DNA of 64,000 nt, taken from the NCBI RefSeq assembly GCF_964019765.1, contig NZ_OZ026461.1, forward strand, positions 434,001 through 498,000, read 5' to 3'. The first letter of the stretch is position 1; each line of letters opens with the position of its first letter. A model generated the notes under the pieces. The model ran no database searches and was not told the origin of the DNA. It saw nothing but the letters and a program-made list of their open reading frames with translations. Source of the DNA: Spiroplasma endosymbiont of Panorpa germanica (GTDB lineage: Bacteria; Bacillota_I; Bacilli_A; Mycoplasmatales; Mycoplasmataceae). Positions 1-64,000 of this stretch are shown in pieces. The position numbers were made by a program, and so were the translations under genes.

Positions 1-1
1 C

Positions 2-319
2 GAAACCAAGTATGAAGGCAGCAGAATTTCTAAAGTTCAATATCATAAAGCAAATCAAATTATGTTAATTGATGAAAAGAAAAAATTATTCTTAGAAAAT
101 GACAATGCTGGTGAGTACAATAAAGAGACTATCAAATTGAATCAAAAAATGTCAGAATTAGAAAACAATGTTAAAAGCATTAGTCTTAACATGTACAAAA
201 CTTACAAAAAATATACAAAAATGGATTGCATATTTTTTGATGAAAGCTATAATAAACAAATTGCTTTAGCATTTGACATTGAGCCAACTGAGGCAATTGA
301 AGAAGAAGTAACACAATAA
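2..319 (+). CDS. C-terminal end of a probable RavA-like (MoxR family) AAA+ ATPase, cut by window edge
   Basis: An open frame runs in from the left edge and stops at TAA 317-319, so only about 105 C-terminal residues are present. The first in-frame ATG (62) lies inside the gene and is not a likely start. The visible part is charged and predicted helical (Lys/Glu/Asn rich) and has no diagnostic motif. The call rests on context: the next gene, 19 bp downstream, encodes a ViaA-like VWA protein, and the usual partner of ViaA is the MoxR AAA+ ATPase RavA encoded just upstream. The ATPase core with Walker A and B motifs would lie outside the window. Without it, this could be any protein with a helical tail. 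Confidence 0.4.
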   Translation, partial: ETKYEGSRISKVQYHKANQIMLIDEKKKLFLENDNAGEYNKETIKLNQKMSELENNVKSISLNMYKTYKKYTKMDCIFFDESYNKQIALAFDIEPTEAIEEEVTQ

Positions 320-338
320 TTAACAAGTGAGGTGCAAA

Positions 339-1946
339 ATGAAACAAGATGTTTTAATTAATAATGATTTATTTTTAAGTGAATTGAATAAATTAAAACT
401 TGAAGATCTTGATAATCAATTTTTTAGAGAATTTAAATCTAGAAATAAGCATGTTGCCGAACAGTTCGATCAAAAAATTAGCGGATTTTACGACGAGATT
501 AATAAAAATGTCGCAAGTGTAATTAAATTACCAGAAAAAATCAAAGAGGAGATTGCCTACTTTCATTATATGGGTTTAAAACTTACCTCGCTTAATATAG
601 GAGAGAAATTAAGCATTATTAATAAAAAATTACAAACTTTAGAATCAATAATGACAAATAGCGCCAACCTTATTAATAATAAATTAATTAAAAGTGAAAT
701 TTCTACAGAAGTCGCTTATAATGAATTTGTTACTAAGTGAACATTTATGTTAACTAAAAGAATTGTGGATTATCGTTTGAAATCTGTGCAAGAATTGCGT
801 TTTAATTATTTGGTTAATATTTATGATTTAATTAATAACTATACAAATTTTAGTAAAGCTCAAAAAATGCTGAAAGAAACATTTCACGATTTAACACCAG
901 TTGGAGAAAGTGAAGTTCTGGGAAATTTAGACACTATTAACAAATTTTCTGACTATCTATACAAAGACCGCTCAATTTTAAAAATTGCTGAAATTCTTGG
1001 TCGTTTAAATGGAGAAGATGATAAATTTGAAATTAATATTACTCAAAAAATTTCTTATTATGAAACTGAGGTTAAACTCCCATATAATCCCGAAGAAATT
1101 GTCGGGATAACCGAGTCCAAAGATTTAGAACATGTTCTACCAGCAGAATTAGGCTACTTATTTAATCCGTTACTACAAACCATTTTTTATAAGAAATTCT
1201 CAGAAAACAAGCTCCAAACCTTTTTATTCCATAGTAAGGAAAAAATCACAGAGGAAGAATATGTTGATGTTGAATACGAATCCCCAATCCCTTTGAAACA
1301 AGGTCGTTTTATCATTTGTGTGGACACAAGTCTATCTATGGAGGGTTCGGGGGAATTCATTGCTAAGGCCCTTGTTTTGGCTATTTGTAAGGTTGCTCTA
1401 AAAGAAAAACGCGATGTTTTAATTATTAATTTCTCTGATCATGAAATTGAAGAAATTGAGATTGATCCGCACAACTTTCCGATTCAAAAGATTCTAAAAT
1501 TCTTGGCAAAGTCCTTTTATGGAGAAACCAACGCCGTGCCCGCTTTTATGATGGCCATTAAAAAAATGCACAAAGAGAAGTGAAAACGCGGTGACTTGCT
1601 AGTTATTTCTGACTTTATGTTAAAAGACATGCCAGATGAAATTCGTCAAAAAGTAAGGGACCTAAAAGATTCGTATAATCGTTTTCATTCCATATTTATT
1701 GGAAATACTCCAAATAAAAGCTTGCTAGATATTTTTGATAATAATATGTATTATGATCCAGACGACCCAAAAGCTAGTGAGCAGATTGTTAAGTCCTTAA
1801 ATGAGACTCTTAGAGGTTTGGATAAAGTAAGTGACGAAAAAATCATGGAAATGGAAAAAATTAATGAGGTTAATAACGAACTTAGGGAAAAGGCTAAATC
1901 CAAAAAAGTAGTTAAAGGTAGAAAGGGTAAAGATAATGGAAATTAA
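339..1946 (+). CDS. ViaA-like von Willebrand factor A (VWA) domain protein
   Basis: A 535-residue protein read through two in-frame TGA (Trp) codons at 738 and 1581; with the standard code it would look like three short genes. The N-terminal 300 residues are mostly helical. The C-terminal part is a VWA domain with a complete-looking MIDAS site: DTSLS at residues 329-333, a Thr at about 397 (GETN) and an Asp at about 425 (ISDF). Size and C-terminal VWA position match ViaA, partner of the AAA+ ATPase RavA; in E. coli the pair modulates respiratory complexes and membrane stress, and the substrate here is unknown. The start is ATG 339 behind GAGGTG; a GTG at 327 is also in frame but has a poorer ribosome site. 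The stop overlaps the next gene by 11 bp, suggesting translational coupling. Confidence 0.75.
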
Positions 1947-2298
1947 AGAAAGATCAAATAGGATATTGATAGTGTTAAATCCAGAGGAAAATATTAAAGA
2001 TATTATTACCGACGTGATTTTACAGTATGGAATAATTGAGGCCTCAATTATCGGTTTTGGTTACTTGAAACAAATTGAATATGGGATACTTGAGAATGAA
2101 GAACCAATATTTTACCAAAAACATTATCAAAAAGAAGCTGCTATTATTTCTAGTTTTAACGGCTCGGTAACAGATCGAAACTTGCATATTCATTTATTTG
2201 GGATTACTAAAAAAAGCAAGAGCTTTGGCGGTCATTTCATCAATGGAATTGTTGGGGATATGTTTTCAATAACAATCGACGTTTTTAAAACCGAATAA
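1936..2298 (+). CDS. DUF296/PPC-domain protein (possible DNA-binding)
   Basis: A 120-residue protein that looks like a stand-alone PPC (plants and prokaryotes conserved, DUF296) domain. Supporting features are the pattern of a central IEYGILENEE segment, a serine/glycine strand (SSFNGSVTD), the LHIHLFG strand and the closing GGHFINGIVGD loop, which correspond to the conserved His and Gly-rich segments of the family. Some PPC proteins bind AT-rich DNA, but the role of free-standing bacterial ones is mostly unknown. It starts inside the end of the ViaA-like gene (11-bp overlap), so it is probably the last gene of that operon. About 70 bp after its stop lies the promoter of fib, so it does not share that unit. 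Confidence 0.65.
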   Translation: MEIKERSNRILIVLNPEENIKDIITDVILQYGIIEASIIGFGYLKQIEYGILENEEPIFYQKHYQKEAAIISSFNGSVTDRNLHIHLFGITKKSKSFGGHFINGIVGDMFSITIDVFKTE

Positions 2299-2370
2299 CA
2301 CTTATTTATTATAATTACTCAACTTAAATGTGTTTTTATTAAATGTTTATTAAAAAAAATTACTTTTTTG

Positions 2371-2399
2371 TTGAATTACATTTTTAATTAAAATATAAT
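2371..2399 (+). promoter_or_regulatory. Strong sigma-A type promoter of fib
   Basis: TTGAAT (2371-2376), a 17-bp spacer and a perfect TATAAT (2394-2399). It lies about 75 bp upstream of the fib start and is followed by the leader hairpin. Confidence 0.75.
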
Positions 2400-2411
2400 C
2401 TAATTAGCATT

Positions 2412-2439
2412 TTATGCATTACTTTTAAGTGGTGCATAA
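2412..2439 (+). promoter_or_regulatory. Leader hairpin in the fib 5' UTR
   Basis: An 11-bp inverted repeat (2412-2422 with 2429-2439, two G-T wobbles) around the loop TTTTAA. It would form just downstream of the fib transcription start. It has no U-tract, so it is not a terminator. It may stabilise this mRNA or gate translation; the role is an inference. Confidence 0.55.
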
Positions 2440-2473
2440 GGAGCGATAAGAAAAAATGAGGTGCAATAAGATA

Positions 2474-4018
2474 ATGATAGGAATTATCTCAACAGCATAC
2501 TTCACATTGAAAGATCGTAAAGACATCAAAACTATTAAAAAGTACTGATGAAGAAATATGGTTATTCAAATCCTGAAGTATAGAGGAAAAACATTTATCA
2601 TAGCTACAATTGGTTATGGTAAAGCAAACGCCGCAATGGCAATTACTTACCTAATGGAAGAATACAAACAATTAGAAACTATTCTTAACGTAGACTTAGC
2701 TTTATCAACAAATGATAAATTTGATACAACAGATACTGTTATGTCAACTAAGTTTATTTACAGAGATGCAGATTTAACTGTTTTCAAAGATATTAAATAT
2801 GGACAAATCGTTCACGAACCCGAAGCTTTCCAGTTTGACACTGAATTAGTACAAACTGTTAAAAACTTCAAATTAGGAGTTTCAGATGGAATTATCGGTA
2901 CTGCTGATATGTTAATCTACAACTCAAAACAATTCAAAGAAATGGTTGACAAATACGGTCAAACAATCGATGTAATTGATACAGAAGCTGGAGCATTGGC
3001 TCAAGTTGCTAAAAAATCAACTGTTAACTTCTTAGCGATGAAAATTATGTACAACAACGCTCTAAGTCCTTGAGACAACGATCCACTACATAAATTCAAA
3101 ATCTATGAAACAACTAACACTTTGAAATTCTTGTTAATTAGATTACTTAACTTGTTATCATCAAAACTTGTTTTAGACTTTAGCAAAAACTCACTAGATG
3201 AATTAGACATTATTAATGACTTATTCGAAATTGAACACGATGCTTGAGTAAAACGTTTCAGCCCAGCTGCAACTCAATTACTTTCAGGTGCAGGACCATC
3301 ATTAATGGCTCTTGATGCAAAAGGTTTAAAACCAGAAGCAATCGACTTAGTTGAAGTTCTTAAACAAAAAGTTGAAGAAGAAGGACCAAGTAAAATTATT
3401 TTAGGGGAAGACGAGTGAAAACACGCTCCTAAAAAATGATTGAAAAAAATCATGTTCTTAGAAAACATGCATGTAAACGAAGATGAATTATTATGAAACC
3501 GTTCAGCAAAATACGATGTTAAAGCAGAAAAAATCTTCACAATTGAAGAAACTGCTAAAGCAATCGCAAAAACTATTACTGACCGTTCTCAAGACAAATC
3601 ATCATATGCATACGATGGAACTACTGCACAAAACAAATACCTTATGGTAACTTGTGACCCATTAGTTTCTTTCTACATTACAAATAATCAAACTCATGAA
3701 TTTGTTGAAGAAAGAAAATTTGGTAGTGAATTAGTTGTTAACGAATTTATGAAATATTTAAATAATGATTTGAAAGATGTTGAATCACCATTTACTAAAA
3801 TCGCAATTTTATTTAAAATTCCAGCAATCGGAAACAGAAAAATTCCAGTATTCATTGAAACTGCTAAAAAAGCTAACCAACCAATTAAATTCTTAGGTTA
3901 CTCAGAATCAAACCAACAAAAATACACAGTTGTAGATATTTCAAGAAATGACTACGACCCAATTAAAGTTGGATCATTCAAAGTAACAATTAGATTAAAA
4001 ACTGAATTAGCTAAATAA
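2474..4018 (+). CDS. fib: Spiroplasma fibril protein Fib (cytoskeletal ribbon subunit)
   Basis: A 514-residue protein recognised as Fib, the subunit of the flat internal ribbon that follows the shortest helical line of Spiroplasma cells and supports helicity and swimming, together with MreB paralogs. The N-terminal ~200 residues are a nucleosidase-like (MTAN/phosphorylase superfamily) domain, seen in GYGKANAAM and TEAGALAQVAKK; the C-terminal ~300 residues are the Fib-specific part, with the typical NDYDPIKVGSFKVTIRLK ending. The MTAN Glu is kept (residue 171), but the catalytic Asp of the SDxA motif is replaced by Asn (residue 194, YNNA), so activity is doubtful. Length agrees with known Fib (about 512). 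ATG 2474 follows GAGGTG by 10 bp; an in-frame ATG at 2456 behind AAGGAG is an alternative. It is monocistronic between its own promoter and a strong terminator. Confidence 0.95.
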
Positions 4019-4020
4019 CA

Positions 4021-4048
4021 AAAAAGAAACTTCGGTTTCTTTTTTTAT
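4021..4048 (+). terminator. Rho-independent terminator after fib
   Basis: Ten-bp stem AAAAAGAAAC/GTTTCTTTTT with a TTCG tetraloop, followed by a T-run, starting 2 bp after the fib stop. Confidence 0.9.
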
Positions 4049-4084
4049 TTTTTTAAAGTAAAATCATATTAATTAGAGGTAGTT

Positions 4085-4456
4085 ATGAGTCAAAAAGTAA
4101 ATTCAGGATATCAAAAATTTTTACAAGAAAAAAAAGATCAACAAAAGCAGTTGTTAGAAAAACAAACCCAAATCAGAAGCAAGCAAACTTCAAAGCCGGT
4201 TAAGCTAACCAACCAATTAACACCTCAACTAGTTGATTTGATTAATAAGGCTAAAAGCAAAAATACCCAAAATAATACCAAGATTCAAGCTAAACTTCCA
4301 GATTCTTTCTTAAAGATTTCTATAGTTAAGACAACACCAAAAACTACTAAAAAATCCCAAGCCAATGACGTAGCACAACTCAGAGAAAAAATAGCCAACC
4401 GCACTTCAAAGAATTATGTCTTTGGTAACATCATTTCCAATTACCGCAAAAAATAA
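4085..4456 (+). CDS. Small basic protein of unknown function
   Basis: A 123-residue protein, very rich in Lys, Gln, Asn and Thr, with no signal peptide or membrane segment. The first 30 residues could form a helix or coiled coil, and the middle is low-complexity and probably disordered. The start ATG follows AGAGGT at good spacing. Codon use matches the neighbours, so it is likely a real gene. It sits between the fib terminator and the YitT-type gene. I do not recognise a family. The strong positive charge would suit a nucleic-acid or acidic-surface partner, but this is only a guess from composition. Confidence 0.6.
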   Translation: MSQKVNSGYQKFLQEKKDQQKQLLEKQTQIRSKQTSKPVKLTNQLTPQLVDLINKAKSKNTQNNTKIQAKLPDSFLKISIVKTTPKTTKKSQANDVAQLREKIANRTSKNYVFGNIISNYRKK

Positions 4457-4539
4457 CTAAAAAATATTTTTTTTATGACATTATTTAAATTTTTTAGTTT
4501 ATTATTAATTTATTGAGTTATATTAAAGAAGGAAGAGCA

Positions 4540-6321
4540 ATGTCAGATAAACTAAAAGATAAAGAGAACAAAGCATCTATAAAAGAGGAGGTTATTCCCT
4601 CGACTCTTACTATAGAAAAAACTGAAATTGTTATAAATCCTGACGGGCAAGTAAGTGAGGAAGCTGGTTTTGAAAAAATCAATCAATCAGCTAACTACTC
4701 TAAAATTGAGAAAAACCTAATTTCGCGTCGTGAACAATCAATCCTAATTGCTAATTATTTCAAAATGAGGTTTTGAAAGGATTTAGGAATGGTTGCTTTT
4801 TCAGCTTTTTTTGTAACTATTGCCTTTGATTACTTTATAACCTCAACAGGTCCAACAGGGTTATTTCCTGCTGGTTTAGGCTCTCTAGCTCGTTTCTTTG
4901 GATTATTATCATCTAATGAAATTGCTCAACAAGCAGCCTTGTATTTTGTTTATTACTTCTTATTAAACATACCTTTAATGATTTTTGGGATAATGCGTTT
5001 AGGTTGAAAATTTACTTTCACAACTTTTTTGTATATTGTTTTACAAATTGCTTTTGACCAAATTATTAGAGCAATCCCGCTAATTAATCCCCAGGAGTTT
5101 CATTTATTAATTGATGTTAATATTTTAGATCAAAACCCAGCTAGTTGAAATAATTCAATCTGATTATTCCTATTTGCTATAATTGGGGGAGCTATGATTG
5201 GAACTGCTTATTCATTCATATATAAAATTGGTTCTTCTACTGGGGGAGTAGACTTTATTACTGTTTGAATTTCACGAAAAAAATCTAAACCTTTGGGAAG
5301 TTTAAACCGAAACATTAACTTATTAATTTTGGCAGTTATTATTGTTTTAAATGCCATCGTTTTGAATCCATCGCTTTTTTCCAATGATTTACTAATTTCA
5401 GCGCTCAAAACTCTTAATTTTGACTCAGCTTTTTTACCCAAAAATTATGTAATTGTTGATGGTCAAAAGGTTGATTTATTTAGCGCCATGTTTAATGACA
5501 TTATTTGGTCTAAATATAATGGGGGCAGCATTCCAGACTTATCATTAAAGACAAGTGGAGAAATTGCTAAACTATGAAAAGACAATAATAAATTATTTGA
5601 TCCAGAATTTTACTACGCTTTTAATCCTTTAGTTCAAACAGGAGCGTTTGAATTTAAAAATGGTTTATTCCTATTTGACTATAGCAAAATTAATATGACT
5701 GATTCACAAAAAGCAGTTGCTTGAAATTATTTGAATATAAATTCTGTTGTTAACGGATATAGTAATCTACCAAAACATTTAGAAATTTGGTTGAGAGTTA
5801 AATTTATTTTTGGACCAACGTTATTTGCTTCCATTGTACTGGTTATAACTTCGGGAATACTAACTAACGCAATGTATCCAAAATACAAAATTAGAACTTA
5901 TATGATAACAACAAAATTAATGCACCAAATAAGTGCTGTTTTAACCGAAAATGGTTATGAAAACGATATTATGGCTTGAGATGCTACAAACCGAATTAAT
6001 GGTAATTATTTACATCGTAGTGTGATTATGGTTTCCATGTCAGTAATGGACTGGGATATCATTGAAAAACTAATTTTTACAACTGATCCATTTGCCAAAG
6101 TTAATGTGCTAAAAACCAAAGAGGTAAAAGGTTTATTCAAATTTGAAGTTCGTAAAAATGATGAAAGAGAATATGTGCATCAATCAGTGGTTGCCGATGA
6201 AAACGAAATCGAAAAAATCCGTCAAGTTGCATTTGTTAAGTCTAATCGTATTAATGAGCGCGAGGCTCGACGCAAGGCTAAAATAAAAATTAAAAAAAGT
6301 TCTAAAAAAGTAGAAAATTAA
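4540..6321 (+). CDS. Enlarged YitT-type (DUF161/DUF2179) membrane protein
   Basis: A 593-residue membrane protein. It has a cytosolic, charged N-terminus of about 80 residues and then several hydrophobic segments (from about residue 83) holding the YitT signature: a glycine-rich SSTGGVDFITVWISRKK at about residue 230, typical of the YitT repeat. A region of about 150 residues between membrane segments (about 265-410) is an insertion; ordinary YitT proteins are near 280 residues. The last ~130 residues are soluble and correspond to the DUF2179 domain (YRTYMITTK-type start, VSMSVMDW strand), with a basic tail. The function of YitT proteins is unknown, with transport suspected. The start ATG 4540 is chosen because AAGGAAGAG precedes it; an in-frame codon at 4513 lacks a ribosome site. 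Confidence 0.75.
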
Positions 6322-6367
6322 CTAAATAATCAATATAATAATAAGAGTTATTTATGAGGTGTAAATT

Positions 6368-6655
6368 TTGATTAATCCAACAAACAAGAACGTTTTAGAA
6401 AAATATGTCCTTGCAATGTTAGAAATCAAGACTATTGAATTACGCCACAAAATTTACAACATTTCTATTATGGATGTTTTAGACTATTTAAGTAATTTTG
6501 TTTTAAAAGGTAAAAAAATAAAGTCAATAAGCGAAGCTTCTTACTTTATTTTTAATATCAAAATAAACTACTTAATGGAGTATTTGAACATAAAAGAATA
6601 TACACGTCAAGGAGACTCATTGGAAAATGACTTGAAAAGTATTTTAGAGGGATAG
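6368..6655 (+). CDS. ComN-like post-transcriptional regulator family protein
   Basis: A 95-residue helical protein starting at TTG 6368 behind GAGGTG. The core from about residue 28 (SIMDVLDYLSNFVLKGKK) to residue 80 (INYLMEYLNIKEYT) follows the pattern of the Firmicute family that includes B. subtilis ComN (YrzD): a short D-x-W/L-x-YL helix, a KWKK-like turn, then an NDYMNYL-like helix. In Bacillus comN sits beside secDF, and here secDF starts 7 bp after the stop, which supports the call independently. ComN promotes localisation of the comE mRNA encoding DNA-uptake proteins. Whether that role persists here is an inference; this window does hold comEA/comEC-like genes near 63 kb. Confidence 0.6.
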   Translation: MINPTNKNVLEKYVLAMLEIKTIELRHKIYNISIMDVLDYLSNFVLKGKKIKSISEASYFIFNIKINYLMEYLNIKEYTRQGDSLENDLKSILEG

Positions 6656-6662
6656 TGATTTC

Positions 6663-9600
6663 GTGAAAAACAAGAAGTTTAAATCAAATTCAATTAACAA
6701 GAATTTTTTCAGAGTTTTAATAGTTCTATTTATAACTATCTCAATGGTTTTAACTGTGATTTTTTCAGCGTCATCAGTAAACGATAATATTAAGTTTGGA
6801 AAAGACATCAAGGGAAGTTTTGTTGCAACGGTTGGGGTTTTTGATAATTCTGAAACTTCAGGTGATACAATCAATGGTTTGCCAAACGGAAATGCTAAAG
6901 AAGCGGCAGAAATCTTAAATAATAAAATTGATCCAATGGGTAACCAACAAGTTAATGTTATTGCAACAGATAAAAACTATTTAAGAGTTTCAGCTCCGAA
7001 ATCTTCTTTTGATAATAATGAAAATCGTTTCCGTACCACAATCCAAAGAAGTGGTGGTATTTTCATATTCGACTCAAATTGAAATGATTTACTTTTTGAT
7101 AATGAAAAAAAACGAACAAAAATGAGTGATGTCTTCTCGGAAGCATCAGCCACAACAATTGGGCAGGGAACTCGTAACGCACCATTTATTAGATTTGATT
7201 TAAGTGAATCTGGTGGTAAATTTAGCGAAATCGTTGATGCTTTAAACCCAGAAAGTGGAGAAGCTTCCCCGCTAACTATCATGACTGATGTTGACAGTTT
7301 TTTAGACGACTTTAGATCTTATTACGAACTTGATGGTTCAAGTGATGAAAGTCTAGACACTTGATTCAATAAAATTTTAAAACCACTAAGAGAGACATAT
7401 CGTAATTCAGAAAACGAAATATTGAAAAAAGTTTTATTTGATTTATTTTTTGGAGAATATACTTATGTTGATAATAATGAAACTTCGATTCGTCGTGAAA
7501 GTTTAATCACCCAAGGAAGTGCTTTTAGAACTGTTGATGATTTCAAAAAGATTAAAGGTTCATGAAGATACTTGTCAGATACAAATAAATATATCTATGA
7601 TCCCAACTCAACTGAAAAAGATTTTGAAGGTACTGGTGCTAAATATAGCGCTCCAATTCAAGGTTGAATTTCAGAAACTCAAAGGGGAGAAATTGGGTAT
7701 ATACAGGAAACTTTTAAAGTTATTTCAGATAATTTCTTCAATGCTGCATTATCAGTTGATAGTGAAAAATTCAGCGAGTACTTCCTTTACTCAGGAAAAG
7801 TTTCAAAATCAGAACCTTCAACTAAAACAGGAGGGTTCATTGGTGATAAAGGAAAAGCCTTCTTTGCAGAGACTTCAACTTTCTCACAAGCAAAACAAGC
7901 AGAAGCAACTTTTAGAGCCGCTTCAAAAGGTTTCTCATTTTTTGTTTTTTCAGTAAGTGAAAATCAAGGAACAATTAGTTGAATTTTATTCCTGGTCTCT
8001 TCGGCAGCACTAGCATTAATAGCGCTTTTAATAGCAATATTCTTATTAATTTTCTACCGTCTTCTAGGATTATTTTTAATAATAATTATTTCAACAACTG
8101 TAGCCATAATGTTATTCTCAAGTAACGCTTTCAACTTAACGTTTGGAGTTGAAACGCTTGGAGCCATATTTATCGTAGTGGGTCTAATATTGGATATGAA
8201 TTTAACTCTATTTGAAGCCATGAAGAAAAGTATGTTTTTGAAAAAGCGAAGCTTTAAATCTTCATTTATCATTTCGCACCGAGATACAATCGGGGGAGTT
8301 GTTGATGCAGCTGTTGTCTTAATTATTCCAAACATTATTCTATTTTGAAATTCTTCAAATGTTGTTAAAAGTTTTGCGACCTTAGTAACACTGGGTGGTT
8401 TTGCAACAATTATTTTATCGATTTTTGTTATGAGGGTAATTGTCTACTTATTATCAAAAACAGAAGCAATTGACAATAATCCAAATTTATTTGCAATTAA
8501 CACAACAATGTCGAAAAAAAGTAGTTTTATGATTGAAATGAAATACAACTCATTAAACGCTAAAATTAAAGCAGCAAACAATAATAATGTAATTCAAGGA
8601 AAAATTGATAAATTAAATCAAAAAATTAATTTTTATCAAGAAAATTCTAATCCCAAGTTAGTTGCTAAATATCAAAAACAACTTGATAATTTACTTAAAA
8701 AACAAGATAAAATCTTGATCAAAAATCAAAAAATTATTTCTAAGTCAGAAAAAAAACTGATTGATTTAAAAGTTGTACGTGAAAAAGCTATTGAAAAACG
8801 TATTGCTAAAGAAGAAAAATATGAAAAAGCTTTAGTTAAAAAATTCAAAAAGAAAATTGAAAAATATGAAGCACAAAAAAATAAATATTTAGCTTTAGAA
8901 AATAATACTAAAGTATTTAAAATTCAATCAGCAATCGATGAAACAAATTATTTAATTGATAACAACTTTAGTATTGATGATGATTTAGTAAAAGATGCAA
9001 GCCAAGATGGAACTACTTTGGAATTAAACGAAATTGAAGTTCCCAAAACTGCCGCTGAAAAAATTCGTGTTAAAAGACGTGAAAGAGGGATTTTTAAATT
9101 TAGTAAAATATTTTTAATATTCATAGCAGTTTTAGCTTCATTAGCGACTATTTTAGGTCTCGCTGTTGGTCCAAATTATGATTCAAGCTTTGGTAAAGGA
9201 ACAGAATTTTATATTTGAGGTGATTATGTTGAATCATCATATTCAAAAGTTGAAGAGTTAAGTAAAGGTACTTGATGAATTGATGATGAACCAGTTCCTG
9301 ATGAACTACAAGAGCATGCTAAAGGATTGTTGGTAAGTCCTTCGACTCCAAAAGAAATGATGATGTATGAGAAAACCAAGGCTTCAGCAGATATCTTAGA
9401 ATTTGTAATTTCATCTGATAGATACTTTAGAATTTTAACTAGTTCCAAAATGTCGGCTCCTTCAATTAGAAGTAATTTTGGAGTTAACTATACTAAATTT
9501 GATCAAACTGGAAATATATCAGATCAAGCACCTTGAATAATGTTAACTTTTAAAACTAGCAATAAAAAAGTTTTAAAAGCCATAAATAATATTTTAACTC

Positions 9601-10511
9601 AGTTCACTGAAAAACCGGCTGGTAGTTCAAACGATCCTGAACGTGGAGTTCAAAGGTTGATTTTATCACCATTCTCAACTGTAAAACTAATCCAAGAATT
9701 GGCAATTTCATTGCTAATAATTATTGCGGCTTTAATTATTTATATTATTATTAGATTTAAATGAACTTACTATGTGGCTATTACATTAGCACTAACATTA
9801 GGTTTAGCAACATTTGGTTCAGCAATGATTGTCCTACAAATTCCGCTTGGATTTAGTATTATTATCTCAGCTTCAATCTTAATCAGCTTTATTCTAACCA
9901 ATGCGATCATGATATTAAATCATGGTAAGGTTCTAATTCAAAGTAAAAATGAAAAATCATTGACAACTTACTTCAATAAAGAAATTGATATCGCAGTTAA
10001 TAACCGTGAAAATGCGGCTGTCTACCGTGCTCAAGTAAGAAACTTAAAATTTGAATTAAAACAAAAATTGCATAGTAAAGAAATCACTAAAGAAGATAAG
10101 AAAAAATTAAAAGCTGATTTTAAACTAGCTAAACATGAAGAATTTATTAAGTTAAAAGAAATTAAAAAAGAAAACTCAGTCAAGTTAAATCGTGCCGCCA
10201 AAGATAACAACTACTTAAAAGAAGTGGTTGTTGATGTTATGAATTTTGCGATTAAAAGATTACTACTAATGGGAATCTTCTATGTTGCTATTGCAATCGC
10301 AATGATTCTAACAATGCCAAATATTTATACTTTTGGACTATCAATGTTTATCGGAATTATTATTTCAATGTTTGTAACAATGTTTATTATTATTCCTATT
10401 TGAGTATTCTTGGAACAATGAAGATTAAGAAATCGTTTGGCCTTCAAGCGTTATGTAAATGGTCTGAAAGTAAATCAAGAAGAACAAATCATAGAGGGTA
10501 TTAACGATTAG
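6663..10511 (+). CDS. secDF: SecDF fused protein-export accessory membrane protein, unusually long
   Basis: A 1282-residue fusion of SecD and SecF, which uses ion flow to help pull proteins through SecYEG (B. subtilis SecDF is about 737). It has an N-terminal membrane helix (about 17-38), a large outer domain (40-430), the SecD membrane bundle (about 435-600), a Lys/Glu-rich coiled coil (about 630-800), the SecF first helix and outer domain (820-1010), and the SecF bundle with a second charged insertion (about 1110-1185). The SecD motif keeps Asp 511 (GLILDMN). The matching SecF motif has Asn 1080 and Asn 1086 where Asp residues are normal. GTG 6663 is used as start behind AGAGGG. The stop overlaps the apt ribosome site, so apt is likely cotranscribed. 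Confidence 0.9.
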
Positions 10512-10521
10512 AGGTATAAAA

Positions 10522-11034
10522 ATGGATTTAAAAAAATTTATAGTTGATGTTAAAGATTTTCCAAAGGCAGGGGTAACTTTTAAAGATATCACCCCGCTGC
10601 TAAATGATTTTCAAGCTTTTAGATTTGCGATTGATGAAATGGTTAAAGTAATTTTACAAAATGAAATTGATGTAATTGTGGCTCCTGAAGCTCGGGGTTT
10701 CATATTTGCCGCACCATTAGCATATGCTGCTAAAAAAAGATTAGTTTTAATTAGAAAACCTGGAAAATTACCAAGACCGACTCATCAAACGGACTATTCT
10801 TTAGAGTATGGTTCGGGAGAATTACAAATTCATATCGATGATTTAAAACCTGGTGATAAAGTAGCGATTGTTGATGATGTTTTGGCAACAGGTGGTACAA
10901 CTCAAGGAATAATTAAATTAATCGAATCACAAAAAGCGGATGTTAAAAAAATTATTTTCTTAGCAGATTTAAAATTCTTACACAAGGATGATTTATTCGC
11001 TGAATACAATTTAACAAGTCTGCTAGACTACTAG
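10522..11034 (+). CDS. apt: Adenine phosphoribosyltransferase
   Basis: A 170-residue purine salvage enzyme that makes AMP from adenine and PRPP. The PRPP-binding loop VDDVLATGGTT is at residues 117-127, and the N-terminal DFPKAGVTFKDITPLL and APEARGF segments are typical of type I PRTases of the Apt family. Length is normal. It begins 10 bp after secDF, sharing the AGAGGT site with the end of that gene, and it is closed by a strong terminator. Salvage is expected in a mollicute without de novo purine synthesis. Confidence 0.95.
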   Translation: MDLKKFIVDVKDFPKAGVTFKDITPLLNDFQAFRFAIDEMVKVILQNEIDVIVAPEARGFIFAAPLAYAAKKRLVLIRKPGKLPRPTHQTDYSLEYGSGELQIHIDDLKPGDKVAIVDDVLATGGTTQGIIKLIESQKADVKKIIFLADLKFLHKDDLFAEYNLTSLLDY

Positions 11035-11042
11035 AAACTATT

Positions 11043-11072
11043 AAAAAAAATCACCAAAAGGTGATTTTTTTT
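11043..11072 (+). terminator. Rho-independent terminator after apt
   Basis: Stem AAAAAATCACC/GGTGATTTTTT with loop AAAA and a T-tract, just after the apt stop. Confidence 0.9.
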
Positions 11073-11105
11073 TACTTATTTAAACCCCGCGATGGTTAGA
11101 TAATT

Positions 11106-11114
11106 TGTTATAAT
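11106..11114 (+). promoter_or_regulatory. Extended -10 promoter of rel
   Basis: TGTTATAAT, an extended -10 hexamer, 26 bp before the rel start. No good -35 is seen. Confidence 0.6.
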
Positions 11115-11139
11115 TAATAATAGAAATTGAGGTGATTTT

Positions 11140-13437
11140 ATGGGAAGAGAACGATTGAGTGCTAGTTTCAATTTTGTTGAGGTCAGTGACTATGATACTG
11201 TTGAATTGGAAATGAAAAAATATATTTTCAAACCAGAACTAATTACCGAAGTACGAACTGCTTATGAATTTGCCGAAAAAGCCCATAAAACCCAAAAGCG
11301 AAAAAATGGGGACCCTTACATTGTTCATCCTATTTCCACAGCATATTTTCTTGCTCAATGAAGAATGGGGCCAAAAACTATTATTGCTGGGTTATTACAC
11401 GATATTATTGAAGATACCCCAATTACTTATGAAGAAATTGAAGAAAAATTTGGTACAGAAGTAGCGGATTTAGTAGAAGCTGTTACTAAGGTAACTTATT
11501 TTTCTAAGGAAAAACGTCAACAAATTAAGGCCAAATACTTAAAAAAACTATACTTGTCAATGGTTAAAGATGTTCGAGTTATTATTATAAAAATTGCAGA
11601 TCGCTTGCATAATATGTCAACAATTACCAATTTACCTCCTGAAAAACAGCAAATAATCGCTAGTGAAACTTTGGAGATTTATTCTTCAATTGCTCACCGT
11701 ATTGGGATGAAAATTGCCAAAACGCTTTTAGAGGATTTAAGTTTTAAAATAATTAATCCCGAAGAGTATCAAAGGATTTCAGAATTACTGGAAAAAGATT
11801 TAAGTGAACGTTCAGAAACAATTGATGCCATAATGGATTATCTAGCAGTTGTTTTAGAAGAAGAAAAAGGTTTAGTTGATATAGAAATTTTTGGTCGTAC
11901 CAAAACAATCTATTCAATTTATCGTAAAATGACCTTATTTGGTAAAAACTTTGACGATATCAATGACTTACTGGCTGTTAGAATTATAACTAACACTGTG
12001 GACGAATGTTATCAAATCTTAGGGATTGTTCATCAAATATTTACTCCGCTCTCAGGAAGATTTAAAGATTATATAGCAACTCCGAAAAATAATCTATACC
12101 GCAGTTTACATACAACTGTTTCAGATAAAAATGGGGTTATTTTTGAAATTCAAATTCGAACAAAAGAAATGGATGTTGTTGCTGAATCAGGAGCAGCTGC
12201 TCATTGAAGATACAAAGAAGACGAAATAATTGATGTTCAACAAAAACAAAAAGAACTAGATGAAAAAATTGATATTTTTACTCGAATTATTGATCTTGAA
12301 AAATTATCAAGTAGTGGAATTGAGTTTGAAGAACAAAAAGGCGAGTACGAGAAAGATAAGTTTATTGAAAAAAGTATTCAATCTGATTTTTTTGCATCAT
12401 CAGTTTATGTTCTAACCCCAAATGGTCAAGTTATTACCTTACCGTTTGGTTCAACAGTTTTAGATTTTGCCTACAGAATCCATTCAGAAGTGGGAGAACA
12501 TACAACTGGTGCTAAGATTAATGGGGTCTTTTCTCCAATTAATACAATTTTGAATTCGGGAGAAGTAATCGAAATAAAAACCAGCTCAAAACAATTTCCT
12601 AATGACAATTGATTAAAACATGCCAAAACCAATGCAGCTAGAAATAAAATCAGAAAATACTTAGCTCAGAAAAATGAAACTGAAGCTAAAACTAAGAAGC
12701 AAAATAGTATGAAGTTGATTTCTAACACAAGAGTAGAAATTAATAAATATATTGAGCAAAATAACTTAAAATGAAAAGTTAATAATGAATCTCAAATTAA
12801 TGATAAATTGAAAGTCCTAGATTACACAAGTATTGATGTTTTCTTACTAGCGGTTGCTAATAAAGATTTCACTATTAAAGAAGCTGTTGAACTTGTTTTT
12901 GTGGATGCTGAAATTAACCAAAATGACCAATTCTTAAATCAATTCAGAAGTAAGAAGTATATTGATAAACGTCTTAAAAACGATATTATTGTTGCCGGAA
13001 TTGAAAATATTCAAACAACAATTTCAAATTGTTGTCTACCAATTCCATTTGAGGACGTAATTGGATATGTTTCTAAAAGTGAGGGAATTAAAATTCATGA
13101 TAGTGATTGCCAAAATATTCAAGGCGAAAAAATGAGAAATCGTTTAATCAAGGTTAGTTGAAATAAAGATGTTGTTTCAAGTAAGGAATATTTTGTTCAA
13201 CTACAAATCAAAGGTGATGATCGCCCGAACCTTTTATTTGATATCACCAAGACGTTTTCGCATTTGAAATCTTCGGTTTACGATGCTAATGTCCAAGTAT
13301 CACAAAGTGAATTCCAAGTTAAAGGTAAATTCTTAATTAAAGTAAAAGATCACAACCACCTAAATCAAATTATTACCAACCTGCGATCAATGCCAAATAT
13401 TAATTTTGTGGAGCGTATAACTTCGGCACCAGACTAA
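11140..13437 (+). CDS. rel: Bifunctional (p)ppGpp synthetase/hydrolase, Rel/SpoT family
   Basis: A 765-residue long RSH protein that makes and degrades the stringent-response alarmone (p)ppGpp. It has an HD hydrolase domain with intact His-Asp at residues 87-88 (HDIIEDTP), then a synthetase domain whose RFKD loop at 307-310 is the form found in bifunctional enzymes (RelA-type synthetases have ExDD). These are followed by a TGS domain (about 420-485), a conserved-Cys region with SNCCLP near residue 630 and a C-terminal ACT domain (about 680-760). All parts are present, so both activities and ribosome sensing should work. Several TGA codons encode Trp. It has its own promoter, and another promoter follows for the next gene. 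Confidence 0.95.
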
Positions 13438-13463
13438 TATGTCTTTTAAAAACCCTAAAAATA

Positions 13464-13472
13464 TGTTATAAT
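13464..13472 (+). promoter_or_regulatory. Extended -10 promoter of the 13499 gene
   Basis: TGTTATAAT at the same spacing to its gene as the rel promoter. Confidence 0.55.
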
Positions 13473-13498
13473 CATTAAAGATTTTAGAGGTAAATAAC

Positions 13499-14302
13499 AT
13501 GAAAAAAGAAATGATTAATTTAAAAGTTGACGATTTCATTAAAGCTGACTTAAACACCAATATAGCATCAAATCGTAAAGATTCAGAATATGATTTTAAT
13601 TTTACTCGTTGAAAGACTTTGATTTTTTCAAGTATTAAATTAAAGTTTGTCCTAAAGTACATTCAATCAATGATGAGATGAGTAAACAAGGTTGTTGATA
13701 CAAAAGATTTTTCAATCGTGATTGACACAACTTCAGTGGACCGATTCAATTTCTCGATTTTTGAAAATGATAAACATATTTTCAATTCAACGCTATTTAC
13801 AAATTTCTATTTAATACCAGAAGAACAATGAGCCGAGAAAATTTATGAAGTTCATATTTCAAAATACTTAATTGATGAGGATAGTCAAAAGGTTACTGAA
13901 ATAACTAACTTCTTTAAAGGGGAAGCTGGTTTTGAAAGATTAGCTAATACTATTTATCTAATTACAAAAGAACCATATCGTTTTGAGTCTTTGTTTCCTA
14001 TTCAATGACAAATTGAATTTAAAGACGGAAAGACATCAAGTTCTCAAATTCGTATGCAGATTTCAAGTTTAACTGAAAAGCACCAGCGTCCATTTGATCC
14101 GTTCTTAACTATTGAACAAGCTTTAAAAATTGAACAGGGAATGAATCCAGATACAATTCTTAAATCGGTAAAAGAGTCTTCAAAAGACCAAGAAATTATT
14201 AACCCAATTTGAGAAGAAGGAATTGCTCAAGAACAAAAATATCGTGATTTAAACGCTGCAATGAAGATGATTCGCGGAGTTAGCGACAAGAAAAAACGCT
14301 AA
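13499..14302 (+). CDS. Conserved-looking soluble protein of unknown function
   Basis: A 267-residue protein with no signal peptide and no clear membrane helix. It has a mixed alpha/beta appearance, several Trp residues (all TGA) and a basic C-terminus (GVSDKKKR). The start ATG 13499 follows AGAGGT. It lies between rel and hisS and has its own extended -10 promoter and a weak terminator, so it is a single-gene unit. I do not recognise a family or catalytic motif. Confidence 0.7.
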
Positions 14303-14304
14303 AA

Positions 14305-14330
14305 GACAGGTTTATTACTTGTTTTTTTTA
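14305..14330 (+). terminator. Weak rho-independent terminator after the 13499 gene
   Basis: Short stem ACAGG/CTTGT (one G-T pair) with an 8-base T-run. Confidence 0.5.
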
Positions 14331-14337
14331 TTAAAAT

Positions 14338-14366
14338 TTTGATTTGATAAATTTATTTGTTATATT
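14338..14366 (+). promoter_or_regulatory. Promoter of hisS-aspS-pepF
   Basis: TTTGAT, a 17-bp spacer and extended TGTTATATT, 21 bp before the hisS start. Confidence 0.5.
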
Positions 14367-14386
14367 AATTAGAGTAGAGGTGCATT

Positions 14387-15640
14387 ATGCTTAAAAAACC
14401 ACGTGGAACAGAAGATATATTTGGCCAAAAAGCGCAGGATTTTTTTGCTTTGGAAATGATAATTAGAAACATCATGGAACTATATAACATTAATGAAGTT
14501 AGAACTCCGATTTTTGAGAGTTATGACTTATTTTCGCGATCAGCTGGAGAAGGTAGCGACATTGTTAACAAGGAAATGTTTGTCTTTCAAGATCGTAAGG
14601 GTCGTAGTCTTGCCTTAAGACCTGAAAATACTGCCGGAGTGGCTAGAAGTGTTATTGAAAACAAACTATATCTAGAAGAAAATTTACCCTTAAAACAATT
14701 TTATTTTGGACCAATGTTTCGTTATGAAAGACCTCAGGCTGGAAGACAACGCCAATTTAATCAATTTGGAGTCGAATTCTTCGGAGCTAAATCAACCTCG
14801 CTTGACTGTGAACTAATAATTTCAGCTGTTGAAATTCTAAATAGTTTAGGATTAAAAGATTATGTAATTAAGGCTAATTATTTAATTTCAGGAGAAAATA
14901 AAGATAAGTACATCAAGGTTTTAAAAGATACTTTTATAAATATGGACTTATGTGATGATTGTAAAATTAGAATTGAAAGAAACACTCTAAGAGTTTTGGA
15001 TTGTAAAGTAGATCAAGCAAAATTTAATAAAATACCAAATATGGACGAATATTTAAGTGAAACTGAACGAGATTATTTTAATGAGTACCAAAGCATTTTG
15101 AAAAGAATGGATTTAACAATTCAAATGGATAATAAATTAGTTAGAGGATTAGATTACTATACTGGTATAGTTTTTGAGATAATTTCAAAAGATGACCGTC
15201 AGGGATCACAATCAACTCTTTTAGCAGGAGGTCGTTATGACTTCCTTGTTGAAGAACTTGGGGGACCACAACTATCTGGGGCTGGGTATGCTTTAGGAAT
15301 TGAAAGAATTTTGATTGCATTACAAAATGCTAATATCTCAATTTCTGAGTTACCTCAATTGGATGCTTATTGTATTCCACTTTCTAAGAACGCAGAAATT
15401 TTTACAAATTCGCTATTATTTATGCTAAGAAAAGCGGGGTTAAAAGCTGACACAAGTTTTGTTACTCGTAGTCTGAAGTCTAACTTTAAAAAAGCAGAAT
15501 CGTTAAAAACTAAAAATATAATTATTATCGGAGACAAAGAACTAAAAGAAAACCATGTAATAATCAAAAATCAAATTACATTGAAAGAAGAAAAAGTCAA
15601 ATTTGAAAAAATTTTGGATTTTTTAATTGAGGAAAATTAG
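14387..15640 (+). CDS. hisS: Histidine-tRNA ligase
   Basis: A 417-residue class II aminoacyl-tRNA synthetase charging tRNA-His. Visible are the start KKPRGTEDIFG, motif 2 (FRYERPQAGRQRQFNQFG) near residue 115, the histidine-specific LVRGLDYYTGIVFE near 245 and motif 3 (GAGYALGIERIL) near 300, followed by the anticodon-binding domain. Length is normal. It is the first gene of a compact unit: aspS starts 1 bp after its stop. Confidence 0.95.
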   Translation: MLKKPRGTEDIFGQKAQDFFALEMIIRNIMELYNINEVRTPIFESYDLFSRSAGEGSDIVNKEMFVFQDRKGRSLALRPENTAGVARSVIENKLYLEENLPLKQFYFGPMFRYERPQAGRQRQFNQFGVEFFGAKSTSLDCELIISAVEILNSLGLKDYVIKANYLISGENKDKYIKVLKDTFINMDLCDDCKIRIERNTLRVLDCKVDQAKFNKIPNMDEYLSETERDYFNEYQSILKRMDLTIQMDNKLVRGLDYYTGIVFEIISKDDRQGSQSTLLAGGRYDFLVEELGGPQLSGAGYALGIERILIALQNANISISELPQLDAYCIPLSKNAEIFTNSLLFMLRKAGLKADTSFVTRSLKSNFKKAESLKTKNIIIIGDKELKENHVIIKNQITLKEEKVKFEKILDFLIEEN

Positions 15641-15641
15641 A

Positions 15642-17372
15642 ATGAAAAGAACGCATAATTGTGGAGAATTAACTAAGAAAAATCTTGGACAAAAAGTCGT
15701 GCTTCAAGGTTGAGTTAAAAAAAATCGTAAGCTTGGAGCCTTAATTTTTATAGATTTAAGAGATCGCTACGGCATTACTCAATTAATAATTGAGGAATCT
15801 GCATTTAATATGGCATCAAGTCTGAAAACCGAATCTGTTATACAAGTTTCAGGTGAAGTTATCGCAAGAAAAAGTGTAAATCCAGAATTATTAACTGGGG
15901 ATATTGAAATCAAAGTCACAGAATTAGAATTAATAAATTCATCTGAGGTAACTCCATTTGAAATCAAAAATAATTTGGAGTCAAGCGAAGACACAAGAAT
16001 GACCTACCGTTATCTAGATTTAAGAAGAGAAGAATTACAAAAGAACTTTATTCTTAGAAGCAAGATAAATAAAATAATAAGAAATTATTATCATGATAAT
16101 AATTTTATAGAGGTGGAAACTCCTATTTTTGGAAAATCAACCCCAGAAGGAGCTAGAGACTTTTTAGTGCCTAGTAGAATTAATCATCACAAGTTTTACG
16201 CACTGCCTCAATCTCCTCAACTTTACAAACAACTATTGATGATTTCTGGCTTTGACCGTTATTTTCAAATTGCTAAATGTTTTAGGGACGAAGATTTAAG
16301 AATAGATCGTCAGCCTGAATTTACACAATTGGATATGGAAATGAGCTTTGCTAACCCAATAGATATTCAAGAAAATATCGAGGGCTTACTAGCAAAAATT
16401 TTATGAGATACTAAAAAAATAAAACTAAAAACACCACTACCAAGAATCACTTATAGAGAAGCTATTGAAAAATATGGAATTGACAAACCGGACCTAAGAT
16501 TTGGTCTTGAAATTCAAAACTTTACCAATATTTTTTCTAAGACATCAATTCCTTTACTTCAAAATCTAACTAAAAATGAAGTTATAAGAGGTGTTAAAGT
16601 TGACTGTTTAATTGGAAAAAAAGAACTTGAGCAGCTAACCCAAACAGCTCACCAAAATAAACTTAATAATTTACCATTTTTAAAATTCACTAATGGAGAA
16701 TGAAGTGGTAGTTTAGCTAAAAATTTAAGCGATGAAGAGAAAAAATCTTTAATAAGTGATTTTAAAATTAAAGGTGATTGTACTTTGCTAATTGCTAGAG
16801 GTGAATATGAACTTGTTAGTCAAGCATTTGGAGCGATTAGAAACCATGTTGCCAAAATTTATGAGTTGTTTGATAAAGACGCAATAAACTTACTTTGAGT
16901 AATTGACTTCCCGTTATTTGAATTTTCAGAAGAAGAAAATCGTTTTGTAGCAGCACACCATCCATTTACCCAACCAAAAGAAGAGTCTTTAAAAGATTTT
17001 GATATAAATAAAAAAGATGCACTTGCAGCAGCTTATGATATTGTTATGAATGGATTTGAAATTGGTGGGGGAAGTCAAAGAATCACCAATGAGGATATTC
17101 AAAAACGTATGTTCAAGGCAATTGAAATGTCACCAGAATCTGTTGAACAAAATTTTGGTTGATTTATAAATGCTTATAAATTTGGAGCTCCATATCATTC
17201 TGGTTGTGCTTTAGGAATAGATAGAATTTTAATGATTTTAGCTCAAACTACTTCAATCAGAGATGTTATAGCTTTCCCTAAAAATTCAAATGGAATCGAT
17301 CCTATGACAAATGCCCCAGACATGGTTAGTCAAACTCAACTTGATGATTTAAAGTTGAAGTTAAGTAAGTAG
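15642..17372 (+). CDS. aspS: Aspartate-tRNA ligase
   Basis: A 576-residue class II synthetase. It has the N-terminal OB-fold anticodon domain (LQGWVKKNRKLGALIFIDLRD), motif 1 (RNYYHDNNFIEVETPIFGKS), motif 2 (FRDEDLRIDRQPEFTQLD), a bacterial-type GAD insertion and motif 3 (GCALGIDRILMI). The hisS-aspS order is common in Firmicutes and Mollicutes. ATG 15642 follows GAGG inside the end of hisS, and pepF begins 5 bp after the stop, so the three genes are probably one transcript. Confidence 0.95.
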
Positions 17373-17377
17373 TTATA

Positions 17378-19174
17378 ATGAATAGAACAAAAGCTAAAGC
17401 TAAATACAAATGAAATGTTGATAAACTTTATACCAAAAAGAGGGACTTTATAGAGGATCTTGAATTACTATCGATTAACATGAGAGCACAAACTCTATTT
17501 AAAGGAAGTCTTAAAAATTATGAAGACTTTTGTGACTTTGATGAACTATCAGAACAAGGTAATTTATTAAGTAGTAAAATAGAACATTTTTTTAAAATTT
17601 TAGAAGTTGAACCACATCATAAAAACGCTTTGGAATTTCAAGCCATTTATGACAAAGAGATGGAAAGATTTGAGGGTCAATTCTCTTGAATTGAAGATGA
17701 AATTAAAGACATCGGAAAAGAACAAATTTTTGAGTGACTAGATTCTAAAGAAATTTGAAAACCATATAAACGCACATATGAAAAATTTTTTAAAAATCTA
17801 AAATACCTGCTGCCTGCAAGCGATAGAGAGTTGCTTGATAAAGTTAGCAAAAGTAGTGGCTTAATTTACGAAATGTATGATTCTTTAAAAAATAAAGATA
17901 ACAAAACTTTAACTTTGAATCATAAGGGCAATGAATACGTTTTGACTCAGAAAAATTATATTGATTATTTGGAAAAAAGTGACCCATTTTTAGATCAGGA
18001 ATTAAGAGCTTTAATGGTTAGAAAATACCATGAAAAAGATTTAAAAAATAAATTCGCTTTTGCCAAAATATATGAATCAATTGTTAAAGAAGAAACTGAA
18101 ACTCTGAAATTGATCGGAATGAAAAATTTTGAAGAAAATTTTTTTGGTGAAGAAAACATTTCTGTTGCCGCTTTCAAGTCTTTAATAGATTTCGCATCAA
18201 AGAACAATGAAATGTATCATGAATACTTCTCTCTAATTAAAAATCATTGAGGTTTTAATGATAAATTCTACAGTAGTGATTCAAGCTTGATACTTTATCC
18301 CGAATTTTTAAAAAAAATTGATCTCAATAAAAGTATTTTAACAATAAAGGAATCCTTAAATCCATTGGGAGAAGAGTACTTGAGAAATTTAGATGAGGCA
18401 CTTGGGGATAATAAAATTGATTATTTTGAAAGTCCTACTAAATCTTCGGGTGCATTTACAACATTTTCTTATGAACATGGATCTCTAATATCAATGAATT
18501 GAAGTGATAACTTTTCTAGTATGTTAACTTTAACCCATGAATTAGGACATGCTGTTCACAACAAGTTTGCCAAGGAAAACCAACCAAAACCATTAAATTA
18601 TTTTAATAATATTATTGCTGAAGTAGCAAGTACTTTAAATGAACAAATTGTAATTAACCATTGATTAAAAAATACAAGTTCAAAACAAGTAAAAGCCAAT
18701 GTTTTGAAGGAGAGAATAGAATTTATTTTTAATAATTTTTTTCACGGTATCCAAGAATCATATTTTGAGTATGAATGCTTTAAGGCGATCGATAAAAATG
18801 AAAGCCTAACACTGGAGAGTATTATTAACATCAACAAGAAAACAGATAAAGAAATTTTTGGTAAAAGTCCTTTTGATAAGTATGATGATAAACTAAAAAA
18901 TATTTCTTGAATGTTAAGTTCTCACATATTTGAGCAGCCTTTTTACCTTTATAAATATGCCTTAAGTTTAGTAATGAGTTTTAAACTATTTCAAGAATTT
19001 AAAAATAATAACTTTGAATTGATAACTAACTTCTTAAAAGAGGGAGGGAATTTAGAACCTCTTGATTTATTTAAAAAGTATGGTGTTGACATAACAAGTC
19101 AAAAAAGTTACGAGCCATTGATTGATCATTTAAAAGAATTAATAGAAGAGCTGAAAGAATGTCTCGAACATTAG
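17378..19174 (+). CDS. pepF: Oligoendopeptidase F, M3 family zinc peptidase
   Basis: A 598-residue cytosolic oligopeptidase that degrades imported or waste peptides. The zinc motif HELGH is at residues 387-391, with the downstream helix IIAEVASTLNEQ giving the third ligand (Glu). Length and helical N-terminal half match PepF. It starts 5 bp after aspS. A clear ribosome site is not visible, so translation may be coupled to aspS. Its stop overlaps the stop of the convergent gene by 3 bp. Confidence 0.9.
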
Positions 19175-19866
19175 TATATATTGGAAATGAAATTAGTTAA
19201 ATGTTTTTTTAAATTTCATGCAAAATTTTCACTGAAAAATAATGAGTAGTTGCAATTAATCATATTGCTTTCGCTCATTTTTTTCTTTTTAAAAAGAAGC
19301 TTAAGATAACTTAAAATTTCCATAGTAATTTTGCTTGAATCAAAAATCTTGCCTTCAATAATTATTGCTTTTTTGTAAACTATTTCTATGTATTCGTCAT
19401 CTTGAATATTGGCCATAATCTCTGTTTTACAAGCCTGAAAAACCTTATAATTTTTATCATTTAGCATTTCAATAACTAAATCACGCTTTTTGGCAACTTC
19501 GCTTTTTTCAATTTTTATGTAAAAATCAGCAATAATCTTAACTGCATGACAAAGAGCTAATAATTCTGTAGTTTGAGCGATCATTTTAGAAAACTTTCTT
19601 AAAACTTTGGGGTTACTCTTAATTTTGTTGATTTTAATGTTATAAAAATTAGAGAAATTAACTCCATTATAAAATAATTGGTCTGTAATATTTTCCTCAG
19701 GATTTATCGGCTTTAAATAACCTTTACCTTCAGCAGAAAATTTGAACAGTCATTTATTAAGTTTTTTGCTAATTCTTGTTACATCTTTCTCTCAGTATGG
19801 AGCTAAATGAACCAATTTCTGCTTTTCATTTTGAGATAAAATCTCTGGTTTGACAAAATTAATCAT
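19171..19866 (-). CDS. Protein of unknown function, convergent with pepF
   Basis: A 231-residue protein on the minus strand. The start ATG (19864-19866) follows a perfect AAGGAG. The frame passes through a TGA (Trp) at 19216-19218 and ends at TAA 19171-19173, overlapping the end of pepF tail to tail. It is rich in Lys and Ile and has no signal peptide. A hydrophobic segment (AQTTELLALCHAVKIIADF, about residue 97) is not clearly a membrane helix. I do not recognise a family. The divergent gene at 19958 shares the 91-bp intergenic region, so the two may be coregulated. Confidence 0.65.
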
Positions 19867-19957
19867 AAAATAGCTCCTTATTAAATTAATTTTAAACTAT
19901 TATTTTGAAAAAATCGCTTTTTAAGAGATAATAATAAAATAAAGAAGAGGAAAAAAA

Positions 19958-20911
19958 ATGCACGATTTTAAAGAAAATGAAGCTAAGGGTATCTTGAAGT
20001 GATTCGAACCAATGATTAGTACAATATCGGTCAATTTGGACTATTTGCAAGAAACTTTTGATAGAAAAGAAATCTCAGATCAAGGCGTTATTAAACTTAT
20101 TAAACTAATTGATAGTTTTGAATTTTTAGATGAATTTGAGGATTTTGCCAAAGAATTTAATAAATTTAAGGCTACAATGAGCAAAATAATAAATAAGCTT
20201 TTCATCCAGGAAGTTGATACTAATTTATATGAAATTTATTCATATCTCTATACGATTGATAATATTATTAATGTTGCAAACAATTGATTTGAAATATCTT
20301 CGCAAAAAAGTCTGAATAATGAAAAACCTCTAAATCATGAAGAGATCAGAGATTTAATTTACAAGGATTCACTAGAAGATTTAAATGAATTTGGTAAAAT
20401 AGTAGCCGAATACCAGTTATTAGGAAAAGACGAACAAAAGTTATTTAACGTTATTTCGATTGATGATGAATGAACTGATTTAGAAGAGGGAGTTACAATC
20501 TTTATTGAACTTTATGAAATCTCTCATCCACTTTCTTTCCTATTAAAAACATCTCGAGAAATGCAAAATATTGAAACAACTAGTTACTATATTTTAATCA
20601 GAATTCAAGCACTTATTTCATTCTTTAACTATTGAATGGAAAATGTTGAAACTCTAGAGGAAGAGGAAATCGAATCCGAAGAAGAATTTAATGATCAAGA
20701 AATGGATGAATTAACACTTGAACCAAATCCAGATTTCAAAGAAAAAATGAACTTTGGAGATGATTCAAAATTAGAAGTCCAATTGGAAGAAATGCCCGAC
20801 TATCAAGTTGAAGAAATCCAAGTTGATGATAAGCAAATAAAGGTCGTTGATAATGTTGCTGAATTGGTAAGCGACTTAGATAATATCAGAAAGAAAAGGT
20901 TTGACAAGTAG
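19958..20911 (+). CDS. Acidic soluble protein of unknown function
   Basis: A 317-residue, strongly acidic, mainly helical protein. Residues 1-225 look like helical bundles rich in Leu, Glu and Asp. Residues 228-300 form an acidic low-complexity stretch (runs of Glu) that is probably disordered, and the end is basic. The start ATG 19958 follows AAGAGG. No family is recognised. The acidic linker suggests a scaffold or interaction protein, which is inference only. Confidence 0.65.
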
Positions 20912-20950
20912 TTTTCAGAATTATTTGACATATTTTTTCTTGCTAAAATT

Positions 20951-20978
20951 TTGATTTTTGTCAAAATAGTGATATTAT
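20951..20978 (+). promoter_or_regulatory. Promoter of the 21003 gene and FtsX unit
   Basis: TTGATT, a 16-bp spacer and TATTAT, 24 bp upstream of the next start. Confidence 0.55.
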
Positions 20979-21002
20979 TATTACTAATAATAAGGAGTCC
21001 GT

Positions 21003-21725
21003 ATGAAAAATAAAAGTTTATTTTCTCAAAAACTAACAACATTTTACGTTTCAGTAGGACTTTTTTATGTCTTCATTAACAGTATAGAAATGCTAAAATT
21101 TACTCCATTTTTCAACTTTGGAGATAACCTGACAATGTCAATCAGAATTGTTTACGCTTTCTTAACTATGATAATTGGAGTTTATTTGATTGTCCACTTA
21201 TCAAAAATTATTAAAAATTTCAAAAATTTCAAGAAATTTAAGTTATCTTTTAACTCAGTTGATCGAGTAGTTTTTACAACTACTTCATTTTGAATTTTTA
21301 GTATTTTTATTCAAATTTACTTCTTTGCAAAAAACATAATTCCGTATGGAAACACAGAAATAGCTGTTATTGCCGACAACGTTAGCTTAACTATGAAAAG
21401 TTTTTATATTGCCACTTTCACAATATCAGTATTGCTATATTGTGCAATTATTGGTTTAGCGATAGCTTATCGATTAATTACAGGGAAAACCGTTTTTGAA
21501 GAAACTAACTCAGATTCATTTAACTTCTTCTTGTATGAAGTTATTATCTTTAATTCGCAGTTAATTAACTTGAAATTGTTTAGAAGAATATTCAACCATA
21601 AAAACCTTGTTAATAAAAACTTGGTAGAAAAATTAGAAATCAACACTAAAATAAAAAGATATTTACTATTAGTGGAGAGAAAAAAGAGCACAACCCCACC
21701 AGATGAAATTGTTATAACTAGATAA
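21003..21725 (+). CDS. Membrane protein of unknown function upstream of FtsX permease
   Basis: A 240-residue protein with about five hydrophobic segments (roughly residues 14-34, 48-68, 95-115, 138-160 and possibly 175-195) and a basic C-terminal tail. The start ATG follows AAGGAG. It ends 19 bp before the giant FtsX-type permease and has the only clear promoter, so the two are probably cotranscribed. It might be a partner of that permease. I see no family motif. Confidence 0.65.
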
Positions 21726-21744
21726 AAGAAAGAGGGTAATAACA

Positions 21745-24700
21745 ATGTCTAATAATAAGCTGCTTTTTAAAAATAATTTAAAAAATATTTTGAAAAACAA
21801 AATTCAGTTTATTGGTTTAGTATTTTTAGTATTCCTAACATCTCTTATTTTTACAATTACTGATATTACAAAAACAAGAATTCAAACTGTATATGGTGAA
21901 TTCATTTCTGAAAAAATGAGTAATCAACATGACTTTATAATAGATTACTCAGAAACAACATACAACTCTAGAAAACCTTCTGATGCCAGTGAAGATCCGT
22001 TTTTTAAGCAATTAACAAATCTTGAACAAAGACAAGAATTTATGCTAAATTACTTAAAGGATTTGGTTAAGGAAGATAAAAGTGAATTAACTTTTGATTT
22101 TAATCGAGTGGAAACTAGAACTTTCGCCTTAAATAATAAAAAGACCTTGAAAGCTGTTTCATTAAACGCTAAACAAACAATTGATAAATTTATTGTTCAG
22201 TCAGGAATGCCTTTAGAATTTTGATCTAGCTACCATGGATCACTAAATGATTACTCAAAAAGATGAGTTTATGTTAGTCCCGGTTTTGCCAGAGCTAATA
22301 AAATTGGTGTTAACGATATTATTAGATTAGAATCAGATTCTTATGGAAGTTCGGTTAAAGTAGCCAACGATGTTGATTTATCGATTTACCAAAATCGAGA
22401 TATTAATGAATGAATTGAAAATTCTAAGTATGCGAACGAAAATTGATTTAGAGTTGTGGGGATTGGCTCATCAGCTGATTTTATAACCCCAATTATAGAT
22501 CAAACAAAACCGATTCCCAATTCTCGCGATGAGGGTTTGGTATACGTAAATCCAGAACTTTTTGGTAATGTCCAAGAAGAAGTAAGTGTTAAAATAAGTA
22601 ATGATTTGGAAAAAACATACTCGGTTAATCGCCAAAATCAAGAACAAATTTTACAACCAAAAAGTAGTCGCGATATTGAGACTTACTTTGTTGGAAAATT
22701 TAAAAATAGTGATGATGCTGAAAACAAGTCAGCTACCCTAAACAGTTATGTAAATACTGAAAAGGGCGCTCAAGAAATTGGCATCTTTGGTTTTAATCAA
22801 AGAACCGGTAATACTTCAAATAAACTATTAACGCACAAATTTGATATTGATTACAAGTACTCAATGAGAACAACTTTTTTAAACACCACATTAGAAGTGT
22901 TTAACTTGGTTTCATTGATACTAATGATTGTGATTTTAATAATATCATTCTTTGTCCTAATAACTATTATTAAAAAACAAATTGAAAACACAACTCGTCA
23001 AAACGGGATCTTAAGAGCTTTAGGTTGTCGCAGATATACAATTATATCCAGTTATCTAGCATATCCACTAATGATCGCTTTAGCCGGGGGAATCTTAGGA
23101 TTTGTAATTGGAATGAGTTTTCAAGAAGTGGCGGTAAATTTATTTAGAGTTTACTTTAATATTCCCTACCAAAACTTCATTATCACTTTAACTTCATTAT
23201 TCACTTGTGTCTTCTTGATATTCATTTTACTGACATTTGTTACTTTGATAACTTGTACTTTGATGATGAATAAGACACCGTTGGAAATGATTTACAGTGA
23301 TGGAAAATCAAGTACAAATAAATTTAAACTTGCTTTAAAGAAAACGTTTACTTTTAGAAAAAATTTCAATAGTCGTTTTCGTGGAGCACTACTTTCCAAT
23401 TCAATTGACAAAATGGTTGGGGTAGCAGCTACGATGTTTGTAAGTACCACAGTAATTGGTATTGCAACAATTACACCACTAATTTTGAAAGACAACATAA
23501 AGTACACTTACTATAACACAAACTATACAACTGAAGTGGAATATTACCAACCAGTTTACAATATTCCCACAAGTTTTTATAAAACATATGACCCCACAGT
23601 TAAGGCGTGAGATTCAAGTGATGACTCTAATGAATATTTAAAACTTGAAAACGGCGGAACAAACATGACTGATGATATTGATGTATTAATTAATCAATAT
23701 CTAACTGGAAAAATAAATCCAGAAACTTATTCACCAACATTCAATCCTCGTGATTTAACAAACTTACTTTACAAAAACACCAGTAAGGAATTTTTGAAAA
23801 GTAATAAGATTAAATTAGCAGCTGATGATGGAGTGCTTTCAAAAATTATTGTCGAAAGTACTTGATCGGATTATGCAAAATTTGGTTTATCAGAATTTAA
23901 AGATAAAAAAACAATTTTAAATATGACCAAAGACTATCAAGCAGCTAAGGAAAATGTTGAAAATTTAGAAAAAATGCGAAAATTTTATCTAAAATATCGC
24001 GACACAGTTGGACTTGATGTTCGTCGTACTGAATTCTTTGATGAAAAAGGTCAGTTTAATAAAGAAAATCCAGACTTAATCTCAGATGATGAGTTTGGTG
24101 AGATTGGAAGATTCTATCCAAGACTAAATCAAAAAGGTCAATTAAGCGATGAGTTTGGTTATGATATTCCTTTCAATGAACAATTAGAAACTGCATCGTT
24201 GTTTTCAAGAGTACAATTTCTAAGTTATTCAATTTGAAATTGAACCAAGTCATACTTTATTGATAATATAAACCAGGCTTTCATCCAAGGAATTTATTCT
24301 CAATCTCCATATGAAGTGCGAAAAAACATTCGCTCATCATTTGAAGAACAAAATAAAGACTATAACATCTTGTTTGGAGTAGTACCATTTACGCCTCAAA
24401 CAGATGATCTTGGAACTTACTTTAAGGCAATGAGCTCAGATGTTGGATTTAACGTTTATGGAATCAAAGAAAAATCAATTAACCAAAAATTAATCGATCG
24501 CTCTTCGGGAAAAAATTTAATTGAAGAATTACATAAAACCGAAAAAGGAATTGTTTTAAATGCAACACTAGCCAAACAATTAAATGTTAGAACTGGTCAA
24601 ACTATTGACTTACAACAGCTTCAAACTGCTTTATACAATGATAATGGTGTAATTAGTACCCAATCATGAGATTCAAGTGATATTGACGCTAAGGTAAAAA

Positions 24701-25857
24701 TTAACAATCAAGAATACACTAATGGTAAATATTTATATAGTGGTTCACAATCAGGAACTGATGATTTGATTAAATGAAAAAATTCTGAAATTGGTGATAA
24801 ATACATTTTAAACTCAACAGTTAACCTAACCCCAGCACCAGGAACAGCTCCAATTAATCCATCAGAAATGAATAAAAACATTGTAAAAGGTAATACCGCC
24901 TTGAAGAGTGAATATCAAAAAATTGAGGGTTATGTTGTTACTGGTATAACTAACCAATATGGTGACGGTAAAGCCTGAATTAAGGAAACTGAAGCCAAAG
25001 AAATTTCTCGATATGACGAAAGTGAAGCGCAACTATTTCAATTATTTATTAAAGAGTGAGCTAATCCTTTTGTTAAAGAAAATACAGAAATCAAGAATCA
25101 AAGTCTCTTAAAAGCTCTTAAAGGACTTTCTACTAGTGACTTTGTAACAAGTTCAGGCAAAGATGTGGGAAATAAATTTGAAAACTTCAAAACCTCAGAT
25201 TACGATCATCGTGACGAAATCTTGAAAATGTTTAATCATGAATATCCAATGTTCAACTACAAACTTTCGGGTTCAAAAAAAATCGATGATATTGATAGCG
25301 GTCTAACTCAAACCCAAACATTTGGTGACTATTCAGTTCCAGCAATGCAAGGGGGAACATATGGTAATGACTTTTATCCAACTTATGGAAGGGAAGCTGC
25401 TGCTAACTTATTACCCAAAGAACAAGTAATAGCTACTTTAGAAAGCATTTTAGGACTAGCAAACTCAATCTTAATCTTTATTGCGATTATTTCAGTCATT
25501 TTAAGCTTTGTAATCATTATGCTAACAAGTAATGTTATAATCGCTGAAAATATGAGAATTATAGCCACAATGAAGGTTCTGGGTTATAGCAACCGTAGTA
25601 TTACAAATTTAGTTTTAAGTATGTATATTCCAGTTGTTGTTATAACATCGATCTTAGGATTTATCACTTCTATGGGTATTTTAATTGCAGGAGTTGGATT
25701 CTTGGGAGTTGGTGGTACTATTGTTCCATTTATGTTGAAATGGTATTGACCAACATTTGTAATCAGTATTGTTTTTGCACTATACACAATCTCATACTTA
25801 ATGAGTTGATATTCAATGAATCGTATCAATCCACTAAAAGCCATTCAAATAGATTAG
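21745..25857 (+). CDS. Giant FtsX-type ABC permease (1370 residues)
   Basis: A 1370-residue membrane protein with two FtsX/MacB-type permease units. It has a first helix at about residues 18-38 and a long outer domain; FtsX unit 1 follows with three helices and a TRQNGILRALGCRRYTI coupling helix at about 375-520. A helix near 555 leads to a second very long outer domain (580-1225). FtsX unit 2 is at about 1235-1370, with the matching MRIIATMKVLGYSNR coupling helix. These permeases work with an ABC ATPase in lipoprotein release or outer-surface remodelling; no ATPase gene is adjacent, so it must come from elsewhere. Three lipoprotein genes follow at once, the first 12 bp away. The frame depends on many TGA (Trp) codons. 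Confidence 0.85.
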
Positions 25858-25869
25858 GGGAGAAACTTT

Positions 25870-26823
25870 ATGAAAAAAATTTTAACAGCTTTAGCTTCAA
25901 TAACTTTATTGACCAGTTCAACAACAACTTTAGTTGCTTGTTCTAGTTCACGTAATTGAGATGACATAAAAGTCGATCCACCACTATTTGATGTTTCAGT
26001 TACTGGATTTGAAGGCACTGGTCTAAGAGATATAAAAATAGTTGTTAACCAAGATTATTTGGTCTTGGAAAATGATATTCTCACAGCTCTAAAGGACACT
26101 CCATGAGAAGAAGAGGGCACTACTCAATGGAGTTACACTAAAAATGGGATTGATTTAAAACCATCAGAATTAGAAGATTTTGATTGAACAAGAAATGCCA
26201 CTTATCAAGTTATTGTGAAGTCATTAATCGATGACAAACCCGGTTTGGCAATTTATACTTTTGATGTAATGAACTCAATGCACATTGCAGATAATCTAAG
26301 AACAACCAATATTGGTGAAATTGATGATGATCGTGAAAAAACAATCCTTATGGCATTGATTTTCCAAAACATGAATTTAATCCCTTATATTAACGAAATT
26401 GCTGACCAGTACATTGAAACTGGAGGTAGTGGAAATATTAAAATTATTAAAGATGAAAAAACCCAACAATCAATTGGGGCTATTATTGAATCTGGGCAAC
26501 CAGGTACTAATGGTGTGGGAACGTTTACAGGAAATGTAGAAATTAGTTTTCAACTATATCCTAAAAATCCACCCCAAACCCCAGATGATATTGAAACATT
26601 AACAAAATACCCAGATATTGGATCTGTTCAAGATAAAAGAAAGTATTCAATTATGATGGCCTATATAATCGCCAATTTCAACTCAAAATTAGGAAAACTA
26701 AGTGAGTTAGTTAACGATTTGGAAGTGGTTGACATAACAGATACATCAGCTGTTATGAAATCAATTCCAGGATCACTATATTTTACAGGTAGTGTAAAAG
26801 TTACCTACAAAATTGGTGATTAA
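25870..26823 (+). CDS. Lipoprotein with spiralin-like repeat segments
   Basis: A 317-residue surface lipoprotein. It has a type II signal peptide with lipobox LVAC; the lipidated Cys would be residue 24. The mature part carries repeated segments of one pattern: an IG-x-I/V strand, a charged turn, a long helix, then a strand with FTG-x-V-x-V/I. Examples are TNIGEIDDDREKTILMAL near residue 150 and a second copy near 250, closed by FTGSVKVTY. The pattern recalls spiralin-type surface proteins (inference). It starts 12 bp after the FtsX permease, so it is likely cotranscribed with it. Confidence 0.8.
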
Positions 26824-26874
26824 AAATAACAATTAAAAAAATAAAGAAGAAACAAAGGAAAGAAGAAACAAATT

Positions 26875-27927
26875 ATGAAAAAATTATTAAGTATTTTAGC
26901 ATCAACTTCAATCATAGCAACTACTGGATTGAATGTTGTTGCTTGTGATACTGGCTCAAAACCAAAGCCAGATGATAGAATTATAGAAGGAAACATCGGA
27001 CCAACTGAAGGTGATGATGAATCAATTATCAAAAATCTGAATGTTGTAGCAGATAGACACTGAACTAAAGAACAAATGGTAGCTGCGGGATCGACTGGAA
27101 AAATTTTGGATAGTAAAAATGTTACAGCCGAAGATGTAATTGAAGGTATTAACTGAATGAATAACACAGCAATTACACCAGAAGATGTTGATGTAAAAAT
27201 GGATGTAGACAAGAATATGGCGATTGTTACTGCAAAAGAGGGTTCAAAATTTTATGGAACAAATAATTTTCTTTTCAATAAACAAGTTAATTTTGAAGAA
27301 TTTATCAAAACAGCTGATTTAGGTGACATTTACTTACCTGAGTCTCTACCATTTCCACCAACAAATCCAAAAAAGGGATTGAATGTTTTACCAGCACTGA
27401 CATTATTAATGGAATTTGTGGGGGACAGAAATCGTGCGCTTGAATTAGTTGTTGATGTTGTGGCTAAACTAAGTTTTAACATTGGTCTTGCGGGAATTAT
27501 TCCTGGAAATCCGGCCACAAAATGAGTTACAATATCAGAAGATAACGCTTCTGTTAAGTTAGTTGAAAATGGTTTAATGGAAGGACAAATCATTTTTAAA
27601 TATAAAAAAAATGTAGATAATCGTCCAGAAATTGCCGATTTGATAAAAGTAACTGATCTAGGAAAATTATCAACCAAAAGTGATGAAGATATCATTAAAG
27701 CTGTTTATAAAGCAAATGTTAAGACCCTTAAAAAATATGGTGAAGCAGAAATTCTAGATGCACTAGAGGTATTTAGTGAAAAGGACAAAACATATGTTCA
27801 ATTTAAAGCTGGAAATAATAAATTTAGAGGTCACGATCCAGCATCATTTACAATTATAAACACAAATTTAGCTTCAGAAGATAAGTTTAGGGAAGAGGAT
27901 TACCAACTTCCAATAACATTCTCATAG
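26875..27927 (+). CDS. Lipoprotein, tandem paralog 1
   Basis: A 350-residue lipoprotein with signal peptide MKKLLSILASTSIIATTG and lipobox VVAC (Cys 24). The mature part contains an NNTAITPEDVDVKM segment, an EFVGDRN segment and a LIKVTDLGKLSTKSDEDI repeat start near residue 257. It shares all of these with the following gene in the same order (NNTALTVDDIEIEF, EFIGDRN, TQTDLGKIANNQKETI), so the two are a tandem duplication that has since diverged. Its function is unknown, presumably at the cell surface. It ends before a hairpin terminator. Confidence 0.8.
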
Positions 27928-27959
27928 AAATTAGATACCAATTATATTAATCAAAAAAT

Positions 27960-27997
27960 CTATTTATTAGCTAATAGGCTAAATAATAGTTTTTTTT
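27960..27997 (+). terminator. Terminator after lipoprotein paralog 1
   Basis: Imperfect 12-bp stem (CTATT and TTAGC arms around a two-base mismatch) followed by eight T. Confidence 0.7.
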
Positions 27998-28026
27998 AAA
28001 AACGTTAGAACACTTATTAGTTCAGA

Positions 28027-28038
28027 AACTTATAAGTT
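28027..28038. promoter_or_regulatory. Perfect 12-bp palindrome before lipoprotein paralog 2
   Basis: AACTTATAAGTT lies directly upstream of the AGAGGAG ribosome site of the 28053 gene. It could be an operator or an mRNA hairpin. Confidence 0.4.
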
Positions 28039-28052
28039 AGAGGAGAAAAAAC

Positions 28053-29030
28053 ATGAAAAAATTATTAGGAATATTAGCAACTTTGGGGCTAACAACTGCA
28101 ACTGTAGGAACTACAATTGCATGTGGAAATAACAAAACAGAAGAGCCCGATAAAATATCATCAGGGGATTTAGGTGATGAAAAAGTAATTAGTGTTAGAA
28201 ATGTTGTTGTTGATAGAAACGTAAGCAAACAAGAATTAATTGCCCAAGGAGCTGATAACTCAAAAATAACAAGTCAAGGAATAGTTGATGGAATTAACTA
28301 TGCAAATAATACAGCTTTAACAGTTGATGATATTGAAATAGAATTCAACAACGAAGCCAAAACAATGGCTATAATTACTGCTAAATCTGACTCAAAATTT
28401 AGCGGAACAGTTAATATGTATTTAAACTTTGATGTAGATATTCAAAATATTATTAAAAAAACAGACATTGGTAATATTTATATTTCAAAAGAAGTTTGAG
28501 ACGATAAAACCACAATCACCTTAGCAACTCTATTAGCTGAGTTTATTGGAGATCGAAATCCTATTTTAGAAGGATTAGCAGATCAAATGTTTAAATTATC
28601 AATGAGTTCGCTATGAACTCCTGGTTTGATAGAAATTGGTGAAGATGTAATCACTTTTAATTTTGACAAACTAGATGATGCCACTTGTTTTATCAAGGGT
28701 ATTGTTAGTGTGAAATTTATTTACAATGATGATAATCGTTTAACAATCAAAGAAGCTGTTACTCAAACTGATTTAGGTAAAATTGCTAACAATCAAAAAG
28801 AGACTATTTTAAAAAGAGTTTATGAATTAAACAAATCAAATATGAAACAAATTACAGAAGCTGATTTTATTAAATACACAATTGTAGCAAAAGAAGAGGG
28901 TGAACCAAAAAACGACTATATCCAATTTTTAGCTGGTACAAGCTTATTTAAGGGTCATGATGACACAGCAGCCCAACTTATTGGTCTAGAATTAGAAGAT
29001 ATTCACTTACCAATAACTTACACAGTTTAA
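28053..29030 (+). CDS. Lipoprotein, tandem paralog 2
   Basis: A 325-residue lipoprotein, lipobox TIAC with Cys 24. It is homologous along its whole length to the 26875 product (shared VV-x-DR segment near residue 50, GIN-x-NNTAL near 90, DIGNIY near 140, EFIGDRN near 165 and a C-terminal FKGHD motif matching FRGHD). A strong AGAGGAG ribosome site and a terminator on each side suggest its own transcription, separate from paralog 1, so the two copies may be expressed differently. Function unknown. Confidence 0.8.
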
Positions 29031-29034
29031 TACC

Positions 29035-29062
29035 AAAATCACCCTTAAAGGGTGATTTTATT
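29035..29062 (+). terminator. Terminator after lipoprotein paralog 2
   Basis: Ten-bp perfect stem AAAATCACCC/GGGTGATTTT, loop TTAAA, then an AT-rich tail. Confidence 0.85.
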
Positions 29063-29122
29063 TAATTTTATATATTTAATATAAATAAATGCTGATAATT
29101 TTTTCTAATTAGGATAAATTTG

Positions 29123-29150
29123 TTGATAAAAATATCTTATATGGTATATT
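29123..29150 (+). promoter_or_regulatory. Promoter of the PTS EIICB gene
   Basis: TTGATA, 16-bp spacer, TATATT preceded by TGG. Confidence 0.6.
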
Positions 29151-29173
29151 AAAAAAGAAAGGAAATATTATTT

Positions 29174-30952
29174 ATGTCAAAAGCAGAAATTTTAACAGAT
29201 GATAAGACCTTAGTAAGTGACAAAAAAGTTGCTGAAAAGAAATTATCATCAAAGTTGGCAAAAGCAAATTCAGGCCAATCAAGTTGAAATAAATTTTTAA
29301 GTCTTCTTCAAGAACTTGGTAAAGCACTACAATTCCCAATTGCTGTGCTACCATTTGCAGCGATTTTAAATCGTTTTGGAGCCTTAGGAATTCAATTTAC
29401 AACAGATGCTGCTGGTGAAATCACAAACCAAGCAGGTTACTGAATTTCGTTCTTTTTCCAAGCACCGGGGGGGGTTGTGTTTGATAACCTACCGTTGCTA
29501 TTCGCAATCGGGGTGGCTTTTGGTTTAGCCAAAGATCACCGTGGTGAGGTCGCCTTAATTAGTACTGTATTTTATCTAATTATTGTGGCAATGACAGGAG
29601 CAGAAAGAAGTCTTCCTGTGGCAATTTATAAAACTTTATTACCATTTGAAGCAGCAGATGGGACTAAGTTCTCTAGCCTATTCTTTGTACCAGTCTACAA
29701 AGAAGGCGCTATTGTTGGGGGAGCTTATGTTTTAAGTGTTGGAGTTCTTGGAGGAATAGTTGCTGGATGTTTATCAGCATATCTATATAACCGCCTAAAA
29801 GAAATCGAATTACCTCAAGCATTATCGTTCTTTTCAGGACGTCGTTTCGTACCAATGGTGGCTATGGTTGTTGCCATGGGGGTTGCATTGGCTTTCGCTA
29901 TTGTATGACCATGAATTCAATTCGTATTAATGAAATTTGGTAATTTAGTTGCTGATCCAACTAAACCAGAAGTAGCGGTTCCTGGAACTGCAATGTTTGC
30001 AGCACTAAACCGTTTCCTATTACCATTTGGACTACACCAAATTTTAAACACATTCTTCTGATTCCAATTACCAATTAAAGGGGTTGTAATTGACCCAATT
30101 ACTGGTAATGCTGGAACAAATGAAATTTGAGTAAGTGGGGATATTAATGCCTTCACCAAAGGAATTGAAGGATCTGGATTATTCCAAGGTGGTTGATTCC
30201 CAATTATGATGGGTGGAATGCCAATGGCAGCCGTGGCCATGATTATGGCTGCACCAAAAGAAAAACGTCAACAAGTGGCTGGTTTCTTGGGTGGGGTAGC
30301 AGCAGTTTCATTTATTAGTGGAATTACTGAACCAATTGAGTTCTCATTTGTATTTATTGCACCAGTTCTATTTGGAATTCACGTTGGATTAAGTGCGGTA
30401 TTCTTTGCAGTATCAACTGCTATGAGAATTCAAATTGGATTTGGATTTAGTGCCGGATTAATCGACTACATTGTCTCGTTTGCTCAATCGTGAGGATTCT
30501 CACAACACAATACTGGAGCATTCAGAGTATTATCAAACCCATTAATGACTTTAGTATTAACAGCAGGAGCTGGAGCAACATACTACTTTATTTTCTACAC
30601 TGTGATTGTTAAAATGAATATTCAAACACCAGGACGCGAAATCGAAGTTGATGGAGCAGCACCAGTTGCTTATGTAAAAGCTGAAAAAACTAAAGGTAAA
30701 AAAGACTTTACTGCAAAAGCAAATGCTATTATTGAAGCTTTAGGAAGAGATAACATTGAAATTGTTGATAACTGTACAACTCGTTTACGTTTAACTTTAA
30801 AAGATGTTAATGATCCAAAAATCAATGATGCAGCAATTAAAGCAGCAGGGGCCTTTGGTATTAAAAGACTTGGGGACAAATCAATGCAAATTGTTTTAGG
30901 ACCCGATGTTCAACAAGTTTCAACAAAAATGAAAGAATTATTGGACAAATAA
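29174..30952 (+). CDS. PTS EIICB, glucose / N-acetylglucosamine type
   Basis: A 592-residue sugar permease-phosphotransferase. After a ~40-residue charged N-terminus come the EIIC helices with family motifs: FDNLPLLFAIGVAFGLA near residue 104, FFSGRRFVPMVA near 220, and GITEPIEFSFVFIAP near 385. The EIIB domain at the C-terminus (about 515-592) has the phospho-Cys at residue 534 in DNCTTRLRL. No EIIA domain is attached, so a separate EIIA (Crr) must donate the phosphate. The FSGRRFVP signature is shared by PtsG and NagE, so the substrate (glucose or GlcNAc) cannot be decided here. The coding sequence holds a run of eight G (29467-29474). It has its own promoter and terminator. Confidence 0.9.
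29467..29474 (+). repeat. G8 homopolymer inside the PTS EIICB gene
   Basis: Eight consecutive G encode Pro-Gly-Gly at about residue 99-101 of EIICB. It is the longest G run noticed in this AT-rich window and lies early in the gene, where slippage would destroy the protein. Confidence 0.8.
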
Positions 30953-30979
30953 AAAAAGTGGTTTTTACCACTTTTTTTA
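30953..30979 (+). terminator. Terminator after the PTS EIICB gene
   Basis: Stem AAAAAGTGGT/ACCACTTTTT with loop TTTT and a T-tract. Confidence 0.9.
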
Positions 30980-31017
30980 TTTAGAAGAGTTATTTATATT
31001 TTAGTTATTATTATTGT

Positions 31018-31701
31018 TTAGTGATGGGCATAGTCCCCATAGCTATTGTGAGTGTGGTAAGTTTCATATTTAACAACAACTTCACCAACAGCTAAATTAG
31101 CATCTAGGGCAATAATAGTTGATTGTTGATTATTATTTATAACTCCTTCACGAGTATCCACGAAGAAGTATTGGAAGCCTAAGTTTCCAATTGTGGTTGG
31201 ATTTTTCTCGCGAATTTTTTCTCACAGTTCATGAATACGAGGAGCCTTATCAAATCCAGCTCCAAATCTTCCTAGTTCTTTATTAACAATAAGTTTTTGA
31301 ATATCCAATTTTTCACTTTTATATGGTACAAGATTATAGGTTACTTTGATTTCTCCGGTAAAAGAGTGAGCTCCCGGCTCAGCAATCAGGGTTGCACTTT
31401 TTGTTGTACTATCAACATTAGGTTTAAATTTCAAATCTTGAATTGATAAAAATCTTTTAGTGTAACCTTCTTTTTCAGGTTCTAAATCCGGATTCAATTT
31501 TTTGATTCCAATGAAAATTGAATATAGTTCCGGGGGAGCGTAAGTGTGTTTAACTTCTAAATCTCCTAGATCTAAAGTTTTAACCGCATCACTTAATTGT
31601 GTTTTACCTCTACCCTCAACCTTTGTTTGACAAGCTGTTACAGTTAATACTGGAGTTACTGTCAAAGACAGAGCTCCAAACATTGCTAATAACTTTTTCA
31701 A
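31018..31701 (-). CDS. Lipoprotein with spiralin-like repeat, minus strand
   Basis: A 227-residue lipoprotein starting at TTG (31699-31701) behind a very strong AGAAGGAGG ribosome site. The signal peptide ends in lipobox VTAC with Cys 24. The mature part has one clear repeat unit of the kind seen in the 25870 gene: TLDLGDLEVKHTY near residue 43 and then SFTGEIKVTYNLVPYK near residue 113. The C-terminus reads AVGEVVVKYETYHTHNSYG. The frame contains one TGA (Trp) at 31222-31224 and ends at TAA 31018-31020. It is convergent with the PTS gene, and the 337 bp upstream hold its promoter region. Confidence 0.75.
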
Positions 31702-32038
31702 ATTAGCCTCCTTCTTTTAAAAAATATTCAGTAGTAAAACTTTCTCCATCTTGTCATTACTGGTTAACAGTTATGCTAACTCAAATATATTAACATCTTT
31801 ATTTCAAAAGGGAATAACTATATGAAACTTTTTGAATTTTTTTTGAAATATTTTTTAAATTATATTTAGTTATCAAATTATTTTTATCTTTTTTATTCTA
31901 ATTTTTTAAAAAAATATTTTTTAAAATTAAAGAATATTTCTCAAAATATACTTAAAAAATATTTTTAGGTTAGTAGTTGTAATTTATCTTTTTTTAATAG
32001 TGTATAATATACTTGTATATAAAAAAAGGAAAGCGACT
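31702..32038. other. Very AT-rich divergent intergenic region
   Basis: A 337-bp gap without a gene, nearly all A and T between about 31830 and 31980, between the minus-strand lipoprotein and the plus-strand membrane protein. A TATAAT at 32003-32008 is the likely -10 of the 32039 gene, but no -35 at normal distance is evident. I see no RNA gene or repeat in it. Confidence 0.5.
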
Positions 32039-32893
32039 ATGAATAAAAAAGTACATTTTAAAGAGTATCAAAAATTTATTAAACAATTCCAAAAAATTAG
32101 TTTTACCAACTTAATCTTATTTATTTGTGACTTGATCATATTTTCTGTTATTTTTACAGGATTCATTTTAGAAGTGAGTAGTATTTTAGATTCTAGTAAT
32201 GGGGAAAAAACTGTGGCTTACGTAGTTTTAGTTTTATCATTTTATATTTTAATCAAGTTCACGATTACTAATTTCTTTTACAATAATATTTATTTTGTGA
32301 AACTGCACATCTATAATAAAGAAATTGTGATTGACGATGTCAAAATCGAGAAGAATGAAAATATTTGCATGACTCCATTTTGATTTTTAACAATTTTAAT
32401 TTTAATAAATATTTTTTCAACTATAATAATAAATTATCAAGCAGATACTGCTTTTGAAAATAAACCAATTATTTCTGCTTGTGTTTCGACAATGGCTAGC
32501 ATTTTACTAATTCCATCTTTTTCTGCAATTCTAAATAAGGTGACTGAAATCAAAAAACCAGTAGTTAACAATTATACAAACCTAGTCAAGCAACAATTCG
32601 TTAGCTTTGAAAAAATATTTGAAAATTATGAAGAATCAGAAAATTTTGAATTTATTAATTTTAAAGAGCTTTCGCTGCAAAGTAAAAAGGGTATTTTCCT
32701 AATAACTAAAGATAAAAAAAATAAATCAGAATTTGAAAAATTTAATAAAGAAATTATTGAAATCTATGATATCATCTGAAAGAAATATTATCAGCTTCTG
32801 TACTCAACTAGAAATATTAACTCCAAAAGCAAAACACAATATTTGATTGAGAGACAATTTGATAGTATTTTTATAAATTTCTTAGAATGATAA
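32039..32893 (+). CDS. Four-helix membrane protein of unknown function
   Basis: A 284-residue protein starting at ATG 32039 behind AAAGGAAAG. It has two pairs of hydrophobic segments (about residues 22-43, 58-80, 118-135 and 145-165) separated by a short charged loop (NKEIVIDDVKIEKNEN). A soluble Lys/Glu/Phe-rich C-terminal domain of about 110 residues follows and ends in Glu-Trp. The last two codons before TAA are GAA TGA, so the UGA code extends the protein to its natural end. Its own promoter and a terminator at 32911 make it a single-gene unit. No family is recognised. Confidence 0.65.
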
Positions 32894-32910
32894 AAAACGT
32901 TATTTTCTTT

Positions 32911-32951
32911 AAATAATAACTTGTTTATAATGAGTTATTATTTTTTTTACT
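32911..32951 (+). terminator. Terminator between the 32039 gene and the iol cluster
   Basis: Ten-bp perfect stem AAATAATAAC/GTTATTATTT with a 13-base loop, then a T-run. Confidence 0.75.
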
Positions 32952-33014
32952 TGGTAAATTAAGGTAATATATTTCTGCCTTTAGAATTTAATTTAGAAAT
33001 AATTTTTAATTTCA

Positions 33015-33042
33015 TTGACTTTAAATTTTAAGGTGTTATTCT
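33015..33042 (+). promoter_or_regulatory. Promoter of the iol cluster (shared element copy 1)
   Basis: TTGACT, 16-bp spacer, extended -10 TGTTATTCT. The 15-mer TTAAGGTGTTATTCT, which includes the -10, recurs exactly at 42043-42057 just after the cluster, with similar sequence upstream. Confidence 0.6.
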
Positions 33043-33096
33043 ATTTGTAAGGATGAATCCGGTATGAATATCAACCTAATGTTGTTATTTAAAAGA

Positions 33097-33124
33097 TTCT
33101 TCTAAAGATTTCAGATTAGAAGAA
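33097..33124 (+). promoter_or_regulatory. Inverted repeat in the iolA leader (operator or hairpin)
   Basis: Perfect 9-bp arms TTCTTCTAA/TTAGAAGAA with a 10-base spacer, between the promoter and the iolA start. It has no T-run, so a regulator-binding site or leader hairpin is more likely than a terminator. Confidence 0.5.
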
Positions 33125-33167
33125 ATAAGATTAGTAAAGTTATTTATTGATTGAATCGAGGTTTTCT

Positions 33168-34634
33168 ATGAAGGATTTTACCATTGTTGATAATTATATT
33201 AATGGTAATTTAGTAAAAAATAATAAGGATAATAAATATTTAGATTTGATTAATCCTGCCAATAAAAAAATTATTGGAAAAGTTATCTTATCTGATAAAG
33301 ATGATATAGAAGAAATTATTTCTTTTGCAAAAAAAGGTTTTAAAGTTTGAAGTAACTATTCAACCCCGAAAAGAGTTGAAGTAGTTTTAAATTTTTTAGA
33401 ACTAGTTAGAAAAAGTAAGCAAGAACTAGCTGAAATAATAACTATTGAAAATGGCAAACCAATTTTTGAGTCATTGGGTGAAGTTCAAAGAGGAATTGAA
33501 AGCATACAACACGCAGTTACTACAATGAATTTAGCAATGGGGGATTCGTTAGGAAATATTGCGACGGGAGTTGAGGCTACTAGCTATAATTACCCAATAG
33601 GGATAGTAGCGGGTATTTGTCCTTTCAATTTCCCAATGATGGTCCCTTGCTGGATGTTTCCACTAGCAATAGCTTTAGGTAATTGTTTTGTATTAAAACC
33701 TTCTGAGAAAACTCCACAACTTAGTTTAGAGTTGGCTCGACTATTTACTAAAGCTGGTTTACCTGAGGGAGTTTTAAGTATTCTAAATGGTGGCAAAGAA
33801 GCTGTGGATGCAATCATTGAAAATAAAAATATTAAAGGTATTTCTTTTGTTGGAAGTAAAAGAGTTGGACAATACATTTATCAAAAAGGATCTGAAAATT
33901 TTAAAAGAGTGCAAGCTTTAACAGGAGCTAAAAATCATTCTATTATTTTAAAAGATGCTAATATAGACCATGCTGTTGATCAAATTCTTAAATCAGCATT
34001 TGGTTCTGCGGGTCAAAGATGTATGGCTTGTTCGGTTGTAGTTATTGAAAATCAAGTTGCTGATGAATTTTGTCAAAAATTAGTTACCAAAGCTAAGATG
34101 CTTAAAATCGGAGATGGTTTGGTAAAGGATACAACTTTGGGTCCTATAATTAGTGAGCAAAGTTTGAACAATATTTTGAAATATATCGAAGAAGGAATTG
34201 CTCAAAAAGCGAAACTGATCTTGGATGGTAGAGAAGTTATGGATGATAGTGGATACTTCATTGGGGCAACTATTTTTGATGAAGTCACAAGTGAAATGAG
34301 TATTTGAAAAGAAGAAATATTTGGTCCGTTACTATCTATTGTTAGAGTTGATAATTTACAAGAGGCCATTGCAATCACAAATGAATCAGATTTCGGTAAT
34401 GGTGCTTGCTTATTTACAAATAATGCTGCTTCAATTAGAACTTTTCGTGAAAATATTGATGCTGGTATGCTTGGAATCAATTTAGGAGTTCCTGCACCGA
34501 TTGCTAGTTTCCCGTTTTCTGGATGAAAAGATTCATTCTTTGGAACTTCGCACACAAATGGTAAAGATGGGGTAGCTTTCTATACCAGAAGAAAAGTTGT
34601 CACAGCACTTTTGAATATTGGTAAAGCCAAATAA
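33168..34634 (+). CDS. iolA: Methylmalonate/malonate-semialdehyde dehydrogenase (acylating)
   Basis: A 488-residue member of the aldehyde dehydrogenase superfamily. In inositol breakdown it oxidises malonate semialdehyde with CoA and NAD to acetyl-CoA, CO2 and NADH. The catalytic Cys is residue 285 in [10 protein letters not shown], the signature of the acylating MMSDH group. The NAD-binding loop [12 protein letters not shown] is near residue 225, and the active site lacks the general-base Glu of ordinary aldehyde dehydrogenases (TGAKNH, as in MMSDH). The start ATG 33168 follows a GAGG. The stop overlaps the iolB start (TAATG), so the two are translationally coupled. It is the first gene of the cluster, as in Bacillus. 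Confidence 0.93.
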
Positions 34635-35449
34635 TGAAAAAAAATTTAATTCACAGGAAACCGAATCAATCTGAGTCAAGTTTTTTAGAATTACATAACA
34701 TAGATATGGAAAATTCAAATTTAAAATATATTGAGTTTAAAGTCATCAAGATGAGAAAGGGACAAAAATGATCTTTTTCAAACTACAGTAATGAAGTTTG
34801 CGTAGTTATTTTAGAAGGGCAATTGAAAATCAGAAGTTCAAAAGCTAATAAAGTATTTTCCTTATCACGAGCAAAAGGGGTTTTTACAAAAATTCCAAGT
34901 GATAGTTTGTATGCCGGAGATAATGATGAATTAAATTTTGATTCGAAAAGCGATTGTGAATTTTTAATAGCAATTGCTAAGGCAATTAAAAGTCTTGAAA
35001 CAGTATTAATAAAATCTAGTAGCGTCAGAATTGAAAAAAGAGGGAAACATGGTAATTATAGAACAGTTTTTAATATTTTAGATGATCAAAGTGAAGTTTC
35101 AAGTAGCCTAATAGTTGTTGAAGTTTATACAGATCACGGAAATTGAAGTAGTTACCCACCCCATAAACACGATACCTTTATCGAAAATCAAGAAAATATT
35201 TTAGAAGAAACCTATTTTCATAAAATAAGTTCTAAGAGCGGATTTGTGTTGCAAAGAATTTATGATAATGGTAAAAATGACAATACTTTTGTGGTTAAAG
35301 ATGGGGATGTCGTTCTTGTAAAGAGTGGTTATCACCCAGTTTCTGTCCCACCAGGATACAATTCTTACTATCTAAATATTATGGCAGGACCAATTAAAAA
35401 ATGAAATTTTACAAATGACCCTGACCATGAATGAATTATTTCAAAATAG
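34634..35449 (+). CDS. iolB: 5-deoxy-glucuronate isomerase
   Basis: A 271-residue cupin-type isomerase that converts 5-deoxy-glucuronate, the IolD product, to 2-deoxy-5-keto-gluconate. The metal site is seen in NWSSYPPHKHD near residue 170, with later SGYHPVSVPPGYNSYYLN near residue 235. Length matches IolB. Its ATG shares one base with the iolA stop; the next gene starts 16 bp later with its own AGAGGT. Confidence 0.93.
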
Positions 35450-35465
35450 AATTAAGAGGTTAAAT

Positions 35466-36443
35466 ATGAGTGAGTTAGATATAATAACTTTTGGTAGAGC
35501 TTGTATAGATTTAAATTCAATAGAAGTTAATGTACCCATGGAAGAAACAAAAACTTTCGCTAAATATGTGGGGGGATCACCTGCAAATATTGCCATTGGA
35601 TGTGCTAATTTAGGATTGAGAACTGGTTTTATTGGAAAGCTCTCAAGTGATCAACACGGTCGCTTTATTAATAATTATTTAATGGAAAAAAACGTAAACA
35701 CAAGCGGTGTTGTTTGAGATCGTGATAATCATAAGAGTGGTTTAACTTTTACAGAAATTTTAAGTCCTCAAGAATGTAGTATAATGATGTATCGTCAAAA
35801 GGTTGCTGATTTATTTATTAAACCCAGTGAATTGGATGAGGATTTTATCAAAAGCGCTGGGATAGTTTTAATTTCTGGCACCTCATTAAGTAGTAGTCCC
35901 TCAAGAGAAACTGCCTTAAAACTCTTAGAAATTTGTGAAACAAATTTTATTCAGGTTATTTTTGAATTAGATTATCGACCATATAGTTGAAAAAATGATA
36001 TTGAAACTTCAATTTACTATAATTTAGTTGCTAATAGATCGCAAATAATTATTGGCACTAGAGATGAATTTGACAAAATATTTTCAAAAAATAAATTAAC
36101 AGATTTACAGATTGCTGAAAATTATTTAAATCAAAATTCTCATTTAGTTGTAATTAAACACGGAGAGCAAGGATCAAAAGCCTTTCTAAAAGATGGCACA
36201 ATTGTTCAAGCTGGAGTTTTTAAAACCAAGATATTGAAGACGTTTGGAGCGGGAGATTCTTTTGCATCAGGTTTTATTTATGGTTATATCAAAAATGAAA
36301 CAATCAAAAAATCTTTATTAATGGGTAGTGCTGCAGCATCCATTGTTGTTGGCTCTCATAGTTCATCAGATGCATTACCAGATTTAAAAGCTATTAAGGA
36401 ATTTATGATTTTGAATGAAGGTGAAATTAATGAAGTTAGTTAA
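35466..36443 (+). CDS. iolC: 5-dehydro-2-deoxygluconokinase
   Basis: A 325-residue PfkB-family sugar kinase that phosphorylates 2-deoxy-5-keto-gluconate to the 6-phosphate (DKGP). It has the N-terminal YVGGSPANIAIGCANLG sugar-binding motif near residue 34 and the C-terminal GAGDS ATP/catalytic motif with catalytic Asp 264. Size is normal for IolC. Its end overlaps iolD by 14 bp. The next step, DKGP aldolase (IolJ), is not in the window and may be supplied by a general fructose-bisphosphate aldolase. Confidence 0.92.
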
Positions 36444-38337
36444 ATTAACAGTAGGACAAGCGATTATTAAATTCATCGATAACCAATATCTTTTATTTGA
36501 TGGGGTAGAAACCAAATTTGTTGAAGGGGTTTTTAACATTTTTGGTCACGGTAATGTTTTAGGTTTAGGAATTGCTATGGAAGAATCAAATCATTCTTTA
36601 AAAGTAATTCAAGGAAAAAATGAACAAGGAATGGCAAATGCTGCAATTGCTTTTGCCAAGGAAAATTTACGTCGAAAAATATTTGCTGTGACAACTTCAA
36701 TTGGACCAGGATCAACAAATCTAATAACAGCTGCGGCAACAGCTTTTGTAAATAATCTTCCGGTTTTATTATTTGTTGGTGAAACATTTTCATCTAGACA
36801 ACCAGATCCTGTACTACAACAAATTGAAGTTGAACAAAGTAATTTGATCACGGTTAATGATTGTTTAAAACCGGTGTCAAGATATTTTGATAGAATCTAT
36901 CAACCTCAACAATTAATGTCGGCTTTAATTAGAGCTTTTGAAGTTCTCACAGATCCAAAATCTCAAGGACCAGCAACTATTTGCTTACCCCAAGATGTGA
37001 GTAACAAATATTTTGAATTTGAAGAAAGTTTTTTCAAAAAACGAGTTCACTATATGAAACGTGTGATTCCTGATGATTTTGAAATAAATAAATTTGCACA
37101 AATAGTACAGAAATCACAAAGACCTGTAATTACTGTTGGTGGGGGAGTTAAGTATTCTGACGCCAGTGAAATTGTTATGCAAATTAGTGAAAAATTTAAT
37201 ATCCCTATTGTTGAAACCCAAGCGGGTAAATCCGCCGTCCCCTATAATTTTTTAAATATCTTAGGGGGAGTTGGGGTGACTGGTAACCAAATCGCCAATG
37301 AAGCAATTCACAAAGCAGACTTAGTCATAAATTTAGGAACGCGACTAACTGACTTTACAACTAACTCCAAAAAGTCATTTTCCAACACGAATGTTGAAGT
37401 AGTTAATGTGAATATCAACAGATTTCAATCCATGAAAATAGATGGTTTTAGCGTAGTTGGCGATATTAAAATAACCCTAGAAAAATTGCTAAACAAAATT
37501 CCGAATTATAAAAGTCAATATGATGATCAAATCTATAAATGAAGAGCTAATTGGGCTCAAGAAATAGAAAGAATTGAAAATTTAAAAGAAAATTTTCAAG
37601 AACTGATTCAAATTGAAAATCATTTTGACGAAGTTAAAATGAAGGATTATTCAAATAGTTTATCAACTATGTTATCTCAGGCACAAGTGATAGTTAAATT
37701 GAACAAGTTACTCCCTGACAATAGTATTGTTGTTGGTGCGGCCGGTAGTTTACCTGGAGATTTACAAAGATTATTTGAAACAAAAATGAAAAACGGATAT
37801 CACATGGAGTATGGTTATTCTTGCATGGGCTATGAAATAGCTGCAGCCCTTGGGGTTAAGATTGCTAATCCAGATAAAGAAATTTTCGCTTTTGTTGGTG
37901 ATGGTAGTTTTTTGATGCTGCATACTGAATTGGTGACAGCTTTACAATATAACTACAAGATAAATATTTTGCTATTTGATAACTCTGGTTTTGGATGTAT
38001 AAATAATTTACAAATGGATATTGGTGGTAAAAGTTTTTGTACCGAATTTATCAATTTTGAAAATCAAATAATGAATATAGATTATTCAACAATTGGAAAA
38101 GGATACGGACTTGAAACTTTTAAAGTTAACAAAATTGATAATCTAGAAACCGTTATCAATCAAGCTTTGAATAGTTGCAAATCAACATTGATAGAAATTA
38201 AAGTACTTCCCAAAACAATGACCAAAAATTATGGGGGATGATGACATGTTGGAGTCCCTGAGACTAGTAACAATAAGGATGTTAGTTTAGCTAATAAAAA
38301 AATTAATGAAGAACTAGAAAAAATCCGTAAATATTAG
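36430..38337 (+). CDS. iolD: 3D-(3,5/4)-trihydroxycyclohexane-1,2-dione hydrolase (TPP enzyme)
   Basis: A 635-residue thiamin-diphosphate-dependent enzyme that opens the inositol ring product to 5-deoxy-glucuronate. The N-terminal PYR domain includes GKNEQGMANAAIAFAKE and TTSIGPGSTN; the C-terminal TPP/Mg motif begins at GDGS 490-493 and ends with the Asn of LFDNSGFGCINNLQ. Length matches IolD. I choose ATG 36430 behind AAGGTG rather than the in-frame ATG 36415, whose own ribosome site is poor; either way it overlaps iolC. Confidence 0.93.
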
Positions 38338-38359
38338 TAAGGAAAGTAGAGGTTATTTT

Positions 38360-39256
38360 ATGTTAAATAACTACGAAATTAAATTAGCTATTGCTCCAAT
38401 CGCATGAACCAATGATGACATGCCTGAGTTAGGAGCGGAAAATACTTTTGAACAATGCATCAGTGAAATGGCTTTATCAGGTTTTCAAGGAACTGAAATA
38501 GGAAATAAATACCCAAAAGATCCTGAAGTTTTAAAAAGATTTTTAGAACAAAGAAACCTGAAGGTTGCTAGTGCCTGGTTTAGTGCCTTTTTAACAACCA
38601 AAACGTTTGAAGAGGTGAAGATGGACTTCATTAACCACCGAGACCACTTACATCAATTGGGTGCTAAAGTTATTGTTGTGTCTGAGCAAGGCCATAGTAT
38701 TCAAGGAGATTTCACCAAAGCAATTTTTAACGATAAGCCAATTTTTTCAGAAAATGATTGAAAATTATTGACAACAGGACTTGAACTTTTAGGTGATTTA
38801 GCTCATGAAAAAAATATGGAAATAGTTTATCACCATCATATGGGTACAGGAGTGCAAACAACAAGTGAAATTGATCGCTTGATGCGTGAAACCAATGAGG
38901 ATAAAGTTAAACTACTATTGGACACAGGACACTTGCTTTACTCGGGAGAAAATCCCTTTGAAATATTTGATAAGTACTCACATCGAATCAAACATATGCA
39001 TTTTAAAGACATTCGTTCAGATAAATTAGCTCTGACAGTGGAGAAAAAACTGAGCTTTTTAGAATCAGTAAAGATTGGTGTTTTCACTGTTCCAGGAGAT
39101 GGAATCTTTGATTACAAACCATTTGTGGAAAAAGTTAAGGCTGCTAATTATCGCGGTTGAATAGTGGTAGAAGCAGAACAAGATCCAGCCGTTGCCAATC
39201 CCTTTACGTATGCGCTTATAGCTAGAAAATATATGAAAGAAAATTGTGATATTTAA
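38360..39256 (+). CDS. iolE: Inosose dehydratase
   Basis: A 298-residue TIM-barrel enzyme of the xylose-isomerase-like family that dehydrates 2-keto-myo-inositol (inosose) to the dione used by IolD. Metal/substrate residues are visible in YHHHMGTGVQ (near 142-150), LLLDTGH (Asp 188, His 191), HMHFKDI (His 214) and VVEAEQDP (Glu 271). The start ATG follows GTAGAGGT. It is 23 bp after iolD and 22 bp before iolG. Confidence 0.93.
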
Positions 39257-39277
39257 TTTTCAAGAGGAGGAATTAAA

Positions 39278-40288
39278 ATGAACAAAAATATTGTAGGAAT
39301 CATTGGCTTAGGCCGAATTGGAAAACTTCATTTTGATAATATAATTAATTATCAAGGAGTCGAAATAAGATATGTTTTTGATGCTTTTGCAACTGATTTA
39401 AATGATTATCTAAAAGATTATCCTAACGTTAAAGTTGTTAAAGACTATGAAGAAATTCTAAATGATAAAGAAGTTAATGTGGTTTTTGTATGTACACCAA
39501 CCACAACCCATTCAGAGATCATCATTAAAGCTGCTAACGCTGGTAAAAATATTTTCTGTGAAAAACCGATTAGTTTTTCAGAAGAGGAAACATTGTCAGC
39601 TTATGAAGCTGTTGAAAAAGCTAATGTAAAATTTCAAATTGGTTTTAATAGAAGATTTGATAAAAACTTTATGGATGCAAAAAAAGCAATTTTGGATAAC
39701 AAAATTGGGGAACTACATATTTTGAACATTACTTCACGTGACCCTGAACCCCCAAATTTAGATTATGTTAAAAAATCTGGGGGAATTTTTATGGACATGT
39801 CAATTCATGACTTTGATATGATAAGATTTATCTCAAGCTCTGATGTTGAAGAGGTTTATGTAAATGGAGCTGCTCTGGTTAATCCCGACATTGCCAAAGT
39901 GGATGACATTGATACAGCACTAATTTCGCTGAAACTTAAAAATAAAGCAATTGGTTCAATTGATAATAGTCGTCAAGCAGTATATGGTTATGACCAAAGA
40001 CTTGAAGCTTTTGGTAACTTAGGTAAAGTAAATGTTAAAAATAATTTACAAGATAACATTTGTATCGCCAATAGCGATAGTGTTATGTCAGCCAAGCCTC
40101 AATGATTCTTCTTGGAACGTTACAAAGAAGCTTATATCCTAGAAACAAAATTATTTTTTGAAGCTGTAAGTAACAATAAAGAAACTTGTCCTAATTTCTT
40201 AGATGGAATTAAGGCACAAAAAATTGCTAAAGCTGCAAAAGCATCACTAATTAGTGGTAAACCAGAAATAGTTGAGAATGTAGATTAA
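39278..40288 (+). CDS. iolG: Inositol 2-dehydrogenase
   Basis: A 336-residue GFO/IDH/MocA-family oxidoreductase that oxidises myo-inositol to 2-keto-myo-inositol with NAD, the first step of the pathway. The Rossmann motif IGLGRIG is at residues 9-15, the catalytic Lys is in CEKPIS (Lys 96), and the substrate-side FMDMSIHDFDM has His 177. Length and motifs match IolG. AGAGGAGG gives a very strong ribosome site, perhaps raising the level of the entry enzyme. A hairpin follows before the permease gene. Confidence 0.92.
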
Positions 40289-40296
40289 TATTTTTC

Positions 40297-40327
40297 AAGT
40301 TAGTTGGTTATCACACAACTAACTTTT
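40297..40327 (+). terminator. Hairpin between iolG and the EIIC permease gene
   Basis: Perfect 10-bp stem AAGTTAGTTG/CAACTAACTT, 9-base loop, followed by only a short T-run. It could be a partial terminator or an mRNA processing/stability site that sets different levels of the enzymes and the permease. Confidence 0.6.
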
Positions 40328-40352
40328 ATTCGTCTCGGCGTAAAGGAGTTAT

Positions 40353-41918
40353 ATGAGTGAATTTACTTCGTTTCTAAAGGACTTCTTTGGGTTTCCTGCA
40401 ATTTTAATAGGTATTTTTGCCTTATTGGGAAATCTGTTGCAAAGAAAATCTTTTACAAAATCGATTGTATCAACTCTAACAGCTGCTCTTGGATTTTTGA
40501 TTCTACAAGCAGGTGGAGGTTTTATATCCGAAGTTCTGGTAAAATTTTCTTCGGGTTTTAAAGCGCTATTTGGGATAGAAGGGGTTTTACCAAACTCTGA
40601 TCCTCTAGCAATTAGTATTTTAGCCACAGTAGCTGATGTAGCGACAATGGCATCATTTATGTTATTGATTTCGATCATTTTAAATGTTATCCTGGCTAGA
40701 GTAACAAAATTTAAATATATCTTTTTAACAGGTCATCATGCTTTGTATTCTTGTGTTGCCTTAGCGTTTTTATTTAAGGTAGCTAATATTAGTATTTCCA
40801 CAGACTGGTGATATTACATAATTGTTGGTTCAGTTATTATTTCCCTTTATATGTTATTAACCCCAGCGATGACAAGCAAACAAATGCAATTCTTAACTAA
40901 GTCAGATAAAATTTTTATTGGACATAGTAACTCGCTTGGTTTTGCAATTGCTGGTCAAATTGGTAATTGGGTTGGAAAAATCAAAAAAGGAAATGTTAAA
41001 TCAACAGAAAATATTAATTTTCCAAAATGGCTTTCTGTTTTTAAACATTCAGCTGTTTCGGTCACCATAACGATGTTTATTTTGTTCTCAATAATTTACT
41101 TTTCTCTATGAGCCACTCAGGGCCGTGCAGTCATGGAAAGTATTGGAATTTTACAAAAAGGAGAATCACCAATAGCGTTAGTATTCATCTTATCCCTAAA
41201 ATTTACAGCTGGATTAGAAGTATTAATGTTTGGAATTCGATTAATGATAGGGGAGTTAATGCCGGCTCTGGAAGGAATTAGTAAAAGATTTATTCCAGGA
41301 GCTCGTATGGCAGTTGATTGTCCAGTAGTGTTTAATTACGCCCCCACAGCAGTTTTGATCGGCTTTCTAAGCAGTTTAGTCGGGGGCATTGTTGGATTTG
41401 GAATATCAGTTGGACTAAATAGTGCCGCTCCCGCTGTTATAAGTGCGGTAATTATTCCAGGAATCGTGCACCACTTTTTTACAGGTGGGACAGCAGCCAC
41501 GTTTGCTAATGTAAATGGGGGAATAACTGGAGCTATTTTAGGATCCTTTACTAATGGTTTGATAACAACTTTTGTTCCAGTTATGTTTTTAGCAATGCAA
41601 TCAAGTTTTAATTTCAATTTCCAAGAAGGAAATGCGCTATTATTTGCTGAAACCGATCATACAATATTTGCAACAATTGGTTCGTTTTTGCAATGAGCCC
41701 CCGCAAAATGAATTGTTTTGGTATTAGCCTTTATTGTTCTAATATATTTGGTGGTTGATGGAGTTATTCATGAAGTCAAAGATCGTAAGATCAACCCAGA
41801 TAAATACTTAAAAATCAAAGAAGAACGTTTAGAGGAAAAAACTAAATTCCTAAATGAAAGAAAACTTCTCAGAGATGAAAAGAAAAAACTGCAGGAGTTA
41901 AAAAAAATTAAGAGATAG
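40353..41918 (+). CDS. UlaA/SgaT-type PTS EIIC permease, probable inositol transporter
   Basis: A 521-residue membrane protein of the PTS ascorbate-type EIIC family. Features are about ten hydrophobic segments, an N-terminal LGFLILQAGGGFI motif near residue 48 and the repeated glycine-rich segments GHSNSLGFAIAGQIG (near 190) and GIVHHFFTGGTAATFANVNGG (near 370). The C-terminal 45 residues are a highly charged cytosolic tail. The ribosome site AAAGGAG is strong. No EIIA or EIIB gene (ulaB/C type) is nearby. Its place directly after iolG suggests that it imports myo-inositol, perhaps without phosphorylation, since IolG acts on free inositol. This substrate is inferred from context only. Confidence 0.8.
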
Positions 41919-41936
41919 TTATTAACTCAAAAAATC

Positions 41937-41962
41937 TTTCACTTTTTGTGAAAAATTTTTGT
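41937..41962 (+). terminator. Terminator of the iol cluster
   Basis: Stem TTTCAC/GTGAAA with loop TTTTT and a following T-run, 19 bp after the permease stop. Confidence 0.7.
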
Positions 41963-42028
41963 AATTTCTTAAGATAATCATCAAATAGAAAAGAAGCCTC
42001 AAAATTGAATAATTTGGTTTTAATTTTA

Positions 42029-42057
42029 TTTACTTATTTTGTTTAAGGTGTTATTCT
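42029..42057 (+). promoter_or_regulatory. Promoter-like shared element copy 2
   Basis: TTTACT, 17-bp spacer, extended -10 TGTTATTCT. The 15-mer TTAAGGTGTTATTCT at 42043-42057 is identical to that before iolA (33028-33042), and the preceding ~30 bp are also alike with small gaps. Confidence 0.55.
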
Positions 42058-42080
42058 TGTCAAATAGCAAGTTTGGAAAA

Positions 42081-42109
42081 TGGACTTTTTATCGTTATTT
42101 TGGTATAAT
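42081..42109 (+). promoter_or_regulatory. Promoter of the 42136 gene
   Basis: TGGACT, 17-bp spacer, TATAAT (42104-42109) with an upstream TGG (extended -10). Confidence 0.6.
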
Positions 42110-42135
42110 TATCAAAGATATTATGAGGTGACAAA

Positions 42136-43440
42136 ATGTTAATAAATAAAATAATTGCAAGGAATTTCATAACTCCTGGTATAAAAGAATTAAAATTTAA
42201 TCAAAATGGTCAGTTGGCCAATGCAACAGCTAAAAAAGACAAAAAGGATGTTGTTTCACAACTACTAGATATTGTAAACGGTGCTTGATATAGTTACACC
42301 ATTTCTTTTGAAAGATTTTACCCAAAATTTTCTAAGATAACTAAGAATATGGATTTGGAAATTGATTGTTTAATTACTTTGGATGACACTGAAATGGAAC
42401 AATTTAATATTCAATTGAAATCTGATGGTATGAAGCCAATTGAATCAACAGAATTCATGTTTAAGATCAAGGTTTATTGACCTTACATTTTCCCGGTTAT
42501 AATCTTAGAACCACTAACATTTAAAAAGGAAAAACAAATAGTTTTTGGAAGTCACTATTCAAAATTTATTAAGACTAATTTAACAAAAAAAGAAATCCTT
42601 GCTGGAGCCGGTATCAATGCCGTGGCTCAATTTAGAAAAAAATACTTTAAATTAAAAGAACAACCAGTTTCTAAAATTTTAAGAGATCAACATTTAGAAT
42701 TCTTAAAGTTAATTAGAGCAACGTTCACATATGATAATAAATTTATTGGCAAATTAGCCAGATTAGTTTACAATATCGATGATGGTGATATTTTAAACTA
42801 TGCTGATAATCCTGAGTTTTACTTAAATCATAAAAACATTAGCAGCTGATTAAATTCTTTCCAATTGTTTATAGATTATCCTGAATTTAAAATGCATTTT
42901 TTTGAAATGGTTTATGAATTCTTCTTGGTTGATTTACAATGACTTTACTCAACTAGAACTATTAATAATGGTTATGAAATTCAGAAAATCTTATTAGACA
43001 ATAATGCAGCCCATGCTATAGACTTTGTTAAATATGCTAAAATATTTAATGGAGAAATCCCTTTAAGCGAACGAAAATTGAGAGCTGAAAAATATGAGCA
43101 AAAACTATTAGAAGAAGCAATCGTTGATGTTGATTTTGATGAAAAATCAATTCAATTACTGATGAATTACAAGTTCTTAAGTCATCGCCAAGACAGGTTG
43201 CTAGAAAAGCAAGCACTTTTCAGTCCAAGAGGTAAGGGTGAAGTTTTAAATAACGCTATTGTTAATCAAGAAATTAAGGGTGATTGATTTGCCCAAAATA
43301 AATTATCAACAAAACTTGGAATTAATTATAAGGTGAATGAAACCGAATTATTATTTGCAAATAAAAATAAAAATAAAAATTCTTCACCAATTGTTGAAGA
43401 GGAAAAGGATTTTGTATTTGACTCAAAATTCTTTGATTAA
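42136..43440 (+). CDS. Soluble protein of unknown function (434 residues)
   Basis: A 434-residue protein with no signal peptide or membrane helix. The N-terminal half is beta-rich with several aromatic strands (WYSYTISFERFYP), and the rest is largely helical, ending in a charged tail. The start ATG 42136 follows GAGGTG. It has two promoter-like elements upstream and a clear terminator. No family is recognised. A short LYSTR-x-IN stretch near residue 280 also occurs in the 32039 membrane protein, but that is too short to claim homology. Confidence 0.65.
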
Positions 43441-43455
43441 AATTTTAGCAAATTT

Positions 43456-43482
43456 AAAGGCGATTAATTTCGCCTTTCTTAA
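43456..43482 (+). terminator. Terminator after the 42136 gene
   Basis: Seven-bp GC-containing stem AAAGGCG/CGCCTTT with an 8-base loop, then TCTT. Confidence 0.75.
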
Positions 43483-43504
43483 TTAATAGAAAGTTGAAAA
43501 CTAT

Positions 43505-44830
43505 ATGAGTAATAAAAAAGATATAAACGAAAATGATTTACTACAAGACATTGATAGAGAAAAATTATTTAGTGAAATCAATGATAATAAAATGAAAGAT
43601 TCGGATAAAAGTAGCTTTGTTGAAGCAATCATGGGCAATTATTTTTTAGATAACGACAACATTAACTTTTTAGAAGATTATGGTTATGGATTTTGAAAAT
43701 ATTTAGATAATGAAAAATGTATTTGCCTTAGTGATAAAAAATTTAAGGATTGCTGTAAGAAAAAGATGAAGAGACAAAAAGGATTTGAATTTGTCTCTTT
43801 AGTAGAGAGTCTTGATTCTGAAGAGACTTATAAAAAATATCTAAGTGATGCTAGTGTAAATTTAAATAAAATTATTGAAAAAAATATTCAAGAATCTAAA
43901 TGTTCATTCCCAGATTGTGATAAAAAAGCTATTGAAAATTTCTTATACGATTTTAGCAATATAAAAAATAACTATCTTTCAGTGGTTAAAAAAAATATTT
44001 TAGATACAAGATTTACTATGGGAGAAAATTTCTTTCAACCAGTTGAGTCTGAGATGTTTAGTTTCTTTGGGTTTTGTGAAGAGCATGATAATTTAACATC
44101 ATTGGAAAGTCTTAAACTAGATCTTAATTCAAGCCAGTTATCAATTGCGATGTTTAATTACAGAAATCTAGCATACAAAAAAAGTCGTCTTGAAAATTTT
44201 TATCAGACAATTTATGAGGAATTTATTGATAACTATTTAAATGTTTCAAAAGAGGGTTATCAAGCGATGATGGTATTCAAATTAAGAAGAACCATTAATT
44301 CAATCTTGGCAATCAGAAATATGTTTGAAAAATTAAAAGAAGCTATTAAAAATAATGATTTTAAAGAATTCAATTTCCAAAGTTTTGAGCTAAAGAAACA
44401 AGATAATTTTGTAGTCAGGGACCTGATTTATTTCCAAGTTACTCCAAAAAGTTACACAGTTATTAATTCAGTAAATAACCCCTTAATAAATGAGGATATC
44501 GCCTTAATTAGTTTATTTCAGGTTAAGAAAAGCTCGATTGTCCAATTTATGTATTTAAAAAGATCAAGCAAAATTGAAAGTTATTTTCAAGAATGAAAAG
44601 AAATTAACGAAGATAAGTTGAATAATTTAGAAAGTTGAGTTACCAACAATGCTCTAATTCTTACTGACAATATACTAATTTCTCAAAAAATGTGATCAAA
44701 GCTATCTCATGAGGACAAAATACTATATAGTGCATTAAATAAATTTAGATTTGAGAATCCAAAGCCTGGTCAGGAGTTTATTAAAATGAAATTCTTCGCT
44801 GGTTTTCAAAAGGGGAGTAATTTTTTCTAA
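43505..44830 (+). CDS. SEC-C motif zinc-binding protein of unknown function
   Basis: A 441-residue soluble protein. Residues 72-86 match the SEC-C zinc motif of SecA and many other proteins (C-x-C-L-S-x-K-K-F-K-x-C-C, with Cys 72, 74, 83 and 84). A second possible zinc site is formed by Cys 133, Cys 138, Cys 191 and His 194 (C-x4-C and C-x2-H). The rest is helical and charged and has no catalytic motif that I recognise. Three genes follow one another closely (43505, 44845, 45444), so it probably works with the two membrane proteins downstream. Several Trp residues are encoded by TGA. Confidence 0.75.
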
Positions 44831-44844
44831 GAGGGGACTTGTAA

Positions 44845-45441
44845 ATGTCGTTTAAATGAATAACCTTAACAGTATTAATCGTTTTATATGTTTTTGCCTT
44901 GGTTATCACAGGAGTTTTAGCTTTAAGATACCAAAAAAAACATAAAAAATTTAAGACTGTAAATGAGCAAATGATAATTCTCCTAAAAGATGCAGAAAAA
45001 GAATTTTTAACCTCTAAAAACAGTTATAGTTGTAAATACCCGTTGCCAAAAAATGAGGATTTATTATTTCAAACAGAGAATGTTTGTGGCTTTAAAAAAA
45101 GTGTTAAAAAAAGGGAAGATGAAGATTTTTATATTAAAGCTGAGTTTTTTTTGGAAAAACAAACAATGAAAGAAAATTATTCTTTAAAGAATAACAAGTA
45201 TAAGAATTTTGATTTTCAAGGAGAGTTAATACTTTCAAACTTTAGAATGCTGCTACAAAATGAGGATGGCTTTTTACAACTACCAATTCAAGATATTAAA
45301 GAAGTTAAACCAATGGTTTTTAATGTAAATTCAAATTATCAAATTGGAATATTTTTATTGACTGAGAAAACAGATTATAAAATCGTAACTGAAAATATGC
45401 AACTTTATTACTTTTTGAAAAAAATATCTAAGGAGGATTAA
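44845..45441 (+). CDS. Single-span membrane protein with PH/GRAM-like domain
   Basis: A 198-residue protein with one N-terminal membrane helix (about residues 6-27), a basic stretch, and a cytosolic-side domain ending in a pattern typical of bacterial PH/GRAM folds: F-x-GELILSNFRMLLQ followed by LQLPIQDIKEVKP and closing strands. PH-like modules bind membranes or proteins. The start ATG follows GAGGGG, 14 bp after the SEC-C gene. The domain call is by eye and moderate. Confidence 0.6.
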
Positions 45442-45443
45442 TC

Positions 45444-45983
45444 TTGGATCAAAATCAATTGTTTGCCTTGAGTGGTTTAATACTTTCAATACTAATTTCT
45501 TTAGTATTTTTGTTTTTTTGAGTTAATTTATATATGAGATTATTACAAGTGAGAAAACTTAAAAATGAAAATGAATATTTCGTCAATGTTAATTTAAAAA
45601 GGATGGTTCTAATAATAGTGCCGGTCATCATGGTATTGCTATTAATTTTAATCACAGTTTTTTCAGTACTATTTTTGAGAAGTAAAACAATGATTTTCAG
45701 CTATTTATTTCAGTTTATTTTCCTAGGTTATGTTATCATTATGATTTGAGAGATTATTTTGATTTCTAAAAAGGGCAATTCGCTTGAGATTGTAAAGACT
45801 GCAAATTGATTAATTTTAGTTTCGGAGATAATTGAAATTAAAGATATTGTTAAGGTTGAATTTGATTTTCAACATAAGAATTTAATCTTTAAGATAAAAG
45901 TAAGCGAAACTATGAATAGGGAAGTTAAGGTTAGTTATATAGCAAATTTAAAAGATAGTTTTCATGCTGATTTAAGACAGTAA
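45444..45983 (+). CDS. Membrane protein with three helices and a PH-like tail
   Basis: A 179-residue protein beginning at TTG 45444 behind AAGGAGG, 2 bp after the previous gene. Hydrophobic segments are at about residues 8-28, 51-73 and 80-102. The ~75-residue C-terminal domain (ANWLILVSEIIEIKDIVKV and following strands) resembles the bacterial PH-like strand order of the preceding gene. The two may form a heteromeric membrane complex, which is inference. A strong hairpin terminator follows. Confidence 0.6.
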
Positions 45984-45984
45984 A

Positions 45985-46009
45985 AAAAGTACTCTATGAG
46001 TACTTTTAT
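45985..46009. terminator. Bidirectional terminator between convergent genes
   Basis: Ten-bp perfect stem AAAAGTACTC/GAGTACTTTT with loop TAT; A-run on one side and T-run on the other. It overlaps the 3' end of the minus-strand lipoprotein gene by 4 bp. Confidence 0.85.
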
Positions 46010-48294
46010 TGTTTATAAATACTTTTAATTGTTCAAAATGAAGAATTTTCAATTGATTCGGTTAGTGCATCTTTTTGAATAAATCCAAATTTATAATAAA
46101 CATATTGCTTTGGAGCCAATCCTTTAGAATTATCATCAGATTTAGAGTATCTTAAAACCAATTCAATTTCTGGTTTCTGACCAACAATGTAATTCATTTC
46201 ACTAATTTCAGTTATTTTAAATGATTTAGAAAATAATATTGGTAGATAGTGCTCTCTTTCCAAAATTGCTGAATATTCATTTGAATAAATAAACATTTTT
46301 TGTAAACCTTGAACAGTATTTTTTAAGGTTGTTCCGCTATATTCATTTTTAGATTTATCGTCTGACAACAAGTTTTCAAGTCCTTCGTAAAACGACCCCT
46401 TTTTAAAGTTTTCATTCTCCAAATTTGGCATTCCTAATAGTTCAGGGATCGATATCTTAGAACCAGGATTTGAAACACTTTTTAGATACCAACCTTTATT
46501 CATGTTTAATTTAATTAAAGCGGGTAGGGTTTGGATTTTAAAACTATTACTTTTTTGACCTTTATCATCAATTCTTTCATCCAAGGCGTTGTAAATCAAG
46601 TATTCTTCTTTTAAAGTTTCGATTAAATCCTTGATTTTTAAAACATTTAAAGTATTAAAATATTTTTTTCCTTCAGTGTCATAGTTATTTGCTACTTTCG
46701 CAAAAAGGTCAGTTATTTTCATCTGTTCGATGCTAATTAATTCTTTTGGTAAATTAAAGTTAAAAACTGTTGCAATTTGTGAAATTTTGTTATTTAATAA
46801 AGATCTAAGATTTGCAAAATTAGCTTTGCTTTCCGGGGGCAACTCTATTTTTAGTAATTGCAAAACCATTTCCAATAAATTTCCTGATCAAAGATTTTCA
46901 AAAACAAATTTAAGATTTTTGGCAGCAATATCTCCCATTCCCGGTGCTGAGCTATTGATAATTGCTACAACTCCTGAATTTATTGTAATCTGTGATTGCG
47001 ATCCAAGTGCATCAAATACATAAGTAACAATCCTGTCAACAGGATTTTCAACTATTACTGTAGATTTAGATGCTGCAAATTTTGCGACTGAACTAGATAG
47101 GGCGTTTGTAATTGGTACAAAACCGTCCACTCGAGCTTGCCTTTTAAACAGGGCATTTAAAGTGGTTAATTTATATTCCTGCTTATTTTCGACTTGAAAT
47201 AAAATCGAGAATAATCTTTGAATCCCATAACCATTGACATCTTTTTCAGGATCGGGAAAGAAGCTCTTAATTACTTTGGTTATCTTTTCCAAATCCAAAA
47301 TTCCGCTAGCGTCAAAATCACTACTTCTAACTTTTTTCAAAATTATCAAATTTTTATCTTTGGCACTAAAAATGTGGTCTGAATCTGTTATATTTTCTAC
47401 ATTTAGATTGCAGTATTGATAATATGATTCCAAGTGTTTTAAAATAACCAGAATAGCATTTACTAATTTTGAAATTACATAAATTAAATCACCATCTGAA
47501 ATACTAACTTTTTTTGATCCTCTAATTATTCCGTCAAAAATATTTGTTAAAATATTTGTTGCATTTGAACCTTTTATTTTGATCGGTGTTGTGGAAGTGA
47601 GTTCTTGACCGCCATCTAACATTATGCTTGTATTAGTCATTTTAGCTAGAGCTAGAGTAATTTGATTAATAGAGTAGTTAATGGCAAATTGTTGATTTTG
47701 ACCCTCTAAAGCTTTAAAATCAAAAATTTCACCAATGGCATTTATGTTATTTGCTGTCATAATTTTACTAAAATTCTGGTACATTGATTCATTTAAAATC
47801 CCGCCTATAGCATCGCTTGTTAAAATCGTGGTAAGTGTGCTAGCGGTTTTTTGATTAAAACCACCACCAAAAACAACTAAAATAGTACTCATTAAGCCAC
47901 TAATTGTATTAGCAAAAGCACTTTGAGGTGTTTTACCTTTTATATTTTGAACATTATTATTTTCATTGGTTTCATTTATAAAATTATTAAAGTTTGTATT
48001 TTTTCCGAATGTTGAATTTAGGACTTGTGAGAAGTTTGTACTTTTATTACCATTGTAGTTTTTTAATAAATCTCCAGCCTTTGAAGATTTATATTTACCC
48101 ATTGTGTAGTCAAGATTAATATCTTCTTCTTGATTTAATATTAATGCGCGACCATAGTAGCTAAAAACTTCTGCTAATGATTTTACTTCCTTACTAACCT
48201 TACTAACCTTTGAAAAAGCTTGACATGCAATTACTGAAGTTGAAGTACTTGTTACAATTGCTAGCGTTCCTAAAATTGACAATAATTTCTTCAT
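46006..48294 (-). CDS. Large paralogous lipoprotein (MOLPALP type), copy A
   Basis: A 762-residue lipoprotein. The signal peptide has lipobox VIAC with Cys 24, followed by a Ser/Lys stretch and the ALILNQEEDINLDYTMGKYK segment matching copy B (VLSDAENININDSLDYYANQ). Further shared parts are SG-x-M-x-x-x-L-V segments near residue 140, LFSILFQVE (copy B has LLTMLFKVD), YNALDERI (copy B has YNALGEVQ), GWYLKSVSNPGSK and YSGTTLKNTVQG (copy B has YSGLFFRKTLTG). The order and size fit the Mollicutes paralogous lipoprotein family MOLPALP. The frame crosses TGA codons and ends at TAA 46006-46008. The function is unknown; it is expected on the outer membrane face. Confidence 0.8.
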
Positions 48295-48318
48295 TAAAAT
48301 TCTACCCCTTATTAAATT

Positions 48319-48327
48319 ATTATAGCA
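48319..48327 (-). promoter_or_regulatory. Extended -10 promoter of copy A
   Basis: On the minus strand TGCTATAAT, about 25 bp upstream of the start, with AAGGGG as ribosome site. Confidence 0.55.
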
Positions 48328-48361
48328 CTTAATTTTTATAAACTATTAAAAAAATAACATA

Positions 48362-50599
48362 TTAGTGTTTATTTTTCATTCCAATCATTTCCCAAAATTT
48401 AGAAATATTATATTTTTCGTCTTTAATTTCGTGTGTCTTAAAGGCAAAGTGATATAGGTGGACTTTTTTAGTAACAGGTGAAGTATACTCAATATCATAT
48501 TCAATAATCTCTTGATCTGTTTCAGAATTCAAAGAAATTAGGTTGAATTGTTTAAAATTACCCGAGTCTAAATAGGGGGTAAAGACTTTTTTATAAACAT
48601 CCATCATTTCATAACTTACAAAATTTAGAATTTCAATTATTCCAGTTAATGTTTTTCTAAAAAATAGTCCCGAATAGTCGCCATTACCTGATTTATCATC
48701 TAAAATATTATGCAAGCTACCAAAAAGGGAATTATCAATAAGTGTCTGGTTTTGCTTATCAAACCCAAGAAATAAACTAATGTCCATCTTTTTGCCATCT
48801 TTTTGAACATATCATCCGGGATTGACTAATAGATTTAAAATTAGCGTAATACCACTTTGTTTTTGGTTGTTGAATTGCACCTCTCCTAGGGCGTTATAGG
48901 CATAATCCTCTTGACCTAGAACTGTAAAAATTTTCTTGATATCATTTAGGTTAATCTCAACTTTATCTAAACCTTCATAATTTTTTCTAAAAGCAATTAC
49001 AGCATCTCTCAAAGAAATATTTATTAGAGATTCTAATACCAAAGGTAGTTCTAAGCCAAATAGACTCAAAAGCTTCTTCAAAGGAGTTTTAAATATTTGA
49101 TTTAAATTTTTTATGCCATCTAGAACATTGCTGTCCATTGAGTCGGCAAATAGGCTTAATAAATCTTTGATTATTGTTCCTGAGTAAAGTTCGTTAAAAA
49201 TGTTATTCATTTTTTTAACGATTTCTGGATTTGTTAGGGTTTCATGAATATCTGGTGCAGCGGCTTTGATCAAATTTAAAGTAATTTGATTGAAACCAAA
49301 TTCTGCTCCATTTGTTGTGGCGATTACTATTTTGTAAATTAAATTATGAATTGCTCCTTTAATGATGCTTGGTATTCCTTCAATGTATTTTAAACCCTTT
49401 CCAATACCAACAATTAGTTGAGAATAACCTTTATTAACGATGGAATTCCCAATTAGTGAATATTCATGTCTATCTAAATTATCAACTTTAAACAACATTG
49501 TCAGTAATTTTTGAAATCCAAATCCATTTAAGTTAGTTGAATTATCATCGAAAACATCATGAAGTATATCAAGAAGATATCTGAAATTTATTGTACTGTT
49601 TGTATCAAAGTTTTTACCACGAACATCATTAACAATTGTTAAATCGCTAATTTCATTTCCAAAAAGATTTAAGTGAGATTGAGCTCCAACATTAACTGTA
49701 TTATCATATTCTTCAAAAGCAGCGATATATTTAACCATAATAATTAAACTTTTAATTATGTAAGAAATTGCAGGTACAATATTGTTCATATCAACTTCAA
49801 TTTTTGTTTCCCCAGAAATTATGCCACCAATTATTTTTTCCATAACATAAGTTGCATCTCCGGTGTTTTTTGAACCAGTTTCCGGGAAAGGTGTAAATAA
49901 AGTTAATTTTTCATTTGAATCAGGTTCTATTAAAGTGTCTTGACCCAATAATTGCGCTAATCCGATTGTTAGTGAATTAACTGAGTAGTCAATTGCTTGT
50001 TGATTAGTTTTCCCAACTAAGTCATCAAAATCAAAAGCTCACTCTAATTTACTCAAGGTTTCAGCATTCAAAAATTTACTAATTGTCTCAATTAATTCTG
50101 GAGTTAAAACACCTCTAATAGCTTCACTTTTTAATAACCCTTCAATAACTGTGGCTTCTTTGATTCCAAAACCATTTTTAATTGCCAACACCAGAACATT
50201 TAAAATTGAACTAATTTGATTAAAAGTATCATCTGTAAATGATCTTGAACCACTCAAATTTAACCCATTTGCGTTTAAATTTGAGAAAAATTCCGGGTTG
50301 GGATTGTTGCTGTTAAAGGTATTTTTAAAAAGAGTTTTCATTAATGAGTTATTATTGGCATTCAGGTTAGGCATTAATGTATTGATTTTTTGATTAGCAT
50401 AATAATCCAAGCTATCATTAATATTTATATTTTCCGCATCACTTAATACATAAGATTGGCTAACAAATTTTGTCACTTGTGCTAAAGTAAATTTTGATGT
50501 ATTTTTATTAATTTCACCAGTAAGTACGCTACAACTTGTAACAATAACTGAACTAGAAGCGATTGATGTGACTCCCAAAATTGATAATAATTTTTTCAT
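48362..50599 (-). CDS. Large paralogous lipoprotein (MOLPALP type), copy B
   Basis: A 745-residue lipoprotein, signal peptide with lipobox VTSC and Cys 23. It is related along its length to the neighbouring copy A, with the same order of conserved blocks, so the two come from a tandem duplication with strong divergence. The frame crosses TGA (Trp) codons at about 50036 and 48809 and ends at TAA 48362-48364. The ribosome site GGAGGG is strong. It is divergent from the giant FtsX permease (109-bp gap), an arrangement that suggests joint regulation and perhaps joint function in surface protein handling. Confidence 0.8.
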
Positions 50600-50648
50600 T
50601 TTCTTGACCCTCCACTTTTAAGTGTTTTTAATATATTACACTAAATAG

Positions 50649-50677
50649 TTGTATTTTTTTGCTTATTATATTAAAAT
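50649..50677 (+). promoter_or_regulatory. Promoter of the second FtsX permease
   Basis: TTGTAT, 17-bp spacer, TAAAAT, in the 109-bp divergent region shared with copy B. Confidence 0.5.
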
Positions 50678-50707
50678 ATTTTAGATTAAAAGAGGGTTCA
50701 ATGGGCA

Positions 50708-53700
50708 ATGAAAAACACGAGTAGAGGAAATAAAAAATTATTTTTTAAGCAAAGTTTTAAAAATATCTTCAAATTTAGAGTTCAATTCATAATTGTTATT
50801 GTTTTAACTTTCATGTCTACAATGATTTTGACTGTTTCAATGGGTATTACTTCAATTATTAGAAGTAATCACAATGAGATAGTTAATACAGGAAACAAAT
50901 TTGATTACGAGTATCAGTATCAATTTCAACAGAAAAGAAGTGCTGAGGGGCCAAATGAAACAATCCCTTTAAACGACTACATAAATTCAGATTTTTCAAC
51001 TTTTAATAATGATGTTGACGGTTTTGGAGAAAAAAAATCTGAAAACGCCTTTAATTTCCTTCTTAGTTCAGATCCAAAAGTTAAAGCAGAAGAAGAAAAC
51101 TTTTTGATTCGATTTTATAAAAGTGAACATTTTCAAGAAGCAGTTTATAATCTTTTCTATTCGAATGCCAATGGTATTACTGATGACATTTTAAACTACG
51201 ACTTCAATCCAAATAAAGGTACCCCCGAATATAACAATAAAAATATTTTTTACAAATTTGATAATAAATTTCTAAACGCTACTTTAGTTGGTTTAAAAGA
51301 AGAATATGCTAAAGATTTGGGATGTAATCCAAATCAAAAACCATTGGATTACACAAAATATACAGCAGCTGGAATGTATACGCAAAAATTTGGTTGTTCA
51401 TGATTGGAAGAAATTGAAAGTGATAACGGAATGAAAGTATATATGAATTATGCTTTTCAAAACTTAATCAAAACTAATTTTGTTCATTTTTCAGACTATG
51501 CTAATTTCTACATGAATAAGATTTTAGATGAATTGGCACTAAGCGGTAAAACTCCTAGTTTTACTGCAGTAAATGATCTTTGAAAAATTGAAAATCCAGG
51601 TTTTGATTTAGTTCAAACTTCTTCGGCAAAACCTATTACAAAAGAGCAAGCAGTCAATCTAACCGAACTTTTCTTCGAATATATTTTAGGTTTTCAAACA
51701 ACGATTGAAAAGACTAAAAGCATTCCAATTAAAAAAGAATTTTTAATTTCTGAACATGGATTATGAGTTAATGAATTATCGATTTCCTCATTTAATGAAG
51801 ACAATAAGGTTGAAGCGGGTAAACAATTTTTATCTTCACAAGTTGATGTTTTTAAATTCGGAAGACGTGGGCAAGTGAACTTAATGGTAGTTTCTACTAA
51901 AGATAATATGCTTGTTTCTCATAGGTGACTAAATGACCACTCGACAATTACAGGTCTTAACGAGGATGATGTAAGTAACACAGCAGCAATGGACATTGAT
52001 CACAATTTTTATAGTTACCCTAGACAATGGGATTTTGAAAATTATATTCAAGATTCAGCTCCGATTAAGAGTTCTATGTTTTTATTGCACCAAAAAAATA
52101 CAGCCGAAATAGTTGATTTTGATGCCAATATTAGAACAGAATTGTTCTATTTTGACAATGAAAGTCAGAGTAAGTTTAGAGCTGTGGTCATAAATGAAAA
52201 AGAGCCTGACTCTAATTTAACAATAATTAAAGGTAAAATGCCTAGATCAAATAACGAAGTTGCAATATCACAACAGTATGCCAAAAGAAATAACTTGAGA
52301 ATTGGAAATTTAATCTCAATTGGAGGAACTACTGTTATTATTTCTGGTTTTGCCACTGATAAATATTCGTTTTATCCAATGAGCGATAAGGATGTTCCAC
52401 TTCCTGATAATAAAAATGGTGTGGTAATTTATGGTTTTAAAGGAACAATTGGACAGATTGGGACACAAGGATTTCAAAACTATATTTCAAATTACAACAC
52501 AGTCTTTTTAACTAACAAGGGTAATGAAGCAACTAAAAAGGATCGCAGCAACTTATACAGTGCTTTACTATCAAATGAACCAAAGAGAATGGGGCAGTCA
52601 TATAATTTTATTAAAAGCTATGCAGATTCTCCAATCAAAAACGCAGATAAAGGAATTGGTAGATACAGTTCTCTATACCCAATTCGTTCATTTGAAGATT
52701 CAAATTTTAGCTTAAATTGAACCCTTTATTCAAGTGTTATCAGATTGTTTAATATTTTTACCATCGCTTCAACTATGATTATTGCGGCTATTTCACTTGC
52801 TGCGATTGCTATTGGTATTAGTAAAACTATCAAATCTAATATGGGTCAAATAATAAATTTAAAAGCTTTGGGAGTTCGTTCTTCTGAAATTGGTTTCTCA
52901 TACCTTGTTTATGGATTCTTGGTAATTGCAACAATTCCAGTTGCTTGATTTGTGAGTTCATTGCTACAAATCCCGCTATTTAATATTTTCGCCAATTACT
53001 TTTCTGCTCCGTATAATTCGGTTCACTTTTATTGATTACCATTATTGATTAGTGTCATTATTCTAGGGGGAGTAGCTTGCCTAGTATCTTACTTAAAAAC
53101 AACTTCTTTAACTAAAGGCAGTGTTGTTGAGTTACAAGAAATGAAAGATGAAGTAAAGAGATCTAAAATTATTGATAAAATTAAAAATACTTGATTTAAA
53201 AATGCTTCATTTTCAAAACGATTTAGTATTGATATTGCCTCAACAGGTTCGCGTCAAACGTGAATGGTGGCTTCGACTATTTTTATTTCCTCATTCTTTA
53301 TTGGTGGAACGCTAGCATTACCATCGATTGCCATTAATTTTAAAGAATCTTATTACAAAAGTATTAAGTACAGCAATGAATACTCAACTTATTTACCAGT
53401 AGGTAACTCGCCGTTTTCAAAAAGTACTTTGAATATTTGAGAAGGTCATGATGCCTTAGAAAAAGATTGAAAAGAAACTGATTTATTTAAAAATTGAGGA
53501 ATGAATGGATATTATGCGGATAGAAATAATTATACTGCCACATCTCATAATGTTGGGGTTGTTCCAAACCTAATAAATTCAGGTACAAATGGTGATATTA
53601 ATGTTGATTGAACAGTTGAATATATAGTAAAAAACCTACAAGATATGGTGCCAATCGTTTCAAGTATTTTTGGTACTAACTTTTATAATGTAATTGGTCA

Positions 53701-55855
53701 AGCATTCTCTGTTGGTGAGTTAGAACAGTTCCTTTCATGAATTACTCACACAACAAACCAACCAGGAACAAACAATCCGTGAGAAAACGACAAACAACGT
53801 GAAGAAAATCTAAGCAAACTTAGTGACACCTTGACTAAGGGATTGGGTCCAATTTTAAGTTTAGTAATGGGTTCGATTACTGATGATGGTCAAAAACCTA
53901 ATTTAGATGATGATTGAAAAACCCAAATCCTAAATTCAATTATTGGATCAGTGCCTCCATACGTGAAAGCTTATGTAAACCAAAGTGAAAGTCGCAAAAA
54001 CCAATTTGCCTTTGGTTATTCTTATGACCAGTTCATACCAAATAAGGAAACTCTAGCAACTAAAATTGATTTTAAAACTGCAGATAGTCGTAATATAAAA
54101 ATAACTGGATTACCTCAAAATCAAGAAGCTTACTTATTGAATAAAAAAGAGTTTAGTAACACTAGGATTTCGAAAAGTACAAACGAAAAAATTGCTCAAA
54201 TTTTAGAGGGAAATTATGAAGGTGGCGATATTGAGGAAAATGGAATAAAAATCTATAATAAAGAAAACAAAACTATCCTAATTCCTGTAATTGCCAATCG
54301 CCAAGCAGAATCAAATCTAGATTTTAGTAAAGATAAAATCATTTCAGATATTAGTCCTGAAAAATCTCAAATAACATACTTAAGCAAAAACGGCTATAAA
54401 AATTTACCAAAAGGTGCTTGAATCTATGATGATTTGGACTATAACGAATTAGTAAAATCACAGTCAAAAGAAGAAAAAGAAGCAGCAAGATTTTTAAATC
54501 CGTTTGCCTTAGATAACAATAAATTCACCTACAATCAATCAATTAACGATAAAAAATTAGCTGATGGAGCATTTATGTTTGTTGACTGAGACTACAACGA
54601 TGCAGGACAAATTGTTGGTTCACACTTAAGACCTTACTATAACTATAATAATTTACAGTTGTGATTTCCTGAAGATGAAATTGATTCATCAGAATTAACC
54701 AATAATGTTGCTGGGGTAAATAAAAATGCCCAATGATTAGAATCAGCTATTAGCAGTGATAGAGTTCCAAATGAAGTTAAAAAAGCATGAAAGAAAACTG
54801 ATGGCCAAACTACTTGAAGCAAAGTCTTACCATATGATTTATCATATGATAGTAATTGAACAAAACCTGTTAAAAATCTTCAAGGAGGAGAGTTGAATCA
54901 CCTTTTAAATAAAGTTAAATACTTTATGCAAAGTCAACTAAGCGGTAGTGATGGCTACTTCTTGGGAGTTTCGAGAGGAATTAATTCAATTAAAAATAAT
55001 CAATTAAATAAAGTTGAAATAATTAATGTGGGAGAATTGAATTCTTACAATGATAACATTATTATCGCAGATCAAGAAGTTGTTAATAATTTAGCAGGAT
55101 TTTCAAATACTTATTTCTCACCATATGACTATAATCCAGTAGGTGAGCAGTCAGGTTCTTATAAAGGGATAAAAACCTATTCAACTGTTGATCCAAAAAA
55201 TTTGGTTGATCGAGATTTATCAAACCAGTTTAGAAATGGTTTCAATTCAAAAATTAACTATTGGTGAAATACTAAATTAAGTAATGTTGATGAAACTATT
55301 GGAATTACCTCTTATGTTTCATTTAATAATAAAGAAAGAACTGGTAATTTTGCTGTTGGAGGATCAAATCATTTTCCAATTACAACATCCTATGAAACCC
55401 AGAACTTGCTAAGTGAAACTAAAGCTCTGGTAAACCAAATTTCTGGAATGGCTGCACTTATTGGAGTGTTGATAGTTTCAATAATTATAATTACATCATC
55501 TCTATTTGTAATTCTAATTTGTGACTTACTAGTCTCAAAAAATAGTCGTTTTATTGTTTTAATGAAATCGCTTGGATATTCAAAAATGCGTTTAGTTCGA
55601 TATATTATAGGAACTGTAACTATATTTAGTATTATCGGTTTTGTAATAGGATTAGGGTTATCATATTTAGGATTATGAGCATTAATCGAGTATATTTCAA
55701 AAGTTGGAGGCGTCGCCATACCATTTGCCTTAACTTGGTGAGCTCCATTCTTGGCTGTTATACTAATTGGAGGTGCTTATTCATTAAGTATCTTTGCTGC
55801 TATGTATAAGGTTGTTAATACTTCGCCCCATATTTTAACCACAGTATCAGAATAA
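50708..55855 (+). CDS. Giant FtsX-type ABC permease (1715 residues)
   Basis: A 1715-residue protein, the longest in the window, with the same plan as the 21745 gene. It has an N-terminal helix (about 23-45) and a ~630-residue outer domain; FtsX unit 1 is at about 678-810 with an IINLKALGVRSSEIGF coupling helix. A helix near 855 precedes a second outer domain of about 700 residues, and FtsX unit 2 is at about 1578-1715 (RFIVLMKSLGYSKMRL). The two proteins are distant paralogs. No ABC ATPase gene is adjacent. AGAGGG precedes ATG 50708 by 11 bp. It probably acts with surface lipoproteins such as the divergent MOLPALP pair; the transported substrate is unknown. Confidence 0.85.
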
Positions 55856-55863
55856 TATTAATT

Positions 55864-55895
55864 AAAATCTTCAATTGCTATTGAGGATTTTTTTA
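55864..55895 (+). terminator. Terminator after the second FtsX permease
   Basis: Eleven-bp stem (one G-T pair) AAAATCTTCAA/TTGAGGATTTT, loop TTGCTA, T-run. Confidence 0.8.
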
Positions 55896-55922
55896 TCTAT
55901 ACTATTAAAAGAGGTATATATT

Positions 55923-56516
55923 ATGCAAATTAAACAGGCTGTATTCATAAAATCGGCAGCAAAAAAAGAGGGTTGATTAATAGATGAAATTCCTGAAGTT
56001 TGCTTTGTGGGAAGAAGTAACGTTGGGAAATCTAGCTTCATTAATGCTTTAACAAACAATAATAAATTAGCCAAAATTTCTTCAACTCCAGGTAAAACTA
56101 GGTTGTTAAATTTTTTTGCAATTAATAATAATAAATTTCGCATCGTTGATGCTCCGGGTTATGGATTTGCTAAGGTAAATATCAGTTTGAAAATACAATT
56201 TGCCGAGATGATGGAAGAATATTTAACTCAACGAGATAATTTGAAATTTGTTTGTCAGTTGGTAGACTTACGTCATGATCCAAGTAAGGATGATATTGAA
56301 ATGTATCAATTCTTCAAAGAATTTGATATTAAAGTCTTTATTATTGCCACAAAGCTTGATAAAGTTAAAAAAAATGACATTGCTAAAAATGAGAAAAATA
56401 TTAAGAAACTTTTAAATTTCAAGGAGGGAGATTACTTTATTAAATTTTCAAATAAAGATCGCAAAAATCTTCATGAGATCACAGATATAATGAGTCAGAT
56501 TTTTGAATTTGACTAA
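55923..56516 (+). CDS. engB: Ribosome biogenesis GTPase EngB (YsxC/YihA)
   Basis: A 197-residue small GTPase needed for assembly of the 50S ribosomal subunit. G1 loop GRSNVGKS is at residues 30-37, the switch segment STPGKTRLLNFF follows, G3 is DAPGYGFA and G4 is TKLDK, the usual EngB set. Length is normal. ATG 55923 follows AGAGGT. It is a single gene between a terminator and the promoter of the ATPase. Confidence 0.95.
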
Positions 56517-56554
56517 ATAATAAATTTATCAAAAATAGATAAAATTATTATTTG

Positions 56555-56563
56555 TGATATAAT
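56555..56563 (+). promoter_or_regulatory. Extended -10 promoter of the P-type ATPase gene
   Basis: TGATATAAT, 24 bp before the start. Confidence 0.6.
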
Positions 56564-56587
56564 TTTTTAAAAGTAGGTAATTATTTA

Positions 56588-59470
56588 ATGAAAGAGAACT
56601 GTACTAAGACCAAAAAAGAATTAGCAAATATGTTTGAAACTAATATTGAAACCGGATTAGAAGTCCAAGAAGCCAAGGAACGCCTTTTAAAAAATGGATT
56701 AAATGAGATTCCAAAAGGTAAGGTAACTCACTGATTAGTAATTTTCTTAAAAACTTTAATGGAACCTTTGCAATTAATTTTAATTGCAGCGGCGATTATT
56801 TCGGTATTCACTTCTTTGGTTGCCAGTGGCTGAGAGGTTTCAGCAGATAACTTTATTGACTTTATAGTTATTATTTGTATTGTAATAATAGATGGTGTTT
56901 TAGAAACTGTCCAAGAAGTAAAAGCCCGCAAGTCAATGGAGTCGCTAAAATCATTTACTAAGCCAAAAGCGGTTGTAATCAGATCTGGTCACCAACAAGA
57001 AATTGACGCAAGTGATATTGTAGTTGGTGATTTAATTGTCCTAGAGGCCGGTAAGTACGTCCCAGCGGACTTAATTTTAGTTGAAACCAGTGAGCTAATG
57101 GTAGATGAATCTATTCTTAGTGGAGAATCTGTACCGGTTTTTAAAACCAGTAAACCTTTGGAAAAAGAAACTAGTATTTTAGGGGATATGAAAAATGCTG
57201 TTTTCATGTCAACTTTTACCACTGCTGGTAGAGGTATTGGCTTAGTTGTTAAAACAGGTAGTCAAACAGAAATAGGCAAAATTGCTCAATCAATTAATGA
57301 AAATGATGAGTCAAAAACTCCTTTAGAAAAGAAATTAATAAAATTTAGTTATTGAATTGCATTATTGGCCTTTTCAATTGGTATTCTGGTATTCTTAACA
57401 ATGTATCTAAAAGGTAAACCAGAGTTTTGACCAAGTTATTTAATGGTTTCGATCACTCTAGCAATTGGGGTTATTCCTGAATGTTTAGCGGCGGTTGTAT
57501 CAATTTCGCTTTCATTTTCAACAAAACGAATGGCGCGAGAAAACGTTATTGTTAAGAAATTAGCGAGTGTTGAAACACTGGGTAGCGTTAATGTTATTTG
57601 TACAGATAAAACCGGAACTTTGACAGTTAACCGTATGACAATAAAAAAAATTATGCATGATAATAAAGTATCATCAAGTGATGATTATTTAAATGCAAAA
57701 AAAACCGATCAAGATAAATTGTTTATTCAATCATTGGTTTTACCAAATGATAGTGTGACTGAAGGTAAAGAACGTATTGGTGATCCAACTGAACTGGCTT
57801 TAGTTGATTTTGCTGAATTAGCTGGAATTGATGAACAAGAAGCTCGTGAAAAGTTTTTAAGAATTGATGAGATTCCATTTGACTCTGAAAGAAAATTAAT
57901 GACAACGGTAAATAAAATTAATGATAAACCAACAACCTTTACCAAGGGAGCGGTAGATCAAATTTTAAAAGTCTGTGATCGAATATACATTGATAATAAA
58001 ATTAGAAAGATAACCGAAAATGATATTGAGGTTATTTTAAAACAAGCTGATGAATTATCACAACAAGCATTAAGAATCTTGGGGTTTGCTTATAATCAAA
58101 ATTATGATCAAATTAAAAACAAAAATCAGTTAGAAACTAATCTAATTTACTTGGGAGCTGTTGCTATGATAGATCCTGTGCGTCAATCAGCAATCGATGC
58201 AGTGCGTGAAGCTCATGAAGCTGGAATCAACGTGGTAATGATAACAGGTGATCACGCAACAACAGCTCTAGCAATTGCTAAGGATTTAAATTTAGCTTTC
58301 TCTGAATATGAGGTTATGTCATCTGATCGTTTAGAATTAATGTCAGATTTAGAACTTTCAAGAGTTATTAGTCAAATAAAAGTATTCGCCCGAGTTAATC
58401 CCGAACATAAAGTAAGGATTGTTAAAGCGCTACAAGAGAAGGGGAACATTGTTTCAATGACGGGGGATGGTGTTAATGATGCCCCAAGTTTAAGTCGTGC
58501 TGATATTGGAGTTGCCATGGGTATTACTGGAACTGATGTTGCTAAGCAAGCAAGTGATGTAATTCTAACAGATGATAACTTTAAAACAATTATTAAGGGT
58601 GTTGGTGAAGGTCGAAATGTTTATCAAAAAATTCGTCGAGCAATTACCTTTGTAATTAGTGTTAATATTGCAAACGTTTTGGCTATATTTATCTTGTCTT
58701 TAATAAATGATATTTCCCCAGTGGAAGCAACAAATATTTTGTGAATCAATTTAATCATTGAATCAGTATTGGCAATTACAATTGGAATGGGTCCTAATGA
58801 TAATTCACTTATGAAAATAAAACCAAAGTTGGGTAAAAGCAGTTTATTTGACGGGGTTTGAAAACCAATGTTTAAAATTTGCTTATTTTCAACTTCAGCA
58901 GCAATCGCTGGATTCTATCTAGGAATGGCATTTACTCCAAGTGAATTATATTCTGATCGTTATGCAAGCTGATATGAATTACTAAAATCAACAGACGCTT
59001 CATTACAAGAAAGAGTTCAGGTAATGACTTTTGGAAGAACATCAATGTTCTTAGTAATGACTATAAGTCCTTGTTTCTATGTTAACTTTATTAAATTAAG
59101 TAACTGAAAATCTAGTAAAAAAATTCAGTTTAATCCTAACTTACCACTAGTTTTTGCAAGTATTTTTGCTGGCTGCTTAAATATTATAGTTTTATTTATC
59201 CCGGGATTGAACAGTGTTGTTTTACTGTTAAACCCAATTAGTAGTTGAAATGCCCACAACTGGTACTTGATCCCCGCAGCAGTTGGAATATCAATAATTC
59301 CTGGTATTTTGATATTAACAACAGACGCAATAGTTTTCTTCTCATATCATTTATTACCAAAAAGTTGAGAACGAAATCGACGTATCGCAATAGAGTTTGT
59401 TGAAAATGATAAAAAGAAAACAGTTAAAAAAGTTAATTCAGTAGTAGAAAAAGATAAAAAAAATATTTAA
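56588..59470 (+). CDS. P-type cation-transporting ATPase (P2 group)
   Basis: A 960-residue ion pump. It has an N-terminal cytosolic region, membrane helices 1-2, actuator domain (SGESVP, the TGES equivalent, near residue 180), helix 4 with PECL (297-300), phosphorylation site Asp 340 in DKTGT, nucleotide domain with KGAVDQIL, the hinge GDGVNDAPSL, then six C-terminal helices and a basic tail. The overall plan is that of Ca2+ or Na+/K+-type P2 pumps. The ion-site residues differ from SERCA-type pumps: PECL in place of PEGL in helix 4, and NLIIES (721-726) in place of NLVTDG in helix 6. The transported ion therefore cannot be named. It is a single-gene unit before the valS T-box. Confidence 0.88.
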
Positions 59471-59526
59471 TTTATTAATTAATAATGTAAAATTAGATTA
59501 GTTTAAGAGGAGTATTTTAAAATTAT

Positions 59527-59676
59527 TTTCAGAGAGTTAGTGGTCGGTGTGAACTAATAATTTATTTTAAAAGAAGGTTGCTTAATATTTTAAATAACAA
59601 ATAATTAAGTGGACTACTAGTAGTCAATTTGGATGGTACCGCGGAGAAATTCGTTCCTTTTAGGAGCGAATTTTTT
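59527..59676 (+). promoter_or_regulatory. T-box riboswitch controlling valS
   Basis: A complete T-box leader. Stem I begins with AGAGAG and has the GGTCGGTGTGAA signature (59551-59562). The T-box bulge sequence TGGTACCGCG is at 59634-59643, and the terminator stem is AAATTCGTTCC/GGAGCGAATTT (59647-59673) with a T-run. Uncharged tRNA-Val would pair with TGG and prevent termination. A GTT at 59577-59579 after GAAG is a candidate valine specifier codon, but I have not folded stem I. It is directly upstream of valS. Confidence 0.9.
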
Positions 59677-59694
59677 ATTTAAAGGAGAGATAAA

Positions 59695-62328
59695 ATGAAA
59701 AAATTAAACGATAAATATGATTTTAAGAATGTTGAAAAAGATAAAAATAGTTTTTGAATTAAGAATAAATACTTCGAATTAGATTTGAAATCAAATAAAA
59801 AATCATTCTCAATTGTAATGCCCCCACCAAATGTTACGGGAAAATTACATTTAGGTCATGCCTGAGATGGCAGTATTCAAGATTTCTTAATTCGATATAA
59901 AAAGCTTCATGGGTTTAATACTTTGTGAATTCCGGGAATGGATCACGCCGGAATTGCTACACAAGCAAAAGTTGAAGCAAGACTACAAGAGCAATCAATT
60001 TCTAGATATGATTTAGGACGAGAAAAATTTATTGAGCAAGTCTGAAATTGAAAAGAAGAATACGCAAGTAACATAAGAGAACAATGAGGTAAACTTGGTT
60101 TAGGTCTAGCTTATGAAAATGAAAAATTTACTTATTCTTCAGAATTAAATAAAATTGTTAACACAGTTTTTGTCAAAATGTATCAAGATAAATTAATTTA
60201 CAAAGGTAAAAAAATCATTAATTGAGATCCAAAATTAAAAACAGCTTTAAGTAATATCGAAGTTATTTATAAAGATACAATTGGGGCGATGTATCACTTC
60301 AAATACCAACTAGAAAATAGTAAGGATTACCTTGAAGTTGCAACAACAAGACCTGAAACAATGTTTGCAGATCAAGCTGTGGTTGTTAACCCAAATGATA
60401 AAAGATACAAAAAGTATATTGGTAAAAATGTTGTTAATCCTGTTAACGATCAAATAATTCCAGTAATTGGTGATGAATATGTTGAGTTAGAATTTGGAAC
60501 TGGTGTTATGAAATGTACTCCAGCACATGATATTAACGATTTTGAAATAGGGGTACGTCACAACCTGGCAATGCCTTTATGCATGAATGAAAATGGAACT
60601 ATGAATGAGTTGGCTTTGGAATTCAATGGTCTTGATAGATTTGATGTAAGAAAAAAATTAGTTGAAAAAATGAAAAAACTTAACTTGTTAATAAAAATTG
60701 AAGAATTAAACCATCAAGTAGGATATTCAGAACGAAGTGATGTAATAGTAGAACCTTATCTATCAAGCCAATGATTTGTTAATATGAAACCTTTGGCAGA
60801 ATCAGTATTGCAATTACAAAATAGCTCAGATGCTGTAAAGTTTTATCCAGAACGCTTTAGCAAAACTTTAAATACTTGAATGACAGATACTTTAGATTGA
60901 ACAATCTCAAGACAAATTTGGTGAGGTCACCAAATCCCGGCTTGATACCATAATGAAACTAAAGAAATTTATGTCGGACTAGAGCCACCATTGGATATTA
61001 AAAATTGAACACAAGAAGAAGATGTGCTAGATACTTGATTTTCTTCAGCACTTTGACCGTTTGCTGTCATGAATTGATCTGAGGATAAGAAATCAGAATT
61101 ATTTAAAAAGTTTTTCCCAGTTCAAACTTTGGTTACTGGATATGATATTATCTTTTTCTGAGTTGCTAGAATGATTTTTCAAACAAAAAATATCGTAAAC
61201 GAAAAACCATTTAATGATGTCTTAATTCATGGATTGATAAGAGATGAAAATGGTAAGAAGATGTCAAAATCATTGGGAAATGGTATTGACCCGATGAGTG
61301 TTATAGAGGAATTTGGAGCTGATAGCTTAAGATTTTTCCTACTAACAAATTCATCACCAGGATCTGATTTAAGATTTTCAGTAGATAAAATAAAATCAAG
61401 TTGGAATTTTATCAACAAAATTTATAATGCTGCTAGATTTGTCGAACTAAGTAAATCAAAATTTGATAAAATAAATATTTCAATAAAAGACGTGATCAAA
61501 AATAATAATTTTGAAAACAATTTAAATAAATGGATATTGTCAGAATTATTTAAAGTTGAAAATGAAGTTGAAAAACATGTTAGCAATTACGATTTTAATT
61601 TGGCAGGAAAAGAAATTTACAATTATGTATGAGATAATTATTGCTCTTGATTTATTGAACTTTCAAAAGCTAACTTAGAAAATACTTTAGTAGCTCAAGA
61701 ATCGATTGTAACATTGACTTATGTCTTGAAAAAGATTTTAATAATGTTACATCCTTACGTACCATTTGTTACCGAAGAAATTTATGAGTCATTAAATCTA
61801 AATAAATCAATTTTAGAAGAAAACTGAGAGCAGTTTGAAATTAAATATGAAGATAAATATCTAGTCTATGTATTTGAAATAATAACTGCTATTCGTGAAT
61901 TTAGATTGAAAAATAATTTAAAAAAATCAGATGATTTGAAAATAAATCTTAACAAGTTCAAAAATAAAATTATTGAAAAAAATATTTTTGACAATAAGGA
62001 TAATATAAATTCTATTTTAACCAAAATGATAAATACTCAAATAGTTTTTGATGCTTCAAATTCAGAGAAAAAAACAATTATTCCACAATCAGATTTTATT
62101 ATCGAGATTGAGAGCGAAAAACTTTTTGATGTCGAAAAAATTAAAGAAGAACTAAATAAAAATTTAGAAAAGATAAATAATGAAATTCAAAGATCAAAAA
62201 ATATCTTGAATAATGAGAAATTTTTATCAAAGGCTAGCCCAGAAAAAATCGCTGAAGAAAAAAACAAATATGAAAATTATTTATCACAACTAAATAATAT
62301 AAAATCTGAAATTGATAACTACAATTAA
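59695..62328 (+). CDS. valS: Valine-tRNA ligase
   Basis: An 877-residue class I synthetase. Signature [13 protein letters not shown] with HLGH at residues 52-55, the editing (CP1) domain with [11 protein letters not shown] near residue 220, and KMSKS at 522-526. The C-terminal anticodon domain and a Lys/Glu coiled coil (about 815-877) are typical of ValRS. All active parts are intact. AAAGGAG precedes ATG 59695. Expression is controlled by the T-box. A long perfect hairpin terminator overlaps its stop codon. Confidence 0.95.
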
Positions 62329-62350
62329 TTGTAGTTATCAATTTTTTTTA
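62312..62350 (+). terminator. Terminator at the end of valS
   Basis: Fifteen-bp perfect palindromic stem (62312-62326 with 62327-62341) followed by nine T. It includes the valS stop codon and lies only 20 bp before the next gene. Confidence 0.85.
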
Positions 62351-62370
62351 ACGAAATATTGATGGGATAC

Positions 62371-62919
62371 ATGAACAAAAAAACTGCTTTAGCTATTTCT
62401 ATAATAATACTTATTTCTGGAACAGGTGCTTTGATTTATAATTTTCAAAATAAAAGCCGGGAATCCTACAATGTTGTGAGTAATGACAATAAAATAAAAA
62501 TATATTTAAATTTTAAATTACTCTACAATTACAAACTGAATAATAAAATATATTTGCCCGATAGGGTATTGGTTAATGATCCAAATACAACTATTCTTGA
62601 AGAATTAACAGATCAGAAAATATCTTTGGATTTGTTCAAAAGTATTAATACTTTGACTCTAAACAAGTTGGTTAATGAAAGTCAAACCATTGAACTAATT
62701 CCTAAGTCTGCTTTAATTACAAAGATTAATCATCTAGATTGTCAAATTGAAGATTTCACAGGAAACGGAATCAGCCAAGAACTGGCTAGTAAAACTATGA
62801 AAATAATGTCTGATAGAACTTTGAAAATGAATGAAATTTTGAACAGAGTAAAAAAAATATATAAAACGGCTGAAGAAAAGAAATTTTTTGAAAAATTTAT
62901 TAAAGAAGTTTACATTTAA
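62371..62919 (+). CDS. Probable ComEA-like DNA-uptake protein, strongly diverged
   Basis: A 182-residue protein with one N-terminal membrane helix (about residues 4-24) and an outside domain. The middle part resembles an SLBB domain, ending in LTLNKLVNESQTIELIPK where ComEA proteins have NLA-x-x-x-DG-x-x-I-x-VP. The C-terminal ~65 residues follow the helix-hairpin-helix plan of ComEA: INHLDCQIEDFTGNGISQELASK for the IN-x-A-x-x-x-EL-x-x-LPGIG region, then an R-x-x-K-x-x-E-I-x-x-V segment. The expected GIG hairpin is GNGI. It lies directly before the comEC-like gene, the classic comEA-comEC order. The start is uncertain: ATG 62371, ATG 62362 or TTG 62359, none with a strong ribosome site. It would bind incoming DNA at the membrane. 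Confidence 0.55.
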   Translation: MNKKTALAISIIILISGTGALIYNFQNKSRESYNVVSNDNKIKIYLNFKLLYNYKLNNKIYLPDRVLVNDPNTTILEELTDQKISLDLFKSINTLTLNKLVNESQTIELIPKSALITKINHLDCQIEDFTGNGISQELASKTMKIMSDRTLKMNEILNRVKKIYKTAEEKKFFEKFIKEVYI

Positions 62920-62947
62920 CTTTAATCTGTTATTATTTTTACTGTTG

Positions 62948-64000
62948 ATGATTTTAATGTTGAGTTTAGTCAACAAAATAATGTGATTACTAATTTTATC
63001 AGCTTTATTATCTATAGTATTATCTATCTACTTGATTTCAATCAATTATCGTTACTTGGCAATTATCGCTATAATGCTATTTGCGGTGCTTCACTGCGTT
63101 TTTGTCAATAGCGAAGTTAAATTTGATTTGGTATCTACAAAATTTGATGTTTTTTCAGGTAACAAAAATTATTCAATTTTATCAAGTAAAGGCCGCAAAT
63201 ATCTTTTAAAGGAATTTGAAAATGAGAAAATCTTTTGTCAAAAATACGAGATGCAATGTGACGTCAGATTGATAAAAAATGAAAACAATAAATATCAGTT
63301 CAGTTTTCAAGAATTAATGCTTTCCAAAAATGTTTTATATGAATTGAAAAATTGCCATAATACAAAATTGGTTTCTGAAAACTTTAAGACAAAATTATCT
63401 TTTAAAGGAAATACTAAATCTGATTGAATAAAATCAATAAATAATTTAGAGGACAACGAATTAACAGATTCGTTTAAAAATCTAGGAATGTCCTTTCTAT
63501 TGAACTCAAACGGATTCTTAATTCTAACTGGTTACTACTTGATTGATAAAGTTTTTATGAGATGGAAAAAGTATCATAAAATAAAGGTGATTTTGTATTT
63601 GCCGCTGATTCTAAATTTGGTTTTGCTTAATTTTTCAACAGAGCTTCTAAGAGTTGTAATGATATTGTGTATTCGGTACTTAGCTTGAATATTAAAAATA
63701 AAGATTAATCGTTGAAACAATTATATTTTCATTTGATCAATAATTCTTTGTGTTAGTCCAAATTGATTTATTTCTCCAGGTTTTATCTATAGTTTTGTGA
63801 TAACTTTTTTCAGTATGATATATTTGAAAATGAATAGTAGAAAAAACTTTTTCAAAAATCTGCTAAATTGAAGTTTACTAATAATACCATTGCAAGCAAT
63901 GTTTAATTACAACTTGTTATTTTTGCAAAATTTTAATCAGTTATTTTGGCAACCTATTTTAAGTATCTTTTATATTTTTACATTATTCACAAATTGAATA
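62948..64000 (+). CDS. comEC: ComEC-like DNA-uptake channel, N-terminal part, cut by window edge
   Basis: At least 350 residues of a polytopic membrane protein. After two or three N-terminal helices comes an outside beta domain (about residues 60-140) that fits the OB-fold DUF4131 region. The competence domain then starts with LGMSFLLNSNGFLILTGYYL (ComEC: H-x-LA-x-SGLH). It continues through STELLRVVMILCIRYLAWIL (ComEC: P-x-x-RA-x-x-M) and NWFISPGFIYSFVITF (ComEC: DPGFQLSF). ComEC forms the channel that takes single-stranded DNA into the cell. The start is uncertain: ATG 62948, 62957 or 62981, or a TTG at 62888 overlapping the upstream gene. The frame continues past position 64000, so intactness cannot be judged. 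Confidence 0.75.

Follow-up and report, generated by a model that had tools for sequence, protein, structure and literature searches.

The DNA analysed here, referred to as the window, is a stretch of 64,000 nucleotides occupying positions 434001 to 498000 of a single 1,054,068-bp contig. The fib region contains one long ORF, which under genetic code 4 runs from 2474 to 4018, or from 2456 if an upstream ATG is counted (Table 1). Its product was recognised in the initial annotation as Spiroplasma fibril protein (Fib), an identification borne out by full-length homologues in other Spiroplasma genomes. Alignments with other Fibs span residues 1-514 at 36-99% identity, reaching 98-99% with the sister genome (G198), 65-78% with the Fibs of genera g4, g5, g6, g8 and g9, and 37-43% with those of the two small genomes of g10. 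As in the Fibs of S. citri, S. melliferum and S. eriocheiris, an MTAN-like domain (residues 1-228) is joined to a Fib-specific C-terminus, with homology over the full length, and nothing about the protein of the window is unusual relative to these. That Fib polymerises into the ribbon filament is known from published work on other species (PMC9582952). The genome that carries fib also has the ribbon's MreB set, with six strong MreB genes (five scoring 400 to 427 bits and one scoring 303). The observation is a real and well-placed one, and it concerns a known protein.

On its upstream side fib is flanked by genes for two proteins, one with a VWA domain and one with a PCC domain, and on its downstream side by a terminator, a small protein with no Pfam match and a YitT-family protein; the adjacency of fib and the YitT gene recurs in many relatives. 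The small PCC-domain protein (PF03479; 1936-2298, + strand) lies directly upstream, and one is also found upstream of fib in the sampled genomes of g4, g6, g9 and g10. Elsewhere in the window, a T-box leader (Rfam RF00230, 98.8 bits) at 59490-59661 (+ strand) is the only Rfam match.

Table 1. Features of the fib locus in window coordinates, and of the second Fib-like genes of two relatives in the coordinates of their own loci
Feature	Position	Strand	Basis or remarks
-35 element TTGAAT	2371..2376	+	17 nt from the -10 element
-10 element TATAAT	2394..2399	+	perfect
Leader hairpin	2407..2444	+	14 uninterrupted pairs, 2410-2423 with 2428-2441, and 2 bp further out, 2407-2408 with 2443-2444
Ribosome-site-like AAGGAG	2438..2443	+	mostly within the 3' arm of the hairpin
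In-frame upstream ATG	2456..2458	+	overlaps the ribosome site; probably not a real start; comparison of Fib genes
Ribosome-binding site GAGGTG, for the 2474 start	2458..2463	+	comparison of Fib genes
fib, fibril protein	2474-4018	+	514 aa; seven TGA codons translated as Trp (code 4)
MTAN-like domain, residues 1-228	2474..3157	+	PF01048, PDB MTANs, predicted structure
Codon of Thr11, at the MTAN Glu12 position	2504..2506	+	alignment
Codon of Glu171, at the MTAN Glu174 position, kept	2984..2986	+	alignment
Codon of Asn194, at the MTAN Asp197 position	3053..3055	+	alignment
Fib-specific C-terminal region, residues 229-514	3158..4015	+	no confident fold match
Intrinsic terminator	4020..4047	+	11-bp hairpin, TTCG loop, T run; -8.5 kcal/mol; ends the transcript after fib
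Second Fib-like gene (G193)	L047:5037-6281	-	matches both Fib domains
Second Fib-like gene (G188)	L048:4371-5774	-	matches both Fib domains

The promoter of fib is good, not perfect. It had been described as perfect, which holds for the -10 element but not for the -35 element 17 nt away, which matches the consensus at only 4/6 positions (10/12 in total). It is the best of 15 promoter-like matches in 3.5 kb; shuffled sequence gives 15.1, so that such matches are otherwise no more frequent than chance in this AT-rich DNA. TATAAT is retained in nearly all leaders of g1, g4, g6 and g9, and the -35 element is TTGAAT in the three g1 genomes and mostly TTGATA or TTGCTA, at the same spacing, in g8; no -35 element is recognisable at 17-nt spacing in the g9 leaders. 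The g8 leaders inspected (L029, L034 and L040) mostly have TTGATA or TTGCTA followed after 17 nt by TACAAT, with a hairpin of different sequence immediately after it.

Two starts, at 2456 and 2474, had been proposed for fib, and if both were real two forms of Fib would be made. In this genome the 2456 ATG is indeed in frame with an AAGGAG 12 nt upstream, and an in-frame ATG is found at the same place (-18) in all three g1 genomes. However, that AAGGAG sits inside the leader hairpin, and the ATG is itself part of ATGAGGTG, the string that contains the GAGGTG ribosome site. The comparison of about 40 related genes contradicts the proposal, since the ATG overlaps the ribosome site and its frame varies: an ATG of the ATGAGGTG type lies at -14, -15, -16 or -18 in relatives, in or out of frame, or is missing, so that outside the three g1 genomes both position and frame drift. 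In contrast, all the Fib genes listed from g1, g4, g6, g8 and g9 have GAGGTG (GAGGAG in three) ahead of the ATG that opens MIG..., a near-universal arrangement. We consider two functional starts very unlikely; these sequences are most simply read, by a wide margin, as having a single start, at 2474.

Between the promoter and the ribosome site is a hairpin that had been noted as 11 bp long; the hairpin is real, but it comprises 14 continuous base pairs, 4 of them G-U, and an outer 2 bp. Its calculated stability is -18.0 kcal/mol (z about -6), which makes it the strongest of the 78 TATAAT-linked sites in the window (the next being -10.3), and none of 3000 random stretches reaches its strength. 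The first paired base is at about +2 to +4 from the transcription start as predicted from the -10 box only, and in 25 leaders of g1, g4, g6 and g9 the hairpin similarly begins about 2-4 nt past the predicted start; g5 and g10, which have no clear -10 element, are left out of this comparison. Among the g1, g4, g6 and g9 hairpins 84% of cells are paired, and cells in which both partners have changed number 34, compared with 19.1 in shuffles (none of 500 reached 34) and 11-26 in slid-arm controls. These counts were made on a named structure; RNAalifold, run on the raw MAFFT alignment in which some rows are misaligned, gives no structure. The covariation, with the G-U pairs and the folding z, supports the conclusion that the hairpin is formed at the RNA level and, extending as it does across genera, that the leader is under selection.

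An inverted repeat directly behind a -10 box and with two-fold symmetry might also serve as an operator in DNA, bound by a dimeric repressor. Roughly one paired cell in four (62/264) is G-U, though, and such pairs would break a DNA palindrome; the sequence and length of the stem vary by species, and there is no further strong copy in 60 genomes. We reject this reading as having little chance of being correct and, given the share of G-U pairs, the hairpin appears to act as RNA.

The hairpin is not uniform among relatives. Relative to the g1, g4, g6 and g9 leaders, that of g8 (the citri-chrysopicola-mirum group) differs in sequence, most g8 genomes having an unrelated hairpin at the same place. 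The hairpin is weak (z above -2) in L008, L016, L028, L037 and L042, and the L031 leader has none. A covariance model searched against 60 genomes gives strong matches only at fib, and no Rfam 15 family matches the fib leader at gathering score. A wider leader family was considered and set aside, the weaker non-fib matches that were inspected lying mostly within coding sequence or lacking the arrangement. One mreB gene (L107, at about 1,044,750, with the start of its cluster at about 1,044,880) has a hairpin of -14.6 kcal/mol (z -3.6) just behind a TATAAT-like box, and hairpins at the 5' end may not be confined to fib. In the literature covered by our searches, the fib leader hairpin is an undescribed control element of what is the best-studied cytoskeletal gene of Spiroplasma, though an earlier description from S. 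citri is possible.

What such an element might do is suggested by the stem-loops known to stabilise mRNA at the 5' end, such as those of recA in Acinetobacter, vacA in Helicobacter and the ermC-type leaders of Bacillus (PMC7509114). Like these, the fib leader has a hairpin that is separate from the ribosome site and lies at or close to the 5' end, here a predicted one, of an mRNA encoding an abundant protein; it differs in that stabilisation is a proposed function and no Rfam family matches it. By this analogy the most likely role of the fib hairpin is to shield the mRNA 5' end and so stabilise the message, a role that best fits an architecture kept at the very 5' end, as predicted, while its sequence changes. 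Protection would be against 5'-dependent decay of the RNase J type, and two RNase J homologues are present; the shielded end would then give a long-lived message for the abundant Fib.

Translational control is a possible alternative, though in our judgement a doubtful one. The 3' arm carries a ribosome-site-like sequence in the hairpins of g1, g6 and g9, as AAGGAG in the window and as GAGGU or AAGGU in nearly all g9 genomes, and a hairpin that hid this site could alter ribosome loading on opening. Moreover, the 5' arm of the g9 hairpins, TAATCTTTAT, is almost invariant though the upper stem varies, from which it follows that sequence as well as pairing is constrained there. Nevertheless, in no genome does the hairpin include the true ribosome site, GAGGTG, and neither arm of the g8 hairpins resembles a ribosome site. 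End protection is the role that we carry forward.

The protein encoded behind this leader begins with a domain whose ancestry is known, descent of Fib from 5'-methylthioadenosine/S-adenosylhomocysteine (MTA/SAH) nucleosidase (MTAN) having already been published (PMC8432965). Pfam places PF01048 (phosphorylase superfamily) on residues 27-203 with an E value of 6.8e-20 (71.9 bits, the cut-off being 25.1), and each of the 24 PDB sequences that Fib matches is an MTA/SAH nucleosidase. In the AlphaFold model, which has a mean pLDDT of 78 with mostly higher values in residues 1-228, this segment superimposes on MTAN crystal structures with Z about 25 and an rmsd of 2.4. Both the PF01048 score and the predicted fold thus place a phosphorylase/MTAN fold in Fib, and the earlier description of the N-terminal domain as MTAN-like stands. 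The likeness to MTAN (MtnN) extends to the fold of the whole domain, the equivalent of Glu174 and the (H/R)DADLTxF...YGQ dimer loop, whereas Fib carries an extra 286-residue C-terminal extension. These 286 residues have no PDB sequence match, and Foldseek returned nothing below E 0.001 for their fold; in a second comparison the best match, an acetyl-CoA carboxylase central domain (Z 8.1), and several restriction-nuclease-like folds (Z 3-6) were too weak to be accepted. Sequence comparison against the PDB found no solved structure of Fib itself.

Residues were compared in an alignment of 23 sampled main-lineage Fibs, two g10 Fibs, six MTANs of the same order and PDB MTANs. Residue names follow E. 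coli numbering, and the roles given are those generally ascribed to these residues in the MTAN family. Asp197 is the catalytic Asp of E. coli MTAN, Glu12 positions the attacking water and Glu174 contacts the ribose; GSAGG is the glycine-rich ribose loop, and Phe151 stacks on the base. The initial annotation reported that Glu171 is kept and that Asn194 replaces the catalytic Asp, and, counting from 2474, the alignment places these residues at Glu174 and Asp197 respectively, as claimed. The position of Asp197 is Asn in all 23 main-lineage Fibs and Ser and Asn in the two g10 Fibs, while all six MTANs from the order retain Asp; at the Glu174 position, Glu is found in 25/25 Fibs. The loss of the Asp was therefore seen correctly, but it understates the change, since Glu12, the ribose loop, Met173, Ser196 and Phe151 have also gone. 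The Glu12 position is Thr in 22 and Ser in one of the main-lineage Fibs, and Glu in the two g10 Fibs and two paralogues; the N-termini of the MTANs are unevenly aligned, so that this column rests on two gap-free MTANs (L050 and L051) and on the known N-terminal motif of the family. Where MTANs have the ribose loop, the main-lineage Fibs have DLALS without variation (Gly75 to Asp, Ser76 to Leu and Gly78 to Leu), Phe151 is replaced by Leu, Met173 by Thr or Ser and Ser196 by Tyr, and Pro113, contributed by the partner subunit in MTAN, is Val or Ile.

The Asp-to-Asn change that is the natural state of Fib has also been made deliberately: the PDB has entries, by their titles, for D197N and D198N MTAN mutants whose active site holds MTA or SAH. 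Given these crystallised mutants and the replacement of Asp197, Glu12, the ribose loop, Phe151, Met173 and Ser196, loss of catalysis in Fib is very likely and would rest on more than one residue. A 2026 review likewise describes the fibril as without obvious enzymatic activity (PMC13310574), and we found no discussion of the lost catalytic residues in the literature searched. It is extremely unlikely that Fib has stayed active as a nucleosidase by way of other residues: it keeps the overall fold and the Glu174 equivalent, but every main-lineage Fib examined has substitutions at the Asp197 and Glu12 positions and in the ribose loop, and an MTAN gene dedicated to the task is present. This separate, intact gene is located at 584154-584780 (minus strand) of the same genome, which also has a second phosphorylase at 107940-108602, and its presence leaves Fib free of metabolic duty. 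With the catalytic positions replaced and a separate MTAN available, the Fib domain is very probably a pseudoenzyme reused structurally.

Conservation of the domain is extreme. In comparison with the sister genome G198, 227 of its 228 residues are identical, against 152/220 for the working MTAN, showing that evolution has been much slower in the dead Fib domain than in the live enzyme that the genome also encodes. The earlier proposal that an inactive nucleosidase domain has probably been reused as a building block is well supported by this conservation together with the fold, the fixed losses and the separate MTAN. Invariance is higher in residues 94-116 (YRDADLTVFKDIKYGQ), the segment that in MTAN dimers extends into the partner subunit, than in the remainder of the domain (19/23 compared with 112/205, p 0.007). 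Electron microscopy of Fib filaments saw no polarity (PMC9582952), as expected for two-fold subunits, and this observation together with the invariant 94-116 segment fits retention of an MTAN-type two-fold dimer surface.

Invariant positions are also more frequent in the former pocket (13/16, compared with 118/212 elsewhere in the domain, p 0.04), which a purely neglected pocket would not need; the buried position of the pocket may be the cause. This invariance keeps alive the alternative that Fib is non-catalytic but binds a ligand (MTA, SAH, adenine or another nucleotide) that alters subunit shape and filament helicity, despite the bulky residues that fill the pocket. Glu171 is among the invariant pocket positions, and MTAN with the Asp197Asn mutation binds substrate but does not cleave it (PDB titles). 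MTAN motions linked to ligands were proposed in a 2021 review as the basis of Fib motion (PMC8432965). We nonetheless regard ligand binding as improbable: small pocket residues have become bulky or charged (positions 75, 76, 78 and 196), the base-stacking Phe and the partner Pro have been replaced, and reconstituted cells can swim without Fib (PMC13310574, PMC9663586). A more specific form of the idea, in which Fib is a natural Asp-to-Asn trapped nucleosidase that binds a methionine-cycle nucleoside and thereby sets filament shape or handedness, is less probable still; if true, it would couple methyl metabolism to cell helicity.

The divergent Fibs of relatives bear on how the pseudoenzyme, which is the reading we favour, may have arisen. 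Since the most divergent Fibs keep the Glu12 equivalent and lack Asp197, the sequences suggest a stepwise loss of catalysis in which Asp197 went before Glu12, with rooting uncertain. The g10 Fibs (L045 in G200 and L046 in G201) are 43% and 37% identical to that of the window, in genomes of 0.7-0.8 Mb, and their MTAN domain is better kept (50-56%) than their C-terminus (26-34%). A second, very divergent Fib-like protein is encoded beside a normal Fib in two of the 60 family genomes (G188 and G193, both g9). These two are about 22-24% identical to Fib and 38% to each other; both have the Glu12 equivalent, and that of G193 has the Glu174 and Asp197 equivalents as well. In the tree they fall outside the other Fibs on a very long branch, with a grouping in g9 not rejected (p-AU 0.077). 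The fib gene is interrupted in L007 (G199) by an in-frame TAA near residue 336 and in L044 (G187) by a frameshift; helical strains with a probable fib stop have been described, namely S. sabaudiense Ar-1343 and S. helicoides (PMC7609405, a 2020 review).

Taken together, we favour, with a probability of roughly 0.8, an account in which Fib is a pseudoenzyme building block of the filament, expressed from a single transcription unit with one start and a 5'-protecting hairpin, while a separate MTAN serves metabolism. An MTA/SAH nucleosidase would have acquired a C-terminal extension, and its catalytic residues would have disappeared; the stable fold that remained, very probably together with the two-fold dimer surface, would have become the block of the Spiroplasma ribbon filament, the metabolic job being retained by the separate gene. 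Of this account, the homology, the predicted fold, the residue losses, the conservation and the hairpin covariation are computed results, and the lack of activity, the dimer and mRNA stabilisation by the hairpin are inferred from them. Initiation would be driven by the extended ribosome site at 2458, giving the one start at 2474.

Fib is one of few motility proteins with a known enzyme ancestor, and the residue-by-residue record of its losses suggests an order of events and makes the notion of a pseudoenzyme scaffold a testable one. The leader hairpin, for its part, may be of importance where fib is transferred to another host to reconstitute swimming.
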